This document shows positions 1 through 64,000 of a DNA stretch of 64,000 nt, in pieces. A program made the position numbers and the translations under genes. Below the pieces are notes generated by a model. It worked only from the letters and a program-made list of their open reading frames with translations. It was not told where the DNA came from and searched no databases. Numbering within the stretch: position 1 is the first letter of the stretch; every line of letters starts with the position of its first letter. Location: assembly GCF_014647455.2 (NCBI RefSeq), contig NZ_BMPF01000001.1, positions 62,001 through 126,000 of the forward strand. Direction: 5' to 3'. This DNA comes from Halarchaeum grantii. Lineage in GTDB: Archaea; Halobacteriota; Halobacteria; Halobacteriales; Halobacteriaceae.

Positions 1-828
1 GAGGGCGTCGAGGTCCCGAACCTCATCGGCGTCGTGCAGGGCCTCCCGAAGTTCTTCGAGAACGACCTCACGCCGGTCTTCGTCTTCGACGGCCGCGTCG
101 TCGGCCTCAAGGACGAGGAAGTCGAGGAGCGCCGCGCGGAGCGCGAGAAACGCGAGGAACGCCTCGAAGAAGCCCGCGAGGCCGGTGACGCCCTCGAGGT
201 CGCGCGCCTCGACTCGCAGACCCAGCGCCTCACCGACACCATCCACGAGACGACGCGCGAACTCCTCTCGCTCCTCGACGTCCCGGTCGTCGAAGCGCCC
301 GCCGAGGGCGAAGCGCAGGCCTCCTACATGGCGCGGACGGACGACGACGTCGACTACGTCGGGAGCGACGACTACGACTGCCTCCTGTTGGGCGCGCCCG
401 TCACCCTCCGCCAACTCACGAGCTCGGGCGCCGTCGAGCGCATGGACTTCGCGGCCACCCTCGAGGAGCACGACGTGACGTGGGAGCAACTCGTCGACGT
501 CGGCATCCTCTGCGGAACGGACTTCAACGACGGCCTCTCGGGGTACGGCCCGAAAACGGCACTCCGGGCGGTGACGGAGCACGGCGACCTCTGGGGCGTC
601 CTCGACGCCGAGGACGCCTACATCGACGACGCCGACCGCATCCGCGACCTCTTCCTCGACCCGGACGTCACGGACGACTACGACTACGACGAGTCCGTCG
701 ACCCGGATCTCGACGCCGCGCGCGACTACCTCACCGAGGAGTGGGAGATCCCCGCCGGGGAGACTGACCGTGCCTTCGAGCGCATCGAGGAGTCGCTCAC
801 GCAGACGGGCCTCGACGACTGGCTATAG
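1..828 (+). CDS. fen: Flap endonuclease Fen1, 5' end outside the window
   Basis: Structure-specific 5' nuclease that removes RNA/DNA flaps during Okazaki fragment maturation and repair. The frame is open from base 1 and matches the family from the segment before [20 protein letters not shown], so the N-terminal nuclease segment lies outside the window. Visible family features are the arched helical region rich in Arg/Glu, [10 protein letters not shown] with catalytic acidic residues, [10 protein letters not shown], and the helix-hairpin-helix segment [17 protein letters not shown]. The C-terminus QTGLDDWL fits a PCNA-interacting peptide (Q-x-x-L-x-x-W-hydrophobic). The end is certain; the true start is not visible. 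Confidence 0.95.
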
Positions 829-893
829 GCAGCCCGCCCACGCCCTGCACCGCCTCCGCGTCCCTTTTACTCTCCCGCCCCCACTCTCGACGT

Positions 894-1133
894 ATGGAAC
901 CCGAGGACGTCGAGACACTCATCGAGGAGGCACTGCCGGAGAGCACAGCGGACGTCTTCCGCGCGCGCGGCGAGCACGACGACGACCACCTCGCCGCCGA
1001 GGTCACCTCGCCCGCCTTCGAGGGCGAGACCATCGTCGACCAGCACCAGATGGTCTACGACGCGCTCGGCGACGCGATGACGACGGACATCCACGCGCTC
1101 GAACTGACGACGAAGACGCCCGACGAGGAGTAA
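894..1133 (+). CDS. BolA family protein
   Basis: 79-residue acidic protein with the BolA layout: an N-terminal helix (EDVETLIEEALPES), a beta segment (DDHLAAEVTSPAFEG), the helix DQHQMVYDALGDAM, and a final strand with His-Ala-Leu-Glu-Leu-Thr-Thr-Lys-Thr. BolA proteins pair with monothiol glutaredoxins in Fe-S handling; the role in haloarchaea is inferred from family only. A T-rich box (ccttttactc, about 863-872) lies about 27 bases before ATG, which supports this start. It is on the same strand as fen1 but separated from it by 65 bases and probably has its own promoter. Confidence 0.8.
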   Translation: MEPEDVETLIEEALPESTADVFRARGEHDDDHLAAEVTSPAFEGETIVDQHQMVYDALGDAMTTDIHALELTTKTPDEE

Positions 1134-1205
1134 GCGACCCGGGCGGGACGCGCGGCTCCACGGCTATCGTCGGACTCCAGAAACGAGAAGCGCGAGCGCT
1201 GTCCG

Positions 1206-2342
1206 CTACAGCGTGAGGTCTGCGGTTTCGTCGTCGAACTCGCGGTTGCGGAGCGCCTCCCCCGTGTGCCGGTCGAAGAAGTGAACGGCCTGCTCGGGGA
1301 TGCGCGCGACGACGTCGTCGTCCGCCTCGACCGGTGCACGGCCGTCGACGTTCGCGATGAACGTCTCACCCTCGTGGGCGTCCGGGAGGTTGAGGTAGAC
1401 GTTGTTCTCGTCGCCCATCGGCTCGACGACGTCGACCGTGACGGGGATGTCGTGGTCGGATTCGACGTCACCGACGATTTCGACGTCCTGCGGGCGAATC
1501 CCGAGGACGAGTTCGTCCGACGTGAGCTTCTCGCGGACCGACTCGCTCACCGCGTAGTTGAGGCCGTCGCCGACGACGGATTCGCCCTGCAGGTCGACGT
1601 CGAAGAAGTTCATCGACGGCTCGCCGATGAACCCCGCGACGAACTGGTTCGCGGGCGTGTGGTACGCTTCGAGCGGCGTCGCGACCTGCTGGAGGACGCC
1701 GTCGTTCAGGATGGCGATGCGGTCGCCCATCGTCATCGCCTCCGTCTGGTCGTGCGTCACGTAGACCGTCGTGGTGTCGAGGTCCTCCTGGAGGCGCTGG
1801 AGCTCCGTGCGCATCTGTGCGCGGAGCTTCGCGTCGAGGTTCGAGAGCGGTTCGTCCATGAGGAAGACCTCGGGTTCGCGGACGATGGCGCGCCCGAGCG
1901 CGACGCGCTGCTGCTGGCCGCCCGAGAGCTCGGAGGGCTTGCGGTCCAAGAGGTCCTTGATGCCCATAGTCGCCGTCGCGGATTCGACGCGTTCGGAGAT
2001 TTCCTCGTCGGAGAGGTCCGTGGACTCCTCGAGCCCGAAGCTCATGTTCTCCCGCACGGTCATGTGCGGGTAGAGCGCGTAGGACTGGAACACCATCGCG
2101 ATGTCCCGGTCGCGGGGCTTGGCCTCGTTGACGCGGCGGTCGCCGATGCGGAGTTCGCCGTCAGTGATGCTCTCGAGGCCGGCGATCATCCGCAGTGTCG
2201 TGGACTTCCCACACCCCGAGGGGCCGACGAGTACGAGGAATTCGCCGTCGTCGATGTCGATGCTGGCGTCGTCGACGGCGACGATCGTCTGACCGTCGTC
2301 GTCGAAGTGTTTCGTGATGTTGTCGAGTTCGAGTCGAGCCAT
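1206..2342 (-). CDS. ABC transporter ATPase (MalK/UgpC type, CUT1 sugar system)
   Basis: 378-residue cytoplasmic ATPase that powers the adjacent sugar importer. Walker A GPSGCGKST is at about residues 40-48, the Q-loop is in VFQSYALYPHMT, the signature LSGGQQQR at about 139-146, Walker B VFLMDEPLSNLD, and the H-loop in VTHDQTEA. A long C-terminal OB-like regulatory domain (from about 240) is typical of MalK/UgpC. An in-frame extension upstream runs through the permease gene and is not used; the start MARLELDN follows the permease stop by 4 bases. It is the last gene of the four-gene minus-strand operon. Confidence 0.93.
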   Translation of the reverse strand: MARLELDNITKHFDDDGQTIVAVDDASIDIDDGEFLVLVGPSGCGKSTTLRMIAGLESITDGELRIGDRRVNEAKPRDRDIAMVFQSYALYPHMTVRENMSFGLEESTDLSDEEISERVESATATMGIKDLLDRKPSELSGGQQQRVALGRAIVREPEVFLMDEPLSNLDAKLRAQMRTELQRLQEDLDTTTVYVTHDQTEAMTMGDRIAILNDGVLQQVATPLEAYHTPANQFVAGFIGEPSMNFFDVDLQGESVVGDGLNYAVSESVREKLTSDELVLGIRPQDVEIVGDVESDHDIPVTVDVVEPMGDENNVYLNLPDAHEGETFIANVDGRAPVEADDDVVARIPEQAVHFFDRHTGEALRNREFDDETADLTL

Positions 2343-2346
2343 AGTG

Positions 2347-3216
2347 TCAGGTAGCCACCCCCTTCGCGAACTGTTCGCCGAACAGGACGTAGACGATGAT
2401 CGTCGGGAGTGCGGCGACGAACGCGCCAGCCATGCGGATGCCGAAGCCGACCTCGGAGAGGCTCGCACCGAGCTGGCTGAGCGGCACCGTCACGGGTGCG
2501 CCCGCGCCGGGGCCGACGAGCACGAGTGCGAACAGGAGGTCGTTCCAGATCTGCGTGAACTGGTAGATGAGCGTCACGGCGAACATCGGCACGGAGAGGG
2601 GGAGGATGATGCGCCGATAGATGCGGTGCGTGGTCGCGCCGTCGATGCGCGCGGCCTCCACCATCTCGTCGTTGAAGTCCTTGTAGTACGTGCGGAACAG
2701 CAGCGTACAGATGGGGATGCCGTAGGCGACGTGCGTGATGATGAGGCCGATCAGGTCGCCGACCCATCCCTGAAGGCCGACGATGCCCACGAGGTCGCTG
2801 ATCGGGACGATGGACGCCCAGAACTTCGAGAGCGGGATGAGGACGGCCTGATACGGGATGAAGATGCCCGCGATGAAGAGCATGAGCACGGGGACCTGAT
2901 AGCGCCAGTCGAGCGTCGTCAGGCCGTAGGCGGCCATGCTCCCGAGGAGCGCGGAGAGGATCGTCGCCGGGATGGCGAGGATCAGGCTGTTCATCAGCCC
3001 GCCCGCGAGCGCGTTCGCGGCGCGCGTCCAGTGGATGGTCGTGAACCCGCCGGGCGCGGGCGGGAGGAACGGTGCGGTGGCGAGCACGTCTGCCTTGATG
3101 GACGCCATCAGCCCCGTCCAGAGGGGCATCAGGTAGAAGACCACCAGGAGGACGAGGACGGCGTAGAGCGCCGTCCGCCGCCAGCTATCGCCGGTGAGAG
3201 GGGTCGTGTCTGTCAT
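2347..3216 (-). CDS. Sugar ABC transporter permease (MalG type)
   Basis: 289 residues with about six membrane segments, the first beginning near ALYAVLVLLVVFYLMPL. The cytoplasmic EAA loop EAARIDGATTHRIYRRIILP docks on the ATPase. It pairs with the MalF-type permease upstream, whose stop overlaps this start by four bases (ATGA), so translation is probably coupled. CUT1 family; substrate not determinable. Confidence 0.92.
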   Translation of the reverse strand: MTDTTPLTGDSWRRTALYAVLVLLVVFYLMPLWTGLMASIKADVLATAPFLPPAPGGFTTIHWTRAANALAGGLMNSLILAIPATILSALLGSMAAYGLTTLDWRYQVPVLMLFIAGIFIPYQAVLIPLSKFWASIVPISDLVGIVGLQGWVGDLIGLIITHVAYGIPICTLLFRTYYKDFNDEMVEAARIDGATTHRIYRRIILPLSVPMFAVTLIYQFTQIWNDLLFALVLVGPGAGAPVTVPLSQLGASLSEVGFGIRMAGAFVAALPTIIVYVLFGEQFAKGVAT

Positions 3217-4187
3217 AGTTCACCTGCGCGGTACTGGTAGAGGAGGTACGGTGCGATGATGACGAGCGCGAGCGCGAACAGCATGATCCCGATCGCCGCC
3301 GCGTACGCGCGGTTGTTCGCGACGAACGCCTGTCGGACCATCATCGTCGCGAGGATGTCGGAGCCCTTCGGCGGGTAGTAGCTCCCGGTGAGCGAGTAGA
3401 GGAAGTCGAACGCCTTCAGCGCGAACACCATCAGGACGACGGACGCGCTGATCGTCGCGCCCTTCAGCTGGGGGACGATGACGCGCCAGTACATCCGGAG
3501 GGTGCTCGCGCCGTCGACGCGCGCGGCCTCGAACTGCTCGGTCGGGATCGCTCGCAGGCCCGCGAGGTAGACGACCATCGCGTAGCCGCTGAACTGCCAG
3601 ATGAGCGCGAAGACGACGGCGCCGAGGACGAGCTGGGGGTTCGCGATCCACTCGTAGGGGCCCAGCCCGACGACGCCGAGGATGATGTTGATCAGCCCGT
3701 TCTGCTCGTTGTACATCCAGAGCCAGAACTGGGCGGTGACCACGAACGAGAGCGCCATCGGCAGCAGGTAGATGGTTCGGAAGGTGTTCTCGTAGCGGAT
3801 CCCTTGATCGACGAGGATCGCCACGAGCATTCCGACGACGAGACAGAGCAACGTGAACGCGATGAGGAGCGCGAACGTGTTCTGGAGCGCGCCGAGGAAG
3901 ACCGGGTCGCCGAACGCCCGCGTGTACATCTCGAAGTCGAGGTTCGCGTAGTTCGGCACCGCGAAGCCCGTGGTGTTCGTGAGGCTCAGGAAGAAGTTCC
4001 AGACGATCGCCCCGTAGACCGCCAGCCCCATGAGTACGAACGGCGGCAGCCAGTAGGGGAGCGAGGAGGTGAACTCGTCGCTGAGGAACCCCTCGGAGCG
4101 GGAGGTCGTGGCGACCTCGCCGCCGTCGGTGCGGGCTCGCTTCCGGCGGAGCGCGCGCCGGACGAACGTCGCTAGCTTTCCACGCAT
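3213..4187 (-). CDS. Sugar ABC transporter permease (MalF type)
   Basis: 324 residues with a basic N-terminal cytoplasmic tail (RRALRRKRAR), then about six membrane helices starting near LPPFVLMGLAVYGAIVW. The EAA loop reads EAARVDGASTLRMYWRVIVP. It begins 6 bases after the stop of the binding-protein gene and overlaps the next permease by four bases, placing it second in the operon. The pair forms the membrane channel of a CUT1 importer. Confidence 0.92.
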   Translation of the reverse strand: MRGKLATFVRRALRRKRARTDGGEVATTSRSEGFLSDEFTSSLPYWLPPFVLMGLAVYGAIVWNFFLSLTNTTGFAVPNYANLDFEMYTRAFGDPVFLGALQNTFALLIAFTLLCLVVGMLVAILVDQGIRYENTFRTIYLLPMALSFVVTAQFWLWMYNEQNGLINIILGVVGLGPYEWIANPQLVLGAVVFALIWQFSGYAMVVYLAGLRAIPTEQFEAARVDGASTLRMYWRVIVPQLKGATISASVVLMVFALKAFDFLYSLTGSYYPPKGSDILATMMVRQAFVANNRAYAAAIGIMLFALALVIIAPYLLYQYRAGEL

Positions 4188-4193
4188 CGCTCG

Positions 4194-5489
4194 TTAGTTG
4201 CTGAACGCGTCCACGAACGCCTGCGCGGTCTTCTCCGCTGCGGAGTCCGTGTATCCGGAGTAGTTCTGGCTGATCGCGGTCTTGAGGTCGCTGAGGACTC
4301 CCGGCGTGGTGGCGAGGCCGTGCGCGACGCTCGGCGGCTGCGATTTGGAGCTCTGGAAGTCGCTGTACTGGTTCGTCTGGAACTCGCTGAACTCGTCCAT
4401 GGGGACGTCGCTACGCGGCGGGATGGAGCCCTTCTCCGTGTTGAAGCGGACCTGCGCGTCCTTCGAGCCGACGTAGGTGAGCCACTTCTCCGTCGCCTCG
4501 GGCGACGGGTTGTTCGCCGGGTACGTCCACGAGTCCATGTTGAGCGAGTAGAGCCCGTCCGTCCCGGGGAAGACCGCCTGGTTCCAGTCGGTCTTGTACT
4601 CGAAGTCCTCGGTGCCGGAGTACATGCCGGCGGCCCAGTCGCCCTGGTGGAAGAAGCCCGCCCCACCGTTGATGATGAGGTTGTTGGCTTCCTGCCAGCC
4701 GACGGTGCCGGCGTCGCTGTTGAAGTACTCGCTGTACTCGTTGATGGTCTTGAAGGCGTCGGCGATGGGGCCGGCCTCGGCCTCGCCCGCGACGAAGTCC
4801 TGGTAGGTGTCCCAGCCGGCCTGCCCGAGGTAGACGGCCGCCCAGAGCTGGAGCGTCGTCCACGGGGACTGACTGGACTGGGCCATCCCGATGGCGTCCG
4901 TGTTCTCTTCCACCTTCTGCAGGGCGGCGGTGAGGTCGCTCGGCGTCTCGATGGACGCGACGTCGACCCCGGCCTCGTCGATGACCTGCTGGTTGTAGAA
5001 GAGGTTGTTCATCCGGTGGATGTTCGTCGGGACGGCGACGTACGTTCCGGCGGGCTTGGCGGCGTCCTTCGGCCCTTGGAGGTACGCCTCCTTCATGTTG
5101 TTCTGGCTCCAGACGGACTCCTCGATGTCGCCGAGGAGGTCGGCGTCGGTGAACTGGATGAGGTTCTTGCCGGGCCACTCCGCCCACGAACTGGGCGGGT
5201 TGTTGTTACCGAGGCGCGTGTTGATGCGCGTGTTGAGGCTGGTGTTCCCGCCGCCGCCGATGGCCTTGTCGTTCACCGTGACGTCCGGGTAGGCCTCCTT
5301 GAAGCCCTCGAGCATGCTGTCGAAGGCGGCCGCCCCGTCGCCGCCGCTCCAGCCGTGGAGGATTTCGAGTTCGTTCGACCCGCCGCTGCCGCCGTTAGTA
5401 CAGCCCGCGAGGGCCGCGACGCCAGTCGCGCCCGCTGCGGTCAGATACCGGCGCCGCGTCATCGAGCTGTCAGTGTTTTTGTCTGTCAT
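4194..5489 (-). CDS. Sugar ABC transporter substrate-binding lipoprotein (CUT1)
   Basis: 431-residue extracellular solute-binding protein. The chosen start MTDKNTDSS gives a Tat-type lipoprotein signal: Arg-Arg-Arg at about residues 11-13, a hydrophobic stretch, then lipobox LAGC at about 26-29, so the mature protein is probably lipid-anchored outside the cell. The mature part has the SBP type 1 pattern (LEILHGWSGGDGAAAFDSMLEGF, NNLFYNQQVI, GWALGF-like ligand lobe with many Trp and Asn/Gln). The whole fits glucose/xylose-type haloarchaeal importers, but the substrate cannot be read from sequence. An AT-rich stretch at 5526-5552 supplies the likely operon promoter. Confidence 0.92.
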   Translation of the reverse strand: MTDKNTDSSMTRRRYLTAAGATGVAALAGCTNGGSGGSNELEILHGWSGGDGAAAFDSMLEGFKEAYPDVTVNDKAIGGGGNTSLNTRINTRLGNNNPPSSWAEWPGKNLIQFTDADLLGDIEESVWSQNNMKEAYLQGPKDAAKPAGTYVAVPTNIHRMNNLFYNQQVIDEAGVDVASIETPSDLTAALQKVEENTDAIGMAQSSQSPWTTLQLWAAVYLGQAGWDTYQDFVAGEAEAGPIADAFKTINEYSEYFNSDAGTVGWQEANNLIINGGAGFFHQGDWAAGMYSGTEDFEYKTDWNQAVFPGTDGLYSLNMDSWTYPANNPSPEATEKWLTYVGSKDAQVRFNTEKGSIPPRSDVPMDEFSEFQTNQYSDFQSSKSQPPSVAHGLATTPGVLSDLKTAISQNYSGYTDSAAEKTAQAFVDAFSN

Positions 5490-5643
5490 AGGCTTCCGTT
5501 TCCGTCCTCTACTCCGTCTCTCGGGTACTAAATAGTTATTATTAACCACAGATCGAGTAAACAGTGAGTCGGCCTGCCAAACTTGCCGGTCGGGTCGACC
5601 GGGACCGGTGGGTTTTACGCGCGCCGCCGCGAGTCACCCGCAT

Positions 5644-7056
5644 ATGAGCGAAGACGACGACTACCGCATCGAGTCCGACAGCCTCGGCGAGATGGAGGTC
5701 CCGGCCGACGCCTACTGGGGCGCGCAGACCCAGCGTGCCGTCGAGAACTTCCCGATCAGCGGGCGCACCTTCCAGTCGCGCTTCGTGCGCGCGCTCGGCG
5801 TCGTGAAGAAGGCCGCCGCGCAGGCGAACCGCGACCTCGGGACGGTCCCCGAGGACAAGGCCGACGCGATCATCGAGGCCGCCGACGAAGTCATCGCCGG
5901 CGAGCACGACGAGGAGTTCCCGGTCGACGTCTTCCAGACCGGTTCGGGGACCTCCTCGAATATGAACGCGAACGAGGTCATCGGCAACCGCGCGACCGAG
6001 ATTTACGGCGGCGACGTCGGCACGCGCGAGATCCACCCGAACGACCACGTGAACTTCGGGCAGTCCTCGAACGACGTCATCCCGACCGCGATGCACGTCG
6101 CCGCGCTCGAAGCGGTCGAGAAGGACGTCGGGCCCGCGCTCGAGACGCTCCACGACGCGCTCGAGGCGAAGGAGGCGGAGTTCGACGGCGTCGTGAAGAC
6201 CGGCCGCACCCATCTGCAGGACGCGACGCCCGTCCGACTCGGCCAGGAGTTCGGCGGCTATCGCGCGCAGGTCGAGAAGGGCCTCGCGCGCATCGAGAAC
6301 GCGAAGGCGCACCTCCGCGAACTCGCCCTCGGCGGGACCGCGGTCGGTACCGGCCTCAACACCCACCCGGAGTTCCCGGAACTCGCCGCCGAGTACATCA
6401 GCGAGGAGACCGGCGTCCAGTTCCGCGAGGCCGACAACCACTTCGAGGCGCAGGCCGCCCACGACGCGATGAGCGAAGCCCACGGCGCGCTCCGCACCGT
6501 CGCCGGGAGCCTGAACAAGATCGCGAACGACCTCCGCCTCCTCGCCTCCGGTCCCCGGAACGGCCTCGGCGAGATCGAGCAGCCCGAGAACCAGCCCGGG
6601 AGTTCGATTATGCCCGGGAAGATCAACCCGGTCGTCGCGGAAGCCGTCAATCAGGTCCACAAGCAGGTCGTCGGTCACGACGCCGCCATCTCCGCCGGCG
6701 CCGCCGAGGGCCAGATCGACCTCAACCTCTACAAGCCCGTGCTCGCCTTCGACTTCCTCGAGTCCGCGACGCTCATCGCGAACGGGAGCGAGGCGTTCGC
6801 TGAGAAGTTCGTCGCGAAACTCGAGGCGAACGAGGAGCACTGCGAATCGCAGGTCGAGCGCTCGATGGCGCTCGCGACCGCGCTCAACCCCGCCATCGGC
6901 TACGACAAGGCGAGCAAGGTCGCGAAGAAGGCCATCGCGGAGGACAAGACCGTCCGCGAGGTCGCCGTCTCCGAGGGCTACCTCACCGAGGCGGAGGCCG
7001 ACGAGGTGCTCGACCCGGAGAAGATGACGCATCGCGGCATCCTCGGCGAGGAGTAA
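5644..7056 (+). CDS. fumC: Class II fumarate hydratase
   Basis: 470-residue tricarboxylic acid cycle enzyme converting fumarate to malate. The family signature GSSIMPGKINP is at about residues 319-329. Other conserved blocks are TGSGTSSNMNANEVI (about 99-113), HPNDHVNFGQSSND (about 131-144) and GRTHLQDATPV (about 187-197). Length matches bacterial FumC. The start after the SD-poor sequence cat-ATG is 36 bases inside an earlier in-frame GTG; MSEDDDYRIE is the family-like beginning. It is divergent from the sugar transporter operon and has a hairpin directly after the stop. Confidence 0.96.
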   Translation: MSEDDDYRIESDSLGEMEVPADAYWGAQTQRAVENFPISGRTFQSRFVRALGVVKKAAAQANRDLGTVPEDKADAIIEAADEVIAGEHDEEFPVDVFQTGSGTSSNMNANEVIGNRATEIYGGDVGTREIHPNDHVNFGQSSNDVIPTAMHVAALEAVEKDVGPALETLHDALEAKEAEFDGVVKTGRTHLQDATPVRLGQEFGGYRAQVEKGLARIENAKAHLRELALGGTAVGTGLNTHPEFPELAAEYISEETGVQFREADNHFEAQAAHDAMSEAHGALRTVAGSLNKIANDLRLLASGPRNGLGEIEQPENQPGSSIMPGKINPVVAEAVNQVHKQVVGHDAAISAGAAEGQIDLNLYKPVLAFDFLESATLIANGSEAFAEKFVAKLEANEEHCESQVERSMALATALNPAIGYDKASKVAKKAIAEDKTVREVAVSEGYLTEAEADEVLDPEKMTHRGILGEE

Positions 7057-7077
7057 TCCAACGGCGAAGCCGTTGGA
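7057..7077 (+). terminator. Hairpin directly after fumC
   Basis: A perfect 9-bp stem TCCAACGGC / GCCGTTGGA with a GAA loop starts on the base after the fumC stop codon. No T-run follows, so it is a likely RNA 3'-end structure rather than a proven terminator. Confidence 0.55.
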
Positions 7078-7307
7078 GAGAAACGAGCGGGGAGGGACGA
7101 CCCGCGAGTGAGTCGGGCCGAGCGTAGGAGGGCCGACTGGACAGACGAGCGGGGAGGAACGACCCGCGAGTCGGTCGCGCGACCGGATACGCGAGCGGAA
7201 GCGGCGGCGAAGCGACACCCGAGTCGCCCGACCGCTTCGCCGTCGACCCCGCCACACCGTGCTCGACGTCGGATACCCCCTCGCGGCGGAACTAACGCAC
7301 TGTCCGG
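7078..7307. other. Non-coding region with a local 27-bp duplication
   Basis: No convincing gene. It contains two copies, one base apart in sequence, of the 27-bp motif acgagcggggagggacgacc... at 7083-7109 and 7145-7171. A 106-residue frame through this region is Arg/Thr/Ser-rich and looks like an unused frame of G+C-rich DNA. Confidence 0.5.
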
Positions 7308-7445
7308 TTGTCGCCGAACCCCGGAGCATGTGGCGAGCCGTACGCGAAGCAGCGTGACCGCGCGACGACGGACCGCTGGCACTGCGCCCGCCCGGACTGC
7401 GGCGAGCGCGGCCTCGGTGACGACCTGAAGCGCATCGAGCGCTAA
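7308..7445 (+). CDS. Possible small zinc-knuckle protein or gene remnant
   Basis: 45 codons from a TTG (or 48 from the preceding stop) with haloarchaeal codon use almost throughout (third positions mostly G/C). The product contains ACGEPY, then DRWHCARPDCGERGLGDDLK. The HCxxxxCG knuckle resembles half of a zinc ribbon, but only one Cys lies upstream, so it could be either a real microprotein or the 3' remnant of a longer gene. There is no ATG/GTG start in this frame after the stop at about 7296. It ends 38 bases before the next gene. Function unknown. Confidence 0.35.
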   Translation: MSPNPGACGEPYAKQRDRATTDRWHCARPDCGERGLGDDLKRIER

Positions 7446-7483
7446 CCGGACTGCTTTCCCGACTCCCGACCGAACGCCGACGC

Positions 7484-7957
7484 ATGGAAGCACTCCATCC
7501 CCGCGTGCGCCTGCTGTGGGCGGCCGGTGCGGCCATCAGCGCCGCCGTTCTCGCCGCCATCGCCGGCGCGTTCACGTGGGTCGACCCGCTCTCGCTCGGC
7601 CTCTCGCCCGTGCTCGTCGGCGGCGTCGTCTTCGGTGCGGCGCTCGTCCTCGGCATCGGGTACGCGAGCGCGCGCTATCGCGCGTGGCGCTTCGAGGTGC
7701 GCGAGGACACCCTCTATCTCGAACGCGGCGTCTTCACGCGCGTGCGCACGGTCGTGCCCTACGTCCGCGTCCAGCACGTCGACAGCCAGCGCGGGCCGCT
7801 CGAACGCGTCCTCGGGTTGAGTACGGTCGTCGTCTACACGGCCGGCTCGCGGGGCGCGGACGTCGCGATTCCGGGTCTCGCCGCCGCCCGCGCGAGCGAC
7901 CTGCAGGAGCGCCTGCGCGCGCTCGCGATCGAGAGCGAACCCGCCGACGCCGTATGA
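7484..7957 (+). CDS. PH domain membrane protein (YdbS-like)
   Basis: 157 residues: two hydrophobic helices (about 10-60) followed by a bacterial PH-type (bPH2/DUF304) domain with YRAWRFEVREDTLYLERGVFTR, VVPYVRVQHVDSQRGPLERVLGL and STVVVYTAG. Proteins of this pair type sit in the membrane. The gene overlaps the next, larger PH-domain gene by four bases (ATGA), which indicates coupled translation and a joint complex. Biochemical role unknown. Confidence 0.82.
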   Translation: MEALHPRVRLLWAAGAAISAAVLAAIAGAFTWVDPLSLGLSPVLVGGVVFGAALVLGIGYASARYRAWRFEVREDTLYLERGVFTRVRTVVPYVRVQHVDSQRGPLERVLGLSTVVVYTAGSRGADVAIPGLAAARASDLQERLRALAIESEPADAV

Positions 7958-9453
7958 GACTGCATCCGCTCTCCGTCGTCTACCGCGTCGGGACGCGCGT
8001 CGCCGGCCTCGCGTGGGGGTTCGTCGTCGCGGCGTTCGCGGGGACGGCGGTCGTGCCGTTCCTTGATACGGCCGAAGTCGCCGCGCTCGGCGCGCTCGGC
8101 GTGCTCGCGCTCGCCGGCTACGAGGTGGCGCGCTATCGCCGCTTCACGTACGCGCTCACGGAGTCGACGCTCGACGTCGCCTCCGGGGTGCTCGCGCGCC
8201 GCGAGCGCGAGATACCACTGCGGCGCGTGCAGAACGTCGACGTCTCGCGAAACGTCGCCCAGCGCGTGCTCGGCATCGCCACCGTCCACGTGGAGACGGC
8301 CGGTGGCGGGTCGACCGAGGCCGTCCTCGACTGCTTGAGCGTCGCGGAGGCCGAGCGCCTGCAGACGGAGATCCGGCGGCTGAAACGCCGCCTCGACGAC
8401 GAGTCGGCGTCGGCCGAAGGAGCAGACGGGGAGGCGGCGACCGGTGAGACGCGCGCGGACGTCGAGGACGAGGAGACGGAGGTGTTCGCACTCGACACGC
8501 GCCACCTCCTGCTGGCGAGCGCGCTCTCCTTCGACGCGCGCCTCGTCTCCGTGGTGTTCGTCGCCCAGCCGTTCGTCTGGCCGGCGCTCGCGCCCGTGGT
8601 CGGCGACCTGGGCGGGATGGCGCTCCTCGCCGTCGGCGCTCTCGGCGTCATGGGGCTCGCGCTCGCGCTCTGGGTGGCGAGCGCGGCGCGGACGTTCGCG
8701 CGCTTCTACGGCTTCCGGCTGACGCGCGCGGGCGACGACCTCCGCTACGAGCGCGGCCTCGGACAGCGCTACACGGGCACCATCCCCATCGAGAAACTCC
8801 AGACGCTCGTGGTGCGCGAGACGGTGCTCCAGCGCCGCTTCGGTTACGCGTCGCTGTCGGTGGAGACGGCGGGCTACGCGCCCGGGTCGGGTCCGTCCGG
8901 CGGTTCGGAGGCCGCAGTCCCGCTCGCGACGCGCTCGGAGGTGCTCGCGCTCGCGCGGGACCTCGAAGCGTTCGACGTTCCGGAGTTCGAGGGCGTGCCG
9001 ACGCGGGCGCGGCGGCGCTACGCGGGCCGCTACGCCATCGGCGTCGGTGCTATCGTCGCGCTCGCGGCGCTCGTGAACGCGCTCGTGGTCTCCTACCCGT
9101 TCTGGTGGGCGCCCGTCGCACTGTTCGCCCTCGTGCCGGCGGCCGCCCACTACCGGTGGGTACACCTCGGCGCCGCGGTGGACGACGCGCACGCGTTCAC
9201 GCGCTCGGGCTTCTGGACGCGCCGGACGCACGTCGTCCCGCACGACCGCGTGCAGACGCTCGTCGAGCGCGCGACGCTCTTCCAGCGCCGCTGGGGGCTG
9301 GCGTCCGTCGTCGTGGACACCGCCGGGAGCGGCGGGCTCGGAAGCGGCGACGCGGTGGCAATCGACGTCTCGACCGACCGCGCGGCCGCCCTCGTGGAGA
9401 GGGTGAGCGAGCGCGTGCGCGCGTCGCTGGCCGCGCGCCGCGAGCGCGAGTGA
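7954..9453 (+). CDS. PH domain membrane protein with three bPH2 repeats (YdbT-like)
   Basis: 499 residues. Three bPH2 units alternate with pairs of membrane helices. Each has the signature R-x-x-x-v-D-V/T: PLRRVQNVDVSRNVAQRVLG, IPIEKLQTLVVRETVLQRRFG, and VPHDRVQTLVERATLFQRRWG, each followed by a strand ending in ETAG/DTAG. The start ATG overlaps the stop of the upstream partner. A charged linker at about residues 150-175 is rich in Glu/Asp. Same architecture as the bacterial YdbS-YdbT pair; molecular function unknown. Confidence 0.85.
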   Translation: MRLHPLSVVYRVGTRVAGLAWGFVVAAFAGTAVVPFLDTAEVAALGALGVLALAGYEVARYRRFTYALTESTLDVASGVLARREREIPLRRVQNVDVSRNVAQRVLGIATVHVETAGGGSTEAVLDCLSVAEAERLQTEIRRLKRRLDDESASAEGADGEAATGETRADVEDEETEVFALDTRHLLLASALSFDARLVSVVFVAQPFVWPALAPVVGDLGGMALLAVGALGVMGLALALWVASAARTFARFYGFRLTRAGDDLRYERGLGQRYTGTIPIEKLQTLVVRETVLQRRFGYASLSVETAGYAPGSGPSGGSEAAVPLATRSEVLALARDLEAFDVPEFEGVPTRARRRYAGRYAIGVGAIVALAALVNALVVSYPFWWAPVALFALVPAAAHYRWVHLGAAVDDAHAFTRSGFWTRRTHVVPHDRVQTLVERATLFQRRWGLASVVVDTAGSGGLGSGDAVAIDVSTDRAAALVERVSERVRASLAARRERE

Positions 9454-9526
9454 GGGGCGGGGGCGGCGAGCGGGGGTCGGTGCCGACCGGACGGATTTTT
9501 GTCCCTCCGCCGCCACGCCTGAGGTA

Positions 9527-11401
9527 ATGACTACGGGCGAGTTCGACTACGAGGAACTGGGGCTGGTCGCCGGCCTCGAGATTCACCAGCAGCTGGATAC
9601 GGCGACTAAGCTCTTCTGTGCGTGCCCGACGACGCGACGCGAACCCGAGGAGCACGACCGGACGTTCACGCGCTACCTCCACCCGACGAAGAGCGAGCTC
9701 GGCGAGATCGACGAGGCGGCCCTCGAGGAGTCGCAGGTCGAGCGCGAGTTCGAGTACCTCGCCTTCGACTCGACGTGCCTCGTCGAGGAGGACGACGAGC
9801 CGCCACACCGGCTGGACGAGGAGGCGCTCGACGTCGCCCTCGAGGTCGCGAACCTGATGGACATGACGGCGCTCGACCAGGCTCACGTCATGCGGAAGGT
9901 CGTCATCGACGGCTCGAACACCTCGGGCTTCCAGCGCTCGTCGCTCGTCGCGCAGGACGGCGAGATCGAGACGAGCGAGGGCTCGGTGGGTATCGAGGAC
10001 ATCATGCTGGAGGAGGAGTCGGCGGCGCGCGTCGAGGAGGACGATTCGGGCGCGACGTTCGCGCTCGACCGGCTGGGCATCCCGCTCGTCGAGATCGGCA
10101 CGGACCCGGACATCCGGAGCCCGGAGCAGGCCCGCGAGGCCGCCGAGCGCATCGGCATGCTGCTGCGCTCGACGGGGAAGGTCAAACGCGGCCTCGGCAC
10201 GATCCGACAGGACGTGAACGTCTCCATCGCGGAGGGCGCGCGCGTCGAGATGAAGGGCGTCCAGAGCCTCGACGACATCGACGACCTGGTGCGCTTCGAG
10301 GTCCAGCGACAGGTTCGCCTCCTCGAGGTCGCGGACGAGCTCGCCGAGCGCGACGCCTCCGTCGGCGAGGTGCAGGACGTGACGGACGTCTTCGCGGAGA
10401 CGGAGTCCGCGGTGGTTCGCGGCGCGCTCGAATCGGATGGGTTGGTCTTCGCGGTCCCGCTCTACGGCTTCGACGGTCTCGTGGGGCGGGAGCTCCAGCC
10501 GGACCGCCGGCTGGGGACGGAGCTCTCCGACCACGCGAAGCGCCACGGTGCAGGCGGTATCTTCCACACGGACGAACTGCCGGCGTACGGCGTCACCGAG
10601 GACGAGGTCACCGCGCTCCGCGAGGCGGTCGGCGCGGGCGAGGACGACGCCGTCGCGATGGTGGCGGCGGAGGCGGACGTCGCGCGGGGCGCGACGGAGG
10701 CGGCGGCGGACCGCGCACGGACGGCGCTCGAGGGCGTCCCGGAGGAGACGCGGGGCGCGAACGAGGACGGGACGACGGAGTACCTCCGCCCGCTCCCGGG
10801 CGCGGCGCGGATGTACCCGGAGACGGACGTGCCGCCGGTCGAGCCCGACCCCTCGGAGGTCGAGACGCCGGAGCTCCTCACGGAGAAGGTCGAGCGCTAC
10901 GTCGCGGACTTCGACCTGAACGAGGACGTCGCCGAGCAGGTCGCCTACGGCCGTCGGTGGCGGCTCTTCGAGGACGCCGTCTCAAGAGGGGTGGACCCGA
11001 ACCTCGCGGCGCGCACCGTCGAGTCGACGGTGACGAGTCTGCGCCGCGACGGCATACCCGTAGAAAACCTCGCCGACGAGCACTTCCACGGCGTCTTCGA
11101 CCTCGTCGCGGCGGACGAGATCACGCAGGAGGGCGTCCCCGAGCTGCTCGAAGCGCTCGCCGAGGAGCCCGACCGGACGGCGGCGGAGGCCGCAGAGGAC
11201 GCGGGTCTCGGCTCGGCGGACGAGGACGTCGTGCGCGAGGCCGTCGTCGAGGTCGTCGAGCGCAACGCCGAGCAGGTCGAGGAGGAGGGCATGGGCGCCT
11301 TCTCCGGGCTGATGGGTGAGGCGATGGGCGCGCTCCGTGGGAAGGCGGAGGGCGACCTCGTCAGTCAGGTGCTCCGCGAGGAGATCCAGAAGCGCGCGTA
11401 G
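9527..11401 (+). CDS. gatE: Glu-tRNA(Gln) amidotransferase subunit E
   Basis: 624-residue archaeal subunit of GatDE, which converts misacylated Glu-tRNA(Gln) to Gln-tRNA(Gln). N-terminal GatB-like kinase core begins GLVAGLEIHQQLDTATKLFC. Conserved blocks HVMRKVVIDGSNTSGFQRSS, GIPLVEIGTDPDI and GLGTIRQDVNVSI follow; the C-terminal YqeY-like tail ends GDLVSQVLREEIQKRA. The insert between about 290 and 430 is the AspRS-like domain that separates GatE from GatB. GatD is not in the window. A T-rich box near 9493-9500 precedes ATG. Confidence 0.97.
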   Translation: MTTGEFDYEELGLVAGLEIHQQLDTATKLFCACPTTRREPEEHDRTFTRYLHPTKSELGEIDEAALEESQVEREFEYLAFDSTCLVEEDDEPPHRLDEEALDVALEVANLMDMTALDQAHVMRKVVIDGSNTSGFQRSSLVAQDGEIETSEGSVGIEDIMLEEESAARVEEDDSGATFALDRLGIPLVEIGTDPDIRSPEQAREAAERIGMLLRSTGKVKRGLGTIRQDVNVSIAEGARVEMKGVQSLDDIDDLVRFEVQRQVRLLEVADELAERDASVGEVQDVTDVFAETESAVVRGALESDGLVFAVPLYGFDGLVGRELQPDRRLGTELSDHAKRHGAGGIFHTDELPAYGVTEDEVTALREAVGAGEDDAVAMVAAEADVARGATEAAADRARTALEGVPEETRGANEDGTTEYLRPLPGAARMYPETDVPPVEPDPSEVETPELLTEKVERYVADFDLNEDVAEQVAYGRRWRLFEDAVSRGVDPNLAARTVESTVTSLRRDGIPVENLADEHFHGVFDLVAADEITQEGVPELLEALAEEPDRTAAEAAEDAGLGSADEDVVREAVVEVVERNAEQVEEEGMGAFSGLMGEAMGALRGKAEGDLVSQVLREEIQKRA

Positions 11402-11425
11402 CCCGCACGCCGACCGCCACCGTTT

Positions 11426-11439
11426 TTAGGCCGCCCTAA
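11426..11439. promoter_or_regulatory. DtxR/Idr-type palindrome, upstream copy
   Basis: TTAGG-CCGC-CCTAA, a 14-bp near-perfect palindrome, 25 bases after the gatE stop and 97 bases before the iron-operon start codon used here. Same half-sites and spacing as the second copy at 11509-11522. Half-sites fit the DtxR-family consensus; regulator identity is inferred. Confidence 0.6.
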
Positions 11440-11506
11440 CTACCCGATAGCGACGCGTGGCCTTCCCCGTGATCGGATTCGACCGCCGCCACCGAAACCA
11501 CAATTG

Positions 11507-11524
11507 TTTTAGGCCGGCCTAAAA
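11507..11524. promoter_or_regulatory. Perfect 18-bp DtxR/Idr-type operator at the iron operon
   Basis: TTTTAGGCCGGCCTAAAA is a perfect palindrome ending 11 bases before the ATG at 11536, where bound repressor would cover the transcription start region. Its TTAGG-N4-CCTAA core lies exactly 83 bp from the core of the upstream copy. It fits metal-dependent repression of the downstream iron transporter. Confidence 0.72.
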
Positions 11525-11535
11525 GATTGGCCTGT

Positions 11536-12807
11536 ATGGTTGCACACACACCGAGGCTCCGCACGCTCACCGCACTCGTACTCGCCGTCCTGTTGGCGGT
11601 TCCGACCGGCGCTGCGGCGGTCGCTCCCGCCGACGTGAACGCGGCGGGGACATCCGCAACGCAGTTCGACACCGGCCACGAGGCGGAGGCCAGCGCCGAC
11701 GGCGACGTCGCCTTCGTCCGCACCATCGAGGAGATGAAGGGCCACCTCACCGTCTCCGTCCAGTACGCGAAGGCCGGGGACACCGAGATGGCCGCCCACC
11801 ACGCCGGCCATCCCCACGAGGAGTACTGGAGCGCCGTCAACGCGACGCTGAGCGAGGCGAACGCGAGCCTCGCCGCCGACCTCGAGGCCGCGCTCCTCGC
11901 CGCGCCCGACCACGCCCGCAACGACTCCGCGAGCGAGTACGCCACCTACGTCAACGAGACGCTCTTCGAGAAGTTCGACGCCGCCGAACGCGCCGTCGCC
12001 GGCGAGCAGATGGAGAACGCGACGTTCTCGGCGGCGGTCTCGCGTGACCTCCTCCAGCGCGCCGTTCAGGAGTACGGCGAGGGCGTCGCCGCGAACGGCA
12101 CCGTCGTCGAGCAGATGGAGTACGACGACGCTCGCGGCTTCGCGCTCCGCGCCGAGGCGCTCTACGAGAGCAACGTCCGCGCGACGCTCTCCGAGCACGC
12201 CCGCGAAGAACTCGACGAGCTCTTCGAGACCCTCCACGGGGATATCGACGGCGCGGCGGCGCCGAGCGACGTCGAGCAGATCACCGCCAGCATCGCCGCC
12301 GAGTACGCGGAGTACACCGGCGTCGAGTCCCAGACCGGCGGAGCGCAGGTCGAGCAGACCGTCGACGAGATCAACGAGCACCTCGAAGAGGCCGTCACCG
12401 CCTACGAGAACGGGAACGACGCGGAAGCCAAGCAGATAATCCGTCAGACCTACCTCTCCTACTTCGAGAGCCTCGAGGGCGACCTCATCGAGAAGCGCCC
12501 CGAACTCGTCGAGGAACTCGAAGCCGACTTCAACGAGGACCTCCCCGGTCTCATCGACCGGAACGCCTCCGTGAGCGAGGTCCGTGCGGAAGTCGAGTCC
12601 ATGGAGAAGAAGCTCGGCACCGTCGAGACGGCGCTGTCGAGCGAGACCGAGACGACGATCAGTCTCGGCGACGAAACCGAGACGACCACGACGCAGTCCG
12701 CCACGTCCGAGACGACCACGACCGGCTCCTCGCCCGGCCTCGGCGTCGGGGCGGCACTCCTCGCGCTCGCCACCGCGCTCGTCGCGCTGCGTCGGCGCGC
12801 GAACTGA
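11536..12807 (+). CDS. Surface protein with PGF-CTERM-like tail, first gene of iron operon
   Basis: 423 residues. Signal peptide at about 1-30 (TLTALVLAVLLAVPTGAAAV). The body is helical and acidic with many NxT/NxS sequons, and a Thr/Glu-rich linker (ETETTISLGDETETTTT) leads to a C-terminal SSPGLGVGAALLALATALVA plus RRR. This is the PGF-CTERM architecture processed by archaeosortase, here with Pro-Gly-Leu instead of Pro-Gly-Phe. An in-frame start 9 bases earlier is less likely. It sits 15 bases before an iron-type binding-protein gene and behind two metal-regulator palindromes, so a role in metal capture at the cell surface is inferred. Domain family not recognised with certainty. Confidence 0.75.
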   Translation: MVAHTPRLRTLTALVLAVLLAVPTGAAAVAPADVNAAGTSATQFDTGHEAEASADGDVAFVRTIEEMKGHLTVSVQYAKAGDTEMAAHHAGHPHEEYWSAVNATLSEANASLAADLEAALLAAPDHARNDSASEYATYVNETLFEKFDAAERAVAGEQMENATFSAAVSRDLLQRAVQEYGEGVAANGTVVEQMEYDDARGFALRAEALYESNVRATLSEHAREELDELFETLHGDIDGAAAPSDVEQITASIAAEYAEYTGVESQTGGAQVEQTVDEINEHLEEAVTAYENGNDAEAKQIIRQTYLSYFESLEGDLIEKRPELVEELEADFNEDLPGLIDRNASVSEVRAEVESMEKKLGTVETALSSETETTISLGDETETTTTQSATSETTTTGSSPGLGVGAALLALATALVALRRRAN

Positions 12808-12822
12808 CGACACCCACAACCC

Positions 12823-13983
12823 ATGACACAGGACCGAACACGACGATTCACGAACCGCCGCGCGTTCCTCGCGGGCGCCGTGGGTACCGCGAGCGCGCTC
12901 GCGGGCTGTAGCGCCCTCACCGGCTCGTCCGGCGAGTCGACGACGACCAGCCCGGCCGTCACGACGGCCGACGGCACGGTGAACGCGTCGGCGGGCGGCG
13001 CGCCGTCCATCGACGACCTGCCCGACCTCGAGGGCGACCTCACCGTCTACCTCGGACGCGGGGAAGGCGGCGCGTACGGCGACCTCGTCTCGTACCTCGA
13101 GGACACCCGCTACGACGACTTCTCCGTCACGCTCAAGCGCGGACCGTCATCGGGGCTGGCGAACACCATCCTCACCGAGGCGGACAACGGCGGATCGCCA
13201 GCGGACGTGTTCTGGTCCATCGACGCCGCCTCGCTCGCTCTCGTCGCCAAGAACGGTCTCGCGGCGTCGCTCCCGAGCGACCTCACGGGCGTCGTCCCCG
13301 CGAAGTTCCGCGACTCGAAGCGCCGCTGGGTCGGCCTCACCGGCCGCGCGCGCGCCATCCCCTACAACACGGAGGCACTGAGCGCCGACGACATCCCCGC
13401 GAGCGTCTTCGACATCCCCGACCGGGAGCGCTTCCGGGACGCGCTCGGCTGGGCGCCCTCCTACGGGTCGTTTCAGGCGTTCGTCACCGCGATGCGCCAC
13501 CTCGAAGGCGAGGAGCGCACCCGCGAGTGGCTGACCGGAATTCAGAACACCGGCGTCCAGTCGTATCCGGGCGAGTTCGGCGTCACCTACGACGTCGCGC
13601 AGGGCACCGTCGACGCGGGGCTCGCCAACCACTACTACGCGCTCCGCCTGAAGCAGTCGAAACCCGACGCGCCAGTCGACCTCGCGTTCACCCGTGGTGG
13701 ACCGGGCGCGCTCATCAACGTCGCGGGCGCGCTCGTCCTCGACTCGACCGAGCGCTTCGACCTCGCGACGAACTTCGTCCGCCACTTCCTCACCCGGGAG
13801 ATACAGACCTACCTCGTCGAGCACGTCTACTCCTACCCGCTCGCGCCCGGCGTCGCGCCGCCGGACGGCGGCGACATCGAACTGCCGTCGCTCGCGGACC
13901 TCGACCCACCGGACATCGACCTCGCGACGCTCGGGAACGTCCAGGAAACCATCGCGCTCTTGCGCGACACCGGCGTCCTCTGA
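12823..13983 (+). CDS. Iron(III)-type ABC transporter substrate-binding lipoprotein
   Basis: 386 residues. A Tat lipoprotein signal is visible: NRRAFLAGAVGTASALAGC, with the lipobox Cys at about residue 27, then a Ser/Thr-rich tether. The mature part follows the FbpA/AfuA pattern: LTVYLGRGEGG, ADVFWSIDAASLALVAKNGL, RARAIPYNTEALS, GVTYDVAQGTVDAGLANHYYALR and AGALVLDST. Paired Tyr residues in NHYYALR match the tyrosine ligand site of this class. The permease gene follows 4 bases after its stop. Ferric substrate is inferred from family and from the upstream operators. Confidence 0.87.
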   Translation: MTQDRTRRFTNRRAFLAGAVGTASALAGCSALTGSSGESTTTSPAVTTADGTVNASAGGAPSIDDLPDLEGDLTVYLGRGEGGAYGDLVSYLEDTRYDDFSVTLKRGPSSGLANTILTEADNGGSPADVFWSIDAASLALVAKNGLAASLPSDLTGVVPAKFRDSKRRWVGLTGRARAIPYNTEALSADDIPASVFDIPDRERFRDALGWAPSYGSFQAFVTAMRHLEGEERTREWLTGIQNTGVQSYPGEFGVTYDVAQGTVDAGLANHYYALRLKQSKPDAPVDLAFTRGGPGALINVAGALVLDSTERFDLATNFVRHFLTREIQTYLVEHVYSYPLAPGVAPPDGGDIELPSLADLDPPDIDLATLGNVQETIALLRDTGVL

Positions 13984-13987
13984 GACG

Positions 13988-15628
13988 ATGGCGGACGGCG
14001 AGCGCGACGACGGCATCATCCACTCGCTCTCCGGCCTCCGCGAGTCGCTCGGCCGCGAGGACGGCGCGGACGCCCCGCCGCTCGCGCTGCTCGCGTGTGC
14101 GGCCGCCGTCGCGCTCGCCGTGCTCGCGCCCATCGCGTGGCTGGTCGTCCGCGCGCTCGAAGTCCCGCAGGCGCGCGCGCTCGACCTGCTCGCGAGCGGA
14201 TCGACGCTCACCGTCCTCGCGAACAGCGTCGGCCTCGTCGCGGCCGTCACCGTCGCCTCGACGCTGCTCGGCGTCCCGCTCGCCGTCGCCACCGTCCGCA
14301 CCGACCTGCCGTTCCCGCGCTTCTGGACGGTGGCGTTGGCGCTCCCGCTCGTGGTGCCGAGCTACCTCGGCGCGTTCGCGTACGTCGCGGCGTTCGGGCC
14401 GAACGGGACGCTCGCAGACCTGCTCGCGCCGCTCGGCGTGACCTCGCTCCCCACCATCTACGGCTTCGCGGGCGCGGCGTTCGTCCTCATGCTCTACGTC
14501 TACCCGTACGTCTTCCTCGGGACGCGCGCGGCGCTGCTCACGATGGACGCCTCGCTCGTGGAGGCGGCCCGCACGCTCGGGGACTCCTCGCTCGCGGCGT
14601 TCCGGCGCGTCACCCTCCCCCGGATCCTTCCGGGCGTCACGGCGGGGGCGCTCCTCGTCGCGCTCTACGCGCTCAGCGACTTCGGCACGCCAACCATCAT
14701 GCACGTCGACGTCTTCACGCGCGTCATCTACGTCGAGTACTCCTACTCGCGCGACACCGCCGCGCTCCTCTCCGTCCAGCTCCTCCTCGTCACCGCCGTC
14801 ATCCTCCTCCTCGAATCGCGCGTCTCCGACACGGGCGGCTCCGGCTACGCGAGCGGGCAGAGCCGTTCGGCGAGCCGCCTCCGCCTCGGGTGGCTGAAGG
14901 TCCCCGCCCTCCTCGCGTGCGCGGCCGTCGTCGCGCTCGCGCTCCTCGTCCCGCTCGGCGTCTTCGCGCAGTGGTTCTTCCGCGCGGACGTCGCGGCGTA
15001 CGGCAACAGCTTCTCGTGGGGGTACGCGTGGAACTCCGTCTACGCCGCCGCGCTCACGGCGGGCGTCGCCGTGCTCGCCGCCGTCCCGATGGGGTATCTG
15101 TCGGGGCGCTACGCGGACTCGCGACTCGCACGCCTCCTCGAGCGCGTCACCTACGCGGGCTACGCAGCCCCCGGCATCGTCATCGCGCTCGCGCTCGTCT
15201 ACGTCGGCGTGCGATACGTCCGCGGGCTCTACCAGACGCTCCCGCTGCTCGTCTTCGCGTACGTCGTGCGCTTCCTCTCACAGGCCATCGGGACGACGCG
15301 CTCGAGCGTCGTGCAGGTCGATCGGCGCCTCGTGGAGGCGGCCCGCACGCTCGGGGACTCCTCGCTCGCGGCGTTCCGGCGCGTCACCCTCCCGCTCATT
15401 CTCCCGGGCGTCTCCGCGGGCGCGGCGCTCGTCTTCCTCACGACGATGAAGGAGCTGCCCGCGACCCTGTTGCTCCAACCGGCGAACTTTCGCACGCTCG
15501 TCACCTACATCTGGACGGCCCGCGAGTCCGGATTCTACGGCCGCATCGCCGTCCCGGCGCTCGCGCTCCTCGCCGTCTCCGCGCTCTCGATGCTCGTCAT
15601 CCTCGCACGCGAACGCACCCAACAGTAA
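13988..15628 (+). CDS. Iron(III)-type ABC transporter permease, two fused halves
   Basis: 546 residues with about twelve membrane helices, a tandem fusion of two six-helix permease domains as in FbpB/AfuB. Each half carries an EAA loop, and both read EAARTLGDSSLAAFRRVTLP (about residues 193-212 and 451-470). At DNA level the two loops share a 65-bp perfect repeat, although the surrounding sequence of the halves has diverged. The start MADGERDD is 4 bases after the binding-protein stop; the ATPase gene begins 3 bases after this stop. The channel component of the importer. Confidence 0.92.
   Translation: MADGERDDGIIHSLSGLRESLGREDGADAPPLALLACAAAVALAVLAPIAWLVVRALEVPQARALDLLASGSTLTVLANSVGLVAAVTVASTLLGVPLAVATVRTDLPFPRFWTVALALPLVVPSYLGAFAYVAAFGPNGTLADLLAPLGVTSLPTIYGFAGAAFVLMLYVYPYVFLGTRAALLTMDASLVEAARTLGDSSLAAFRRVTLPRILPGVTAGALLVALYALSDFGTPTIMHVDVFTRVIYVEYSYSRDTAALLSVQLLLVTAVILLLESRVSDTGGSGYASGQSRSASRLRLGWLKVPALLACAAVVALALLVPLGVFAQWFFRADVAAYGNSFSWGYAWNSVYAAALTAGVAVLAAVPMGYLSGRYADSRLARLLERVTYAGYAAPGIVIALALVYVGVRYVRGLYQTLPLLVFAYVVRFLSQAIGTTRSSVVQVDRRLVEAARTLGDSSLAAFRRVTLPLILPGVSAGAALVFLTTMKELPATLLLQPANFRTLVTYIWTARESGFYGRIAVPALALLAVSALSMLVILARERTQQ
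14555..14619 (+). repeat. 65-bp perfect direct repeat, copy 1 (first EAA loop)
   Basis: Identical to 15329-15393, begins ctcgtggaggcggcccgcac and ends gcgcgtcaccctccc. Flanking bases differ immediately on both sides. Encodes the coupling helix region of the first permease half. Confidence 0.95.
15329..15393 (+). repeat. 65-bp perfect direct repeat, copy 2 (second EAA loop)
   Basis: Identical to 14555-14619, offset 774 bp (258 codons, so in frame). Encodes the second EAA loop of the permease. Confidence 0.95.
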
Positions 15629-15631
15629 GCC

Positions 15632-16798
15632 ATGACCGACACGCCACTCCAGCACGCCGACGCCCAGTCCACCGACGCCGCGTCAGCCGACGCGTCCGCA
15701 CGCCCGACGGACGGCGGCGACGCGTCCGACGACGCGCGCGTCGCGCTCGAAATCGACGGCGTTACCAAACGCTACGGGGAACAGACGGCCGTTTCGGGGC
15801 TCTCCCTCGACGTTTACGACGGCGAACTCCTCACCATCCTCGGCCCCTCGGGTTGCGGGAAGACGACGACGCTCCGCCTGCTCGCCGGCCTCGAACGCCC
15901 CACCGAGGGCACGGTGCGCATCGCGGACACCCGGGTCGCGGACGCGGACGCCTCGCGGCCGCCGAACGAGCGGAACGTCGGTCTCGTCTTCCAGGACTTC
16001 GCGCTCTTCCCGCATCTCAGCGTCGCGGAGAACGTCGCCTACGGCATCGCGGACGCGAGCGACGACGCGAAAACAGAACGGGTCGCCGACCTCCTCGAAC
16101 TCGTGGACCTCGCGGGCTTCGAGGAGCGCGATCCGAGCGAGCTCTCGGGCGGCCAGCAACAGCGCGTCGCGCTCGCTCGCGCGCTCGCGCCAGAGCCGGA
16201 GGTCCTCCTCCTCGACGAGCCTTTCTCCAGTCTGGACGTGCGCCTGCGCGTGGAGATGCGCGAGGACCTCAAGCGCATCCTCTCGGCGACGGGCGTGACT
16301 GCGGTGTCGGTGACGCACGACCAGGAGGAGGCGCTGAGCATCTCGGACCGCGTCGCCGTGATGCACGACGGCCACCTCGAACAGGTCGGCGCGCCCGAGG
16401 CCGTCTTCGAGAACCCGGAGTCGCGCTTCGTCGCGTCCTTCCTCGGGCAGGCGGGGTTCCTCTCCGGGCACATCGACGACGAGACGGTGGACACGCCCGT
16501 CGGGTCGGTGCCGCGCGCGCAACTCACCGGGCCGACCGACCGGTACGTCGGCGCGATGGTGGACGTGCTCGTCCGCCCGGACGACGTCTCGCTCGCGCCC
16601 GCGACGTCGGAGGCGGAGGCGGACGGCGTCGTCGTTCGCCGGCAGTACACGGGGCCGTCGTTCGTCTACCACGTCGAGTTGACGAACGGCGACCGGGTGC
16701 GCTGTCAGCAGAACCACACGGAGAGCCACGCCGTCGGGACGCCCGTGGTGCTCTCGATCGACGCGGAGCACGCGCTCGCGTGGTACCCGACGCGCTAG
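15632..16798 (+). CDS. Iron(III)-type ABC transporter ATPase
   Basis: 388 residues with an unusual Ala/Asp/Ser-rich N-terminal tail of about 36 residues before the ABC fold. Walker A GPSGCGKT at about 71-78, Q-loop in VFQDFALFPHLS, signature ELSGGQQQRVAL, Walker B VLLLDEPFSSLD, H-loop VTHDQEEA. The C-terminal domain (about 270-388) is of the TOBE type with RPDDVSLAP. Last gene of the operon that starts at 11536; only 3 bases separate it from the permease. Confidence 0.92.
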   Translation: MTDTPLQHADAQSTDAASADASARPTDGGDASDDARVALEIDGVTKRYGEQTAVSGLSLDVYDGELLTILGPSGCGKTTTLRLLAGLERPTEGTVRIADTRVADADASRPPNERNVGLVFQDFALFPHLSVAENVAYGIADASDDAKTERVADLLELVDLAGFEERDPSELSGGQQQRVALARALAPEPEVLLLDEPFSSLDVRLRVEMREDLKRILSATGVTAVSVTHDQEEALSISDRVAVMHDGHLEQVGAPEAVFENPESRFVASFLGQAGFLSGHIDDETVDTPVGSVPRAQLTGPTDRYVGAMVDVLVRPDDVSLAPATSEAEADGVVVRRQYTGPSFVYHVELTNGDRVRCQQNHTESHAVGTPVVLSIDAEHALAWYPTR

Positions 16799-16831
16799 GG
16801 CGCGTTCGAATCTGCGAGTCCTTCTTGGAGA

Positions 16832-17326
16832 TCACTCCGACCCGTCGTCGACGAGTTCCTCGAGGAGGGTGTCGAGCGAGTAGGTCTGGAGGGGGCGCGG
16901 CGTGTCCTTCGTGCGCGAGGTGACGAACGTGGAGTTCGTCCGGTCGACTTCCTCAACGGCCTCGAAGTCGGTGATGAGGCGCTCGACGGCGTCGGAGTTG
17001 GGGAGGCGCGCGACGACCATGAAGTCGTACTCGCCCATCGTGAAGAAGACCTGCGTGACGCCCTCGATCTCCTCGAGTTCGGCTGCGACGCCCCTGTAGC
17101 TCCCGCTGTAGGTGGTGTAGACTTCGAGGACGACGGTGACGCCGAGGCCGAGTTCGTCGAGGTCGAGGTCGTAGAGGTCGTTCTCGATGACGCCGCGCTC
17201 GCGGAGGTTGTTCAGTCGGTAGTGAATGGTGGAGACGGGGATGTCCGTCTCCTCGTGGAGTCGCTCGGGGCTCCCGGTACCGAGGTCGGAGATGGCTTTC
17301 AGGAGGCGTACGTCCCGTTCGTCCAT
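16832..17326 (-). CDS. Lrp/AsnC family transcription regulator
   Basis: 164 residues. N-terminal winged helix-turn-helix (DERDVRLLKAISDLGTGSPERLHEETDIPVSTIHYRLNNL, about 2-40) and C-terminal RAM-type ligand/oligomer domain (GVTVVLEVYTTY...FFTMGEYDFMVVARLP). TATA-like cctaaata on the forward strand at 17352-17359 lies about 27 bases upstream, so the transcript is probably leaderless. It is convergent with the iron operon and divergent from the EamA transporter gene; target genes are unknown. Confidence 0.9.
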   Translation of the reverse strand: MDERDVRLLKAISDLGTGSPERLHEETDIPVSTIHYRLNNLRERGVIENDLYDLDLDELGLGVTVVLEVYTTYSGSYRGVAAELEEIEGVTQVFFTMGEYDFMVVARLPNSDAVERLITDFEAVEEVDRTNSTFVTSRTKDTPRPLQTYSLDTLLEELVDDGSE

Positions 17327-17527
17327 GGTTCGGTGGTTCGCGGGCGCGGCCTAAATACCCCACCGAAGCCGCGTTCGGCGTCCGACCCGCTCGCGCCGGC
17401 CCGCATCGAGCGATATGGCACCCCGCAACTATCACCATCATGGATTACCTTAGAGAATACTATCGAAATACTCCCGAAGGTTGTAGACAAGTTTAACAAG
17501 ATGCGCCCAGTAGGATGGTGTAGTCAG

Positions 17528-18538
17528 ATGTCTCTCACCGACACCCTCCGCAGTCCGCGCGGCACCGCCGCGATGTTCGTGGCGCTCGCGGCGTTCTGGG
17601 GGACGTCGTTCGTCGCCATCGAGACGGGGCTTCACGCCTTTCCGCCCCTCCTCTTCGCGGGCCTCCGCTACGCGATCGCCGGCGGCATCGTCCTCCTGTA
17701 CGCCGTTCTCACGACCGACCGCTGGCTCCCCCGCAGTCGGGGCGAGTGGCTGAGCGTCGGCGTGAGCGGCGTCCTCGTCATCGCGCTCTACCACGCCCTC
17801 CTCTACCTCGGCGAACTCCACGTCTCCGGCGCGGTCGCCGCCGTCGTCATCTCCATCGCGCCCGTGCTCACCGCCGTCTTCGCGAGCGTCCTCCTCCCCG
17901 ACGAGTCGCTCGGCCGGGTCGAGCTCGTCGGCTTCGGTCTCGGCGTCCTCGGCGTCGCCGTCATCGCCGCGCCGAGCGGTGACGCCATCGGCGCCGCGAC
18001 GGTCGTCCCCGTCCTCCTCATCCTCGGCGGCGCCGTCGCGTTCGCCCTCGGCGGCGTGCTCACGCGCCCCCTCAAGACGAGCCTCCCGCTGCGCTCGATG
18101 CAGGCGTGGACGATGCTCCTCGGTGCCGGCGTCCTCTTCGCGGGTGCCGCCCTCCGCGGCGAATCCGTCGCCGCGATCCACTGGACGCCCAACGCGATCG
18201 TCTCGCTCGTCTACCTCACGGTCGTCTCCGGCGTCGTCGCGTTCCTCATCTACTTCGAACTCCTCGACCGCGCCGGCCCGAGCACCGTCCACCTCGTCAG
18301 CTACCTCGAACCCGTCGTCGCGACGCTGATGAGCTTCGCCGTCCTCGGCGACGTGGTCGGCCCGCGCGCGCTCGTCGGCTTCCTCGCGGTCTTCGCCGGC
18401 TTCGCCGTCGTCGAGCGCGATCGCTTCGCCGTCCTCGACGCCACCCGCGAACGCGCCCGCCTCGCCTACGTCCGCCTCGTCCACAGCGAGCACGTCTCGC
18501 CGGACGGCCGGCGCAGCTACGAGCACGCCGACGACTGA
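17528..18538 (+). CDS. EamA/DMT family transporter
   Basis: 336 residues with ten predicted membrane helices in two EamA halves (first FVALAAFWGTSFVAIETGLHAF, second starting near AATVVPVLLILGGAVAFALGGVL). Drug/metabolite exporter superfamily; substrate unknown. Several in-frame starts exist upstream; ATG at 17528 is preferred because the TATA-like tttaac near 17492 lies at a suitable distance and because residues before it are not membrane-like. It shares the 201-bp divergent region with the Lrp/AsnC gene. Confidence 0.85.
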   Translation: MSLTDTLRSPRGTAAMFVALAAFWGTSFVAIETGLHAFPPLLFAGLRYAIAGGIVLLYAVLTTDRWLPRSRGEWLSVGVSGVLVIALYHALLYLGELHVSGAVAAVVISIAPVLTAVFASVLLPDESLGRVELVGFGLGVLGVAVIAAPSGDAIGAATVVPVLLILGGAVAFALGGVLTRPLKTSLPLRSMQAWTMLLGAGVLFAGAALRGESVAAIHWTPNAIVSLVYLTVVSGVVAFLIYFELLDRAGPSTVHLVSYLEPVVATLMSFAVLGDVVGPRALVGFLAVFAGFAVVERDRFAVLDATRERARLAYVRLVHSEHVSPDGRRSYEHADD

Positions 18539-18606
18539 CGGCCCACCGAAGAGGGGCCCGAGGCGACTCCGGTCGGGTTATCGGGCGCGCGCCCACATGC
18601 CCGGGT

Positions 18607-19242
18607 ATGGTCTCCGCACGCACGCTCCTCGCGCTCCTCGTCGGCCTCGCGCTCCTCACCCACCCCGTGGTCGGCGACCCGCCCGGCCTCGACACCAAGC
18701 ACACCTACGAGGCGACTGCCGTCGACGTCGACGACGGCGAAACCGTCCAGTCGCTCTACCACCTCCCCGAGGTCACGTACGGCGTCGACTCGCAGATCGC
18801 GCTCGTCGAACAGGCCGCGAACGACACCGTCACCCGGCCCGTGAGCGACGTCCCGCCCGAAGTCGAGCGCCTCACCGGGGTCCGGTTCCTCGCCGACGAC
18901 GTCGGCGACCGCTACTACCGCGTCGACGCCCGCATCGACGGCGAGACGTTCACGCTGGACGCGACGGCCGTCGACGCACGCACGGTCGCGGCGGCGCTCG
19001 CCGTCGCGCCCGGCGACGCCCCCGCCGTCGTCCGCGACGCCCTCGACGGGAACGCGACGAGCCCCGACGAACTGCCGGCGACACTCGTCCGCACCGACGG
19101 CGGCTACGTGCTCGTGCGCGCCACCGGGACGACGCAGGTCGCCGACCCGCTCACCATCCCGAAACTCGCGCTCTACGCGGTCGGCATCTCGCTTCTCGTC
19201 TGGGCCGCGCTCGCGCTCTACCGCGAGCGAAGCGAGGCCTGA
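18607..19242 (+). CDS. Haloarchaeal membrane-anchored exported protein, unknown function
   Basis: 211 residues: signal peptide (LLALLVGLALLTHPVVGD, about 6-24), an extracellular alpha/beta segment rich in Asp with VDSQIALVEQAANDTVTRP, and a C-terminal membrane helix (LALYAVGISLLVWAALALY) followed by RERSEA. The start at 18607 is chosen over the ATG at 18597 because ggttatcg near 18577 lies about 28 bases before it. I do not recognise a named domain. Confidence 0.75.
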   Translation: MVSARTLLALLVGLALLTHPVVGDPPGLDTKHTYEATAVDVDDGETVQSLYHLPEVTYGVDSQIALVEQAANDTVTRPVSDVPPEVERLTGVRFLADDVGDRYYRVDARIDGETFTLDATAVDARTVAAALAVAPGDAPAVVRDALDGNATSPDELPATLVRTDGGYVLVRATGTTQVADPLTIPKLALYAVGISLLVWAALALYRERSEA

Positions 19243-19252
19243 CCGGACGCCG

Positions 19253-19297
19253 CGCCCGGCGTCGCTCCCGTCTCCTCGCTCGGCGCGACGCCGGGCG
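19253..19297. terminator. Hairpin between convergent genes
   Basis: 13-bp perfect stem CGCCCGGCGTCGC / GCGACGCCGGGCG with a 19-base loop, located between the ends of the + strand gene (19242) and the - strand gene (19388). Position suggests a shared 3'-end structure. Confidence 0.5.
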
Positions 19298-19387
19298 GTC
19301 TGTGGCCCGGAGACACAGCCCACCGTATCGAGACAGATCCGTATCGACGGAGCGGGCGTTCAGGACGGCTGTGGCGAGAAGACGCCG

Positions 19388-20149
19388 TCAGTACTCCTCG
19401 TCCTCGACGGAGTCCTTCCGGCCGTTCCCCTCGATGTGCCACCGCGCGCGGCGCAGGATGCCGTGGAGGGTGTTGACCTCGCGGCCCGTGGGGTGTGCGC
19501 GCCCGAGGATGCGCCGGACCATCCGCCCGGTCTTCGCCTGCTTCTCCTCGGGGTAGTCGACGAGCTCGAGGAAGTCCGCGAAGTGGTCGTAGAACGCCTC
19601 TATCTCCTCCTCCTTCGCGCGGTGGACCGCGACGTCGGGGAGTTGGGTCTCGTCGACGGTCAGCTCGCGCAGTTCGTAGAGCGCGACCGTCGCGGCCTGC
19701 CCGAGGTTCAGGACGGGGTAGTCCGCGCTCGCGGGGATCGAGCTGATCTCGTCGAGGCGCTCCATCTCGCTGTTGTGGAGGCCGACGCGCTCGCGCCCGA
19801 AGACGAGGCAGGTCGGGGCCTCGACGTCGCGGAGGCTCCCCGCGAGTTCGTCGGGCGTGCGGAACGGGAAGCGGACGTGCTTCGTCGCGTCCTCGTTCGT
19901 GATGGCGGTGAAGCCCACCGTGTGGAAGTTCTCGACGAGGTAGTCGAACTCGACCTCCTCGGCCTCGGGGAGGATGTCCTCTCGCGCCTGCCCGGCGAAG
20001 CCGTACGCCTCGGACTCCCGCGAGAGGTCGGGCGGGTCGACGAGGTAGAGGTCGCTGAATCCGAAGTTCTTCATCGCGCGAGCGATCGTGCCGACGTTCC
20101 CGGGCGTCTCCGCGTCCACGACGGCGACGGCGGGCGCACTGTCTCCCAT
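19388..20149 (-). CDS. TrmJ-like SPOUT RNA methyltransferase
   Basis: 253 residues. N-terminal VAVVDAETPGNVGTIARAMKNFGF and the knot region LVFGRERVGLHNSEM, then IPASADYPVLNLGQAATVALYEL, are the three SpoU/TrmH motifs; the C-terminal helices match TrmJ. Family members methylate the 2'-O of nucleotide 32 in tRNA; that exact target is inferred. Start at 20149 is supported by gtttttactc about 29 bases upstream on the minus strand. Confidence 0.88.
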   Translation of the reverse strand: MGDSAPAVAVVDAETPGNVGTIARAMKNFGFSDLYLVDPPDLSRESEAYGFAGQAREDILPEAEEVEFDYLVENFHTVGFTAITNEDATKHVRFPFRTPDELAGSLRDVEAPTCLVFGRERVGLHNSEMERLDEISSIPASADYPVLNLGQAATVALYELRELTVDETQLPDVAVHRAKEEEIEAFYDHFADFLELVDYPEEKQAKTGRMVRRILGRAHPTGREVNTLHGILRRARWHIEGNGRKDSVEDEEY

Positions 20150-20310
20150 GCTCCCCGGGTAGCCGCCGCGCGAGTAAAAACCGCGCGTCACGACGCGACC
20201 GAGCGCCGCGCGGCACGTAGTGCGACGGCGGGCGCACTCTGCTACGCGTCACCGTCCCGAGGCGGCGACGGACCACGGGTACTATTGTAGTGGCACCCTC
20301 GCACCCACGT

Positions 20311-21435
20311 ATGAACACCGTGGACGCCGCCGGCCTGCGAATCGGCGACGACCACCCCCCGCGAATCATGGGGGTGTTGAACGTCTCGAAGGAGTCGCCC
20401 TATTCGCCGAGCGTCTTCGACGACCCCGACGAGGCCGCCGCCTACGTCGATGACGAACTCATCGGCGAGGGCGCGGACATCGTCGACGTCGGCCTCGAAT
20501 CCGCGAACAAGCGCTTCGAGGTGCTGAGCGCCGAGGAGGAACTCGACCGCCTCGACACCGCCGTCGAGACCATCGAGCGCGTCGAGGGCGACGCGGTCTT
20601 CAGCATCGAGACGCGCTACGCCGACGTCGCGGACGCCGCCCTCGAGGCCGGCTTCGACATGGTCAACGACATCTGCGGCTTCGCGGACCCGGAGATGCCC
20701 GCCGTCTGCGAGGCCCACGACGCCGCCGTCGTGAAGATGGCGTCCCCGCCGGACCTCGAACGCCCCGGCGCCGTCGAGGCGGTCGACGACATCTACGAGG
20801 CGCTCGGGCGCAACGGCCTCACGGAGAAGACCATCGTCGACCCCGCCTTCGGCGGGTGGTCCGAGGCGAAGACGCTCGCGGACGACCGCGAGACGTTTCG
20901 CCGCCTCCGCGAGTTCCGGGGGTACGGCCAGCCGATCCTCGTCTCCATCAACCGGAAGAACTTCCTGCGCGACGTCGCCGGGCGCGCCACCGAGGAGGCC
21001 CTCCCCGTCTCGCTCGCCGCGACCGCGATGGCGGTCGAGCGCGGCGCGCACGTGATTCGAACGCACGACGTCGCGGAGACCCGTGACGCCGCGCTCATCG
21101 GGTCGGAGTTCGCGCGCGAGCGACACCGCGAGCGCGCCGTCGAGGAGCTCGACGTCACCACCCCGAAGGAGGCCGAGCGCCACATCGACCGCCTCGAGGG
21201 CGACCGCGCGGCCGCCGAGGCGAGCGTCGCGCGCGCCTACGAAGTTCGGCCGCCGTCTGACAGGCGACAGACGCTCGTCGACGTCGCGGCGGACACCGGC
21301 GTCGTCTGTACGGGCGGCGAGGACCTCTTCGTTGCGGGGACGGTCGCCGACCTCGAAGTGTTCGCTGACCGCCTCACGCAGGCGTCGAAGGCGTTAGCGG
21401 GCGTCGCGGGCGAGATCCGATCGAGTCTCCGGTAA
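20311..21435 (+). CDS. folP: Dihydropteroate synthase
   Basis: 374 residues. The pterin-binding barrel begins PPRIMGVLNVSKESPYSPSVF, followed by GADIVDVGLESAN and VNDICGFADPEM; a K-x-R-like loop is replaced by VSINRKNFL, and HVIRTHDV closes the barrel. The C-terminal extension of about 100 residues (from EELDVTTPKEAERHIDRL) is longer than in bacterial FolP and is unassigned. It joins p-aminobenzoate-type side chain to the pterin in folate/methanopterin-type cofactor synthesis. ATG at 20311 preferred over GTG at 20290. MptE lies downstream, making a pterin cluster. Confidence 0.85.
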   Translation: MNTVDAAGLRIGDDHPPRIMGVLNVSKESPYSPSVFDDPDEAAAYVDDELIGEGADIVDVGLESANKRFEVLSAEEELDRLDTAVETIERVEGDAVFSIETRYADVADAALEAGFDMVNDICGFADPEMPAVCEAHDAAVVKMASPPDLERPGAVEAVDDIYEALGRNGLTEKTIVDPAFGGWSEAKTLADDRETFRRLREFRGYGQPILVSINRKNFLRDVAGRATEEALPVSLAATAMAVERGAHVIRTHDVAETRDAALIGSEFARERHRERAVEELDVTTPKEAERHIDRLEGDRAAAEASVARAYEVRPPSDRRQTLVDVAADTGVVCTGGEDLFVAGTVADLEVFADRLTQASKALAGVAGEIRSSLR

Positions 21436-21463
21436 CGGGAAAGCTTATGCCGAAAGCACCGCA

Positions 21464-21551
21464 ATCCCGGACTGGAGGCCGAGCCCCCGCATCGGTAGGG
21501 GTACACTACAACTGCGGGGCCTCGGCTCGAACCACCAGGTTCCGGATTTTT
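21464..21551 (+). ncRNA. Candidate structured RNA or leader between folP and mptE
   Basis: Nested base pairing can be drawn by eye. Outer stem: ATCC/GGA/CTGG (21464-21475) with CCAG/TCC/GGAT (21535-21547), one bulge on each side. Inner stem: 14 bp at 21478-21491 with 21513-21526, one mismatch. Apical stem: GTAG/CTAC around a 7-base loop. Five T residues (21547-21551) follow the closing helix, 26 bases before the mptE GTG. A cttatg box lies at 21444-21449. No tRNA, C/D or H/ACA signature found. It may be a regulatory leader, terminator or independent RNA. Confidence 0.5.
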
Positions 21552-21577
21552 CCCGACGCAACGGTGGTGAGCGATAG

Positions 21578-22258
21578 GTGAACTTCGCGGAGTGGGCGCC
21601 CGCCTACGAGGCGATCCTCGCGGACTTCGAGTACGACAGAACGGGCGACGAAGCCGCGCGTGACGAACTCGCACGACTCGTGAGCGACTTCGACGTCTCG
21701 CGCCTCGACGCGACCGGGGAGACAGTCGCCGTCGTCGGCGCCGCGCCCCGGCTCGTGGATGACCTCGACGTCGCCGCGGACGCCGACCGGGTGTTCGCCG
21801 CCTCCACCGCCGCCGACGTCCTGCGCGAGCACAGCATCGACGTCGACGTCCACGTCACGGACCTCGACAAGAACCCGGAGACGAGTCGCGCGCTCACCCG
21901 CGAAGGGACGCCCGTCGCCGCGCACGCGCACGGCGACAACCGCGGGCTGGTCGCGGAGTGGCTCCCCGAGTTCGACGACGCGCACGTCCTCGGGACGACC
22001 CAAGCCCGACCGGTCGACGGCGTCCACGACTTCGGCGGCTTCACGGACGGCGACCGCGCGGCGTTCCTCGCCGACCACGTCGGCGCGGCGTCGCTCGTCT
22101 TCGCCGGCTGGGACTTCGCGGACGCCCCGAGCGAGGCGAAGCGTCACAAGCTCCAGTGGGCGGCGCGCCTCCTCTCGTGGCTCGAACGCCGGCGCGGCGA
22201 GACGTACGGCGTTCTGGACGGCTACCGCGACACCGCGTGGCTCGACGCGCTCGGCTGA
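21578..22258 (+). CDS. mptE: 6-hydroxymethyl-7,8-dihydropterin pyrophosphokinase MptE
   Basis: 226 residues of the DUF115/MptE family. NFAEWAPAYEAILADFEYD, GETVAVVGAAPRL, and the metal/nucleotide region VDVHVTDLDKNPE are characteristic, with AHAHGDN further on. The enzyme activates hydroxymethyl-dihydropterin as its diphosphate, the substrate of dihydropteroate synthase encoded just upstream. The start is GTG, preceded by ggtggtgag-like purines. A short GGCCC-gaa-GGGCC hairpin overlaps the region just after the stop. Confidence 0.88.
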   Translation: MNFAEWAPAYEAILADFEYDRTGDEAARDELARLVSDFDVSRLDATGETVAVVGAAPRLVDDLDVAADADRVFAASTAADVLREHSIDVDVHVTDLDKNPETSRALTREGTPVAAHAHGDNRGLVAEWLPEFDDAHVLGTTQARPVDGVHDFGGFTDGDRAAFLADHVGAASLVFAGWDFADAPSEAKRHKLQWAARLLSWLERRRGETYGVLDGYRDTAWLDALG

Positions 22259-22299
22259 GGGCCCGAAGGGCCAAGCCACGAGAATCCGTAGCACACGCT

Positions 22300-22704
22300 A
22301 TGGATTCGGAGGAAGCGGACCTCACCGACGCGGAACGAGAGGCGCTGCACGCCCTCGAGCACGGCGTCGAACACCTCGAGCGCGCACACGGCCACCTCGT
22401 TGCGTTCCACCACAGCACCGGCCGAGCGATGGACCACCTCGCCACCGCTGAGGGGTGCCTCCGCGATGCCGGTCACGAGGCGTTCGCGGACGCCATCCGC
22501 GACGACTACCTCCCACGGGGCGTCCTCGGGGACGGCGAGGGCGACGGCCGGTGGTCGTACGACGTCCTCGAGACCTACGAGGAGACCTTCCTCGAGGATG
22601 TGCTCGCCTTCGAGGACGAGGTCGCTGAGGATCTCGCTGATGGGCGGCGCCACGTCGAGGAGCGCCGTCAGGAGCGCGACTGGACGGAGCGCGCACGCGA
22701 CTGA
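22300..22704 (+). CDS. Acidic coiled-coil haloarchaeal protein, unknown function
   Basis: 134 residues, very rich in Glu, Asp and His, with long amphipathic helices (TDAEREALHALEHGVEHLERAHGHLVAFHH) and a charged C-terminus ending EERRQERDWTERARD. No known motif recognised. It follows mptE by 41 bases on the same strand. Codon use is normal for the chromosome, so the gene is probably real. Confidence 0.7.
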   Translation: MDSEEADLTDAEREALHALEHGVEHLERAHGHLVAFHHSTGRAMDHLATAEGCLRDAGHEAFADAIRDDYLPRGVLGDGEGDGRWSYDVLETYEETFLEDVLAFEDEVAEDLADGRRHVEERRQERDWTERARD

Positions 22705-22785
22705 CGGCCGCCAATACGACTCGAGAGCCCGCAGGCCTCTCCGCGTCCTCGGGGCTTAATCGCCCGCCGATCCTACGGTGAGGCG

Positions 22786-23577
22786 ATGACGGAGACCACC
22801 GAGTCGGTGCGGTCGCGGAGCAGTCTCGACGGGAAAACGGCGGTCGTCACCGGTGCCTCCTCGGGCATCGGGAAGGCCATCGCCGAGACGTTCGCCGCGG
22901 ACGGCGCGGACGTGGTCGTCTGCTCGCGGACGCTCGCGGACGTCGAGGCCGTCGCGGACGACTTCGCCGCCCTCCCGGGCGACGTCGTCGCCGTCGAGAC
23001 CGACGTCACCGACCGAAACGACGTCGACGCGCTCGCCGAGGCCACCGTGGAGGCCTTCGGCGGCGTGGACGTCCTCGTGAACAACGCGGGCGGCGGCGCG
23101 GGCCTCATGCCGCTCGACGAGGTGGACGGCGACCTCTGGGATTCCGTCGTCGACGTCAACCTCACCGGCGTCTACAACGTCACGCACGCGTTCGCGGGCG
23201 CCCTCCGCAACGGCGACGCGAGCGCCGTCGTGAACGTCGCGAGCATGGCCGGCGAGTACGGCGTCGAGGGGATGGGCCCGTACAGCGCCGCGAAGGGCGG
23301 CGTCGTCTCGCTCACGCGGACGCTCGCGCGGGACTGGGCGGACGACGGCGTCCGCGTGAACGCCGTCTCACCGGGCTTCGTCGCCACCGAGAAACTCCGC
23401 GAGGCCTACGACCTCCGACGCGACCTCGAGCGCGCGAACCCCGACCGGACGTGGGGGACGCCCGCGGAGGTCGCCGATCTGGTGCGCTTCCTCGCGAGCG
23501 ACGCCGCCTCCTTCGTCGACGGCCAGTCCGTGAACGTCACGGGGACGCCGAACACCTACGAGACGCCCGACGCGTAA
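22786..23577 (+). CDS. Short-chain dehydrogenase/reductase
   Basis: 263 residues, classical SDR. Nucleotide site TGASSGIG at about 22-29, NNAG at about 99-102, catalytic Ser153, Tyr166 and Lys170 (YSAAK), and PGFVATE after the active site. FabG/glucose-dehydrogenase-like; the substrate cannot be told. A TATA-like cttaat at 22755-22760 lies about 29 bases before ATG. Confidence 0.88.
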   Translation: MTETTESVRSRSSLDGKTAVVTGASSGIGKAIAETFAADGADVVVCSRTLADVEAVADDFAALPGDVVAVETDVTDRNDVDALAEATVEAFGGVDVLVNNAGGGAGLMPLDEVDGDLWDSVVDVNLTGVYNVTHAFAGALRNGDASAVVNVASMAGEYGVEGMGPYSAAKGGVVSLTRTLARDWADDGVRVNAVSPGFVATEKLREAYDLRRDLERANPDRTWGTPAEVADLVRFLASDAASFVDGQSVNVTGTPNTYETPDA

Positions 23578-23666
23578 GGCGCAGCAGCCACCGTGTGCGC
23601 CGAGCGCACCCGTCCGCGTTGACGTCGAGCCGAAGCGTTATCCGACCGCCGCGCGACGCCCCCGCC

Positions 23667-25076
23667 ATGCAGGTCTTCTGGCACCGGAGCGACCTCCGCG
23701 TGCACGACAATCGCGGGCTCGCGGCCGCGGCCGACGCCGGCGACGGGGCGGTCGTGCCGGTGTTCGTCTTCGACGACGAGGTCCTCGAGCACGGGAGCGA
23801 CCGGCGCGTCGCGTTCATGCTGGACGCCCTCGACGCGTTGCGCGAGGCCTACCGCGAGCGCGGGAGCGACCTCTTACTACGGTTTGGCGACCCGTCGAGC
23901 GTGGTCCCCGACATCGCGCACGAGCGCGGGGCGGACGCGGTCCACTGGAGCGCGGACTACTCGGGGCTCGCACAGGAGCGCGACGAAGCCGTCGCGGACG
24001 CCCTCTCCGCCGAGGGCGTCGAGAGCCACCGGCACCACGACGCGGTGCTCCACGAGCCCGGCGACATCCGGACGAACGCGGGCGACCCCTATCAGGTCTA
24101 CACCTACTTCTGGAAGAAGTGGCAGGACCGCGAGAAGGCCGACCCGTTCGACGCGCCCGCCGGCGACGCGCTCGCGGCCGTCGAGGGCGACGCGCTCCCC
24201 GACGTCGCCGACCTCGGTTTCGACCCGCCGGCCGTCGACCTCCCCGACGCGGGCCACGCCGCCGCCGTCGAACGTCTCGACGCGTTCTGCGACGCGGACG
24301 TCTTCCGCTACGACGAGGCCCGCGAGTACCCCGCGATGGACGCGACGTCGCACACCGGCCAGGACTTCTCCTTCGGGACGCTCGGCGTCCGCGAGGCGTA
24401 CGCGCGCACCGTCGAGGCGATGGCCGAGGCCGACGACGAAGACGAACGCGAGAGCGTCGCGGAGTTCCAGAGCCAGCTTGCGTGGCGCGAGTTCTACACC
24501 CAAGTCCTCTACTTCAACCCCGAGGTGGTGACGGAGAACTACAGCGAGTACGAGACCCCCATCGCGTGGCGTAACGACCCCGAGGAGATCCGGGCGTGGA
24601 AGCGCGGCGAAACCGGCTACCCCATCGTGGACGCGGGGATGCGCCAGCTGGCCGAGGAGGGGTACGTCCACAACCGCGTGCGGATGATCGTCGCGTCCTT
24701 CCTCACGAAGGACTTGCTGACCGATTGGCGCGTCGGCTATCGGCACTTCCGCGAGCACCTCGTCGACCACGACACGGCGAACGACAACGGCGGCTGGCAG
24801 TGGGCGGCCTCGACGGGGACGGACGCCCAGCCCTACTTCCGGGTGTTCAACCCGCAGACGCAGGGCGAGAAGTACGACCCCGACGCCGAGTACGTCCGCG
24901 CGTACGTCTCGGAACTCGAGGGCGTGCCCGCCGACGCCATCCACGACTGGCCGGCGCTCACGCCCGAGGAGCGCGCCGAGCACGCCCCCGACTACCCGGG
25001 TCCGCTGGTCGATCACGGCGAGCGCCGCGAGGACGCCATCGCGGCGTTCGAGGACGCGCGCGGCGACTCAGAGTAG
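23667..25076 (+). CDS. phr: Class I CPD photolyase/cryptochrome
   Basis: 469 residues. N-terminal antenna-binding Rossmann domain (VFWHRSDLRVHDNRGLAAAA) and C-terminal FAD domain. FAD and DNA contact blocks seen: TGQDFSFGTLGVREAY, LAWREFYTQVLYFNPEV, TGYPIVDAGMRQLAEEGYVHNR, LTDWRVGYRHF, and DYDxAxNxGxWQW-type DTANDNGGWQWAASTGTD, with Trp residues of the electron chain. Repairs UV dimers with blue light. Its last 9 bases overlap the end of the convergent HAD gene. ATG at 23667 lies about 29 bases after gcgttatcc. Confidence 0.92.
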   Translation: MQVFWHRSDLRVHDNRGLAAAADAGDGAVVPVFVFDDEVLEHGSDRRVAFMLDALDALREAYRERGSDLLLRFGDPSSVVPDIAHERGADAVHWSADYSGLAQERDEAVADALSAEGVESHRHHDAVLHEPGDIRTNAGDPYQVYTYFWKKWQDREKADPFDAPAGDALAAVEGDALPDVADLGFDPPAVDLPDAGHAAAVERLDAFCDADVFRYDEAREYPAMDATSHTGQDFSFGTLGVREAYARTVEAMAEADDEDERESVAEFQSQLAWREFYTQVLYFNPEVVTENYSEYETPIAWRNDPEEIRAWKRGETGYPIVDAGMRQLAEEGYVHNRVRMIVASFLTKDLLTDWRVGYRHFREHLVDHDTANDNGGWQWAASTGTDAQPYFRVFNPQTQGEKYDPDAEYVRAYVSELEGVPADAIHDWPALTPEERAEHAPDYPGPLVDHGERREDAIAAFEDARGDSE

Positions 25077-25844
25077 CGTCTCCACCTCGCCGAGGTCCGA
25101 GAGGACGTGCGTCGGCTCGACGTCGGAGGCCGCGACGTCCTCGCGCGAGGAGACCCCGGAGAGCACGAGCGCGGTGTCCATCCCCGCGCGCTCGCCCATC
25201 AGGATGTCCGTGTCGAGGTTGTCCCCGACCATCAGGCAGTCGTGGACGTCGACGTCCGCGTCCACCTCCCCCGCCGCGAGCTCGGCCATGCGCGTCTCCG
25301 GCTTCCCGACGACCACGGGGTCCTGCTCGACCATCCCCTCGATGGCGCTCACGAACGCGTTCGCGCCCGGGACGAGGCCGTCGGGGTCGGGAGTGACGCG
25401 GTCGCGGTTCGTCGCGACGAACACCGTCCCCGGTTCGAACGCGCGGAGCGCCGCCGTGAGGCGCGCGAAGCTCACGCGCTCGTCGTAGCCGGCGACCACG
25501 ACGTCGGCGGGGCCCTTCGCGGTCACCGTGAGGCCCGCGGCCTCCAGTTCCTCCTCGACGACGTCCTGCCCGAGGACGTGGACGTCGGCGTCCGGGCGGT
25601 GCTCGGCGAGGTAGGCGGCGGTCGCCCACGACGCCGTCACCACCGGCTCGCCGCGATAATCGACGTCGATCCCGTCGAGGCGCGCCGCGATTTCGCCGCG
25701 GCGGACGCCCGTGTTGTTCGTGAGGAGGACGACCGGCACGCCCGCCTCGCGGAGGGCACGCAGGCCGCGCGCGGCGCCGGGAATCGCCTCCCGGCCGCGC
25801 CAGACGGTCCCGTCGAGGTCGACGAACGCGGCGGCGTACGACAC
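25068..25844 (-). CDS. HAD family sugar/nucleotide phosphatase (NagD type)
   Basis: 258 residues starting at GTG. Motif I FVDLDGTVWRG (Asp nucleophile near residue 9), motif II LLTNNTG, C2 cap, motif III GKPETRM and motif IV CLMVGDNLDTDI. Members dephosphorylate small metabolites such as 4-nitrophenyl, sugar or glycerol phosphates. The GTG is preferred to an ATG 66 bases upstream because a minus-strand atttagg box near 25869-25875 is about 27 bases from it and the extra N-terminus is not family-like. Tail-to-tail overlap with the photolyase gene. Confidence 0.88.
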   Translation of the reverse strand: MSYAAAFVDLDGTVWRGREAIPGAARGLRALREAGVPVVLLTNNTGVRRGEIAARLDGIDVDYRGEPVVTASWATAAYLAEHRPDADVHVLGQDVVEEELEAAGLTVTAKGPADVVVAGYDERVSFARLTAALRAFEPGTVFVATNRDRVTPDPDGLVPGANAFVSAIEGMVEQDPVVVGKPETRMAELAAGEVDADVDVHDCLMVGDNLDTDILMGERAGMDTALVLSGVSSREDVAASDVEPTHVLSDLGEVETLL

Positions 25845-25955
25845 GCCTACGCGGTTCTCCGGCCGCGACCTAAATCCCTGTGTGAGTCGTGGTAACGCCC
25901 GCTGCCTCAAGCTTTAACACGAGTCCGGGCGCACCACTATCCGGAGGGATACATT

Positions 25956-26558
25956 ATGAGCGACTACGAACTGCCGCCGCTACCGTACGAGTACGACGCA
26001 CTGGAACCGAGCATCTCCGAGCAGGTGCTGAACTGGCATCACGACACGCACCATCAGGGCTACGTGAACGGCTGGAACGCCGCCGAGGAAACCCTCGAAG
26101 AGGCCCGCGAGGAGGGCGACTTCTCCGGCTCCGCTGGCGCGATTCGGAACGTCACCCACAACGGCTCCGGCCACGTCCTTCACTCCCTCTTCTGGGAGTG
26201 CATGAGCCCGAACGGCGGCGACGAACCCGCCGGCGCGCTCGCCGCCGCGATTCAGGAGGACTTCGGGTCGTACGAGGCGTGGAAGGGCGAGTTCGAGGCG
26301 GCCGCCGGCGCCGCAGGCGGCTGGGCGCTGCTCGTCTACGACACGCACAGCAACCAGCTTCGCAACCTCGTCGTCGACAAGCACGACCAGGGCGCGCTCT
26401 GGGGTGCACAGCCCATCCTCGCCCTCGACGTCTGGGAGCACTCCTACTACTACGACTACGGTCCCGCTCGCGGCGACTTCATCGACGCCTTCTTCGACGT
26501 CGTCGACTGGGAGACGCCCGCCGACCGCTACGAGGAAGCCGTCAGCCGCTTCGAGTAA
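25956..26558 (+). CDS. sod: Superoxide dismutase (Mn/Fe)
   Basis: 200 residues, dismutates superoxide. Metal ligands lie in NWHHDTHH (first His), VTHNGSGHVLHSLFWECM (second), and ALDVWEHSYYYDY (Asp and His). The GGWALL and QGALWGAQPIL blocks favour the Mn type. Promoter gctttaac at about 25911-25918 and a clear GGAGG Shine-Dalgarno at 25942-25946, 9 bases before ATG, so this gene has a real leader unlike most neighbours. Confidence 0.95.
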   Translation: MSDYELPPLPYEYDALEPSISEQVLNWHHDTHHQGYVNGWNAAEETLEEAREEGDFSGSAGAIRNVTHNGSGHVLHSLFWECMSPNGGDEPAGALAAAIQEDFGSYEAWKGEFEAAAGAAGGWALLVYDTHSNQLRNLVVDKHDQGALWGAQPILALDVWEHSYYYDYGPARGDFIDAFFDVVDWETPADRYEEAVSRFE

Positions 26559-26579
26559 CGAGACTCCCTCGGAGTCTCG
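26559..26579 (+). terminator. Hairpin directly after sod
   Basis: Perfect 9-bp stem CGAGACTCC / GGAGTCTCG with a CTC loop, beginning on the base after the stop codon, as at fumC. No T-run follows. Confidence 0.55.
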
Positions 26580-26733
26580 AACAAGCGAGCGGCGAACGCC
26601 GCGAGCAAACGCGACAACTGAGCGTCAACGAAGGCGTCGCGAATCGACGAGCGGGGAGCGCACGCGACCCGCGAGCCAGCCGCGTCGTAGCGACCCACCG
26701 ATTTTCTTTCGCGTGTCACGCCGGAAGCGACGG

Positions 26734-27150
26734 CTACTCGGGAGTGAGGCGTTCGGGGTCGTCGCCGGCGAACGCGCGGAGGCGCTCGTCGAGGCGGGCG
26801 TAGTCGCGCGCGCCGTCGTGGTCGAAGCTGCAGAGGACGCCGACGCGCGAGTCCTCGAAGAAACACCGGAAGAACTCGATGCCGTCGAAGCCCCGGACGG
26901 TGTAGCGATACGACGCGGGGTGGAGGGTGTCGTAGATGTCGCGGGTGACGAAGCCGTAGCGTTCGTTGTCGATGAGGCCCGCGACGTCGACGGCCGATTC
27001 GGGGACGTCCGCGCGGACGTAGTGGCGCTCGTACGCGTCCGGGTCGAACGCCCAGCAGGTTCGGAGCGCGGAGGCGTCGAAGTCGCGGACGACGGCCATC
27101 ATCTCCTCGTCGTATCGCCCGCCGTCGCCCGTGTGTCCACCTGCCGCCAT
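26734..27150 (-). CDS. Haloarchaeal conserved protein, unknown function
   Basis: 138 residues, acidic, with many aromatic residues (DFDASALRTCWAFDPDAYERHYV, GFDGIEFFRCFFEDSRVGVLCSFDHDG). No named domain recognised. Its position, a minus-strand ggtttttgtg box about 28 bases before ATG, and typical codon use support a real gene. Divergent from the next small gene, with 101 bases between starts. Confidence 0.7.
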   Translation of the reverse strand: MAAGGHTGDGGRYDEEMMAVVRDFDASALRTCWAFDPDAYERHYVRADVPESAVDVAGLIDNERYGFVTRDIYDTLHPASYRYTVRGFDGIEFFRCFFEDSRVGVLCSFDHDGARDYARLDERLRAFAGDDPERLTPE

Positions 27151-27251
27151 ACGGTGAGCGTGGGTTTCGGTGTCACAAAAACCCTCCCCGCGACTCAGTC
27201 GTCGTTTCGGGAGGCGAGGCGCTTTTGGGGGACGGCGCCGTCATCGCGACC

Positions 27252-27521
27252 ATGCCCCGCCCGAAGGACGAGTTCGACGCGCTCTACCCCTGCGACTTCT
27301 ACGCGCCCGAGGAACTGCTCGACGACGACCAGATGTACACCGTCTACGAGATCGCGCGCCTCTTACAGGACCTCGACCCGGACGCCGCGCTCGAACCCGG
27401 CACGGAGGACATCCTGCTCGACTGGGCGATTCCGTGGGTGATGCGCAACAGCGAGGCCCTCGTCGTCGCGGAGCCTCCGAACGACGACGACCCCGGCTAC
27501 TACGGCCTCAAGACGGAGTAG
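27252..27521 (+). CDS. Small acidic haloarchaeal protein (possibly DUF5827)
   Basis: 89 residues beginning MPRPKDEFDALYPCDFYAPEELL, with MYTVYEIARLLQDLDPDAAL and a DWAIPWVMRN segment. I associate it with the haloarchaeal DUF5827 family, but only tentatively. The ATG at 27252 follows a gcttttggg box by about 28 bases. It ends one base before the convergent MBL hydrolase stop. Confidence 0.7.
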   Translation: MPRPKDEFDALYPCDFYAPEELLDDDQMYTVYEIARLLQDLDPDAALEPGTEDILLDWAIPWVMRNSEALVVAEPPNDDDPGYYGLKTE

Positions 27522-28106
27522 TCAGGCGTTGAAGCGCGCCGCGCGCAGCGACGCCTCGACGCCCGCGAGCGGGTCAGTGATCGCGGGTCCGTGTCCCGTG
27601 TAGAGCACGTCGTCGGCCTCGTCGAGGGCGTCCAGTAGGCGCTCGATGCTCTCGACGAGCGCGCGGGAATCGCCCTCCGCGAGGTCGGTGCGGCCGAACG
27701 ACCCGTTCGCGAAGACGAGGTCGCCGACGAACGCGACGCCGGCCGCCGGCGACCGAAAGACCAGGTGGTCGTCCTTGTGCCCGGGCGTGTGCAGCGCCTC
27801 GTAGGCGTGGTCGCCGACGGTGAGCCTGTCGCCGTCCGCGATCGCGTGGTCGACGTGTTCGTGGTCGGCGTCGAAGCCCCACGTCTCGGCGTCGAAGGCG
27901 TCGCGGAGCGCGGGGACGTTCGCGACGTGGTCGTCGTGCGTGTGCGTGAGGACGACGGCGTCCAGCGTCTCCACGTGCTCGCGGACGGCCGCGACGACGT
28001 CGTAGTTCGCGCCCGCGTCCACGAGGACGGTGCGTTCGCCGGGGACGAGGAAGGCGTTCGACGTGAACACATCACGACCGCGCGAGGGGTTTCGGACCCT
28101 GCCCAT
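27522..28106 (-). CDS. MBL-fold metallohydrolase
   Basis: 194 residues. Metal-binding motif HTHDDH (about 56-61), later His in ALHTPGHKDDH, Asp in FVGDLVF and a last His in LYTGHGP: the full glyoxalase II-like set for two metals. Substrate unknown. The N-terminus MGRVRNPSRGRDVFTSNAF is short, so this is a minimal domain. Confidence 0.88.
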   Translation of the reverse strand: MGRVRNPSRGRDVFTSNAFLVPGERTVLVDAGANYDVVAAVREHVETLDAVVLTHTHDDHVANVPALRDAFDAETWGFDADHEHVDHAIADGDRLTVGDHAYEALHTPGHKDDHLVFRSPAAGVAFVGDLVFANGSFGRTDLAEGDSRALVESIERLLDALDEADDVLYTGHGPAITDPLAGVEASLRAARFNA

Positions 28107-28151
28107 ACCCCGGGTAGGCGGGCGCGCACCAAAGGGCCGTCGCGTCCCGCT

Positions 28152-28490
28152 CTAGACGGGCGCGCTGACGAGGACGAGCTGCGAGAACTGGTCGCGGTTC
28201 AGGATCTGGCGCTCCTCGTCGGGGCTGATGCGGACGGCCTCGTCCTCCTCGAGCGAGACGGTTCGGTCGCCGAAGTCGACGTCGACGCCGCCCTCGACGA
28301 CGTAGTAGATCTCCTCTCGGTCCTCGTCGAGGTGGGTGTGGCTCATCGTCTCCTCGCCGGCCTCGAGCGCGAGCACGGTGAACCCGAGGCTCTCGGTGTC
28401 GAGTTCGTCGCGCAGCATCCACATCTCGCCCCGCACGTCGTCCGGGAGCACCGATTCGGCGTCGCTGACGTGCGCCTTCGTGTACGGCAT
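28152..28490 (-). CDS. Cupin domain protein
   Basis: 112 residues forming one small beta-barrel. The two cupin motifs are represented by ALEAGEETMSHTHLDEDREEIYYVVEGG (metal-type His and Glu) and the later ISPDEERQILNRD, which lacks the second-motif His. Start MPYTKAHV chosen because tactttgaag (minus strand, about 28514-28522) precedes it by about 28 bases. Divergent from thyX with 103 bases between. Function unknown. Confidence 0.82.
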   Translation of the reverse strand: MPYTKAHVSDAESVLPDDVRGEMWMLRDELDTESLGFTVLALEAGEETMSHTHLDEDREEIYYVVEGGVDVDFGDRTVSLEEDEAVRISPDEERQILNRDQFSQLVLVSAPV

Positions 28491-28593
28491 ACCTGAGTAT
28501 CGACGCGGCTGGACCTTCAAAGTACTCGCCGGCTGTCAGATGCGCGATTCGGGTGCGAACGACTTTAGCCTCGGGGGGTGCGACGTACACGAC

Positions 28594-29337
28594 ATGAAGG
28601 TCGAACTCCTGGAAGCCACGCCGGACCCCGAGGAGGTGATCTGTCGCGCCGCGCGCAACGACTACATGAGCGAGTACGGCGCCGAACAGTCCTTCGAGAC
28701 GGTCATGGCGTCCGTCGAGGGCGACACGCTCGAGGAGAAGAAACGCACCCTCATCGGCCACCTGATGAGTCACGGCCACTTCGGGCCCTTCGAGCACGCG
28801 CAGGCCACCTTCCACGTCGAGGGGATGAGTCGCTCCTGTATGGCGCAACTCACCCGCCACCGACACGTCTCCTTCGACGTCCAGTCGATGCGCTACGTCG
28901 CCTTCGACGACGTCGACCCCGAGGACGTCGCGGACGGCGAGCTGGTCGTCACGCCGCCCTCCGCGAGCGACCCGGACTGGGTCGGGCGCAACCAGAAGGG
29001 CGGGAGCGTCGACGAAGAAACCGTCGCGAAACGCGAAGAGGTCTTCACCGAGTCCGTCAAGCGCTCCGTCGAGGACTACCAGGAGCTCCTCGAACTGGGG
29101 ATGCCGCCCGAGGACGCGCGCTTCGTCCTCCCCATCGGCACCGAAGTGAACGTCGTGATGAGCCTCAACGCCCGCATGCTCATGCACGTCGCGGACATGC
29201 GCGCCGCCGCCGACGCCCAGTGGGAGATCCGCACCCTCACCGAGGACGTCCTCGACCTCGCCGCCGAGTGGTGTCCCGTCACCTTCGACTACTACGAGGC
29301 GAAGATGAAGAACCGCAAGAACCGCCTCGCGCCGTAA
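28594..29337 (+). CDS. thyX: Flavin-dependent thymidylate synthase ThyX
   Basis: 247 residues. ThyX signature RHRHVSFDVQSMR at about 88-100, plus HGHFGPFEHAQATF and LPIGTEVNVVMSLNARMLMH for dUMP/FAD binding. Converts dUMP to dTMP using methylene-folate and NAD(P)H. The cgactttagcc box (28559-28569) is about 30 bases before ATG, so the longer upstream frame, which runs through the cupin gene, is rejected. Confidence 0.95.
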   Translation: MKVELLEATPDPEEVICRAARNDYMSEYGAEQSFETVMASVEGDTLEEKKRTLIGHLMSHGHFGPFEHAQATFHVEGMSRSCMAQLTRHRHVSFDVQSMRYVAFDDVDPEDVADGELVVTPPSASDPDWVGRNQKGGSVDEETVAKREEVFTESVKRSVEDYQELLELGMPPEDARFVLPIGTEVNVVMSLNARMLMHVADMRAAADAQWEIRTLTEDVLDLAAEWCPVTFDYYEAKMKNRKNRLAP

Positions 29338-29425
29338 CGGAACCCTGAGCGCGCGTCGGGCACGCCACGTCCCACGACCTCCCGATGTCCGAAACCCTTT
29401 CTTCACGGGCGGTGGAGTGAGCAAT

Positions 29426-30598
29426 ATGGTCCGGTCGGTCGCCGTCGTCCTCGCCGCCGTCCTGCTCTTCGCGTCGGCGGGTGCGGCACCGCTCGCCACC
29501 GCCGGCATAGGGTCCGATAGCGCTGCGCCCGCCGTCCAGTCACCGGTGGGTGCGGCGGAGAGCCCGAGCTTCTCCTCGACGCACTTTCGCATCGCAGTCC
29601 ACCCGAACGGCTCCGCGACGTGGACGTTCCAGTATCGCACGCAGCTCGAGAACGACACCCAGCGCGAGCGCTTCCGCGAGTACGCCCGCAGTTTCGAGGC
29701 GAACGAGACGCGCTTCGTCGAGCAGTTCCGCGCGAACGCCCGCTCGCTCGTCGCCGACGGCGAGGGCGTGACCGGCCGGGAGATGAACGCGACGAACTTC
29801 GAGCGCGCGGCGTTCACGCGCGGCCTCAGCGACGACCTCGGCGTCGTCCAGCTCTCCTTCACGTGGACGAACTTCGCGCGCACCGACGGGGAGCGCGTCG
29901 TCGTCGGCGACCTCTTCGACGGCGGCCTCTACCTCGGCTCGAACCAGCGCCTCGTCGTCACCGCCGACCCCGGGCTCGCCTTCGCGTCCGTCTCGCCGAC
30001 GCCGAACGCGACGGCCGACCCGACGCTCGCCGCGAGCGACAGCGTCACCTGGTTCGGCCCGCGCGAGTTCACCGACGAGCGCCCGCGCGCCGTCCTCGTG
30101 CCGAACGACAGCGTCGGCGCGGGCGAGGCCGGCGCGACGACCGGCTCGCCGTCGTCCACCGACGACACCGACGGCGACACCGGCCTCCCCGTCGCGCTCC
30201 TCGGCGGCCTGCTCGCGCTCCTCGCCGTCGGCGGCGTCGCCTACTGGCGACGCGAGCGACTCGCCGCCGCGCTCGGGGGTGCATCGGACGCGGACGCGTC
30301 GCCCGCCGCCGACGCGAGTCGCGACCCGGACGCCGACGCCCCGCCGGTCGGCGACCCCGCGGTCAGCGACGAGGAGATGCTCGCCGACGACGAACGCGTC
30401 GAGCGCCTCCTCCGCGAGCACGGCGGCCGGATGCGCCAGGCCTCCATCGTCGAGGAGACCGACTGGTCGAAGTCCAAGGTCAGCATGCTCCTCTCCGAGA
30501 TGGAGGCCGACGACCGCATCTCCCGCCTCCGGGTGGGTCGCGAGAACGTCGTCAGCCTCCCCGGCCACGAGCCCACTACGGGGCGCGACGAGGAGTAA
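29426..30598 (+). CDS. Membrane-anchored protein with cytoplasmic winged helix
   Basis: 390 residues. Signal peptide (about 1-25), extracellular beta-rich domain with FRIAVHPNGSATWTFQYRTQL and several NxT sites, a Ser/Asp/Thr linker, one membrane helix (LPVALLGGLLALLAVGGVAYW, about 255-275), an acidic spacer, then a C-terminal winged helix (DERVERLLREHGGRMRQASIVEETDWSKSKVSMLLSEMEADDRISRL). The order outside-membrane-HTH suggests a one-component sensor acting from the membrane. ATG at 29426 preferred over GTG at 29417; ggtggag lies just upstream. Last chromosomal gene before the tRNA. Confidence 0.82.
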   Translation: MVRSVAVVLAAVLLFASAGAAPLATAGIGSDSAAPAVQSPVGAAESPSFSSTHFRIAVHPNGSATWTFQYRTQLENDTQRERFREYARSFEANETRFVEQFRANARSLVADGEGVTGREMNATNFERAAFTRGLSDDLGVVQLSFTWTNFARTDGERVVVGDLFDGGLYLGSNQRLVVTADPGLAFASVSPTPNATADPTLAASDSVTWFGPREFTDERPRAVLVPNDSVGAGEAGATTGSPSSTDDTDGDTGLPVALLGGLLALLAVGGVAYWRRERLAAALGGASDADASPAADASRDPDADAPPVGDPAVSDEEMLADDERVERLLREHGGRMRQASIVEETDWSKSKVSMLLSEMEADDRISRLRVGRENVVSLPGHEPTTGRDEE

Positions 30599-30640
30599 AT
30601 GCCGTATGGGGACGTACCGCAGAGCCGGTATGGTTCAACG

Positions 30641-30653
30641 AGTTTTTATACAA
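30641..30653 (+). promoter_or_regulatory. TATA-like box upstream of tRNA-Glu
   Basis: agtttttatacaa is the strongest TATA-like sequence before the tRNA. A start about 25 bases downstream would leave a short leader that contains the inverted repeat ACGCACG-acg-CGTGCGT (30677-30693). Confidence 0.5.
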
Positions 30654-30704
30654 CCCGGCCTTCCTATCGGATGGAGACGCACGACGCGTGCGTTGGACCA
30701 CCGT

Positions 30705-30779
30705 GCTCTGGTGGTGTAGTCCGGCCAATCATCTTGCCCTCTCACGGCAAGGACCAGGGTTCGAATCCCTGCCGGAGCA
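30705..30779 (+). tRNA. tRNA-Glu (CTC anticodon)
   Basis: 75 nt. Acceptor stem GCTCTGG pairs with CCGGAGC (one G-U), discriminator A. Anticodon loop CTCTCAC carries CTC at 30741-30743 within stem TTGCC/GGCAA. T arm is CAGGG-TTCGAAT-CCCTG. The 3' part, from 30738, is repeated perfectly at 55498-55541, so this gene is the attachment site of the integrated element. Confidence 0.96.
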
Positions 30780-30781
30780 CT
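30738..30781 (+). repeat. attL: 44-bp direct repeat inside tRNA-Glu
   Basis: From cctctcacggcaaggaccag to the T after the tRNA end. Identical to 55498-55541; flanks differ on both sides. Confidence 0.95.
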
Positions 30782-30967
30782 CCTTTCCTTCCGCCGTCTT
30801 GCGATTCTGGTCTGTGAACAATGAGTGTGATCACCATTGCTCCAGGGCAACAAAGTCAGGCGGACTCGGACACCCCGACGCCGTCTTGCGATTAGGCCGT
30901 TTGTCGCACCAATCCGGTTCGAAGGACTCACCAAAATCGGGGAAACCCGTAGACGGAGGCGGGATCG

Positions 30968-32073
30968 ATGATCGACCTCGACGAGTTCCCGCTCGTCACC
31001 CAACCCGCCGACGAGTTCCTCAACCCGCGCCAACGACTCGACTACGAGGCCGAACGCGAATCCTGCATCGAGTGGCTCCTCACCTTCGGGAAAGACCCAG
31101 ACACGGCCACCGGCTACGCCGAGGGCACCGTCAAACCGCGCTGCTACCGCATGGACCGCTTCTATCGGTACGTCTGGGAGGAACTCGAAGGCGGCTACAC
31201 CGCCAACGTCACCCACGACCACGCCGACGCGTGGATGACCCACCTCGCAAAGCGCGACGTCAGCGCCACCCACAAGCGCAACTGCCAGAAGTCGATCAAG
31301 ATGCTGTTCAAGTGGCGACACCACGAACACGGCCTCGGCGAGTGGGACCCCGAAATCACCTTCTCCCCGGACTCCAGTACGAACCCCCGCGACTACCTCA
31401 CCCGCGAGGAGCGCGGGAAAGTCCGCGAAGCCGCCTTAGAGTACGGGCGATCCCGAAGTACAACAACCTCGCGCCGGCCGAGCGCGACCGCTGGAAGCAG
31501 TACCTCGCCCAGCGCTTCGAGAAGCCCAAATCGGACGTCGCCCCCGCCGACTGGGAGCGCGCGAACGGCTGGAAGATCCCCTCGCTCGTCTGGACGAGTC
31601 TCGACGCGGGCCTCCGCCCCGTCGAAGTCGAGTGGGCGACAGCTAGCTGGATCGACACCGACAACGAGGTCCTCCGCATCCCGAAGGAGGACAGCTCGAA
31701 GAACCGAGATCACTGGGTCGTCGGGCTCTCCTCGCGCACCGCGGACGCGCTGTCGAAGTGGCTCGACGAGCGCGACGCGTACCCGGCGTACGACGACACG
31801 GACGCCGTCTGGCTCACCCGGAAATCCAATCGCTACCAGACCTCGTCGCTCCGCTATCTCCTCCAGCGGCTCTGCGAGATTGCCGACATCGACACGACGC
31901 ACCGCTCGATGAGCTGGTACGCCATCCGGCACTCCGTCGGCACCTACATGACCCGTGAGGAGGACCTCGCCGCCGCACAAGCCCAACTCCGACACAAGAG
32001 CTCCGAGACCACGATGAAGTACGACCAAGCACCCGTCGAGGACCGCCAGGACGCACTGGACCGGATGGGCTAA
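30968..32073 (+). pseudogene. Tyrosine recombinase (element integrase) with a single-base frameshift
   Basis: Reading begins at ATG 30968 and is good to about 31447, with an N-terminal SAM-like core-binding domain. It then continues in another frame with IPKYNNLAPAERDRWKQYLA to 32073. Adding one base at the GGG of 31445-31447 joins the two and gives 368 residues, the size of the paralogue at 32685-33782, which has IPKYNNLSPKDRDRWRRYLA at the same place. Catalytic residues are in the second part: Arg in AGLRPVEVEW, Arg-His in WYAIRHSVGTYM, and Tyr in TTMKYDQ. Without correction the product lacks the catalytic domain. Confidence 0.85.
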
Positions 32074-32159
32074 CAAACGGCCTCCTGTGACGGGCGGGGC
32101 CGGTTTCACTGCCCGTCCCTCTTCCCGTCGTTGCCATCAGCTAGGTCCAGAGAAGCTCA

Positions 32160-32369
32160 TCACCAGGGAACAATCGATCCGAGCGCACTGATCGCGTCTG
32201 AAACCGCGTTAGCAAGCTTGTTTCGCTGTTTCCGGCGTAACTCTATTCGATGCCCATACGCGCGGTAGACCTCTACCTCCGCCTCTCTCTGTAGCATACG
32301 GAGACGGATCCTCTCAGCTTCTGTTAACGGTTCCCTGTCTGCATTCTCGTTATCGAGTATGGCTGCCAT
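32160..32369 (-). CDS. Small basic coiled-coil protein, unknown
   Basis: 69 residues, predicted helix with alternating Glu/Arg (LTEAERIRLRMLQREAEVEVYRAYGHRIELRRKQRN). Its start overlaps the end of the next upstream small gene by 20 bases, suggesting a two-gene unit. Lower G+C than the chromosome. No family recognised. Confidence 0.5.
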   Translation of the reverse strand: MAAILDNENADREPLTEAERIRLRMLQREAEVEVYRAYGHRIELRRKQRNKLANAVSDAISALGSIVPW

Positions 32370-32562
32370 CGTGGAACCCTGTACGAGACTGCGTTCGTCG
32401 GGGAAAAGCGTCTCGAAGAGCTTGGTTCCCCGCCCGCACTCCGAAATCTTGGTTATACAGGTACTCGATGTCGCAGTCTTTCAACTGGTCGTAATCGTAG
32501 ATTTCTCTCACTCGCGCAGCTATCCAATCGATCTTCTCCTTATTCGGCGTCTCATCATACAT
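32350..32562 (-). CDS. Small protein, unknown, first of a two-gene unit
   Basis: 70 residues beginning MYDETPNKEKIDWIAARVREIYDYDQLKDCDIEYLYNQDFG (shown in part), an ordered-looking helical sequence. A minus-strand cataattttc box near 32590 is about 30 bases before ATG. It lies between the two integrase genes; an accessory or toxin/antitoxin-sized unit is possible but unsupported. Confidence 0.5.
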   Translation of the reverse strand: MYDETPNKEKIDWIAARVREIYDYDQLKDCDIEYLYNQDFGVRAGNQALRDAFPRRTQSRTGFHDGSHTR

Positions 32563-32684
32563 AAGACGACTACCAACTGCTACGTGTTGAAAATTATGCG
32601 CCAGTATGCTCTCCGGCTACGACCTTCGATACGTCGAGCACGAACTGGTCTGTGCGTCGTGTGCGGCGGACAGCGACGCGCAGG

Positions 32685-33782
32685 CTAGAGTCCGTCGACG
32701 ATATTGCGCTGGAGTTCCACCGTCGGGTGGACGTACCGGTCGGCCGACGCGATGCTGTTCTGGCGCAGAATCTTGGCGACCATCTTCAGATCCTGGCAGT
32801 CGTCGTACACGTACGTCCCGACGTAGTGGCGGAACGAGTACCACACCAGGTTTCGGCCGCGCGGCTCGATGCCGGCCTCGTCCATCAGGTTCCGAAGCAG
32901 CGCGTTGAGGGTACTCGAACTGTACGGCTGGCCCTTCCGCGTCAACCACATCAAGTCCGTGTCGTCGTACTTCGACTTGTTCTCGCGCTGGTCGAGCCAG
33001 CGGTCGATTGCCTCCACGGCCTCGCCCGGCAGCTCCTGCTTCCACCTCGACTCGTTCTTCACGGCGTGCTCTCCGGGGATGGTGATCGCCTGTTTCTCCG
33101 GGTCGTACCAGTGGACTCGCATGCGTCCGACAATCGCGGGACGCCACCCTGCGGCCCGGGCTGATCGAACGAGTGAGGGGACCTTCCAACTCCGGTTCAC
33201 CTCCCTCCAATCGGCCGGTTCGACTTCCTCCTTCGGTTTGCCGAGGTACTGGGCGAGATAGCGACGCCATCGGTCCCGGTCCTTCGGAGAGAGATTGTTG
33301 TACTTCGGGATGTTCTTGTACGTCAGCGACGTCTGCCAGAGCTTCTTCACCTCCGACTTCGTGAACGGATCCGCGTTGTCGGTCGCTCGCTCGTCGCGGA
33401 ACGAGATGTCCGGCTCCCAGTCCGCCTGTTTGAACGCGAACCAGTCCGCGAGCGCGTTACTCATCTTCCGCTTCGACGTCTCGGAGTACCGGTCACCGTT
33501 CCGTCGCCGAAGCTCGTCGGTATCGAGCGCTTCGATGACTCGATCCGCCTGCTCCGTCGATAGCTCGGTCGAAACGTCCCCGTGCTCCCATATCCAGTAG
33601 AAGATGCGTAGTACACGCGATTTGCGCGCCCTGGCCGTATCCGTCGCGTAGCCGATGTCCTTCCGCGGGGTTTTGCCCGCTGTGAGGAGATATTCCTCGA
33701 ATCGCTCGACCGTGTTGTCGAACATCACCTGCTGCCGGTGGCTCAACCGGTTGGTGGTGTCCGACTCGTCGGAGCCGCTCAT
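32685..33782 (-). CDS. Tyrosine recombinase/phage-type integrase (second copy)
   Basis: 365 residues. N-terminal core-binding domain (HRQQVMFDNTVERFEEYLLTAGKTP), and a catalytic domain with Arg in AAGWRPAIVGRMRV, the R-H pair in LVWYSFRHYVGTYVY, and a Tyr in SADRYVHPTVEL. It is a clear paralogue of the broken integrase at 30968-32073 but on the opposite strand. The GTG 27 bases upstream is a possible alternative start. It may belong to a second element stacked into the first. Confidence 0.85.
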   Translation of the reverse strand: MSGSDESDTTNRLSHRQQVMFDNTVERFEEYLLTAGKTPRKDIGYATDTARARKSRVLRIFYWIWEHGDVSTELSTEQADRVIEALDTDELRRRNGDRYSETSKRKMSNALADWFAFKQADWEPDISFRDERATDNADPFTKSEVKKLWQTSLTYKNIPKYNNLSPKDRDRWRRYLAQYLGKPKEEVEPADWREVNRSWKVPSLVRSARAAGWRPAIVGRMRVHWYDPEKQAITIPGEHAVKNESRWKQELPGEAVEAIDRWLDQRENKSKYDDTDLMWLTRKGQPYSSSTLNALLRNLMDEAGIEPRGRNLVWYSFRHYVGTYVYDDCQDLKMVAKILRQNSIASADRYVHPTVELQRNIVDGL

Positions 33783-34173
33783 CGCTGTCGCCTCCGCACC
33801 TCGGGCCACGCGGGTGCTTTGTGAGTGATTGAACTGGGGATTGTGATAGTGGATAGTCCTCCCCAGCAGGGTATACGCCGATACGTCGCAGCGTAGTGCA
33901 TCCTCGGTTCTACACCGGGAAATTATCCAGTCGTATTTAAACCCTTGACCTTAGTTAATTTACACTATGCTCGTGGTGGTCAACCGGATACCCGCATTCC
34001 TGATCACACAGGCTCTCATACCCGATTTCCGCATTTCGATGTGACACTCCCGGTTGGGGGATCAGGGGGCGGTATCCACGACCAAAGAACCGAACTCCCC
34101 ACACGTCCCCGCCAGTGTCGCGCAACGACTCCTCCGTAAACCCCACACCAGAGTCGGTTCAGCTTCCGTCCGC
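33783..34173. other. AT-rich intergenic region without a convincing gene
   Basis: Contains the most AT-rich stretch of the left part of the element (about 33920-33970, cgtatttaaaccc and ttagttaattta). Short frames on both strands (64 and 63 codons) overlap each other and resemble no family. Promoters for the integrase (minus) may lie here. Confidence 0.5.
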
Positions 34174-35460
34174 TCACAGTCTCCGCCGAATGAGCGACTC
34201 GATGCGAGCGAAGACATTCCCGTCGTCCCCTCCACGTCGTGCGGTTTCGCAGAGTTCGTCGAACGACGCCGCGAGACGTGATACGACGTCCTCGGGAAGC
34301 CCCCGTGGATCGAGGACTGGAACCCCCTCTAGGTCGTTCGGCTCGATTTTCTCGAAGCCGCCTTCTCGCGCGTACCGATATCTGTGCACGACGTCGTCGA
34401 AGACGCCGCTGTTCAGGAACGCGAGGAGCGCCTTCAACTCCGTCTCGTCGAGCATCAGAGCGTCGAACGCGTAGAAATTGTTGATGTGACGCGCGTCGGT
34501 CTCGTTCAAGATGAAACGGAAGCCGTTGCGGCTCGCGCTCTCGAGGTCGTCGGGCGCGAGTTCGAGGAAGTCCTCGACATGGACTTCGTGGGGCTGCCGG
34601 CTGAGTATGAGCGCTACCGTCGCCATGAGGCGGGCCAGCGGGTTCCGGTCGATCCCGGCGATGTGGTCCGGTTCGGTGCTCACCTCGAAGCGCGGGTGGA
34701 ACGGCATCGACAGGCTCCCCGCGCCGACGCCGAGATCGAGGAGCGTGGGCGCGTCCGCGGGTACCCACGTCAGCATGAGGTCGCGGAGCCAGCGCGGCGT
34801 GTAGAACTGCCCGAGTCGCTGGCGCGCCTCCGTCGACGTGATCGCTTCGTAGAGCCGGCCGATGGCGACCGCTGGATACCGGGCGTCGAGGAATCGATCA
34901 CGAGCGTCGAGAACGCGCTGGAGCGCCCGGTCGTTGAGGCGGAACGCGACGTCGTCGAGGACGGTCTCCGCGAACACAGCGGTCTCCAGTTTGTGGTCCG
35001 CTTCCCGGAACGCCTCCCGGATCGGTGTCGTCAGCAGTGGGAGGTTCCCGGCGCGATGCTCGCGCTCGTAGACGACGGCCTTGAGGAAGATTGAGAGAAC
35101 CGCGTGACGCGCGAGCCGCGGCAGGTGGTCCGAGAGCGTCGTCGGATTGAACCCGTGGAGTTCGCACCACTCCGTAGCTGCCTCTCCGAGGTTCTCGGGG
35201 ACCTTTCCGTCGAGCGTCGCTTCGAGTTCCGTCGCGGCGGCCGTGAGGCGCTCGCAGAGGGGTTCGGTGGCGACGTCCGCAGTGCCGGCTCCGCAGGTGA
35301 GCCCGTGCCCGATTGCGACGACGTGTTCTGCCGACCGGTAGATTCGGTCGCGGTATCGTGTGCGCTGAGTATCGTCGGCGTGGCGGCGGAGTCGTACGTG
35401 TCGCCGCGTGGCCGCTTGAGCGTCCGTGGGGTACTCGACATCGGTCTGATCCGGTCTCAT
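34174..35460 (-). pseudogene. N6-adenine DNA methylase-like protein with internal deletion
   Basis: 428 residues from MRPDQTDVEYPT. The N-terminal helical part, the entry to the methylase fold (RLGQFYTPRWLRDLMLTWV) and motif I (TLLDLGVGAGSLSMPF) are intact. After GIDRNPLARLMATVALILSR and VEDFLELAPDDLES the sequence jumps to ASRNGFRFILNETDARHINNF, which in this family is the C-terminal target-recognition region. The segment with the catalytic NPP[YFW] motif is missing, in frame, with the junction near 34535-34550. The protein may still bind DNA or partner proteins but should not methylate. Confidence 0.72.
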
Positions 35461-35765
35461 GAACCACCCCCTTTTCAACCCTCGCCACGCGTCGCTTCTC
35501 ATCCCGCATTCAGGCCGGTACCGGTGGCGATCCACGCGTATGCTCCCCGGTTCTCGCCTCGGAGCCACCGGGGATCGGCGGTGCCGTGCCCCCACCGACC
35601 ACGTACACCGCGACGAGATTTTCGTAACCGCTTGACGCGAGCGGGGACCGTGAAGTTCGAAGAGCGTCAAAAAGGGCTGACGACCGCGTCGAGACACCGT
35701 TCACGCGCGCCCGGCGGCCTGCCACCACGCCCGAGAGTCAAGTGAGACCCGAGCGTACTCTCGCC
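35461..35765. other. Intergenic region between methylase remnant and propeller gene
   Basis: 305 bases between divergent genes. I see no gene. A gttgaaaagg stretch on the minus strand (about 35475-35483) could be part of the methylase promoter; nothing else stands out. Confidence 0.4.
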
Positions 35766-36701
35766 ATGGCGATCATCGCCGGGACGCGAGACGGCGTGTA
35801 TCGATTCGCGGACGATGCCGGGACCGACGCCGAGCGGGTGCTCGACAGCGGGAATTCGCTGCGCGTGCGGACGTTCGACGGCGTCGAGGGCGTTTTCGCC
35901 GCGATGACGTCGGGACTCTATCGTTCGCGCGACGGCGGTAACACGTGGGCGGACCTCGACGTCCCCCGCGCGGAAGTGTATTCGGTCGTCGCTAGCCCAG
36001 ACGGCGAGCGACTCTACGCGGGCACGCACCCCGCGCACCTCTCCGTCTCGACCGACGAGGGCGAGACGTGGCGCGAACTGGACGGGTTCCAAGACCTCCC
36101 GTCGCGGGACGACTGGCACACCCCGCGGCACCGGAACGAAGCGCACGTCCGGAGTCTCGGCGTGCATCCAAATCGGCCCGACCGCGTGATCGCGGGCGTC
36201 GAGGTCGGCGGCGTCCACGCCAGCGACGACCGCGGCGAGACGTGGGCGGAGCGCCGAAACGGCCTCCAGGACGACGTCCACCACGTCCTCGTCATCGGCC
36301 AGGAGGAGTACGTCGCGTCCTGTGGCGGCGGCCTCTACCGCACCGCGGACGCCGGACGGTCGTGGACGCGCCTCGACACCGACCTCGACCATCGCTACTT
36401 CCGGGAGGCCGCACTCGTCGACGGCCGGCTCTACGCGGCGGCCGCCCGCGACCCGCCGGGGTCGTGGCGCGGCGAGACCGGCGCGGACGGGGTCCTCCTC
36501 GAATCGACCGACCGAGGCGAGTCGTTCGCGGACGTCTCCTACCCCGGTGGCCCGGAGGAGGTCGTGCTCGCGTGGACGCACGACGGCGAGCCTGTCCACG
36601 CCGGGACGAACGAGGGACGGCTCGTCAGGCGATCCGCGGACGGCGCGTGGACGGACGCGGGGCGCGCGCCCGAGAGTATTCGAGCGCTCGAATCGCTCTG
36701 A
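35766..36701 (+). CDS. Asp-box (BNR) beta-propeller protein
   Basis: 311 residues without signal peptide. Five Asp-box motifs (S/T-x-D-x-G-x-x-W/F) are visible: SRDGGNTW, STDEGETW, SDDRGETW, TADAGRSW and STDRGESF, each closing a propeller blade, between strands such as RLYAGTHPAHLSVS. Sortilin/sialidase-like propellers serve as binding or hydrolase platforms; no sialidase active-site set recognised. Composition matches the host chromosome, so this may be cargo captured from a haloarchaeal genome. Confidence 0.8.
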   Translation: MAIIAGTRDGVYRFADDAGTDAERVLDSGNSLRVRTFDGVEGVFAAMTSGLYRSRDGGNTWADLDVPRAEVYSVVASPDGERLYAGTHPAHLSVSTDEGETWRELDGFQDLPSRDDWHTPRHRNEAHVRSLGVHPNRPDRVIAGVEVGGVHASDDRGETWAERRNGLQDDVHHVLVIGQEEYVASCGGGLYRTADAGRSWTRLDTDLDHRYFREAALVDGRLYAAAARDPPGSWRGETGADGVLLESTDRGESFADVSYPGGPEEVVLAWTHDGEPVHAGTNEGRLVRRSADGAWTDAGRAPESIRALESL

Positions 36702-36755
36702 GCGCGGGTCGCCGGCGTCCGAACGCATTTCGGACCAGACACCGAATTCGGGGTC

Positions 36756-37475
36756 ATGACGCGAACCGCCGTCGTCGCCGGTGTCGGTCCCGGACTGGGT
36801 GCGTCGCTCGCGCGGAAGTTCGCTCGTGAGGGCTGTCGGGTCGCGCTGTTCGCGCGCTCGACGGACTACATCGAAGACCTCGCAGACGACCTGCCCGACC
36901 CCGGGGAGGGCCTGGCGGTCACGGTCGATCTCACGGACGTCGAGGCGATCCGTGAGGCCTTCGAAACCGTCCGCGAGGAATTCGGTCCCGTCGACGTCCT
37001 CGTGAATCACGCGAGCGCGGCGTCGTGGACGGGACTGATGGACAGCAGCGTCGAGGAGTTCGAGCGCGCCTGGGAGGTGAACGGACGCGGGGCGTTCGTC
37101 TGCTCGCAGGAGGCCGTCGGCGACATGCTCGACGACGAGGGCGGAACGGTCCTCTTCACGGGCGCGACGTCCGCCGTCCGCTCACGTGGCGGCGCTATCG
37201 GGTTCACCGCCGCGAAGTTCGCCGCGCGCGGGATGGCGATGGACATCGCTCAGGAGTACGGCGGCGAGGGCGTGCACGTCGCGCACGTCATGATCGACGG
37301 CCAGATCGGCGGCTCCGGCGCGCAGGAGCGCTCCCCGGAGCGCGACCCCGAGACGTTCCTCGACCCCGACCGGATGGCCGAGACCTACTGGCACCTCATC
37401 GAGCAAGACGACCCGAGTACGCAGCCCTTCGAAGTCCACATTACCAACGGTCCGCAGACGACTGAATTCCTCTGA
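36756..37475 (+). CDS. SDR family protein with Phe in place of catalytic Tyr
   Basis: 239 residues. Rossmann glycine motif GVGPGLG at about 9-15 and VLVNHASA at about 81-88 are normal, but the YxxxK motif reads FTAAK (Phe150, Lys154). The C-terminus TQPFEVHITNGPQTTEFL is typical of a group of atypical SDRs. Oxidoreductase activity may be reduced or the tyrosine role taken elsewhere. Same strand as the propeller gene, 54 bases downstream; possible two-gene cargo unit. Confidence 0.82.
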   Translation: MTRTAVVAGVGPGLGASLARKFAREGCRVALFARSTDYIEDLADDLPDPGEGLAVTVDLTDVEAIREAFETVREEFGPVDVLVNHASAASWTGLMDSSVEEFERAWEVNGRGAFVCSQEAVGDMLDDEGGTVLFTGATSAVRSRGGAIGFTAAKFAARGMAMDIAQEYGGEGVHVAHVMIDGQIGGSGAQERSPERDPETFLDPDRMAETYWHLIEQDDPSTQPFEVHITNGPQTTEFL

Positions 37476-37512
37476 GACGACGCGTTACAGAGTTCGACAA
37501 TACTTGTGCGTG

Positions 37513-38877
37513 TTAGAAAACCCCCGCTGCGAAGAGCGACCCGACGACGAGCACTATCACACCGAGCACCACGCCGGCCGCGAGCGGAACGTCCTCCATG
37601 AACTTCTCGTAGAACGGCATCGCGTCGTACTCCTCGCGGAACGCGTTTCGATTAGCCTCGTCGTAGAAGTACTTCGTCGAGAGCATGAACCGCTCCGTCA
37701 CGGCACACCCCGTACAGACGGGCGTGCCCTCTAGACGCTCGGTCCGGACGTGCTCGGCGCAGTTGATGCTCCCGCAGTTCGCGCAGTACGTGTACGTCTC
37801 GCGGGCGCCGCTCGTCTCGCAGTGCACGCAGGCGTGGATACCGTCCTCGGTCGTCACGCGCGACGGCCCGGCCGCGTAGTACTCCAACGGGTAGGTATAG
37901 TCGCCGAGCTCGGCCGTCTGGCGGACCTCCGGGAGGTAGACGGCCTCCACCGAATGGACGGTGACGTCCGAGCGGTTCGGCTCACACGTCTTCTCGTACG
38001 TGACGTTGTTGTCGCCCGTGTAGGAGACGGTGCTCGTGTGGTGCTCGCGGAGGCGCTCTATCGCCCACTCCTTGTACTCGGTCTGAGTCTCGCCGAAGCG
38101 GCGCGTCGCCACCACGTCGAAGACCTCGCCGAACGCGGTTTCGTCCAATTCGATAGTCGCGTGCCGGTTGTTCGTGACGAGCTCGCCGACCGACGTGGGG
38201 AGCGGCGCGGGAGTCCCGCGTTCGGCCCGCACGGCGAGTCGGTCGCGCTCGTGGACTCGGTGGATGACGCCAACGGACGTCTCGAACGTCGCGTCCGTCT
38301 CCGCGGTGACGATGACGGTCGGCCGGAACGTCACCCGCGCGTAGGGGTCCGGGACATCCCCCGCGTCGAGGTTCTCGATATCGCGCATCGCGGCGGTGAC
38401 GGGCGCGTCGATCGACGTCGCGGGGTCGTACGGGTGGAGGGTGTCGTCGCCGAGGATCTCGATACGACCGTTGTAGAGGTCGAGGCCGATCTCGTCGGCG
38501 AACTCGCGCAAGTCTTCCCCGTCGAGCAGGTCGATGGGGTACGGGTCGTCGTTCTCGCGGAGGCGTTCGGCGTACTCGCGGGCCGGCCGTGTGAACCGCA
38601 CGGTCGTGGCGACGATGCCGCGGGTCGGGCCGTCGAAGTCGTAGGTGGCGACCGCGGAGTGGAGTTTCTGCACGACGGGACGGCCGACCGAGTCCGTGTG
38701 CTTGCACTCGACGACGATCCCGCGGCGCTCGCCGTCCACGCCCTCCTCCATCAGGACGTCCCGGCCCTCGTCGGCAGTACGGGCGGCCTAGTGGACGTTC
38801 TCGTAGCCGAGGTTCCGGAAGACGTCCTCCATCACGTCCTCGAACTCGAACCACGAGAGCTCGTCTAAGACTGGCAT
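37513..38877 (-). pseudogene. Mrr-type nuclease with zinc fingers and membrane anchor, amber codon at 30
   Basis: Read through, the frame is 454 codons. It starts MPVLDELSWFEFEDVMEDVF, hits TAG at 38788-38790, then continues AARTADEGRDVLMEEG and VVECKHTDSVGRPVVQKL: the Mrr_cat Asp and E-x-K are present. A central domain follows, then CxxC pairs (CVHC, CANC, CAEH, CTGC, about residues 350-410), and a C-terminal membrane helix (LAAGVVLGVIVLVVGSLFA). A restart at ATG 38751 would lack the catalytic Asp. The start overlaps the upstream gene by 13 bases. Either a recent nonsense mutant (CAG to TAG fits) or a readthrough case. Confidence 0.78.
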
Positions 38878-39449
38878 TCAGTTCGAGTGATGTATGTCTC
38901 GCGTGTCGTATTATAGGTTCCTGCAACGATGGTGCTGGCTGTCTCGCGCGGGCTCCGCGAATCCTGCAGTTCGCGCTCCCAGTCGTTCGGCTCGACGACG
39001 ACGGTGAACTCGAAACCGGTGTGATCGGAGTCCGCGAGTCGAACGACGCGCGGTCGGACACCGAAGAACATCGCGCCGTTCCCGTCGCCGCCGTTCAGCC
39101 ATTCGAGGACGGAACGATGCTCGTCGCGGAACGTCTCGGAGACCCAGATGACGAAGTCGGCGTTCGTTCCGGCGGCGTACGTGAGGAGTTTCCCGAGGTG
39201 GTCGTGGTCCGTGTCTCCGAACTGGTTCTCGACGACGACGTCACCGTCCGTGTTCATCTCCGTCGCGGTGATATCGGCGCGGTAGCCCCCGACCGCTCGT
39301 TCACGCTCGACGTCGTCAAGTTCGATTGCGATAGTTCCGGCGAGCTTCTCGATGTGATCGACGAGCCACGGTGTGAAATCGTGTTCCTCGTGCCCCCATA
39401 CTTCGGAGAGCCCGAGGTCCGTTACGGGCTGTAGATCGTCCGGCTGCAT
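38865..39449 (-). CDS. PD-(D/E)XK-like nuclease-associated protein, possibly C-terminally truncated
   Basis: 194 residues. The segment GYRADITATEMNTDGDVVVENQFGDTDHDHLGKLLTYAA (part) and FVIWVSETFRDEHRSVLEWLN resembles a nuclease-like fold seen in restriction and DUF4268-type proteins, with D...E-x-Q in place of E-x-K. After NDWERELQDS the tail looks atypical, so a longer ancestor may have been cut short. A minus-strand gaaattacaat box about 30 bases before ATG supports the start. Overlaps the Mrr-type gene by 13 bases, suggesting a two-gene system. Confidence 0.65.
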   Translation of the reverse strand: MQPDDLQPVTDLGLSEVWGHEEHDFTPWLVDHIEKLAGTIAIELDDVERERAVGGYRADITATEMNTDGDVVVENQFGDTDHDHLGKLLTYAAGTNADFVIWVSETFRDEHRSVLEWLNGGDGNGAMFFGVRPRVVRLADSDHTGFEFTVVVEPNDWERELQDSRSPRETASTIVAGTYNTTRETYITRTECQS

Positions 39450-39568
39450 GTACCGGTACGTCGAGATGGGCTGTATTGTAATTTCGCCTATATGGACTGA
39501 TTCCCGTATCCGCTGCTATCTCAGATCGACGTTGAACCTCGTGGGCCGAACTCCTCGACGAACTCGCC

Positions 39569-39934
39569 CTACTCGTCGCCGGTTTGGGGGGCGTCCCACG
39601 GGTCGACACCGCACGGAGTGGTATACTTCCACTGGAGCTCATCCCGGATATCGATGCGCCGTTCCACATCAGTAACGTGCTTGACGCAGTATCCGATTTC
39701 CTCGTGTACGTTGTCTTCCCAGCACCTTCGCTTCTCGTGGGTAGACAGCGTGTACTGTAGATTACCGGTCGGCGTGACGTCTGCACGTGTCCCTCCCTCG
39801 GACGTCCCGATATACAGTACGCAGTGCGGACGCTCCGAGATGAGACAAAGAACTACGTACACCCCCACGTCGATAGACGAAATCTCGCTCAAGTCAGTAC
39901 AGATCTCGCTAAATTGATACCCCTCGATCCTCAT
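39569..39934 (-). CDS. GIY-YIG-like nuclease domain protein
   Basis: 121 residues. VGVYVVL and, about 15 residues on, VLYIGTSEGG fit the GIY...YIG core; KRRCWEDNVHEEIGY could supply the Arg and ELQWKYTTP the Glu and Tyr of the fold. A minus-strand actatatgct box is about 30 bases before ATG. It stands alone between the nuclease pair and the RecB-type remnant. Could be a homing-type or restriction-type nuclease; family membership is by eye. Confidence 0.6.
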   Translation of the reverse strand: MRIEGYQFSEICTDLSEISSIDVGVYVVLCLISERPHCVLYIGTSEGGTRADVTPTGNLQYTLSTHEKRRCWEDNVHEEIGYCVKHVTDVERRIDIRDELQWKYTTPCGVDPWDAPQTGDE

Positions 39935-40052
39935 GTGTCATCAACCACTCACCCCAGCATATAGTCTCGGTGACTGCTACTCACTCGAAGAAACAAGGTG
40001 GCGTCACGGTACTATCATACCTGCTTGGATCCGGTCTACCGGTCCATTCTCG

Positions 40053-40750
40053 TCATAGCGAATCTGGAGTAACTACATCCGCCGCGCATGGTAGCCCGTT
40101 GTGCCGACACCATCGACAGTGCGTTCCGCTCGCGTACTCGTCGAACGTGGACGTCTCGATCCGCGCCATCGTCTCGCTGATGTCGTCGCGGACGGCCGCG
40201 AGCCTCTCGTCACTGAACGTCCGCGCGTCGAGTTCCGGGCCGATATCGCCGACGTACGCATAGCCAGCGCGCTCAATCGGTTCGTCGTAGATCTCCCGGC
40301 ACGCCAAGAGGTAGATCGGGAGCTGCTTGTCGCGCTTGACGTCCCGGCGTCGCGTGGTCGCCTTGTAATCGACCACGACGAGCTCCCCCGCGGGCGTCCG
40401 GTAGACGGCGTCGATGAACCCGACGACTTCGTGGCCGTCGACGTCGAGTTCGAATTCGCGCTCGCTGTCCACGAGCTCGTAGGCGGCGACGTCCAGTTCG
40501 AAGTAGCGCTCGATACACGCTCTCACAGCGGGTAGGGCGTCCCGCGCGCGCGTCGTTTCTCGGCGAGGCGCTCGCAGATCTCGACCCAATCCTCTGCCTG
40601 TCGGGTTCCACGCGAAGCGGCCTGCTCGGCCGTGTCGTGGAAGAGGTCTCCGATGGTGAGTTGTGAGGGCCCGCTCGTCGAGCCGCGGCTCGACGGGCGG
40701 TAATCCTCGAACGCGTTGACGACGTGGTCCAGTGTGACGACGTTCGACAT
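40053..40750 (-). pseudogene. RecB-type PD-(D/E)XK nuclease, frameshifted in a (CG)5 tract
   Basis: From MSNVVTLDHVVNAFEDY the frame runs to RLAEKRRAR and then goes out of phase at the CGCGCGCGCG tract 40543-40552; the other frame continues DALPAVRACIERYFEL to the end. Changing the tract by one CG unit restores 231 residues. Motifs: GDLFHDTAEQAA (RecB-type His), GFIDAVYR (Asp), LVVVDYKATTR (D-x-K), QLPIYLLAC (Q-x3-Y-like), and a C-terminal HCRWCRHNGLPC Cys cluster as in Fe-S AddB/Cas4-type nucleases. Looks like the nuclease end of a helicase-nuclease or a free-standing nuclease. Confidence 0.75.
40543..40552. repeat. (CG)5 dinucleotide tract at the frameshift
   Basis: Five CG units exactly where the nuclease reading frame breaks; length change by one unit would toggle the frame. 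Confidence 0.9.
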
Positions 40751-40900
40751 CGTGACCCCGTCCGGAGGTCGCTCGCGGTTTGCTCCCGACGAGAGAGCAG
40801 ACCATGACAGCACACCTATCGGTCGGTTGCACGGCCATACGGTCCGATATCGGGCAGATAACCCACCAGCAGCGTCTCCGTCGAGCGAGCGGGGCTCGGG

Positions 40901-41518
40901 GTGGTCGCGGTGAGTGATTTCTGGGTGGGCTATCTCTGGGGTCGCGGGAGCGGTGACGGGCCGTCACTCCCGCCGGAGATCGCGCTGTTGTTCGGCGGGC
41001 TGCTGGTCTTCGTCGGCGTCCTCTACCTCCTCCGCGACGTCTTCAACGCGATTGCCGGTGTGACCCAAGCGCATCCGGTGCTATCTCTTCTCGTCGTCGG
41101 CGTTGCGGCCGTCGGTATTGGCGAGCTCGTCGCCGTGAACGAGGATCTGGACGTCGAGGAGAAAGTCTCCGGGACGGGCGCGCTCGTTCTCGTCCTGTTC
41201 GGCGTCTTCTGGGTCCTCGGCGTCCTGTCGGGCGCGTCGTCGCTCGACAACGCGTCGTGGCCGGTACAGGCCGTGATGATGGTCCTGTCGCTCGTGATCG
41301 TCTGCGGGTTCCTGTACATGCTCGTCTCCCTGCTCCGATACCGGTGTCAGACCCCGCGGGGCCGCGCGGTGCGGGCGGCGAGCGTCGTCCTGTTCGCGTG
41401 GTGGGGCTGGATCAGCCTGTTCTCCCTCCCCACGCCGGACGTCCCGTTCGTCGGTGCGACGGCGTGTCTGGTCGTGGGAACGGTATCGACGCTCGCAACC
41501 GGCGTCGTAGAGGCCTAG
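40901..41518 (+). CDS. Six-helix membrane protein, unknown function
   Basis: 205 residues (GTG start; a second GTG 12 bases on is possible). About six membrane segments, for example IALLFGGLLVFVGVLYLL, SLLVVGVAAVGIGELVAV and VVLFAWWGWISLF. No transporter motif. The next gene starts 8 bases after its stop, so the two are probably co-transcribed. Confidence 0.7.
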   Translation: MVAVSDFWVGYLWGRGSGDGPSLPPEIALLFGGLLVFVGVLYLLRDVFNAIAGVTQAHPVLSLLVVGVAAVGIGELVAVNEDLDVEEKVSGTGALVLVLFGVFWVLGVLSGASSLDNASWPVQAVMMVLSLVIVCGFLYMLVSLLRYRCQTPRGRAVRAASVVLFAWWGWISLFSLPTPDVPFVGATACLVVGTVSTLATGVVEA

Positions 41519-41526
41519 ATCGACAC

Positions 41527-42018
41527 ATGACCGGAGACCCCGCGGCGGGCCCGGAACCGATCCGGGTTTCGGGCGTGTTCAAGGACGAAGCCCTGTTGGG
41601 GGAGACCGACGGCGAGTTGGTCTGCGCGAACGGGACGCTCCGGTATCGCGGCCCGGACGAGTCAGTCGAGATCTCCCATACCACCGTTACGGAGGCCCGG
41701 GTAGACCAAGATAAGTCGGTCGCGGGGTTCCGGTCGATTGCCGGCGTGTTCGCCGTCGTCACTCTCCTCATGGCCTACGTCTTCGTCAAGTACGTGATCG
41801 TCCACGGTGGCGGGGTGTTCTCCGTGATCGGTCTCGGCTCCGGGCTGTCAGCCGTCTTGAGCGCGCTGGGGACGCCGTGGATGTACCGCCTCGACGACGG
41901 CGAGCGGACCGTCCTGCAACTCGACTGTGAAGACGATGAGCACGTCCGGTTCATCACTGCGGAGGACACCGACGCGTTCGGCGAGATCGAGCGCCGGATC
42001 CGCGAAACAGCGCGGTAG
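41527..42018 (+). CDS. Small membrane protein with PH-like soluble parts, unknown
   Basis: 163 residues. N-terminal beta-rich part (DGELVCANGTLRYRGPDESVEISHTTV), two membrane helices (IAGVFAVVTLLMAYVFVKYV and FSVIGLGSGLSAVLSAL), and a C-terminal part (YRLDDGERTVLQLDCEDDEHVRFI). The split beta domain around a helical hairpin resembles bPH-type membrane proteins. Partner of the six-helix protein just upstream. Confidence 0.7.
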   Translation: MTGDPAAGPEPIRVSGVFKDEALLGETDGELVCANGTLRYRGPDESVEISHTTVTEARVDQDKSVAGFRSIAGVFAVVTLLMAYVFVKYVIVHGGGVFSVIGLGSGLSAVLSALGTPWMYRLDDGERTVLQLDCEDDEHVRFITAEDTDAFGEIERRIRETAR

Positions 42019-42107
42019 CTACGCGGTCCAGAACGCTTCGAGACCCCGGTTTAGCGCTGGAGCGACACATAGCTACGACACATGAACGATTTCTGTTTCG
42101 TAGCTGT

Positions 42108-43607
42108 TCAGACGGGAGCTAACGGCCGAGGAGCGCTCACCATCAGCCAGCCGCTGGGGTCGGTCGAGTTCCCCGCTGACTCCGCGCAGTGCGTCGCGGA
42201 ATCGACCGCGGACTTCGCTTTTCCCCAAAAACCGGAGTAGGTCGAGTCGTTGGCGTGCTCGGAGACGCACGAGGACACGTTTTTGTCCGCGTCGTTGAGT
42301 CGGGAGAGGGTCTCGTTGGTCGCGTCTCGGGCGTCACGCGTCGCGTTCGCTACCCTCGTAGTACCATCCCGATAGACAGAACTGTTCTGGACCAGCTCGG
42401 TAGCGTTCAGCGTCTGGTTCACGGCCGAGCGTGCGCCCGTGTTTGCGAGGGAGACGTTCGTCACGCGCATCCCGGTGATCTGTTCGCTCTGGTTGATCGC
42501 GTCGTCGACGGAGGTGTTCTTCGGGATAGCGACCTCTCGTGTCGCGTTCCCGATGGTGACGTTCATCGTTCTGTTCGCGCCCGCTGAAGCGAAGTTCCAC
42601 GAGACGTGGCTCGGGATCGTTTCCGTCGTGTTCGAGAGGAGCCGGGTCTGCTCGACGCCTTGCGCCTCGGCGATGTACGTCCAGTCCACGTCGTGCGCGC
42701 TCAACTTGAGACCCATTTCGCCGGCGGTCATCATCGTCTGATCGACGAGGCCGAGCATCGACCCTCGAAGCGTGGCGTGTATCTCGCTCATCCCCAAGGC
42801 CCACGCTCGGTCTCCGAGGACGTAGCGGAGGCGATAGAGGCCGACCTCGCTCGCCCGGTTCGTTACGTATCTCGTGCCGGCGAACGCGGGCTTGTAGAAC
42901 GCGCCCTCCGTGAGGAGGAGCGCATCGACGCCGAAGACGAGCGTCGAAACGTAGTACCGTCGGAGCGCTCGGTCCGAGATGTTCCCCTCCTCACTCTCGT
43001 TTCGGACTGTACACGCGGCGTCGGCCATCCGATTGTAGCTCCCGACGAGCGGCGTGTACTTCGCGGCTTTCCCCGTGATGGAACGGAACCCTTCAGTGCG
43101 GGGTACGTCCGACGTGAATTGTTCCCGGACGATCTGCGTCGCGTAGTCGAGCCGACGCCCCATCGTGCCCGTCATACTCGCTCCGTGGGCGAGCTGTAGC
43201 GATGAAATCGAGTCCCCGAGTTGTTCGTCCTCTCGGCAGAGGTTCGTCGCTGCGGAGACCGACGCGTTCCGCCTGTCCTCCGATGTATCGACGTTGTCGT
43301 AGAACGACGCTATCAGCGCCATCGCGCGAACTCTGTCCAGGCTATCGATCCCGGCCGCTCCGGGAGCCTTTTCGAGGGCGTATTGCTGAAGTGGTATCTG
43401 AGCTCGGGGACCGACGGTCGTCGTCGGCTCCGTGGTAGTCTTCGCTGACGTGGTGACCGTCGTCGTGCCCGACTGCTGGCTGACTGGCCGCTCCGTCTGT
43501 TGCTGTGTCGTCGTTACAGTCCCCGCCGATGAACAGCCCGCGAGTAGTATGAGAAGTGCGCAGGCAACCGCAGCGATCTGTGTTCGTGTGGGTTTCGAGA
43601 GGAACAC
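42108..43607 (-). CDS. Secreted lipoprotein of unknown function
   Basis: 499 residues starting at GTG. Sec-type lipoprotein signal: basic KPTRTQ, hydrophobic IAAVACALLILLAGC, with the lipobox Cys near residue 26, then a Thr-rich tether. The mature part is helical with many NxT/NxS sequons in the C-terminal half (NQTLNAT, NATRDARDATNET) and paired Cys. The GTG is preferred to a far upstream ATG because a minus-strand cttatagg box at about 43631-43638 lies about 27 bases away. Convergent with the membrane-protein pair. Confidence 0.72.
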   Translation of the reverse strand: MFLSKPTRTQIAAVACALLILLAGCSSAGTVTTTQQQTERPVSQQSGTTTVTTSAKTTTEPTTTVGPRAQIPLQQYALEKAPGAAGIDSLDRVRAMALIASFYDNVDTSEDRRNASVSAATNLCREDEQLGDSISSLQLAHGASMTGTMGRRLDYATQIVREQFTSDVPRTEGFRSITGKAAKYTPLVGSYNRMADAACTVRNESEEGNISDRALRRYYVSTLVFGVDALLLTEGAFYKPAFAGTRYVTNRASEVGLYRLRYVLGDRAWALGMSEIHATLRGSMLGLVDQTMMTAGEMGLKLSAHDVDWTYIAEAQGVEQTRLLSNTTETIPSHVSWNFASAGANRTMNVTIGNATREVAIPKNTSVDDAINQSEQITGMRVTNVSLANTGARSAVNQTLNATELVQNSSVYRDGTTRVANATRDARDATNETLSRLNDADKNVSSCVSEHANDSTYSGFWGKAKSAVDSATHCAESAGNSTDPSGWLMVSAPRPLAPV

Positions 43608-43787
43608 GAGATACAGTGGCTCTGGGAATCCTATAAGTCTTGTATCCCATCCAACTATAATATCGCATGTGGCCCGGATAGCATCGATACGGCCCTCTTT
43701 CGAGGGTTCCCGAGCTAGTCGCTTTCTGCGAGACACGCCCCGACGGTATCCTTCCATCGCGTAGTTGACTAGCTCGAACCGCGGCAC

Positions 43788-44450
43788 TCACTGGGAGCGT
43801 TCGCTCCGAGACGCGCACCCGCTCTCGAAACGACGACAGCCGGTCCGGAGCGGGCAGCTGTCGCACCTCGGCTCGCGCGCTCGACACACGTCCGCCGCGA
43901 AGTCCAACATGGCGTGGAGGAAGTCACCGATCCGATCTTCGGGCGCGAGAGCGGCGGCGATTTCTCGAAGCGCGTCGGAGTCCGGATCGACGCCGAAGAA
44001 CCGGGAGACCAGCCGACGAACGTTCGTGTCGACGGCGACTGTCCGCTCGCCGTAGGCGTGTATCAGGACCGAACGGGCGGTGTACTCGCCGACGCCGTGT
44101 AGCGAGAGCAATGCCGTTCGTTCGGCGGGAACGGTTCCCGCGTGTCGTTCCAACAACTGCGCGGAGCAGCGTTCGAGGTGGCCGGCGCGCTTCGTGAGGC
44201 CGAGGGGTTCGACGGCGTCGACGAGCCGGTCGGAGGGCGCGGCGACGAGACACGCGGGGGTCGGATACCGAGCGACGAAGGGGACGTACGCGCCTTCAAC
44301 GGCGGACGCGGTGGTGCGCTGGAGCAGTACCTCGGCGACGAGGATCTCGAAGGCGGTCCTGGCGTCCTCGCGCCAAGGGAGCGCGTGCCTGCCGTTCTCG
44401 TCGTACCAGTCGAGCAGCCGTTCGACGAAGACGCGCCGTGTACTCGTCAC
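43788..44450 (-). CDS. HhH-GPD DNA glycosylase, Mig/MutY-like
   Basis: 220 residues. LVAEVLLQRTTASAVEGAY, helix-hairpin-helix HGVGEYTARSVL (Tyr123 in the position of the EndoIII lysine), catalytic Asp141 in VAVDTNVRR, and a 4Fe-4S cluster with Cys189, 196, 199, 205 (spacing 6-2-5). Tyr instead of Lys marks a monofunctional glycosylase. The overall pattern resembles the plasmid-borne thymine-DNA mismatch glycosylase Mig of Methanothermobacter, which protects against deamination of 5-methylcytosine near a restriction-modification system. MutY-like adenine specificity is the alternative. Confidence 0.8.
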   Translation of the reverse strand: MTSTRRVFVERLLDWYDENGRHALPWREDARTAFEILVAEVLLQRTTASAVEGAYVPFVARYPTPACLVAAPSDRLVDAVEPLGLTKRAGHLERCSAQLLERHAGTVPAERTALLSLHGVGEYTARSVLIHAYGERTVAVDTNVRRLVSRFFGVDPDSDALREIAAALAPEDRIGDFLHAMLDFAADVCRAREPRCDSCPLRTGCRRFESGCASRSERSQ

Positions 44451-44883
44451 GGGCGTTCTGGTGCGTTATCGTTGAAAAACGCGCGGTCGCGCTACCGAGA
44501 CGGCCCGTGATCTGAGTTAGTATTTCGTCGGGGACTGGTATTACTGACTGCAGTGGAACTCTCGAAGTCAGAGTCCACAGAAGCGATCCGTCAGTCGAGT
44601 TGGCGGCGCGAATCAGTCTTGAAGCGTGGTGACGGTCCGGCCGGCCTCTTCGCTGCGCGACATCCCGTACGTCGCAAGCATCTCCTCGACGGCCTCGTCC
44701 AGACTCATCGTTCGAGCGGATCTACGCCAGGGACCCGTATAGATTCTCGCCCGTTTTGGAACCGTTCCGCGTTTCGGACTGGCATATCTCTCCGGATCTG
44801 CCTGGGATCGATCCCCCAATAATTCGCCCTATTCGTCCGAACGGAGCGATAGTGTGGTGTACCGTATCGGCGTACCACGGTCT
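44451..44883. other. Intergenic region, one possible 31-codon frame
   Basis: The only candidate is a minus-strand frame 44613-44708, MSLDEAVEEMLATYGMSRSE and 11 more residues, helical and acidic; it is unsupported by context. A near-palindrome GTGGTGTACC...GGCGTACCAC (about 44853-44878) lies just before the recombinase start and could be an operator. Confidence 0.4.
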
Positions 44884-45549
44884 ATGCCAGCAACTCGGGA
44901 GCGGTCCCTGACGGAGCGCGATTTCGAACGCTTGATCCGGGCGACCTACCGGATCGACGACGACGAGAAGGCGCTCGAAGCGCGCGCGCTCGTCCTCGTC
45001 GGTGGTCGCCTCGGACTCCGGCCCGGCGAGTTCACGCACCTCTCCTCGTCGTGGATCGACTGGCAACGCCAGATGATCCGCATCCCGAGCCACCACCAGT
45101 GTACGAAGGGCCGAGACGGTAGTCTCTGTGGGTACTGTCGGCAGGTCATCGAACAGCAGGTCCAGTCGTCGGACCGGAGCTTCGCGGAACTCGAACGGGA
45201 GTACTGGCAGCCGAAGACGACCGCTGGCGCGCGCGCCGTCCCCTTCCACTTCTCTCCCCGGGTCCACGTCGCACTGGAGTTCCTCGACGAACGCCACGAC
45301 GGCTGGCCGTACTCGTTCTCTACGGTACAGCGCCGCCTCAACACGACGCTCGATCACGCGCCGCGACTACCGGCGGACGCGACGTCACCGCACGGGCTCC
45401 GCGCGACTGCGGCCTCCTATCACGCCAGTCGGGGTTTGGACATGCCCGCGCTTCGCGCGATGTTCGGCTGGAAGGACCTCGAAACCGCCCAACAGTACCT
45501 CAACGTCGACGGTGCGATGACGCGCCGCGCGCTCAGCAGTATCCACTGA
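44884..45549 (+). CDS. Tyrosine recombinase catalytic domain with Cys/His insert
   Basis: 221 residues, without an N-terminal core-binding domain. Arg in GGRLGLRPGEFTHL, a Cys/His insert (HHQCTKGRDGSLCGYCRQ) that could bind zinc, then PKTTAGARAVPF (Lys of the beta-hairpin), HGLRATAASYHA (H-x-x-R then His), WKDLETAQQYLNV with Tyr nucleophile. This is a widespread haloarchaeal integrase-like family often found in islands. Third recombinase in the element; its site is unknown. Confidence 0.82.
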   Translation: MPATRERSLTERDFERLIRATYRIDDDEKALEARALVLVGGRLGLRPGEFTHLSSSWIDWQRQMIRIPSHHQCTKGRDGSLCGYCRQVIEQQVQSSDRSFAELEREYWQPKTTAGARAVPFHFSPRVHVALEFLDERHDGWPYSFSTVQRRLNTTLDHAPRLPADATSPHGLRATAASYHASRGLDMPALRAMFGWKDLETAQQYLNVDGAMTRRALSSIH

Positions 45550-45591
45550 CACGTTACGGCGGTCAGCAGTAGATATGTGGGGAGAGCGCTC

Positions 45592-48500
45592 TCAGGCGAG
45601 GTCGTCGTACTTCGCCAGCACCGTCTCGAAGTACTCCTCGTCCATCAGGCGGGGGTTGTGTACGCGGTGGAAGTCGTCGAGGACGAACGCCGTCTGATCG
45701 CGGTCGAGCTCGTAGGCGTGGAACGCAGCGGCGTCGAGTTCGGCCTGCACCTCGCGGCGCTCGGCCATCTCCGTCGCCGGTTCGATACCGCCGAGGCGGT
45801 TACGCATCTCCTCGAAGCCCTCCCCATAGCAGTTGAGCCGCGCGGCCCGCGTCCAGATGTAGTCGAACCACTCGTCGCCCTCAGTAAGGCGGGGTGCCTG
45901 TGACTCTTTCAGTTTGTAAAAGACGACAGTCGAGTCTACCTTCGTCCGCATGAGGAAGTCGAACGGGAGACTATTGAGGAGACCGACCGTCACGAACAGT
46001 TCCTCATCAGAGTAAATGCGCTCGTAAGCGCCGTGAAGCGGCATTTCGGAGAGGTCGTCTTCCTCGGGAGACACCTCGTAAGGCCGGAGGGTCGGGACCT
46101 TATCGTGACAGACCACTCCTTTCGGGAGAACCGTCGAGATGAGCGTTCGCTCGTCAGTTGAGCGAGCGATATCCCGATAGGAGATACGATATTCAGTGCA
46201 ATCGAGAAGCACGTCGTCCTCCGACAGCGGCTCCCCGCGATGCTCTTCGAGAAGGTCGTTTACGAAGCCGATTTGCGAACCCGAGCCATCGAAGGCGTCG
46301 TAGAGACCACGCTTCAGTTTCGGGAGGCTTTTCTCTCGAATCCGGCGCTTTGCGCTCAGCTCGGGGTTTTCCTCTTCGTCAACGCTCCAGAACTTCGGCT
46401 CCTCCAAGTCAGCCAAGACAGACGAGTCATACATGAACTGGTAGATGTTACTCCCGCCGAGAACCGGATAGTCGCCACTCTCATCGGACTCAACGAAGCG
46501 GTCAACATCGTTTCCCCTATCTAATTCTCGATATGGTTCTACGTACCAACTGGACTCTATCTGTTCCGTAATTGGTGGGTGTTGGAGTATCGTATTCAAA
46601 ATCCGCACTTCCTCCTGTGAATCGAGATACGGAAAGATAGCGGCCTCAGGGGAATACTCTCGCAAGACACGGCGTGGAATAGAAAGGGCGTGCTTCTCGA
46701 ACTCCTTCAGCACGTTCACATCGTTTTGCTGGAAGACTCCTTTGAGTTCGTCCGTTGAACCTCTATTCTCGAAAGCGAGAACCCCGAAGTTGTACCGGTT
46801 GTCTATCTCGGGGAAGATCCCCTTGTTCTCGAACGTGATGAGTGACTTGATCTCTGTCTCATCGAGTAAATGTAGTCGAAGGTCTTTGGTCGACGAGCCA
46901 TTGAAAATCGCGCCCGGTAGTACCTGCGAGACGTATCCGTCGTCACGGGCTATCTGGAAGACCCGTTCGAGGAACAGCGCAGAGAGATCGTTCTCAGTTG
47001 CCTGAGTTCTACCTGCGACCGTCGGCCGCTGAAGTTCGTAGTCGTCTGTGTTGTTGAAGTAATCCGCCTGAATCTCCACGCTCCGTTTGTATTCTTCCCA
47101 CCCCTCCCGGATATCAGGATCCTCCATCAATTCGTCTTGCCGGGCCTTTTTCGCTTCCGGGAGGAGCGTCCTGAACTCGGGATCAAACCGGGTGAAGTAA
47201 TCGTCACGCTGAGGAGTGATTCTGTCCCACGGCGGGTTTCCGATGACTACGTCGAAGCCACCATCGGCGTATACCTCAGCGAACTCCAGCACCCAGTTGA
47301 ACGGTTCCATCTCGGCGACCGTCTCCGTGGCTATGTCTTCAATGCCGGCTTCCTCAAAGTCCCGCTGTATATCGCCGATGAGCTCCTCGCGGGCGATCTC
47401 CAGTTTCTCATTCGCTCGCGTTCGGTGTTCCTCAGCGGTCTCGCTGTCGAGCGCGTTCTCGTGCGCTTCGATTTCCTCGATGATGTCCTGATAGCGGTCG
47501 CGGACGCTGTCCTCGCTGAAACTCCCGAGTCTGTAATCACCCTCATCGGTCGTCTCGGGGAAGCCCGTGTATCCGATCAGGCTGTTCCCCTCGCGGAGGT
47601 TGAACGCGACGTTCGGGAGGGCGAGCGCGTCGTCCCCGGCGAGGTCGTCGACGTTCTCAGTTTCGAGCGCCGAGATGACGGAGAGCCAGCATCGGAGTTT
47701 CGCAATCTCAACCGCCGGCCCCATCAGGTCCACGCCGTAGATATTGTTGAGGACGGTCGTTTTGCGGAGTTTGTACGCGTCGGGGTAGGAATCGGACCGA
47801 GCGTACAGCGCTCGGCGGACGTTGACGATCTCTTCGAGGACGGACGTGAGGAAATGCCCGCTCCCGCAGGCCGGATCGACCACGCGAAACTCGTCAACCT
47901 CGGCGAGGAGCGCGCTTATCGTACTCCAGCGCCCCGGGAGTTCCTCAATGAGGTCGTACACCGAGTCGAAACCCCATGCCTCGTGTTCGGGCCAGTCGGC
48001 GCGTTCGACCAGCGCGGTTTCGAACCGGTCGAGGAGCGCTGGCCGGACGGTCTCCTCGGCGGAGAATCGCGTTATCTCGCTAGGCGTGTAGTACGCTCCG
48101 AGCTCCTTGTTCGTGTCGGCGTTGTCGCTCGTGACGTAGTTGATCGTCTTCTCGAAGACGTTCCCGAGGACGCTCGGGTCGAGGTCGGTCGGCGCGCCTC
48201 CCGCCGAGAAGCTGTACCGTTCGAGGAGGTCAACGATGGAGAGGAGGACGGAGTTCCGGACGTCGAAGTCCGCTTCGTTCTCAATCGTGGCCCGGAAGAG
48301 CCCGCCGTTGAGGTAGGGGATACCTTCGAAGAGGTCGATGTTCTGAACGTTGGCGGGGCGGTTCCCGCGTTCCTCGTTCAGGACGTCGTAGAAGAGCGGC
48401 TGGAGAAACGTCTCGTAGAACGACCCGGGATACACCCCGTCCCGATAGGTGTCCTTGAGGGTGTAGAGCAGGTCGGGGTGGACGAGGGACTTGTCTTCGA

Positions 48501-49419
48501 GGAACTTGATGAAGACGAGCCGGTTCATCAGTTCGACCGAGAACAGCCTGACGTCGTCCTCGTTCGCCCCGTCCGCTGCGACGACGCCGTCACCGACGAG
48601 CGAGCGCGTGGTCGTCTCGTCGTCGTCCACGACACCGAAGACGTACCGGACGTAGTCGTCGTAGAACTCGTCCGTTATCTCCTCGCGCTTGCGTTCGATG
48701 ACTTGGCGGGCGTCGCCCGCGATGATGACGAAGTTCTCGTATTCGAACGTTCGGAGGAGACGAGAGACGGGGTCACGGTCGGCATCGAGAACGGCTTCGG
48801 TCGGATCTTCGCGCCGTCCGACCTGATTCTCGAAGAGCGCGAGGAGGACTGGGCGGAGGTCTACTTCCTCGATGACGTTGTGGGTGTACGAGTCCGGGTC
48901 GTACCGAACGAAGACCCAGCGGAGGCCGTCGGTTGCGAAGCCGAAGTCCGACTCGAACTCCCGCTGACTGAGCCAGTCCCGGACCTGCCCGAGCCCGTGC
49001 TTTCGGCTGTGCAGGTCCTTGTTAATGGGTTCCGCTTCGATGAGGAGTCTCGTCGAGTCGATTTCGTCGTGCTCGCGGAGCGAGGCCGCGTAATCCGCGA
49101 CCCGTGTCCGACCTCCCGAGAGGCCACCGGCTTCGGTCGCGTAGTCGTATCCGAGTGCGTCGAGAAGCGGATCGACGACGGCGTCCTGCGTGAACGATTC
49201 CGGTTGGAGACCGTCGCGCGTCATGCTCGCTTTGAGCTGGTAACTTCCGGAGTCCGCGCGAAGGACCCTCTCCAGCGTGTCGTCGTCTATCTGCTTACGG
49301 AGATTCGAAACGATGGCGTCCAGCGTCTCGATGGCCTGATCGACCGCATCAGCGTCAACGGACGTCTCGAATTCCCGGGCGACGAAAGCGGTCTGTCCCG
49401 AGGAAGAGTTCGCGGACAT
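45592..49419 (-). CDS. Type IIG restriction-modification protein (Eco57I-type), RM1
   Basis: 1275 residues combining restriction, methylation and target recognition. N-terminal nuclease-like domain: VADY then LLIEAEPINK (about 125-135), where the expected E-x-K lysine is Glu. Helical spacer to about 420. Methylase: GAYYTPSEITRF, motif I VVDPACGSGHFL (about 516), VLNNIYGVDLMGPAVEIAKL, motif IV VVIGNPPWDRI (about 726). C-terminal target recognition from about 850 (SQVLPGAIFNGSSTKDLR) to the end. Faces away from RM2 across a 293-bp region with shared boxes. Modifies adenine by family rule; sequence target unknown. Confidence 0.9.
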   Translation of the reverse strand: MSANSSSGQTAFVAREFETSVDADAVDQAIETLDAIVSNLRKQIDDDTLERVLRADSGSYQLKASMTRDGLQPESFTQDAVVDPLLDALGYDYATEAGGLSGGRTRVADYAASLREHDEIDSTRLLIEAEPINKDLHSRKHGLGQVRDWLSQREFESDFGFATDGLRWVFVRYDPDSYTHNVIEEVDLRPVLLALFENQVGRREDPTEAVLDADRDPVSRLLRTFEYENFVIIAGDARQVIERKREEITDEFYDDYVRYVFGVVDDDETTTRSLVGDGVVAADGANEDDVRLFSVELMNRLVFIKFLEDKSLVHPDLLYTLKDTYRDGVYPGSFYETFLQPLFYDVLNEERGNRPANVQNIDLFEGIPYLNGGLFRATIENEADFDVRNSVLLSIVDLLERYSFSAGGAPTDLDPSVLGNVFEKTINYVTSDNADTNKELGAYYTPSEITRFSAEETVRPALLDRFETALVERADWPEHEAWGFDSVYDLIEELPGRWSTISALLAEVDEFRVVDPACGSGHFLTSVLEEIVNVRRALYARSDSYPDAYKLRKTTVLNNIYGVDLMGPAVEIAKLRCWLSVISALETENVDDLAGDDALALPNVAFNLREGNSLIGYTGFPETTDEGDYRLGSFSEDSVRDRYQDIIEEIEAHENALDSETAEEHRTRANEKLEIAREELIGDIQRDFEEAGIEDIATETVAEMEPFNWVLEFAEVYADGGFDVVIGNPPWDRITPQRDDYFTRFDPEFRTLLPEAKKARQDELMEDPDIREGWEEYKRSVEIQADYFNNTDDYELQRPTVAGRTQATENDLSALFLERVFQIARDDGYVSQVLPGAIFNGSSTKDLRLHLLDETEIKSLITFENKGIFPEIDNRYNFGVLAFENRGSTDELKGVFQQNDVNVLKEFEKHALSIPRRVLREYSPEAAIFPYLDSQEEVRILNTILQHPPITEQIESSWYVEPYRELDRGNDVDRFVESDESGDYPVLGGSNIYQFMYDSSVLADLEEPKFWSVDEEENPELSAKRRIREKSLPKLKRGLYDAFDGSGSQIGFVNDLLEEHRGEPLSEDDVLLDCTEYRISYRDIARSTDERTLISTVLPKGVVCHDKVPTLRPYEVSPEEDDLSEMPLHGAYERIYSDEELFVTVGLLNSLPFDFLMRTKVDSTVVFYKLKESQAPRLTEGDEWFDYIWTRAARLNCYGEGFEEMRNRLGGIEPATEMAERREVQAELDAAAFHAYELDRDQTAFVLDDFHRVHNPRLMDEEYFETVLAKYDDLA

Positions 49420-49430
49420 CCTTCGTTACG

Positions 49431-49447
49431 GAGCGTGCCGATTGCCC
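49431..49447 (+). promoter_or_regulatory. Box A of the divergent RM region (17 bp)
   Basis: gagcgtgccgattgccc, 11 bases before the RM1 start codon. Read on the RM1 strand the shared core is GCAATCGGCACGCT. Identical to the 17 bases at 49496-49512. Confidence 0.7.
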
Positions 49448-49495
49448 GCGCCCCCGTCTTACGAGAAGCAGAGAGGCGATAGAAGACGGGCTAGA

Positions 49496-49512
49496 GAGCG
49501 TGCCGATTGCCC
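49496..49512 (+). promoter_or_regulatory. Box B of the divergent RM region (17 bp, direct copy of A)
   Basis: gagcgtgccgattgccc, 65 bp from box A, same orientation. Confidence 0.7.
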
Positions 49513-49675
49513 AAGTTGTCATAGCCGACACCAACCGAAAGACTGGGTCCAGCACCGAGGAAACGGAGTTGCATCAGTGGATAGATATTCTCAATCGGGG
49601 CGTATATCATCTTTTCTGTATCACTAGTATTCCTCGAAATACCTCACACGCTTGCTAGAATACGCGTAGATACGA

Positions 49676-49689
49676 GCAATCGGCACGCT
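49676..49689 (-). promoter_or_regulatory. Box C of the divergent RM region (14 bp, inverted)
   Basis: gcaatcggcacgct on the forward strand, the exact inverse of the core of boxes A and B, 23 bases before the RM2 ATG. Relative to its gene it has the same orientation as box A has to RM1. Confidence 0.7.
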
Positions 49690-49712
49690 ACATTGTGCAC
49701 GGATGGCCATCG

Positions 49713-52700
49713 ATGAGCCAGGCGACGTTGGGCTCGGCCTACCAGAATTCGAGTCTCTTCTCCGGCTACTATCTCGACGAACGCGTCTACGATCTCGACG
49801 GGTGGGACTGCGACGAGGGAGCGCGGGAAGCGCTCGCGGAGCTCCGAGAGCTCTGGGATCTCGAACGAGACCTCGTCGCCTCCTACAAGGAGGACGAGCT
49901 GCTCGACTCGTGGATCGACGAGGTCCTCGATATTCTCGGGTTCGGGACGCTCTCCGAGACGACCCTCCCCGCCGGTGGCGGGTACAACGATCGCCTGTTG
50001 TTCGAGTCGGCGGACGTCCGCCGGAAGGCGGCGACGCGGAAACGCGACGGAGATCAAGACGCCGCGTACAACCTCAGCGCCGCACTCCTCGAAGCCAAGC
50101 AGTGGGACGCGGACTTCACGACGCGGTTCAGCGAGCAGCGCTCGTACCGCGACGCGTCCCACCAGATCAAGTACTACCTGGAACACACGCCGGAGGACGT
50201 CGAGTGGGGCGTTCTCACGAACGGCCGGAAGTGGCGGCTCTACGGGACGAAGGACTACGCCACGGAGATCTACTACGAGGTCGATCTGCCCGAACTCCTC
50301 GAATCCGGGACGCTGGAGCAGTTCAAGTACTTCTACGTGTTCTTCCGACCCGAAGCCTTCCGGAAAACCAGCGGGACGTCGTTCCTCGATACGGTCTGGA
50401 ACGAGAGCGAGACCGCCTCACAGGAACTCGGAGAAGACCTCCAAGGCAACGTCTTCACGGCGCTCCGCATCCTCGGCGAGGGGTTCCTTCGGACGAACGA
50501 CGGACTCGAACTTGACCCTGAGGACGAAGATGATCTCGCTGAGCTCAAAGAACAGTCGCTCGTGCTCCTCTATCGATTGATGTTCGTGCTCTACGCGGAG
50601 TCGCGGGACCTCATTCATCCCGAGAACCCGGCGATGCGCGACGAGTACGACCAGCACTTCGGGCTCAATCACCTCCGGTCGCGGATCCACGAGGACGTCC
50701 AGTCCGGCGACGACTTCGAGGACTACAGCGAGATATCCACGCAGATGTGGGGGCGGCTCGACGAGCTCTTCACCCTCATTGACGAGGGCGAAGAATCGCT
50801 CGGCATCCCGCCGTACAACGGCGGGCTCTTCGACGCCGACGACCACGAATTCCTCGCTGAGCACGCCGTCGCCGACCGCTACATCGCCGAAGTGATCTAC
50901 CGGATCGGGACCACTGAGACCGAGGACGGTGAGTTCGTCCTCGCGGACTACGCCGACCTCGACACCCGCCACCTCGGTACCATCTACGAGGGGCTCCTCG
51001 AACACGAGTTCCGGATCGCCCCTGACGAGTACGCGGCCGTCTCTGAGGACGGCGGACAGGTCTGGAAGCCCGCGACAGAGGTGAGCGTCGCCGACGCCGT
51101 CGAAACCGTTGACGAGGGTGATCTGTATGTCGTAAACGACGACGGGGAACGCAAAGCGACGGGCGCGTACTACACTCCCGACTACATCGTCTCGTACATC
51201 GTCGAGGAGTCAGTCGGATCTCTCGTCGACGACATCGAAGCCGATCTAGAAGTCGAGGGGTTATCTCGTAGCGACTCGGAATACTTTCGCCGGTTCTGGC
51301 AGGAGGTCCTCGATTTGAAAATCCTCGATCCAGCGATGGGCAGCGCTCATTTTCTCACCGCTGCAACCGGATACCTGACCGAACGTGTCATGGCGGTGGT
51401 CCGGGAGCAGGAAATACAGGGATATAGCGAGCGAGATCTCAGGCGAGAAATCGCCCGTGAGTGCATCTATGGCGTGGATATCAACGGAATGGCGGTCGAG
51501 TTGGCGAAGCTCTCGATGTGGTTGGAGACTCTCGCTACCGACCAGCCCCTTGCGTTCCTCGATCATCATCTCAAATCTGGGAACTCGTTAATCGGGAGCG
51601 ATATCGCACATGTCCTCGATGGCGACTTAGAGGGGGCTGATTCGGGCCAGTTAACGCTTCAACAATCCTTCGAGCACACTCGTGCGAGAGCTCTCGAACA
51701 CGTTCTCGAAAGATTCACCGACCTGCTTTCTATTGAAAACGAGACATTAGACGGTATCAAGCGAATGGAGGCGGTGTACGAAGACATTCGTAGCGACCCG
51801 CTCTACCAGCACCTCCTCTCCATGGCGAACGTACATACTGCCGACGAATTCGGTCTACACGTCCCCAGTGACGCGTACAATCGGATGGCCGAATCACTCC
51901 GGGACGACTCCTGGGGAGAGATCGAAGAGCAAGGCTGGTTTGAGGACGCACAGAAGATGGCCGACGAGAGAGAGTTCTTCCACTGGGAGCTTGAGTATCC
52001 GATGGCGTTCTACGGTGAAGACGGCACGAAGCTAGACGACGCGGGTTTCGACGCTGTGATCGGAAACCCCCCGTACATTCGGATTCAGGAATTACGAAAT
52101 CATTCCCCGGGCCAGGCGGAATATTTCAATCGACATTACGCTTCCGCGGTCGGGAGCTACGACGTATATGTTGTCTTCACGGAGAAAGGACACAGCTTGC
52201 TTAGTGATCGCGGTGAGTTAGGGTACATCGAACCTCACAAGTTCTTCCAGAGTACGTTCGGGGAGGGCATCCGACGGTATATCTCTGAGCGTGGTTCATT
52301 GAAGAAGATTCTGTCCTTCGGCCATGATCAGGTGTTCCCCACCGCCTCGGTGTACACGTGTCTCCTATTTCTCTCCAGGGAGGCGTCTGAGTCGTTCGAG
52401 TACGATGAAGTCTCTCCGGAGACACTCCTGAACGACGAACTAATTGAGCCCAGGACAGTCGAATCGGACTACGGATCCGAACCCTGGGTACTACAGACAG
52501 AGGAGATAATGGAGGTTCTCCAGAAGATCGACGACGCTGGGCCGACTCTCTCCGAAGTATGCGACCGGATTTATCAGGGATTGGTTACGAGTGGAGACTC
52601 AATTTACCTCTTAGAGAAGCTAGGAGAACCTACAGATGGCTATGTGAGAGTCAGGTGTCGTGAAGACGATAGCGAATGGGTGTTAGAAGAGGAGTTACTC

Positions 52701-53975
52701 AGGCCGCTACTGAAGGGAGAAGATGTCCATCGGTACGCCCCTCTGGATCCCCAAAACGTGGTTATATTCCCCTACACGCTGAGTCAGTCTGAGGATGGGG
52801 CCGAGGCGGAGTTTGTAGAAGAACGTGATCTCGCGGAGAAGTACCCGCATACATATGAGTATCTCAAGGAATTCGAAACAGAGATTCGCGGCAGAGAAAA
52901 CGGGAAGATGGACCACGACCGTTGGTACGACTACGTTTACCCGAAGAACCTAACCGAATTCGAGCAGGAGAAAATCGTGACTCCTGAGATCAGTCGCGGA
53001 TCGAATTTCACGTACGACGATTCCGGATACTATCACAAGACGAAGGTTTACGGGATTCTGATCGATGGATCAGTCGCACCCCGGCGCTACGTCCTCTCTA
53101 TCTTGAACTCCTCCGTTCTCTGGTTCTTCCTCAAAAACACCGGATATGCACTTCGAGGCGGCTACTTCACGTTCAAGACGGACTACCTGAATCCGTTTTC
53201 GATACCCGAGGTGAGCCAGAAGAGTCCCGGAGAGAGAGAGAGAGATTACGAACCCGCTATCGAAGCCTTCCTCCAGGGGAATTTAGATCGGTCTAAAGTG
53301 ATCGAGACCGCCGAAGAGAACACCGCGGCGAGCCTCGGATACCTCTCAGACCAGATGATGGAACTCAATAGCCGCTATCACTCGATCAACCGCTCCCTCT
53401 TAGATCACCTCGGAAACTACACGGAGGGCCCGAATCTCCCCGATATCGGGCTCTTTCAGCCAACGTCGTCGAATATCCTCGATGCGACGGCGGAGGACTA
53501 CGAGAAACTCCGCGTCGGCGACGTCGAGACCGAGCGGGACGGGTCCAGTGTGACGTTGTCCGCGACGGCGCGGTATAAGCCCGAGGACGAGGACGCCTTC
53601 GAAACCGACCAGTGGGAGTACACGGAGACCGGATACGAGGAAGCGTTTACGCTCACTGATCTCACTGAGGTGGAAGCCGCACTCGTCGAAGCGTTCGTCC
53701 CCGTCGCCGCAGAGGAGGCCGACGGCTTCGCCGGTTTCCGGGACAACGCGACGAAGACGAACTCACCTATCGACCGACTGAAAGCCATCACGCTACCGGA
53801 CCCCGACGACGTCGCGGACGACTTGGAGCGCTACCTCCAAGCCAAAGAACGGGCTGACGAACTCGACGAGAAGATCGAGAAGACCGACGACCTCATCGAC
53901 GAGATCGTCTACGACCTGTACGGCCTGTCCGAGGAAGAGATCGAGATCGTCGAGTCGTCGGTTCGTAACGACTGA
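49713..53975 (+). CDS. Type IIG restriction-modification protein (Eco57I-type), RM2
   Basis: 1420 residues from MSQATLGSAYQNSS. N-terminal nuclease with Asp in GGGYNDRLLF (about 91) and LLEAKQWD (E-x-K, about 125-127), so the cleavage site looks intact. Methylase: GAYYTPDYIVSYIV, motif I ILDPAMGSAHFL (about 538), GVDINGMAVELAKL, motif IV VIGNPPYIRIQE (about 783). Target-recognition half includes GYIEPHKFFQSTFGEG and YIWxK-like region; C-terminal coiled coil RADELDEKIEKTDDLIDEIVYDLYGL. The central part (about 51.25-53.4 kb) has clearly more A/T third positions than both ends. Stop is followed by a small CCCTC/GAGGG hairpin. Confidence 0.93.
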   Translation: MSQATLGSAYQNSSLFSGYYLDERVYDLDGWDCDEGAREALAELRELWDLERDLVASYKEDELLDSWIDEVLDILGFGTLSETTLPAGGGYNDRLLFESADVRRKAATRKRDGDQDAAYNLSAALLEAKQWDADFTTRFSEQRSYRDASHQIKYYLEHTPEDVEWGVLTNGRKWRLYGTKDYATEIYYEVDLPELLESGTLEQFKYFYVFFRPEAFRKTSGTSFLDTVWNESETASQELGEDLQGNVFTALRILGEGFLRTNDGLELDPEDEDDLAELKEQSLVLLYRLMFVLYAESRDLIHPENPAMRDEYDQHFGLNHLRSRIHEDVQSGDDFEDYSEISTQMWGRLDELFTLIDEGEESLGIPPYNGGLFDADDHEFLAEHAVADRYIAEVIYRIGTTETEDGEFVLADYADLDTRHLGTIYEGLLEHEFRIAPDEYAAVSEDGGQVWKPATEVSVADAVETVDEGDLYVVNDDGERKATGAYYTPDYIVSYIVEESVGSLVDDIEADLEVEGLSRSDSEYFRRFWQEVLDLKILDPAMGSAHFLTAATGYLTERVMAVVREQEIQGYSERDLRREIARECIYGVDINGMAVELAKLSMWLETLATDQPLAFLDHHLKSGNSLIGSDIAHVLDGDLEGADSGQLTLQQSFEHTRARALEHVLERFTDLLSIENETLDGIKRMEAVYEDIRSDPLYQHLLSMANVHTADEFGLHVPSDAYNRMAESLRDDSWGEIEEQGWFEDAQKMADEREFFHWELEYPMAFYGEDGTKLDDAGFDAVIGNPPYIRIQELRNHSPGQAEYFNRHYASAVGSYDVYVVFTEKGHSLLSDRGELGYIEPHKFFQSTFGEGIRRYISERGSLKKILSFGHDQVFPTASVYTCLLFLSREASESFEYDEVSPETLLNDELIEPRTVESDYGSEPWVLQTEEIMEVLQKIDDAGPTLSEVCDRIYQGLVTSGDSIYLLEKLGEPTDGYVRVRCREDDSEWVLEEELLRPLLKGEDVHRYAPLDPQNVVIFPYTLSQSEDGAEAEFVEERDLAEKYPHTYEYLKEFETEIRGRENGKMDHDRWYDYVYPKNLTEFEQEKIVTPEISRGSNFTYDDSGYYHKTKVYGILIDGSVAPRRYVLSILNSSVLWFFLKNTGYALRGGYFTFKTDYLNPFSIPEVSQKSPGERERDYEPAIEAFLQGNLDRSKVIETAEENTAASLGYLSDQMMELNSRYHSINRSLLDHLGNYTEGPNLPDIGLFQPTSSNILDATAEDYEKLRVGDVETERDGSSVTLSATARYKPEDEDAFETDQWEYTETGYEEAFTLTDLTEVEAALVEAFVPVAAEEADGFAGFRDNATKTNSPIDRLKAITLPDPDDVADDLERYLQAKERADELDEKIEKTDDLIDEIVYDLYGLSEEEIEIVESSVRND

Positions 53976-54084
53976 ACCGACGTGCCCTCTCTAACGAGGG
54001 AGATTCACTCGAACGCCCGGTACTCTACGCAGTGATGTAGACGGTCGGGTATGAAGCCGAAACGGCCGGTGCTCGCGTCGTTTC

Positions 54085-54480
54085 TCAGTGACCGCGTCGG
54101 CGCTCGACCTCTTCGAGATACGCCTCCCGACCATCCTCGTTGAGGAAGCCCCACCGGTCGGGGAACGGCGCGGTCTCGGGCGACGTCCCCGCGGCCATCT
54201 CGGTGGCTCGCTTCGCCTCTTGAATCGCGCGGTACATCGCGTCGATGTCGTCTTCGGTCAGTTCGTCGCCATCTGAGATCCGCGACGTCGCCTGCCGGAA
54301 GGCGTCGCGCACGGTCTCCTCGCGGATACGTTCGAGGCGTGCGCAGAGGAGTTCGCGTCCGATCTCTTCCCACGTCCCAACTATCGCGTCTGATTGTTCG
54401 CTATCGGCGTCGTCTGCTTCTCCGGGAGTCGTGCTCGCTCGATTTTCGCTCTCGCTCTGCATCGGTGTCTCCGTGGACAT
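54085..54480 (-). CDS. Acidic haloarchaeal protein, unknown function
   Basis: 131 residues. Low-complexity acidic N-terminus (ESENRASTTPGEADDADSEQSD), then helical EEIGRELLCARLERIREETVRDAFRQATSR and a C-terminal PDRWGFLNEDGREAYLEEVE. No family recognised. Part of the minus-strand group after the Fic gene, 190 bases downstream of the 35-codon frame. Confidence 0.6.
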   Translation of the reverse strand: MSTETPMQSESENRASTTPGEADDADSEQSDAIVGTWEEIGRELLCARLERIREETVRDAFRQATSRISDGDELTEDDIDAMYRAIQEAKRATEMAAGTSPETAPFPDRWGFLNEDGREAYLEEVERRRGH

Positions 54481-54670
54481 ACGGGTCGAACGAGCGACGC
54501 CACGCGTGCGTACTTTCTGGGCCGAGGAACCAGGCCGACGCGGTCAGCACAGTCGAGATATCGCGTCGGCGGTGTCACGGGTAGCGCAGGAAACTCACGG
54601 CTGACGCTCCGGGTCGTCGATACACTCTCTCAACGAGAGATCGGTAACGTGCCAGCTGCTGAAGGCGACC

Positions 54671-54778
54671 TCAGTCGTGCAGCGCGTCGAGGAGGTCTTC
54701 GTCCTCCTCGATGAACCGGCGAACCCGCTCGCGGTGACGCTCTCGGTCGGCGTCGTCTGCCTCTGGCTCCAGACTCAT
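54671..54778 (-). CDS. 35-residue acidic peptide, possible antitoxin of the Fic gene
   Basis: MSLEPEADDADRERHRERVR followed by RFIEEDEDLLDALHD, a strongly charged helix. It begins 43 bases after the Fic stop on the same strand, so co-transcription is likely. Size and charge fit a small antidote or regulator, but no family match is claimed; the order toxin-first is unusual for Phd-Doc. Confidence 0.4.
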   Translation of the reverse strand: MSLEPEADDADRERHRERVRRFIEEDEDLLDALHD

Positions 54779-54821
54779 ATCGACTACTACTACCACCAGG
54801 CGCTTCAGTCTTCCCCTCGCG

Positions 54822-55220
54822 TCACGGTGTGAGACGATCCTCGTCGATATCGCCCGTTTGCAACCAGTCCGCAAGCTCGGACGGACTGAACCTGCGGATG
54901 CGCCGCATCACGCGTTCCGCGCGCTCACCCCGCTCCGCCGGCTCCAGGCCCTTCCGGTCGAGGTAGGTCCGCATCGTTAGCCACGCCGTCCGTTTGTTCC
55001 CGTCCTCGAAGTAGTGCGACGTCGTGATGTTCCGCATGAGGAGGGCCGCGGACTGGTACGCCTCGTCGTCAGTGTTCGCTTCGGGAATGTCTTCGAGGAG
55101 GCGTTTGAACTTCAGGCGCGGCGCTGCGACGCGAGCTCCGGGATATTTCAGATCCCAGTGGTCGACGACCTCGTCGTGAGTGTCGAGGATGCCACGCGCG
55201 GTCGGGAGGTCGCTCGCCAT
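54822..55220 (-). CDS. Fic/Doc family protein
   Basis: 132 residues with the Fic motif HYFEDGNKRTA (about 69-79), which matches HxFx[DE]GN[KR]R, and a Doc-like size. Fic proteins transfer AMP, Doc transfers phosphate to EF-Tu-type targets; which applies is not clear from the motif alone. No inhibitory [ST]xxxE[GN] helix seen within the protein. It is the last gene before the right attachment site; no Phd-like gene lies upstream. Confidence 0.82.
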   Translation of the reverse strand: MASDLPTARGILDTHDEVVDHWDLKYPGARVAAPRLKFKRLLEDIPEANTDDEAYQSAALLMRNITTSHYFEDGNKRTAWLTMRTYLDRKGLEPAERGERAERVMRRIRRFSPSELADWLQTGDIDEDRLTP

Positions 55221-55461
55221 CTACGATGCTATCTCCCCGGCAGGACCTTCTCGGTTGCGGAATGGCGCACCGGCTCCCTCTTTAGTGCTGGGTTCGAGGG
55301 GGATCCGTCGTACTCGTAGCTCGGAATGCGACCGTATCGTTGCGAGTCACCCTTCGAACCGGCTTTGCCCGGTGGCCAACGTGCTGGATGCTTTATGTAC
55401 ATGGGAGCACATAGTATCTCTCAGTAGCAGCCCAGACCGCTGATCGAGCGGACCCGAAGGT
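55221..55461. other. Non-coding region at the right end of the element
   Basis: No gene found. Contains gatgctttatgtac (about 55390), a TATA-like sequence about 70 bases before the degraded tRNA-like segment. Confidence 0.4.
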
Positions 55462-55539
55462 GCTCCAGTCGTGCGGTCGCTAGTCGGAAAAGCGAGGCCT
55501 CTCACGGCAAGGACCAGGGTTCGAATCCCTGCCGGAGCA
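55462..55539 (+). pseudogene. Degenerate tRNA-Glu copy at the right attachment site
   Basis: The 3' part (from 55498) is identical to tRNA-Glu. The 5' part still shows homology: GTGCTCCAGTCGTGCGGTC against GTGCTCTGGTGGTGTAGTC in the intact gene (14 of 19 bases), and GCTCC can still pair with GGAGC at the 3' end. The D arm and anticodon stem are lost, so it cannot be a working tRNA. Confidence 0.6.
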
Positions 55540-55541
55540 CT
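55498..55541 (+). repeat. attR: 44-bp direct repeat of tRNA-Glu 3' region
   Basis: Identical to 30738-30781; followed by TTTCC, a possible tRNA terminator T-run. Confidence 0.95.
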
Positions 55542-55682
55542 TTTCCGACACGCTACAACTCGGAGCGGCCGCTCCACTCTGCTTTCCCGACCACTCCGAT
55601 TCGGTGCCCCACTCGTACTTCGACGCCGCGCCGTCCGACCACGCTAGTCGGCGAGTGTCGCCTTTCGTCGCGGACGGTCGAG

Positions 55683-55982
55683 TCACCATTTGACGGCGCC
55701 GTCCAGTATTGCGACACACAACTCGAATGCGGGGTGCTTGTAGAGGACGGCGTCGCAGTCGAGGCACTGCGTGAGGAGGTCGGCTCCGGCGTCCCAGTAG
55801 TCGGTGCGTCGCGTCACGACGCCGTCGACGCACTCGTAGCGCCCGCCGGATGTCGCGACGTGTCGGAACGCCCGCGCACCGCAGTCGGGACACGGGTCGG
55901 TCATGCCCTGCCAGTCCGGGCGGCGCACGCCCGTGATCGTCCGCACTCGCTCACCGTCGTCGAGCCGCCACGTTCGCTCCAT
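55683..55982 (-). CDS. Small zinc-ribbon protein
   Basis: 99 residues. Two CxxC knuckles: CPDCGARAFRHV and CLDCDAVLYKH, 41 residues apart, around a beta segment (GGRYECVDGVVTRRTDYWD). Haloarchaeal protein of unknown role; start MERTWRLDD preferred over an upstream ATG that has a basic, non-conserved lead. First chromosomal gene right of the element, with 141 bases from attR to its stop codon. Confidence 0.75.
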   Translation of the reverse strand: MERTWRLDDGERVRTITGVRRPDWQGMTDPCPDCGARAFRHVATSGGRYECVDGVVTRRTDYWDAGADLLTQCLDCDAVLYKHPAFELCVAILDGAVKW

Positions 55983-56017
55983 CGAGGAGGGGTGGCTCCC
56001 TCCTCGGTGAAGAACCC

Positions 56018-57244
56018 TCAGACGTGACCGACCGGCTGTTCGAGTCGCCACGTGTCGTCGAGGACCGCGGATTTGTCGTCCGTCCCGCGGTCAGTCACGA
56101 GGCCGACGTGGTAGAGTTGAGCCTTGTACTGGAAGTGGAGGCCGGTCTTGTAGACGTGCGGGTCTCGGAGGGCGTCCGTGTCGAGGTCGCCGTCGCGCGT
56201 CAGCACGGCCTCGCGTGCGTCCTCGGTGACGCACACTTCGACGGCGAGCGGCTGATTGATGGCGCACGCCCGCTCGACGAGCTCGGGGAGGCCGGCCTCG
56301 CGCACGCCCTCGCGGTGGAGGGCTTCGAGGGCGTCGACGAGGAGTTTCGTCGGCTCGTACTGCATCATCACGGAGCGTGCGAGCTGCGCCCAGCGCGGTG
56401 CGAGGTCCGTGAAGCGCGTCGAGCGACCGGTCCACGCGTCGAACTCCTCGAGCGCGCGCTCGACGCTCCCGTGTCGCGTACGGGCGAAGCGGACGACTTC
56501 GGCGCCGAGGTGCGTGAGTTCGTCCTCGCCCCGGACGTCGAGGAGGCCGAAGAGTGCGGCGCCGCGTCGGCCGCTCTCGGGGAGTCTGATCACGTGCTCG
56601 CCGTAGGTGGCATCCGTCTCCCCCTCGGCGGCGGCCGCGAGCACGTAGCCGAGGTAGTTCTTCGGGTGGTTGACGGGGAAGCTCCCGGCGGTGAACTGGT
56701 TGGTGCGCGCCTGGAAGCGGATGGCTTCGACGCCACGCGAGAACTCACCGGCGCCCGTGACCCGCGCGGGTTCGAGGACCGTCGCCGAGTGCGCGTCCTC
56801 GACGCCGACGATGCCGACGTTCAGCTCGCGCGCGAGCGCTCTGGCGGTCTCGCTCACGCCGGCCGTGGGCGCCGCGACGTAGCCGAGGTTCACCTCGGAG
56901 AGCCGCGAGTGCGCCTGCTCGATACCACGCGCGACGTCGACCGCCCCCGAGCGTCGGTAGCCCTTCGCCTCGACGGCGACGACGGGCGCGCTCGCGACGC
57001 CGTCGTTCAGCACCTCGCCGTGGGGCATCCCGACGCCGAGCAGGTCGGGTTCGCCCGATTCGAGGCGCACCGAGTTGAACGGCTGGAGGCGTTCGTGTAT
57101 CGTCGGGGAAATCGGCTCCGACCCCCAGATCGCGGTCGTGAACTGGGTCTCCGTGACCGCGTACCGGTCGGGGCGCTCCGAGACGTCGGGATAGAGGGCG
57201 TCCTTCGCGGCCGCGAGGACCGTCGGTTCCGCGAGCGTCGTCAT
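56018..57244 (-). CDS. Haloarchaeal PD-(D/E)XK-like protein
   Basis: 408 residues. N-terminal SGEPDLLGVGMPHGE followed by APVVAVEAKGYRRSG gives D...E-x-K of the PD-(D/E)XK nuclease fold (about 70-100), and RGIEQAHSRLSEVNLGYVAAP continues the fold. The C-terminal half is helical and ends DDTWRLEQPVGHV. Start MTTLAEPT fits a minus-strand gggctaagg box about 26 bases upstream. Probably a chromosomal nuclease or nuclease-derived regulator; exact role unknown. Confidence 0.7.
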   Translation of the reverse strand: MTTLAEPTVLAAAKDALYPDVSERPDRYAVTETQFTTAIWGSEPISPTIHERLQPFNSVRLESGEPDLLGVGMPHGEVLNDGVASAPVVAVEAKGYRRSGAVDVARGIEQAHSRLSEVNLGYVAAPTAGVSETARALARELNVGIVGVEDAHSATVLEPARVTGAGEFSRGVEAIRFQARTNQFTAGSFPVNHPKNYLGYVLAAAAEGETDATYGEHVIRLPESGRRGAALFGLLDVRGEDELTHLGAEVVRFARTRHGSVERALEEFDAWTGRSTRFTDLAPRWAQLARSVMMQYEPTKLLVDALEALHREGVREAGLPELVERACAINQPLAVEVCVTEDAREAVLTRDGDLDTDALRDPHVYKTGLHFQYKAQLYHVGLVTDRGTDDKSAVLDDTWRLEQPVGHV

Positions 57245-57289
57245 CGACTGGTCGTTCACGAGGGCGCGCCTTAGCCCCTCGGGTCGCGA

Positions 57290-59101
57290 CTACCGCTCGA
57301 CGCGGAGGACGCGTTCGCCGTCGTGCTCGACGACGACGCGCTCGGCGGTGTGCCGGACCGTCGGCCGGGGGGCGTCGGCGTCGACCGCCCGGTCGGGGTG
57401 CGCGCGGGCGGCGGTCGCCAGCCAGTGCGTGTCGGGGTCGAGCGTCGCGCGCAGCGTCGGCACGCTCGTCCGGGGGTGGTAGAGGTTCGTGTTCGGCTCC
57501 TCGTGGACGACGCACGCCTCGCGCGCCTCGAGGGGGTCGCGGACGGCGCTCGTTCCGGCGTCGCTCCGCACGACCGCTCCCGAGTCGGTGGTTTCGGTGC
57601 CGTGTCGCGGTCCGTCGGGGCGCGCGATGGCGAACCCGCCCTCGTCGACGTGGAGTCGGCGCTCGGTCCGCACGCGGTGGAGTCTGACGTGCCACGGGAG
57701 CGCGGGGGCGACCCACGAGTCGACGCGGACGCCGTCCCACGGCGTCCAGCGCGACCGGAGGACGCCGTCCTCGCAGGCCGTCTCGTCGAGGTCGCCGCGA
57801 ATCCGGTAGCTCTCGCCGTCGAGCGAGAGGGCGAGCGTGCTGTCGTGGCCGGCGAGGCCGGGCCCGTGGCGGCGGCTCCCGACGGAGAACCCGAAGGCGC
57901 TCGAGTAGGCGAACTTCGCGTACTTCGCGCGGCCGTGCACGCTCCGCTGGCCGGCCGAGAGCGCGAACACGTGGCCGTCGTCGCGACAGACGACGAGACC
58001 CGGCTCCGGCTGGGCGGTGGTCTCCGGGAGGTCGGGCAGGGGCGCCTCGTCGGCCCGCCAGAACGGGTGGTCGGCGGGGAGCGCGAGGGGGAGGAACGCC
58101 TTCAGCGCCCAGTAGGGCGAGTTCGGGGAGTTGTACTCTTCGGAGGTCTTCAGCGTCGGATAGCGGTAGCCGACGGAGAGGACGCCGCCGTCCGTGAAGA
58201 TCGGCTGGTCGAGCCACCAGCGGACGTTCCGCGCCCACAGCCCCCGAATCTGCCCCCACGGGAGCGCCTCGACGCCGGCGAACGCGAGCGCACCCCAGAA
58301 GCCGGCTTGGGCGAAGCGGTAGGTGAGGCTGCGCCCGTAGGGGAGCGCACGGCCGTCAGCGTCGAACCACGCGCGGTGGTGGGTGGCGAACGAGCGGGCG
58401 CGCTCGCGGAAGCGCGCGGCGCGCTCCGGGTCGTCGTCCTCGGCGAGCACCGCGTAGAGGAGGCCGTAGTAGTGTATCGCCCACGGGACGTAGTAATCGA
58501 CGGGCGCGCCCTCCTCGGGCGGGCCGTCCGTGTACCAGCCGTCACCGACGGCGTAGGACTCCAGTTCGTCGAGGCTCGCCGCCGTCCGGTCGGGGTCGTG
58601 CTCGGCGCCGACCGAACGCAGTCCGAGGTTCGTGAGCACGCGGAAGAACAGCCAGTTGCAGTCGGGGAGGTCGGCGTCGTTTATCTGGTTCAGCCAGTCC
58701 GCGAGGTTCGCGCGCTCGGTCTCCGAGAGCGGCTCCCAGAGCTCCTCGGGGACGAGCGCGAGGCCGAGTCCGATGGCGGCCATCTCGACGTGACGCTGGT
58801 CGTGGTCGTCGGCGGGCCCCCAGTACTCGTCGTGGTCTGGGTCGGTGCCGTTGACGAGCCCCTCCCTGAATCGCGCCCAGTCGTCGAAGTCGCCGTGGAC
58901 GCCGAGCGGGACGAGCCCCCAGAGCGGCCGGGAGAACCCCTCGAGTTCGGCGGCCGCGCTCGCGCAGTGCGAGCCGGTCGCGACGGGGCGGACGCGGGCG
59001 TTCCCCGGGCTGAAGTGCGAGCGGAGCGGCTCGTAGAGCTCGCGGACGACGGTCTCGAACTCGGCGCGCGTGCGCGGCGCGGTGGTGGAGAGCGGGTTCA
59101 T
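57290..59101 (-). CDS. DUF2264 family protein, polysaccharide utilisation
   Basis: 603 residues, no signal peptide, so cytoplasmic. N-terminal alpha/alpha-toroid typical of DUF2264 (FSRPLWGLVPL, LPDCNWLFFRVLTNLGLRSVG, DYYVPWAIHYYGLLYAVL, GRSLTYRFAQAGFWGALAF), then a beta-rich C-terminal half. DUF2264 proteins accompany glycoside hydrolases for acidic plant or algal polysaccharides. Its ATG overlaps the stop of the GH88 gene by one base (TAATG), which indicates coupled translation. Confidence 0.85.
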   Translation of the reverse strand: MNPLSTTAPRTRAEFETVVRELYEPLRSHFSPGNARVRPVATGSHCASAAAELEGFSRPLWGLVPLGVHGDFDDWARFREGLVNGTDPDHDEYWGPADDHDQRHVEMAAIGLGLALVPEELWEPLSETERANLADWLNQINDADLPDCNWLFFRVLTNLGLRSVGAEHDPDRTAASLDELESYAVGDGWYTDGPPEEGAPVDYYVPWAIHYYGLLYAVLAEDDDPERAARFRERARSFATHHRAWFDADGRALPYGRSLTYRFAQAGFWGALAFAGVEALPWGQIRGLWARNVRWWLDQPIFTDGGVLSVGYRYPTLKTSEEYNSPNSPYWALKAFLPLALPADHPFWRADEAPLPDLPETTAQPEPGLVVCRDDGHVFALSAGQRSVHGRAKYAKFAYSSAFGFSVGSRRHGPGLAGHDSTLALSLDGESYRIRGDLDETACEDGVLRSRWTPWDGVRVDSWVAPALPWHVRLHRVRTERRLHVDEGGFAIARPDGPRHGTETTDSGAVVRSDAGTSAVRDPLEAREACVVHEEPNTNLYHPRTSVPTLRATLDPDTHWLATAARAHPDRAVDADAPRPTVRHTAERVVVEHDGERVLRVER

Positions 59102-60303
59102 TACCAGTAACGCTCCCAGTCGGCGTGCTCGGTCGCGCGAACGAGGCCCTCGACGTAGAAGTAGTCCCCCCAGAGACAGCACTCGTCGTAGTCGCCCTCG
59201 GTGCGGTGATAGGCGGCGTCGGTGAGCAGGCCGTCGGCGTCCGGGCCGGCGGCGTAGTTCTCCGTGAGGCTCTCCAGCGTCGCGAGCGCGGCGTGCCGGT
59301 ACGCGGGGACGCGCTCGTCGGCGCTCGGGAGCCGTCTGGCGAGTTCGTCGAAGCCGCAGGCGGCGATGGCCGCGGCGGACGTGTCCCGGATCTCGGGCTC
59401 GGGGGCGTCGAAGTCCCAGCGCGGAACGTGGTCGTCCGGGATCTCGTGGAGGTAGTAGTCGCCGAGCGTCGCGGAGAGGTCGGCGTACGGCGCCCGCGAG
59501 CGGTAATCGGCGGCGAGCGCGTAGCCGTAGACAGCCCACGCCTGCCCGCGCGCCCAGCAGGAGTCGTCGGCGTAGCCCTGCGCGGTCTCGCCGCCGAGCG
59601 GGTCGCCGGTCTCCGGGTCGCACTGGAACGTGTGGTAGGTGGAGCCGTCGGCGCGGACGAGGTGGTCGGCGGCCGTCCGGGCGTGCGTCTCCGCGATGGC
59701 GGCGTACGAGGGGTCGCCGGTCGTCTCGCTCGCCCAGAACAGCAACGGGAGGTTCAGCATCGTGTCGATTATCATCCGCCCGGATGTCCAGTCGTCGTCG
59801 CCGAGGTCGCCCCACGCCTGAACGAGGCCGGGCGCGTCGAGGAAGCGCTCTGCGAGGTGGTCGGCGGCGGACAGCGCGACGTCGCGGTAGCGCTCGCTCC
59901 CGGTGATGCGGTGGCCGGCGACCGCCGAGAGCGTGTAGAGGAAGCCGAGGTCGTGGGTCGCCGTCTCGCCGGCGTGGAGGCGGCGCTCGAACGTCTCGAG
60001 TTGGGCTTCGGCGGCGTCGCGGAAGCGCGCGGCGCCGGTGACCTCGTAGGCGAGCCAGCAGAGGCCGGTCCAGAACGACGTCGTCCAGCCGTCCATGTTG
60101 TCCGTCGTGCCGTAGGCGAGGTCGTCGCTGGACGGCGTCGGGAACCGGTCGTAGAACGTCTCGAGGGCGGCGTCGATGCGTTCGATGGCGTCGGCGAGCG
60201 CGTCGGCGAGTCGGTCGTGGGCGGGCGTCGCTGGCGCGGCGTAGCGGTCGGGGACGCCGCGGTCGGTGACGGCCGCCGCGAGCGCCTCGGGTGCGCGTGG
60301 CAT
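59101..60303 (-). CDS. Unsaturated glucuronyl hydrolase, GH88
   Basis: 400 residues, cytoplasmic. The (alpha/alpha)6 fold is visible with DNMDGWTTSFWTGLCWLAYE, HDLGFLYTLSA, a catalytic Asp-type region SGRMIIDTMLNLPLLFWA, CWARGQAWAVYGYALA and CLWGDYFYVEGLVR. GH88 enzymes hydrate the double bond of delta-4,5-unsaturated uronic acids left by polysaccharide lyases. No lyase is seen in the window, so lyase products must come from elsewhere. A ggtttatggt box lies about 28 bases before the start. Confidence 0.9.
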   Translation of the reverse strand: MPRAPEALAAAVTDRGVPDRYAAPATPAHDRLADALADAIERIDAALETFYDRFPTPSSDDLAYGTTDNMDGWTTSFWTGLCWLAYEVTGAARFRDAAEAQLETFERRLHAGETATHDLGFLYTLSAVAGHRITGSERYRDVALSAADHLAERFLDAPGLVQAWGDLGDDDWTSGRMIIDTMLNLPLLFWASETTGDPSYAAIAETHARTAADHLVRADGSTYHTFQCDPETGDPLGGETAQGYADDSCWARGQAWAVYGYALAADYRSRAPYADLSATLGDYYLHEIPDDHVPRWDFDAPEPEIRDTSAAAIAACGFDELARRLPSADERVPAYRHAALATLESLTENYAAGPDADGLLTDAAYHRTEGDYDECCLWGDYFYVEGLVRATEHADWERYW

Positions 60304-60482
60304 TGAGTCGCGTATTCATCCCCGCCCACCATAAACCTCTCGCGTGTCTGTCACGTGTTCCGAACCGACTGTTCTCCGTCGCCGAACGCGCCGTCGCTTT
60401 GGTGTCACCACCGCGATCGTGCTCCGTGTTAACTCCTCTCTCGACACATTCATAATGGTCGTTCACTATAGATTGGGCTGTA

Positions 60483-60767
60483 ATGACGCTCCGAACGGCG
60501 ACCGACCTGCTCGAAGACGCGCACTATCCGGCGACCACGGCGGAACTCCGCGAGGCGTACGGGAACGTGCGGATCGAGCACCCGACGGGAGAGGAGTCGC
60601 TGGACGAGGTTCTCGCACGGACGGGCGAGGAGGAGTTCGCGGACGCGACGGAGGCGGTGCACGCGGTCATCGGCGCGGTCGGACAGGACGCGGTCGGGCG
60701 CGTCGGCTACTCGGACCGCGACCCGACGCCGATGGGCGTCGACGGTCACGAACCCGTCTCCTTCTGA
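60483..60767 (+). CDS. Small haloarchaeal protein, DUF5789-like
   Basis: 94 residues. TATDLLEDAHYPATTAELREAYG and the C-terminal VGRVGYSDRDPTPMGVDGHEPVSF fit the DUF5789 (DUF2795-like) family of helical proteins common in haloarchaea. A cattcataatgg box at about 60447-60458 lies about 30 bases before ATG. Function unknown. Confidence 0.75.
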   Translation: MTLRTATDLLEDAHYPATTAELREAYGNVRIEHPTGEESLDEVLARTGEEEFADATEAVHAVIGAVGQDAVGRVGYSDRDPTPMGVDGHEPVSF

Positions 60768-60870
60768 GGCCACCCCGGCGACGCGCGGGCCGCCGCGTCG
60801 CCCGCCGTCGCACCCACCCATGACAGTCGGCCCGGAATACGCTTATGCAAGTTGCGACCGAAGGGCCGAT

Positions 60871-62259
60871 ATGGAAGCCGACCCGGCCGGCATCCTCCTC
60901 GACCACGCCCAAGACAAGATCCTGCTCCTCGAGGAGGACGGCGTCGTCACCTACGTGAACGCCGCCGTCAGGCCGATGCTCGGCTTCGACCCGGACGACC
61001 TCCTCGGCGACTGCGTCTTCGACTACGTCCATCCCGAGGACGTCGAGCGCGTCCGCGCGACCTTCGACGAGACGATCGCCGAGGACTCGTTCGTCGAGGT
61101 GACGGTCGAGTACCGCCACCGGACGAGCGACGGCGACTGGCGCTGGCTGGAGAGCCACATGTCGAACCTCACCGACGCCACCCTCGACGGCTACGTCGTC
61201 AGCTCGCGCGACGTCACCGACCGCGTCACCGCCGAACACGACCGCGACACCGCCGCGAGCCGCCTTCACGAGCTCTCGACGGCCACCGGCGACGTCCTCT
61301 GGATGTTCGACGCCGACTGGTCCGAGCTCCTCTTCGTCAACCCCGCCTACGAGGAGCTCTACGGCGCGTCGATAGACGGCCTCCGCGACGACCCACACTC
61401 GTTCCTCGAGCGCATCCATCCCGAAGACAGGTCCGCCGTCGAAGCGGCGATGGCGCGACTCTCCGACGGCGAACCGCTGGACATGGAGTACCGCATCGTC
61501 CGCGACGGGCGTCGCGACCGCTGGGTCTGGGTGCAGGGCCAACCCATCGTCGAGGACGGCGAGACCGTCCGCATCGCCGGCTTCACGAAGGACGTCTCCG
61601 ACCGGCGACGCCGCGAACGCCAACTCGTCGTCGTCGACAACCTCCTCCGGCACAACCTCCGCAACGACCTCAACGTCATCATCGGGACGGCCGACTCCAT
61701 CGCCTCGGAGTTCCCGGCGCTCGCGGACCGGACGGCGGTCATCCGCCGGACCAGCCGCGACCTCCTCGCGAGCGCGGAGAAACAGCGCGACCTCATCGAC
61801 CTCGTCTGCGAGCAGCCCGGCCGCACCCCCGTCGACCTCGCGTCCCTCCTCGAGGACGCCGTCCGGACGGTTCGCGAGCGCCACCCGAACGCCACCGTCG
61901 ACTGCTCCGGGCGGGCACCGACCCGGATACGCGGTCGCCCCGAACTCGAGGCGGCCGTCGTCGAACTCCTCGAGAACGCCATCACGCACAGCCGGAGCGA
62001 CACCCCCCGTGTGTGCGTCCGACAGCGGGAGACGAACACGCACGTCGAAATCACCGTCGCGGACGACGCGCCGCCGCTCCCCTCGGTCGAGGCCGACGTC
62101 CTCACCGGCGACCACGAGATGACGGACGTCTACCACAGCACCGGCATCGGTCTCTGGCTCGTCTACTGGAGCGTCGACCTCTCGAACGGCCACATCACCG
62201 TCCGCTCCACCGAATCGGGGAACCGCATCACGCTCTCGCTCCCCCACACGTCCGACTGA
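60871..62259 (+). CDS. PAS sensor histidine kinase
   Basis: 462 residues, no membrane helices. Two PAS/PAC domains (LLLEEDGVVTYVNAAVRPML, about 17-130; DVLWMFDADWSELLFVNPAYEELYG, about 145-260). H-box HNLRNDLNVIIG (His near 270), N-box VELLENAITHS, a degenerate G1 VADDAPPLP and G2 GIGLWLVYW. The orphan kinase has no response regulator next to it. Start MEADPAG is supported by cgcttatgc at about 60840, 27 bases before. Confidence 0.9.
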   Translation: MEADPAGILLDHAQDKILLLEEDGVVTYVNAAVRPMLGFDPDDLLGDCVFDYVHPEDVERVRATFDETIAEDSFVEVTVEYRHRTSDGDWRWLESHMSNLTDATLDGYVVSSRDVTDRVTAEHDRDTAASRLHELSTATGDVLWMFDADWSELLFVNPAYEELYGASIDGLRDDPHSFLERIHPEDRSAVEAAMARLSDGEPLDMEYRIVRDGRRDRWVWVQGQPIVEDGETVRIAGFTKDVSDRRRRERQLVVVDNLLRHNLRNDLNVIIGTADSIASEFPALADRTAVIRRTSRDLLASAEKQRDLIDLVCEQPGRTPVDLASLLEDAVRTVRERHPNATVDCSGRAPTRIRGRPELEAAVVELLENAITHSRSDTPRVCVRQRETNTHVEITVADDAPPLPSVEADVLTGDHEMTDVYHSTGIGLWLVYWSVDLSNGHITVRSTESGNRITLSLPHTSD

Positions 62260-62369
62260 CGTCCGCACGTCGAGACGCCAGTCGCCTCGGCGACCTCCGT
62301 CGTGACACCCGACATCACGCGCCACAGCCGGCCACTCGCCTTTTCCGTCGCGGCGGGCAATTCCGTTGC

Positions 62370-63773
62370 ATGACCGAGGATTCGGATGCCACCGCCGACG
62401 ACGCGTCGTCGCTCTCCCGGCGCGAGTTCGCGCTCGGCGGGGTTGGCGTACTCGCGCTCGGCGGCGCGGGCGCCTACCTCTCCACGTCCGGTCGCGGGTC
62501 GAGCGAGTCGATGTACGTCCTCCAGCAGGGCTACCTCCGCTGGGAGGTCGACCCGCTCTCCCACGAGGACGCGACGGTCGAGGAGTTCTACGACTACCAG
62601 ACGCGCTCGGCGTCCGCGAGTCCGGCCGTCGACGTCACGAGCGGGCCCGCCGCCTCCCGCGTCTTCCTCTACGCCGGCCCCGTCGGCACGTCGCTCGTCT
62701 TCCTCCACGGGAGCCCCGACGTGGACCACGGCGGGACGGCGTTCCTCACGTTCTCCGGCCTCTCGCGTTCGGCCGGCGAGTGGGCGGTCCGCGACGACCC
62801 GATGGGGACCGACGACGACTTCGAGAAGTGGGAGGGCGGTAACGCGAAGGTGAAGTGGCAGTGGGACGCCAACACGACCGACGGCGGCGCGTTCTGGGGT
62901 GTCGAGGACGCACAGACCATCACAATCACGCCGAAGACCCTACAGGGTGTCGACGCGTGGCGCTTCCTCACCGGCGACCCCGGGAACACGACGGCGTTCG
63001 ACCTCTCCACGGAGAAACCCGCGAAACTCAAGCCCGCCGACGGGCGCTCCGTGAAGCGCGCGAACGTCGACATCATGCCCGACGAGGACCCGAACGAGTT
63101 CGACCCGTACGCGACGTCGACGCTCACGGTCGTCGTGAAGAAACCGCCCGAGGGCGCGGACGCGAGCGAGTGGGTGGCCCCGAGCGACGTCGACCCCGGG
63201 AACTACTCCGTCTACTTCGGGTCGAAGGACTACCTCGCCGGGCAGAACGGCGCCTCCCCGCAGAAGCACTTCCGGCAGGACGGCGACCTCTACCTCCAGT
63301 ACAAGACGAAGAGCGCGCAGTTTTCCCTCGACTCCGCCTACGGCTACCTCGTCGGAAAGACGGGGTCGAACACGTGGTTCCGGGGGCGCGACACCGTCCG
63401 GCCGGGCGGCTTCGACAACACCGAGCGCGAGCCCTCACAGCTCGTCGTCACCGACATGAACGTCGACCCCGAGGGCGGCGACCGCGAGCACCTCGCCTCG
63501 GAGTACGTCGAGTTCACGAACGACGGCGACGACCCCCTCGACATGACCGGCTACACCGTCGTCGACGCCGAGGGCTGGGAGTTCCACCTGCCCGACGGCT
63601 TCACGCTCGAAGCGGGCGCGTCGGTCCGCCTGCACACCGGCGAGGGCCAGTGGAACGAGGACGACCTCTACTGGGGTCTCGACACCCCCGTCTGGGGGAA
63701 CGACGGCGACACGATTCGCGTCCTCGACGCCGAGGACGAGGCCGTCCTCGAGTACGGCTACCCGCGGACCTGA
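62370..63773 (+). CDS. Tat-exported lamin-tail (LTD) domain protein
   Basis: 467 residues. N-terminal SRREFALGGVGVLALGG is a Tat signal (twin Arg near 17-18). The middle part is unassigned beta-rich sequence with KWQWDANTTDGGAFWGV; the C-terminal 110 residues (LASEYVEFTNDGDDPLDMTGYTVVDAEGWEFHLPDG in part, TIRVLDAEDEAVLEYGY) form a lamin-tail domain as found in haloarchaeal surface proteins and nucleases. No nuclease motif seen. Extracellular role unknown. Confidence 0.82.
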   Translation: MTEDSDATADDASSLSRREFALGGVGVLALGGAGAYLSTSGRGSSESMYVLQQGYLRWEVDPLSHEDATVEEFYDYQTRSASASPAVDVTSGPAASRVFLYAGPVGTSLVFLHGSPDVDHGGTAFLTFSGLSRSAGEWAVRDDPMGTDDDFEKWEGGNAKVKWQWDANTTDGGAFWGVEDAQTITITPKTLQGVDAWRFLTGDPGNTTAFDLSTEKPAKLKPADGRSVKRANVDIMPDEDPNEFDPYATSTLTVVVKKPPEGADASEWVAPSDVDPGNYSVYFGSKDYLAGQNGASPQKHFRQDGDLYLQYKTKSAQFSLDSAYGYLVGKTGSNTWFRGRDTVRPGGFDNTEREPSQLVVTDMNVDPEGGDREHLASEYVEFTNDGDDPLDMTGYTVVDAEGWEFHLPDGFTLEAGASVRLHTGEGQWNEDDLYWGLDTPVWGNDGDTIRVLDAEDEAVLEYGYPRT

Positions 63774-63801
63774 CGACTCCGGCGGGACGAGGAGTGACGC
63801 G

Positions 63802-64000
63802 TCAGGCGACCGCCCGAACGACCACGTACGTCCGGTTCTCGTACCGGACGCAGTCGTCCCAGAAATCGTAGGCGCTCCGGTTCTCGGGGAGCGTGCCGTT
63901 CTCGACGGCGCGGGCGACGACGGACCGCTGGCGCTCAGTGAGGGTTTCGTAGGCGACGACGTCCGAGCAGTGGCTCTCGTTTATCGCGTCCGTGAACGCG
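63802..64000 (-). CDS. Partial gene, haloarchaeal protein of unknown function
   Basis: Minus-strand frame open to the window end, 65 codons visible: AFTDAINESHCSDVVAYETL, then RQRSVVARAVENGTLPENRS and a Tyr/Val-rich end RTYVVVRAVA. N-terminus is outside the window. It resembles exported haloarchaeal proteins with short repeated acidic domains, but no family is claimed. Confidence 0.6.
   Translation of the reverse strand, partial: AFTDAINESHCSDVVAYETLTERQRSVVARAVENGTLPENRSAYDFWDDCVRYENRTYVVVRAVA

Follow-up and report, generated by a model that had tools for sequence, protein, structure and literature searches.

Our computational analysis of the gap between folP and mptE in Halarchaeum grantii points to a conserved haloarchaeal RNA, either an sRNA or the leader RNA of mptE, that is probably a base-pairing regulator, with a loop predicted from sequence comparison to pair with the 5' end of the mRNA of the S-layer glycoprotein gene (csg). 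The S-layer is often the sole cell wall of haloarchaea. More tentatively, and with somewhat less than even confidence, we suggest that this conserved RNA, usually a folate-gene leader, may, in most haloarchaea, bind the S-layer mRNA at its 5' terminus and so tie cell-wall synthesis to folate-operon expression, with loop and target having coevolved letter by letter throughout the class.

The stretch analyzed (the window) comprises 64,000 nucleotides of contig NZ_BMPF01000001.1, positions 62,001 to 126,000. In it, the dihydropteroate synthase gene folP (20290-21435, plus strand; TIGR01496, 165.8 bits; PF00809) is followed by an mptE-like gene (21578-22258, plus strand; PF01973, 57.2 bits), with 142 bases between them. 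A TATA-like box, AAAGCTTATG (21440-21449, plus strand), is conserved in relatives and would serve as the promoter of the RNA. Based on the spacing from this box, a U5 tract, and the match of our covariance model R2 (G000:C1:83463-83543, G000 being the window genome; window positions 21463-21543), the RNA is predicted to extend on the plus strand from a start near 21474 to the end of the T-run at 21551. An earlier reading of the DNA, made from its letters (the sequence-only reading), had noted a T5 run 26 bases before the GTG of mptE (21578); the run is indeed there, at 21547-21551 on the plus strand, at just that spacing, and may act as a terminator. No Rfam family reached its gathering score in the gap, where the single match was a chance-like miRNA hit (E 3.5), and a tRNA scan found none in the gap, with tRNA-Glu at 30705 as its only hit. 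Divergent from folP lies a gene for a TrmJ-type RNA methyltransferase (19388-20191, minus strand).

The 14-bp stem with one mismatch and the apical hairpin described in the sequence-only reading are both present in the sequence. On the plus strand, helix P1 pairs GGCCGAG (21477-21483) with CTCGGCT (21521-21527) and helix P2 pairs CCCCGCA (21485-21491) with TGCGGGG (21513-21519), with the C/C mismatch 21484/21520 between them. The loop spans 21492-21505, its core (21494-21504) is GGTAGGGGTAC (GGUAGGGGUAC), and the apical loop sequence, (G)GGUAGGGGUAC, is near-invariant among relatives. In an alignment of 60 sequences (58 distinct), 88.2% of the cells of this inner hairpin are paired, compared to 77.1 ± 0.7% in shuffled and 30-45% in slid controls, and 124 cells are doubly changed, compared to 45. 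Compensatory changes in relatives, which the sequence-only reading had proposed as a check, occur in both helices: both sides have changed at 11 of the 17 hairpin pairs, four to five pair types are seen at single positions of P2, and one pair of the hairpin appears as AU, GC, CG, UA, and GU without ever being broken. The hairpin element is a structured RNA whose pairing lies far above chance. Fold energies compared with dinucleotide shuffles agree (z of -2.40 for the 142 nt on the plus strand and -3.53 for the 82-nt core), and the minus strand of the gap folds well too (z of -3.67), because any inverted repeat would do so.

The outer closing helix of 11 pairs that had also been claimed was rejected: only 9 pairs with a bulge could be written, the helix does not form when the window sequence is folded to minimum free energy, and in 25 relatives 60.9% of its cells are paired, compared to 58.1 ± 1.6% after shuffling and 62.2% when slid by -3 columns. 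Moreover, judging by the TATA-like box at 21440-21449, the RNA would begin downstream of most of this helix's 5' strand. Among the 60 relatives folded, the distance from promoter box to loop core is 43 to 50 nt, mostly 44 to 46, and this constancy suggests that the hairpin forms the 5' end of a transcript that probably starts at its own promoter. Neither a small upstream ORF beginning at the hairpin, whose frames and start codons vary among relatives (by eye), nor a kink-turn or box guide RNA, whose motif does not fit (by eye) and which has no Rfam match, was retained.

The element is conserved well beyond the window's genus. With the gap alone as the query, BLASTN matched 12 of the 26 genomes of the family; mptE was found in 25 of the 26, and all 25 carry the promoter box and hairpin upstream of it. 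In the class, our initial covariance model (R1) had matches in 265 of 391 genomes. At 20 distant R1-matched loci, the RNA stands upstream of mptE on the same strand in every case, and it is present at 16 of 20 mptE-upstream loci from R1-unmatched genomes, once with a variant loop. A further model, R2, for which 60 sequences were used, reached 349 of the 391 genomes and 73 of 86 genera. Across 294 genomes of the phylum there were 51 matches. Of these, 49 fall within the order of the window; the other two, weak matches outside the class, lack the core and were dismissed. Five spurious matches were removed from the sequence set before counting, and L090, with its variant loop, was left out of alignment A4. 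The core set, in which 36 of 99 sequences were aligned, excludes L170 and L181, which are unlike RNA genes, and L164, which bears the csg site of G007 on the opposite strand; L129 was discarded because the core is absent. By eye, the sequence upstream of the element at L036/L038 differs from the usual folP end. A 16-letter pattern had 28 matches among the viral sequences of IMG/VR, mostly with short stems; they were treated as chance since about 38 were expected (estimated by hand).

The RNA is usually a single copy upstream of mptE and on the same strand. This arrangement favors the interpretation given in the sequence-only reading, a cis riboswitch or attenuator of mptE that senses pterin or folate, as does the observation that, upon loss of the RNA, mptE abuts folP and has no promoter of its own. 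Among 20 R2-negative genomes, 18 lack the promoter box and core, one locus is masked, and one (G112, locus L120) has the RNA upstream of mptE with an altered loop, GGGTAGGGGCCAAC; folP precedes mptE in 16 of the 20 genomes, and in L120 the RNA lies between the two. We also scanned 39 genomes with a model of the core alone (R3); in the 23 that are R2-negative and without standalone copies its best matches had E values of 0.08 or worse and did not show the full core. In several RNA-less genomes (L109-L128), the folP match ends near residue 275, and the C-terminal part of the window's 381-aa FolP is apparently missing.

Copies outside the pterin genes weigh against such a riboswitch. The pattern CGGGTAGGGGTACNYG has 101 sites among the matches listed, in 70 of 146 genomes, compared to 5 for the reversed-pattern control, on which kind of control our chance expectation for sequence patterns rests. 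Many of these sites are away from mptE. At most of the 32 non-mptE sites that we read, a hairpin is accompanied by a promoter box, frequently ACAAAGCATTTAT, and by a T-rich tract, and the neighbors differ or are convergent; these sites appear to be standalone RNA genes. The 20-letter form of the pattern, among named genomes, occurs in 24 stretches, all of Halorussus, Haladaptatus, or Halomicrococcus, with up to three per genome and some on plasmids (L201, L213, L217, and L218, in Halomicrococcus, Halorussus, and Haladaptatus). Three genomes of genus g53 (G136, G332, and G651) keep standalone copies; in G332 and G136, the mptE-upstream region lacks the RNA, and both standalone copies and csg site are kept. 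In genus g3, a standalone-type copy at L165 and L193 precedes a ThiF/MoeB-like gene (UbaA-like by eye), about 100 nt past the core; this gene apparently has its own promoter box and is absent after the L166 copy.

A riboswitch is an aptamer in cis of the genes of one pathway, and copies away from pterin genes depart from this. Further, RNA and mptE are anywhere from about 25 to 250 nt apart in relatives, no Rfam riboswitch matches, and the conserved loop is accounted for by csg, being the exact complement of the predicted 5' end of the csg mRNA and covarying with it. The sequence-only reading was right in seeing a structured RNA with compensatory changes, but its pterin or folate control was not supported, and we regard a riboswitch or attenuator of this kind as very unlikely; an additional cis effect on mptE could still coexist with csg pairing. 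The S-layer-pairing reading leaves the placement of the RNA at mptE, as a strict rule, unexplained.

The csg partner came to light among weak R3 matches on the opposite strand, where promoters precede a sequence exactly complementary to the loop, and the genes behind them encode proteins with a haloarchaeal surface-glycoprotein signal peptide. Searching 146 genomes for a promoter followed by GUAC(C/U)CCUACC gave 43 sites, spread over 41 genomes, and the reversed-pattern control gave none. All 30 loci that we read have an S-layer glycoprotein-type ORF about 70 to 140 nt downstream (with start codons of our choosing), and each of the eight ORFs scanned matches both TIGR04207 (surface glycoprotein signal) and the S-layer glycoprotein model, the latter below its whole-protein cutoff because only N-terminal parts were scanned. 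The csg sites read are all in complementary orientation and about 23 to 26 nt past the promoter box of the S-layer gene, which would place the pairing site at or near the 5' end of the csg mRNA. The csg of Hbt. salinarum has a 111-nt leader. In the window, all 14 nt of the loop at 21492-21505 are matched base for base by complementary sequence in the 5' region of an S-layer glycoprotein gene that the same genome carries outside the window (G000:C2:488598-488642, minus strand). Many S-layer 5' regions (for example, L279, L286, and L297) share a second conserved stretch past the pairing site, CATGGTGRCAGTANNGAGTA.

Loop and S-layer site also covary between the two molecules; this and conserved complementarity to the target mRNA are the features by which a base-pairing sRNA is recognized, and both are observed here. 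The window genome combines loop GGUAGGGGUAC with the site GUACCCCUACC in both of its S-layer-type genes, and with the first of these its RNA is complementary over 14 bases, one pair being C-G in place of the G-C of other genera. Three genomes of the window's own genus (G003, G004, and G005) have the loop GGUAGGAGUAC and the S-layer sites GUACUCCUACC. In G037, the loop GGAUAGGGG meets the site CCCCUAUCC, G030 combines the common loop with CCCCUAUCC as a G.U intermediate, and G029 and G068 have CCCCUGCCC, a G.U-compatible change. When loops and sites were crossed, the G003-G005 loops formed 13 to 14 Watson-Crick pairs with the sites of their own group and 6 to 7 with those of G000, and the G037 loop formed 10 with its own site, 9 with that of G030, and 5 to 6 with others. 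The reverse direction is softer, with 11 to 13 Watson-Crick pairs between the G000 loop and the variant sites and 10 to 13 for the common loop; since the common loop pairs with variant sites via G.U, the change in G003-G005 proves specificity in one direction only.

The same sites could be read as DNA, with a transcription factor binding an operator, GGGTAGGGGTAC/GTACCCCTACCC, near the starts of csg and of the RNA gene in opposite orientations, and with the RNA complementarity incidental. Both sites do lie shortly past a promoter box, GTA-N4-TAC is itself a small dyad, and a ACAAAGCATTTAT-like box is common to standalone copies and csg. However, the stems that flank the loop show the covariation of an RNA hairpin, with G.U pairs included, for which an operator has no need; every csg site read is complementary in orientation; and core changes in csg sites mostly keep the RNA pairing, through G.U or a matched change. 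We therefore hold an operator to be unlikely.

Pairing between RNA and csg is reinforced by their co-occurrence. Because our larger set of 42 RNA-bearing genomes was mostly selected by the complement pattern, only genomes found by S-layer profile rather than by site provide a fair test. There were 30 of these: 20 with the RNA, comprising 16 missed by the site pattern and four (G001, G003, G004, and G122) outside the pattern search, and 10 with neither mptE-linked RNA nor standalone copies, of which G060, G169, G221, and G104 have no recognizable S-layer gene start and were not counted, nor were the second genes L337 (G184) and L345 (G094). The site is kept in 20 of 20 RNA-bearing genomes compared to 0 of 6 RNA-lacking ones (Fisher 4.3e-6, or 9.1e-5 if G026 is counted as having a site, the genomes being related and the counts thus not independent). 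All 20 loops form 9 to 14 contiguous Watson-Crick pairs with their own S-layer 5' region, and the six RNA-lacking genomes with a recognizable gene show 3 to 8 contiguous pairs; the 8 pairs of G026 lie at another place. Among RNA-bearing genomes, G001/G002 and G034 have shorter pairing (9 to 10 Watson-Crick pairs). The S-layer 5' region reads GACGTACTGCCCGCTGCTAGTCGGG in RNA-lacking G084 compared to GATGTACCCCTACTGCCCGCTGCTGGTCGGG in RNA-bearing G001, so that only the complementary bases are gone from an otherwise similar region. Net binding, estimated for 18 pairs with the cost of opening both partners included and loop geometry outside the estimate, ranges from -9.4 to -19.5 kcal/mol, with 4 to 8 kcal/mol for opening the loop. 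Standalone hairpins have a loop of only about 12 nt, and the full 12 pairs may therefore not form.

Taken as a base-pairing regulator of csg, the RNA would be made from the promoter just past folP, and its 5' part, the hairpin, would present the loop GGGUAGGGGUAC. At or close to the 5' terminus of the csg mRNA (ACCCCUACCC...), this loop could form 9 to 14 contiguous Watson-Crick pairs with it. In the cell, occlusion of the csg 5' end would presumably reduce ribosome loading and thereby set S-layer synthesis, for example, by growth phase; as a second choice, pairing might have the opposite sign and shield the csg 5' end from exonucleases. Since pairing is symmetric, abundant csg mRNA might instead bind the mptE leader and regulate mptE, and csg is the most expressed gene in Haloquadratum according to the part of PMC5496347 available to us. 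Yet G070, which is likely a Haloquadratum, lacks the RNA, and standalone copies without mptE would be purposeless, which makes this reverse direction extremely unlikely.

With csg as the regulated partner, the RNA is a candidate cause of the translational repression of csg described for stationary-phase Hfx. volcanii, with repression factors of 1.1 (exponential) and 3.9 (stationary) (PMC3225822, 2007, available in part). S-layer mRNA fragments are the most enriched transcript in extracellular vesicles of the same species, as stated in the accessible portion of PMC10927574. The accessible portions of these two papers propose no RNA regulator of csg, and within the partly accessible open-licence literature we came across no sRNA described as acting on the S-layer mRNA of haloarchaea. 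The pairing of RNA and csg would give a directly testable handle on S-layer control.

Bacterial sRNAs such as Streptococcus FasX bind mRNA 5' ends. The pairing predicted here resembles that of FasX, the partner in both cases being the 5' end of a message whose product is displayed on the cell surface or secreted; FasX belongs to another domain of life, and the likeness lies in the place of pairing. Within the archaea, Methanosarcina mazei sRNA162 (PMC3510493) and Hfx. volcanii sRNA132 (PMC6560208) are similar in that they are small RNAs whose presumed targets are mRNAs encoded elsewhere in the genome. Unlike these, as far as the available parts of both papers describe them, the present RNA is shared, along with its target site, by most of a class; it would pair where the mRNA is predicted to begin, usually precedes mptE, and has the S-layer as its target. 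In the available part of PMC3956466, haloarchaeal sRNAs are called poorly conserved, with 22 of 27 confined to Hfx. volcanii; the conserved ones, H225.2R, hts10, and htsf359, found in 19, 18, and 12 further genomes (Table 5), are like the present RNA in their conservation and are listed there with function unassigned. Structured leaders are likewise described as not typical of haloarchaea (PMC4983044, available in part). Both pictures would change with an RNA that, like its covarying target, extends across the class.

In most species the RNA is encoded directly before mptE, and it would be either an sRNA ending at the T-rich tract or a leader on the mptE transcript. At both mptE-type and standalone loci, a motif like AGCGACAGC lies 25 to 50 nt past the hairpin, often right before the start codon of mptE.

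What the first reader, a model, noticed from the sequence alone, without database searches (positions are those of the whole stretch)
49420..49712. Divergent type IIG pair shares a 14-17-bp box at both promoters, in one direct and one inverted pair
GCAATCGGCACGCT stands 12 bases before RM1 and 23 bases before RM2, in the same orientation relative to each gene, and a third copy lies between them (65 bp from the first). Shared boxes before two independent restriction-modification genes suggest a common regulator that keeps methylation and cleavage in balance. The inverted arrangement (A or B against C) also frames a segment of about 180-245 bp holding the promoters, which could be inverted by recombination; a recombinase gene lies 4 kb away. 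Neither mechanism can be read from sequence alone.
Basis: partly seen in the sequence, partly recalled or inferred. Interest (0 to 1): 0.75.

Follow-up and report, generated by a model that had tools for sequence, protein, structure and literature searches.

The report
Flip-switch promoter between two restriction enzymes
In a salt-loving archaeon, a short DNA segment between two restriction enzymes is bounded by inverted repeats, and related genomes show it flipping; this probably lets cells alternate which restriction enzyme they make, a kind of switch well known in bacteria that I did not find described for archaeal cells.

Summary
The repeats are real. GCAATCGGCACGCT occurs exactly three times in the 3.02-Mb genome (a Halarchaeum species), all here: two copies pointing at RM1 and one inverted copy pointing at RM2. 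They are best read as recombination sites rather than regulator boxes. (1) A relative with 96% identical RM1 (G008) has the same segments rearranged exactly at the boxes, and one contig joins the same RM2 5' end to two different segment ends, as expected if both orientations were in the culture. (2) In Halarchaeum acidiphilum the homologous 16-mer occurs twice, at the ends of two contigs, beside RM2 and beside the recombinase. (3) The recombinase next to RM1 is a homologue of halovirus Int1, which inverts tail-fibre genes. (4) Haloarcula sp. JP-L23 and Halobaculum magnesiiphilum keep the layout (recombinase, divergent RM1/RM2, inverted repeats between them) with different repeat sequences. (5) 40 stand-alone RM1/RM2-family loci lack the recombinase. 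A sister version in plasmids inverts part of the gene itself; one plasmid record holds both states. Most likely a phase-variation switch choosing which type IIG enzyme is transcribed. Inversion is well supported; promoter content and either/or expression are inferred.

The parts
49432..49445 (-). site A, outward toward RM1, 12 bases before its ATG
   Evidence: exact box; same site borders RM1 in G008
49497..49510 (-). site B, same orientation as A
   Evidence: exact box; G008 contig C1 ends exactly where B would begin
49676..49689 (+). site C, outward toward RM2, 23 bases before its ATG
   Evidence: exact box, inverted relative to A and B
49446..49496 (.). segment AB (51 bp)
   Evidence: 96% identical in G008 but reversed relative to segment BC
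49511..49675 (.). segment BC (165 bp), AT-richer, presumed to carry the promoter(s)
   Evidence: 97% identical in G008, inverted relative to segment AB; promoter content not shown
45592..49419 (-). RM1, type IIG-like methylase (Eco57I family), 1275 aa
   Evidence: Pfam PF07669 3e-26, PADLOC REase_MTase_IIG; motifs intact
49713..53975 (+). RM2, type IIG-like methylase with TaqI_C specificity domain, about 1420 aa
   Evidence: Pfam PF07669 2e-36 and PF12950 7e-13; motifs intact
44884..45549 (+). Int1-like tyrosine recombinase, 221 aa, candidate invertase
   Evidence: PF00589 3e-14; R, K, HxxR, W, Y conserved; homologue of phiCh1, phiH and ChaoS9 Int1

Best explanation
The boxes are crossover sites of a small Int1-like tyrosine recombinase encoded next to RM1. 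Recombination between A or B and the oppositely pointing C flips the DNA that separates the two divergent type IIG genes (165 bp for B x C, 230 bp for A x C). Start codons and short leaders stay in place while the DNA upstream of them is exchanged, so a flip reassigns the promoter(s), and a population becomes a mix of cells expressing mainly RM1 or mainly RM2. Supported by sequence: the sites, rearranged states in a relative, the linked recombinase, the conserved layout. Inferred: that this recombinase acts on these sites, that the segment carries an asymmetric promoter, and that expression is either/or.
For: Three exact boxes only here in the genome, beyond chance. G008: segments AB and BC rearranged exactly at boxes, and an identical 49-bp RM2 5' end joined to two different segment ends. 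G001: the homologous 16-mer occurs only twice, both at contig ends, by RM2 and by the recombinase stop codon. The recombinase is catalytically complete, the only one of its family in the genome, and related to Int1 of phiCh1/phiH, whose records mark an invertible tail-fibre segment. Same layout with a 24-bp inverted repeat in Haloarcula sp. JP-L23 and a 13-bp one in Halobaculum magnesiiphilum. None in 40 control loci. Sister loci in plasmids show both inversion states.
Against: No reads were available, so current inversion in this isolate is not shown. The G008 evidence comes from contig ends. Core identity is only 14 bp. No promoter consensus beats shuffles. The site resemblance between genera is weak (p about 0.03 each). 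The JP-L23 RM2 may be broken, and its recombinase is in a different orientation relative to RM1.
Confidence: 0.75

Rival explanations
1. The boxes are operators for a shared transcription regulator (controller-like) that balances RM1 and RM2.
For: Same orientation and similar distance to both start codons; three copies only at this locus.
Against: Absent upstream of RM1 orthologues other than G008; the repeat sequence changes while the layout persists; rearrangement breakpoints fall at the boxes; in H. acidiphilum one copy sits just after the recombinase stop codon, not at a promoter.
Confidence: 0.08
2. The G008 arrangement and the contig ends are assembly artefacts around short repeats and say nothing about inversion.
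For: The first 49 bases of C9 duplicate its own RM2 5' end, and the odd junctions sit at contig ends.
Against: A 14-17 bp repeat is shorter than usual assembly overlaps. A fold-back chimera would give a palindrome, but the two RM2 copies are joined to different segment ends. The reversed order of BC relative to AB also lies on the RM2 side of the contig, not only at its end. Contig ends at the sites recur in G001, and at or near the repeat in G054 and G140 of the sister family.
Confidence: 0.08
3. The inversion system is a relic: it rearranged in the past but is now inactive in this genome.
For: One G008 site has a mismatch; no reads from the window's strain.
Against: Recombinase intact with all catalytic residues; three perfect sites in the window; both RM genes open.
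Confidence: 0.15

Closest known systems
Int1 tail-fibre switch of haloviruses phiCh1 and phiH
   Same: Homologous small tyrosine recombinase (37-41% identity) next to paired genes, inverted repeats, alternate expression of two genes (PMC4284463, PMC6210493)
   Different: Viral; inverts about 3.5 kb and swaps gene ends, with the recombinase inside the invertible segment; here the segment is about 0.25 kb, intergenic, and the recombinase lies outside
Bacterial promoter switches (fimS with FimB/FimE, C. difficile flagellar switch with RecV)
   Same: Short intergenic segment with short inverted repeats flipped by a tyrosine recombinase (fimS details from general knowledge; RecV in PMC5386303)
   Different: These give ON/OFF of one operon; here two divergent genes share the segment, and there are three sites
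Phase-variable type I restriction loci (hsdS inversion by PsrA, Streptococcus pneumoniae)
   Same: Tyrosine recombinase next to restriction genes changes methylation by inversion (PMC4948785, PMC7096588)
   Different: There specificity genes are recombined within their coding sequence; here whole single-chain enzymes appear to share an invertible upstream segment. The haloarchaeal sister version in plasmids is closer to hsdS inversion
Phase-variable type IIG enzyme of Campylobacter jejuni
   Same: Type IIG enzyme with phase-variable expression (cited in PMC5903667)
   Different: From general knowledge that system varies by a simple-sequence tract, not by DNA inversion

Membership tests
Tyrosine recombinase (Phage_integrase), Int1-like | Pfam match above cut-off and catalytic R, K, HxxR, H/W, Y | tested here: met
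   PF00589 53.5 bits against cut-off 27.1; residues conserved in 12 homologues
Tyrosine recombinase (Phage_integrase), Int1-like | Homology to a recombinase whose locus is known to invert | tested here: met
   phiCh1 37%, phiH 41% over 94% of the protein; invertible segment annotated around phiCh1 Int1
Promoter inversion switch (inverton) | Inverted repeats bounding an intergenic segment, beyond chance | tested here: met
   0/1000 simulations in the window and JP-L23, 2/1000 in Halobaculum magnesiiphilum
Promoter inversion switch (inverton) | Both orientations observed | tested here: inconclusive
   Rearranged and doubly joined in the G008 assembly; no reads; not seen in the window's own assembly
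Promoter inversion switch (inverton) | Segment contains a promoter whose direction decides expression | tested here: inconclusive
   BRE/TATA consensus scan no better than shuffles
Promoter inversion switch (inverton) | Dedicated recombinase acts on the sites | not testable with these tools
   Only genetic linkage: adjacent recombinase, and a site 2 bp past its stop codon in G001
Type IIG restriction-modification | Single chain with Eco57I-type methylase and motifs AYYTP, DPxxGS(G)H, NPPY/W | tested here: met
Type IIG restriction-modification | N-terminal PD-(D/E)xK nuclease | tested here: inconclusive
   RM2 has D..EAK; the RM1 family has a conserved EAE instead of ExK
Controller (C-box) regulated RM system | Operator conserved in orthologous RM promoters | tested here: not met
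   Box absent upstream of the RM1 orthologues examined, G008 excepted

The most novel reading that the evidence does not exclude
Haloarchaeal cells carry a widespread family of Int1-like recombinase switches for restriction systems. In one branch (this window, G008, Haloarcula sp. JP-L23, Halobaculum magnesiiphilum) an invertible promoter segment alternates between two whole type IIG enzymes; in the sister branch the invertible segment carries the front part of the methylase and alternates between two back halves with different recognition domains. This would be cellular phase variation of restriction by DNA inversion in archaea.
Probability: 0.6. Interest if true: 0.8.

Novelty: new variant of a known kind. 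Interest (0 to 1): 0.7.

Why it matters
Phase-variable restriction is well studied in bacteria. A 2018 survey of inversions found none in its six archaeal genomes (PMC5903667), and the archaeal inversion switches I found described in the held literature are viral. A flip switch shared by a virus tail-fibre module and a host restriction locus, using homologous recombinases, would put both sides of an archaeal arms race on the same mechanism, and it can be tested with ordinary long-read data.

Tried and rejected
Other copies of the box in the genome as a regulon: none exact. The two near-copies on contig C7 lie inside two repeated pilin-like genes and are unrelated. Conserved operator in RM1 orthologues: absent. 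Promoter identification by BRE/TATA consensus: no better than shuffles. Segment AB as a terminator hairpin: 8-bp stem, no better than shuffles (z 0.24 and -1.41). Viral contigs encoding a close recombinase relative: none. Alignment of the window box with the 54-bp site of the sister family: not significant. Alignments of the box with the JP-L23 and Halobaculum sites: 9 of 14, p about 0.03 each, only suggestive. The two loci in the Halorussus vallis plasmid were first taken as a duplication; the record's ends overlap by 46 kb at 99.95-99.99%, so they are more likely one locus assembled in both states.

Full report
Observation. A is 12 bases from the RM1 ATG and C 23 bases from the RM2 ATG. The whole 3.02-Mb assembly has no fourth exact copy. 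Markov simulations of the intergenic region never reached a three-copy repeat above 10 bases (2000 trials) nor a 14-bp inverted repeat (1000 trials).

Genes. RM1 (45592-49419, -) and RM2 (49713-53975, +) are intact single-chain methylases of the Eco57I/type IIG kind, RM2 with a TaqI-like specificity domain. RM1 orthologues share EAE where a PD-(D/E)xK nuclease would have ExK, so RM1's cleavage activity is open. Immediately beyond RM1, tail to tail, lies a 221-aa tyrosine recombinase (44884-45549) with all catalytic residues. It is the only member of its family found in the genome.

Rearrangement in a relative. G008 (another genus of the same family; RM1 96% identical, recombinase 98%) carries the locus on two contigs. 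C1 ends with RM1, site A and segment AB, exactly at the base before box B would start. C9 begins with the reverse complement of 49 bases around the RM2 start, then box, segment BC, box (one mismatch), reversed segment AB, box, and RM2 again. The two RM2 5' ends are identical to each other, although G008 and the window differ by 7-8% there. This is the path an assembler could make if the cassette existed in both orientations. In addition, segment BC is inverted relative to segment AB compared with the window. Of 392 genomes of the order searched with this region, only G000, G008 and G001 matched.

Contig ends. In G001 (Halarchaeum acidiphilum; contig C77 matches NZ_BATA01000089) the homologous 16-mer GGTCAATCGACGCGCT occurs exactly twice: at bp 1-16 of the contig that begins with RM2, and at bp 5-20 of the contig that begins with the recombinase, two bases past its stop codon. 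An RM1 orthologue was not found in that assembly. By chance a given site lies within 20 bp of a contig end with probability 0.005 in G001 and 0.0007 in G008.

Conserved layout, different repeats. In Haloarcula sp. JP-L23 (CP050016) an RM2 orthologue and an RM1 orthologue (52.5%) are divergent, a perfect 24-bp inverted repeat stands in their roughly 260-bp intergenic region, and a 75% identical recombinase follows RM1, in the same direction as RM1. RM2 is not annotated there and may be broken. In Halobaculum magnesiiphilum (NZ_CP081959) recombinase, RM1 (68%) and RM2 (58%) have the same order and orientation as in the window, with a 13-bp inverted repeat and a further 10-bp one in the intergenic region. 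Simulations reached these repeat lengths in 0/1000 and 2/1000 cases. Read outward, the sites resemble one another weakly: GCAATCGGCACGCT, TCAATCGACGCGCT, TCAATGCGTACTCT, GCAAGTCGCACAGT.

Controls. Forty stand-alone RM1- or RM2-family stretches from relatives (mostly 16 kb) contain none of this recombinase apart from two marginal hits (E about 7e-4), no divergent partial copy, and only background inverted repeats. Of the RM1 orthologues looked at upstream, only G008 has the box.

Sister family. A related recombinase (about 64%) sits tail to tail with RM1-like methylases in plasmids of Halorussus, Halobaculum, Natronomonas, Halorubrum and Natrinema. There a full-length and a front-truncated gene are divergent, with 25-59 bp perfect inverted repeats at the inner ends of the coding regions. 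In Halobaculum sp. CBA1158 and Halorubrum salinarum the gene away from the recombinase is the long one; in Natronomonas gomsonensis and Halorussus limi it is the gene next to the recombinase. In Halorussus vallis (NZ_CP100003) the two ends of the 167-kb record repeat each other over 46 kb at 99.95-99.99%, and a 1467-bp methylase segment is inverted between them with 100% identity. I read this as an untrimmed circular overlap that caught both states; a true duplication is the alternative. Contigs of G140 and G054 also end at or close to the homologous repeat.

Known relatives. Phage records put Int1 of phiCh1 (37%), ChaoS9 (38.5%) and phiH (41%) among the homologues, and the phiCh1 and phiH records mark an invertible tail-fibre segment there. 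Reviews and genome papers describe inversion switching the active tail fibre (PMC4284463, PMC6210493, PMC6471424). The archaeal tyrosine recombinase review contains neither 'restriction' nor 'methyltransferase' (PMC8371274), and a survey of inversions found none in six archaeal genomes (PMC5903667). My literature searches are limited to an open-access library, so an earlier description elsewhere is possible.

Mechanism. Sites just outside both start codons mean a flip exchanges everything upstream of the leaders. The simplest reading is a promoter segment serving RM1 in one state and RM2 in the other. With three sites, B x C inverts 165 bp, A x C inverts 230 bp, and A x B could delete segment AB. 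Which state of the window favours which gene cannot be read: no promoter consensus exceeds shuffles and segment AB is not a convincing terminator. Inversion itself I hold at about 0.85, regulatory either/or switching at about 0.6.

Noticed in passing
L021 5690-6639 (G000:C7, near 64095 and 64529): Two adjacent pilin-like genes share a near-identical N-terminal segment, which accounts for the two near-copies of the box on contig C7.
   Followed up: yes
L125 and L126 (Halorussus vallis NZ_CP100003): The 167-kb plasmid record has 46 kb of near-identical sequence at both ends, with the methylase segment in opposite orientations; the true circle is probably about 121 kb.
   Followed up: yes
L204 9672-10334; L123 8842-9510; L132 8802-9473: The same recombinase family also sits near DUF1156/DUF499 methylase genes (Haloarcula pelagica, G009 = probably Halospeciosus flavus, G100); in G100 two DUF1156 genes with matching 3' ends flank it.
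   Followed up: partly
window 45592-49419: All RM1 orthologues examined but G008 (EAES) have a conserved LLIEAEP or LLVEAEP motif, and all keep EAE where ExK is expected for a PD-(D/E)xK nuclease.
   Followed up: partly
window 52079-53400: RM2 is well conserved at both ends with G008 and G001 (85-96% DNA identity) but not in the middle, which suggests replacement of the recognition domain.
   Followed up: no
window 44884-45549: The recombinase family has a conserved C..CGYC (or CGxC) cysteine motif inside the catalytic domain, possibly a metal-binding insert.
   Followed up: no
L209 5290-9613 (Natrinema sp. DC36): The homologous switch locus is interrupted by an IS6 transposase gene and long inverted duplications.
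   Followed up: no
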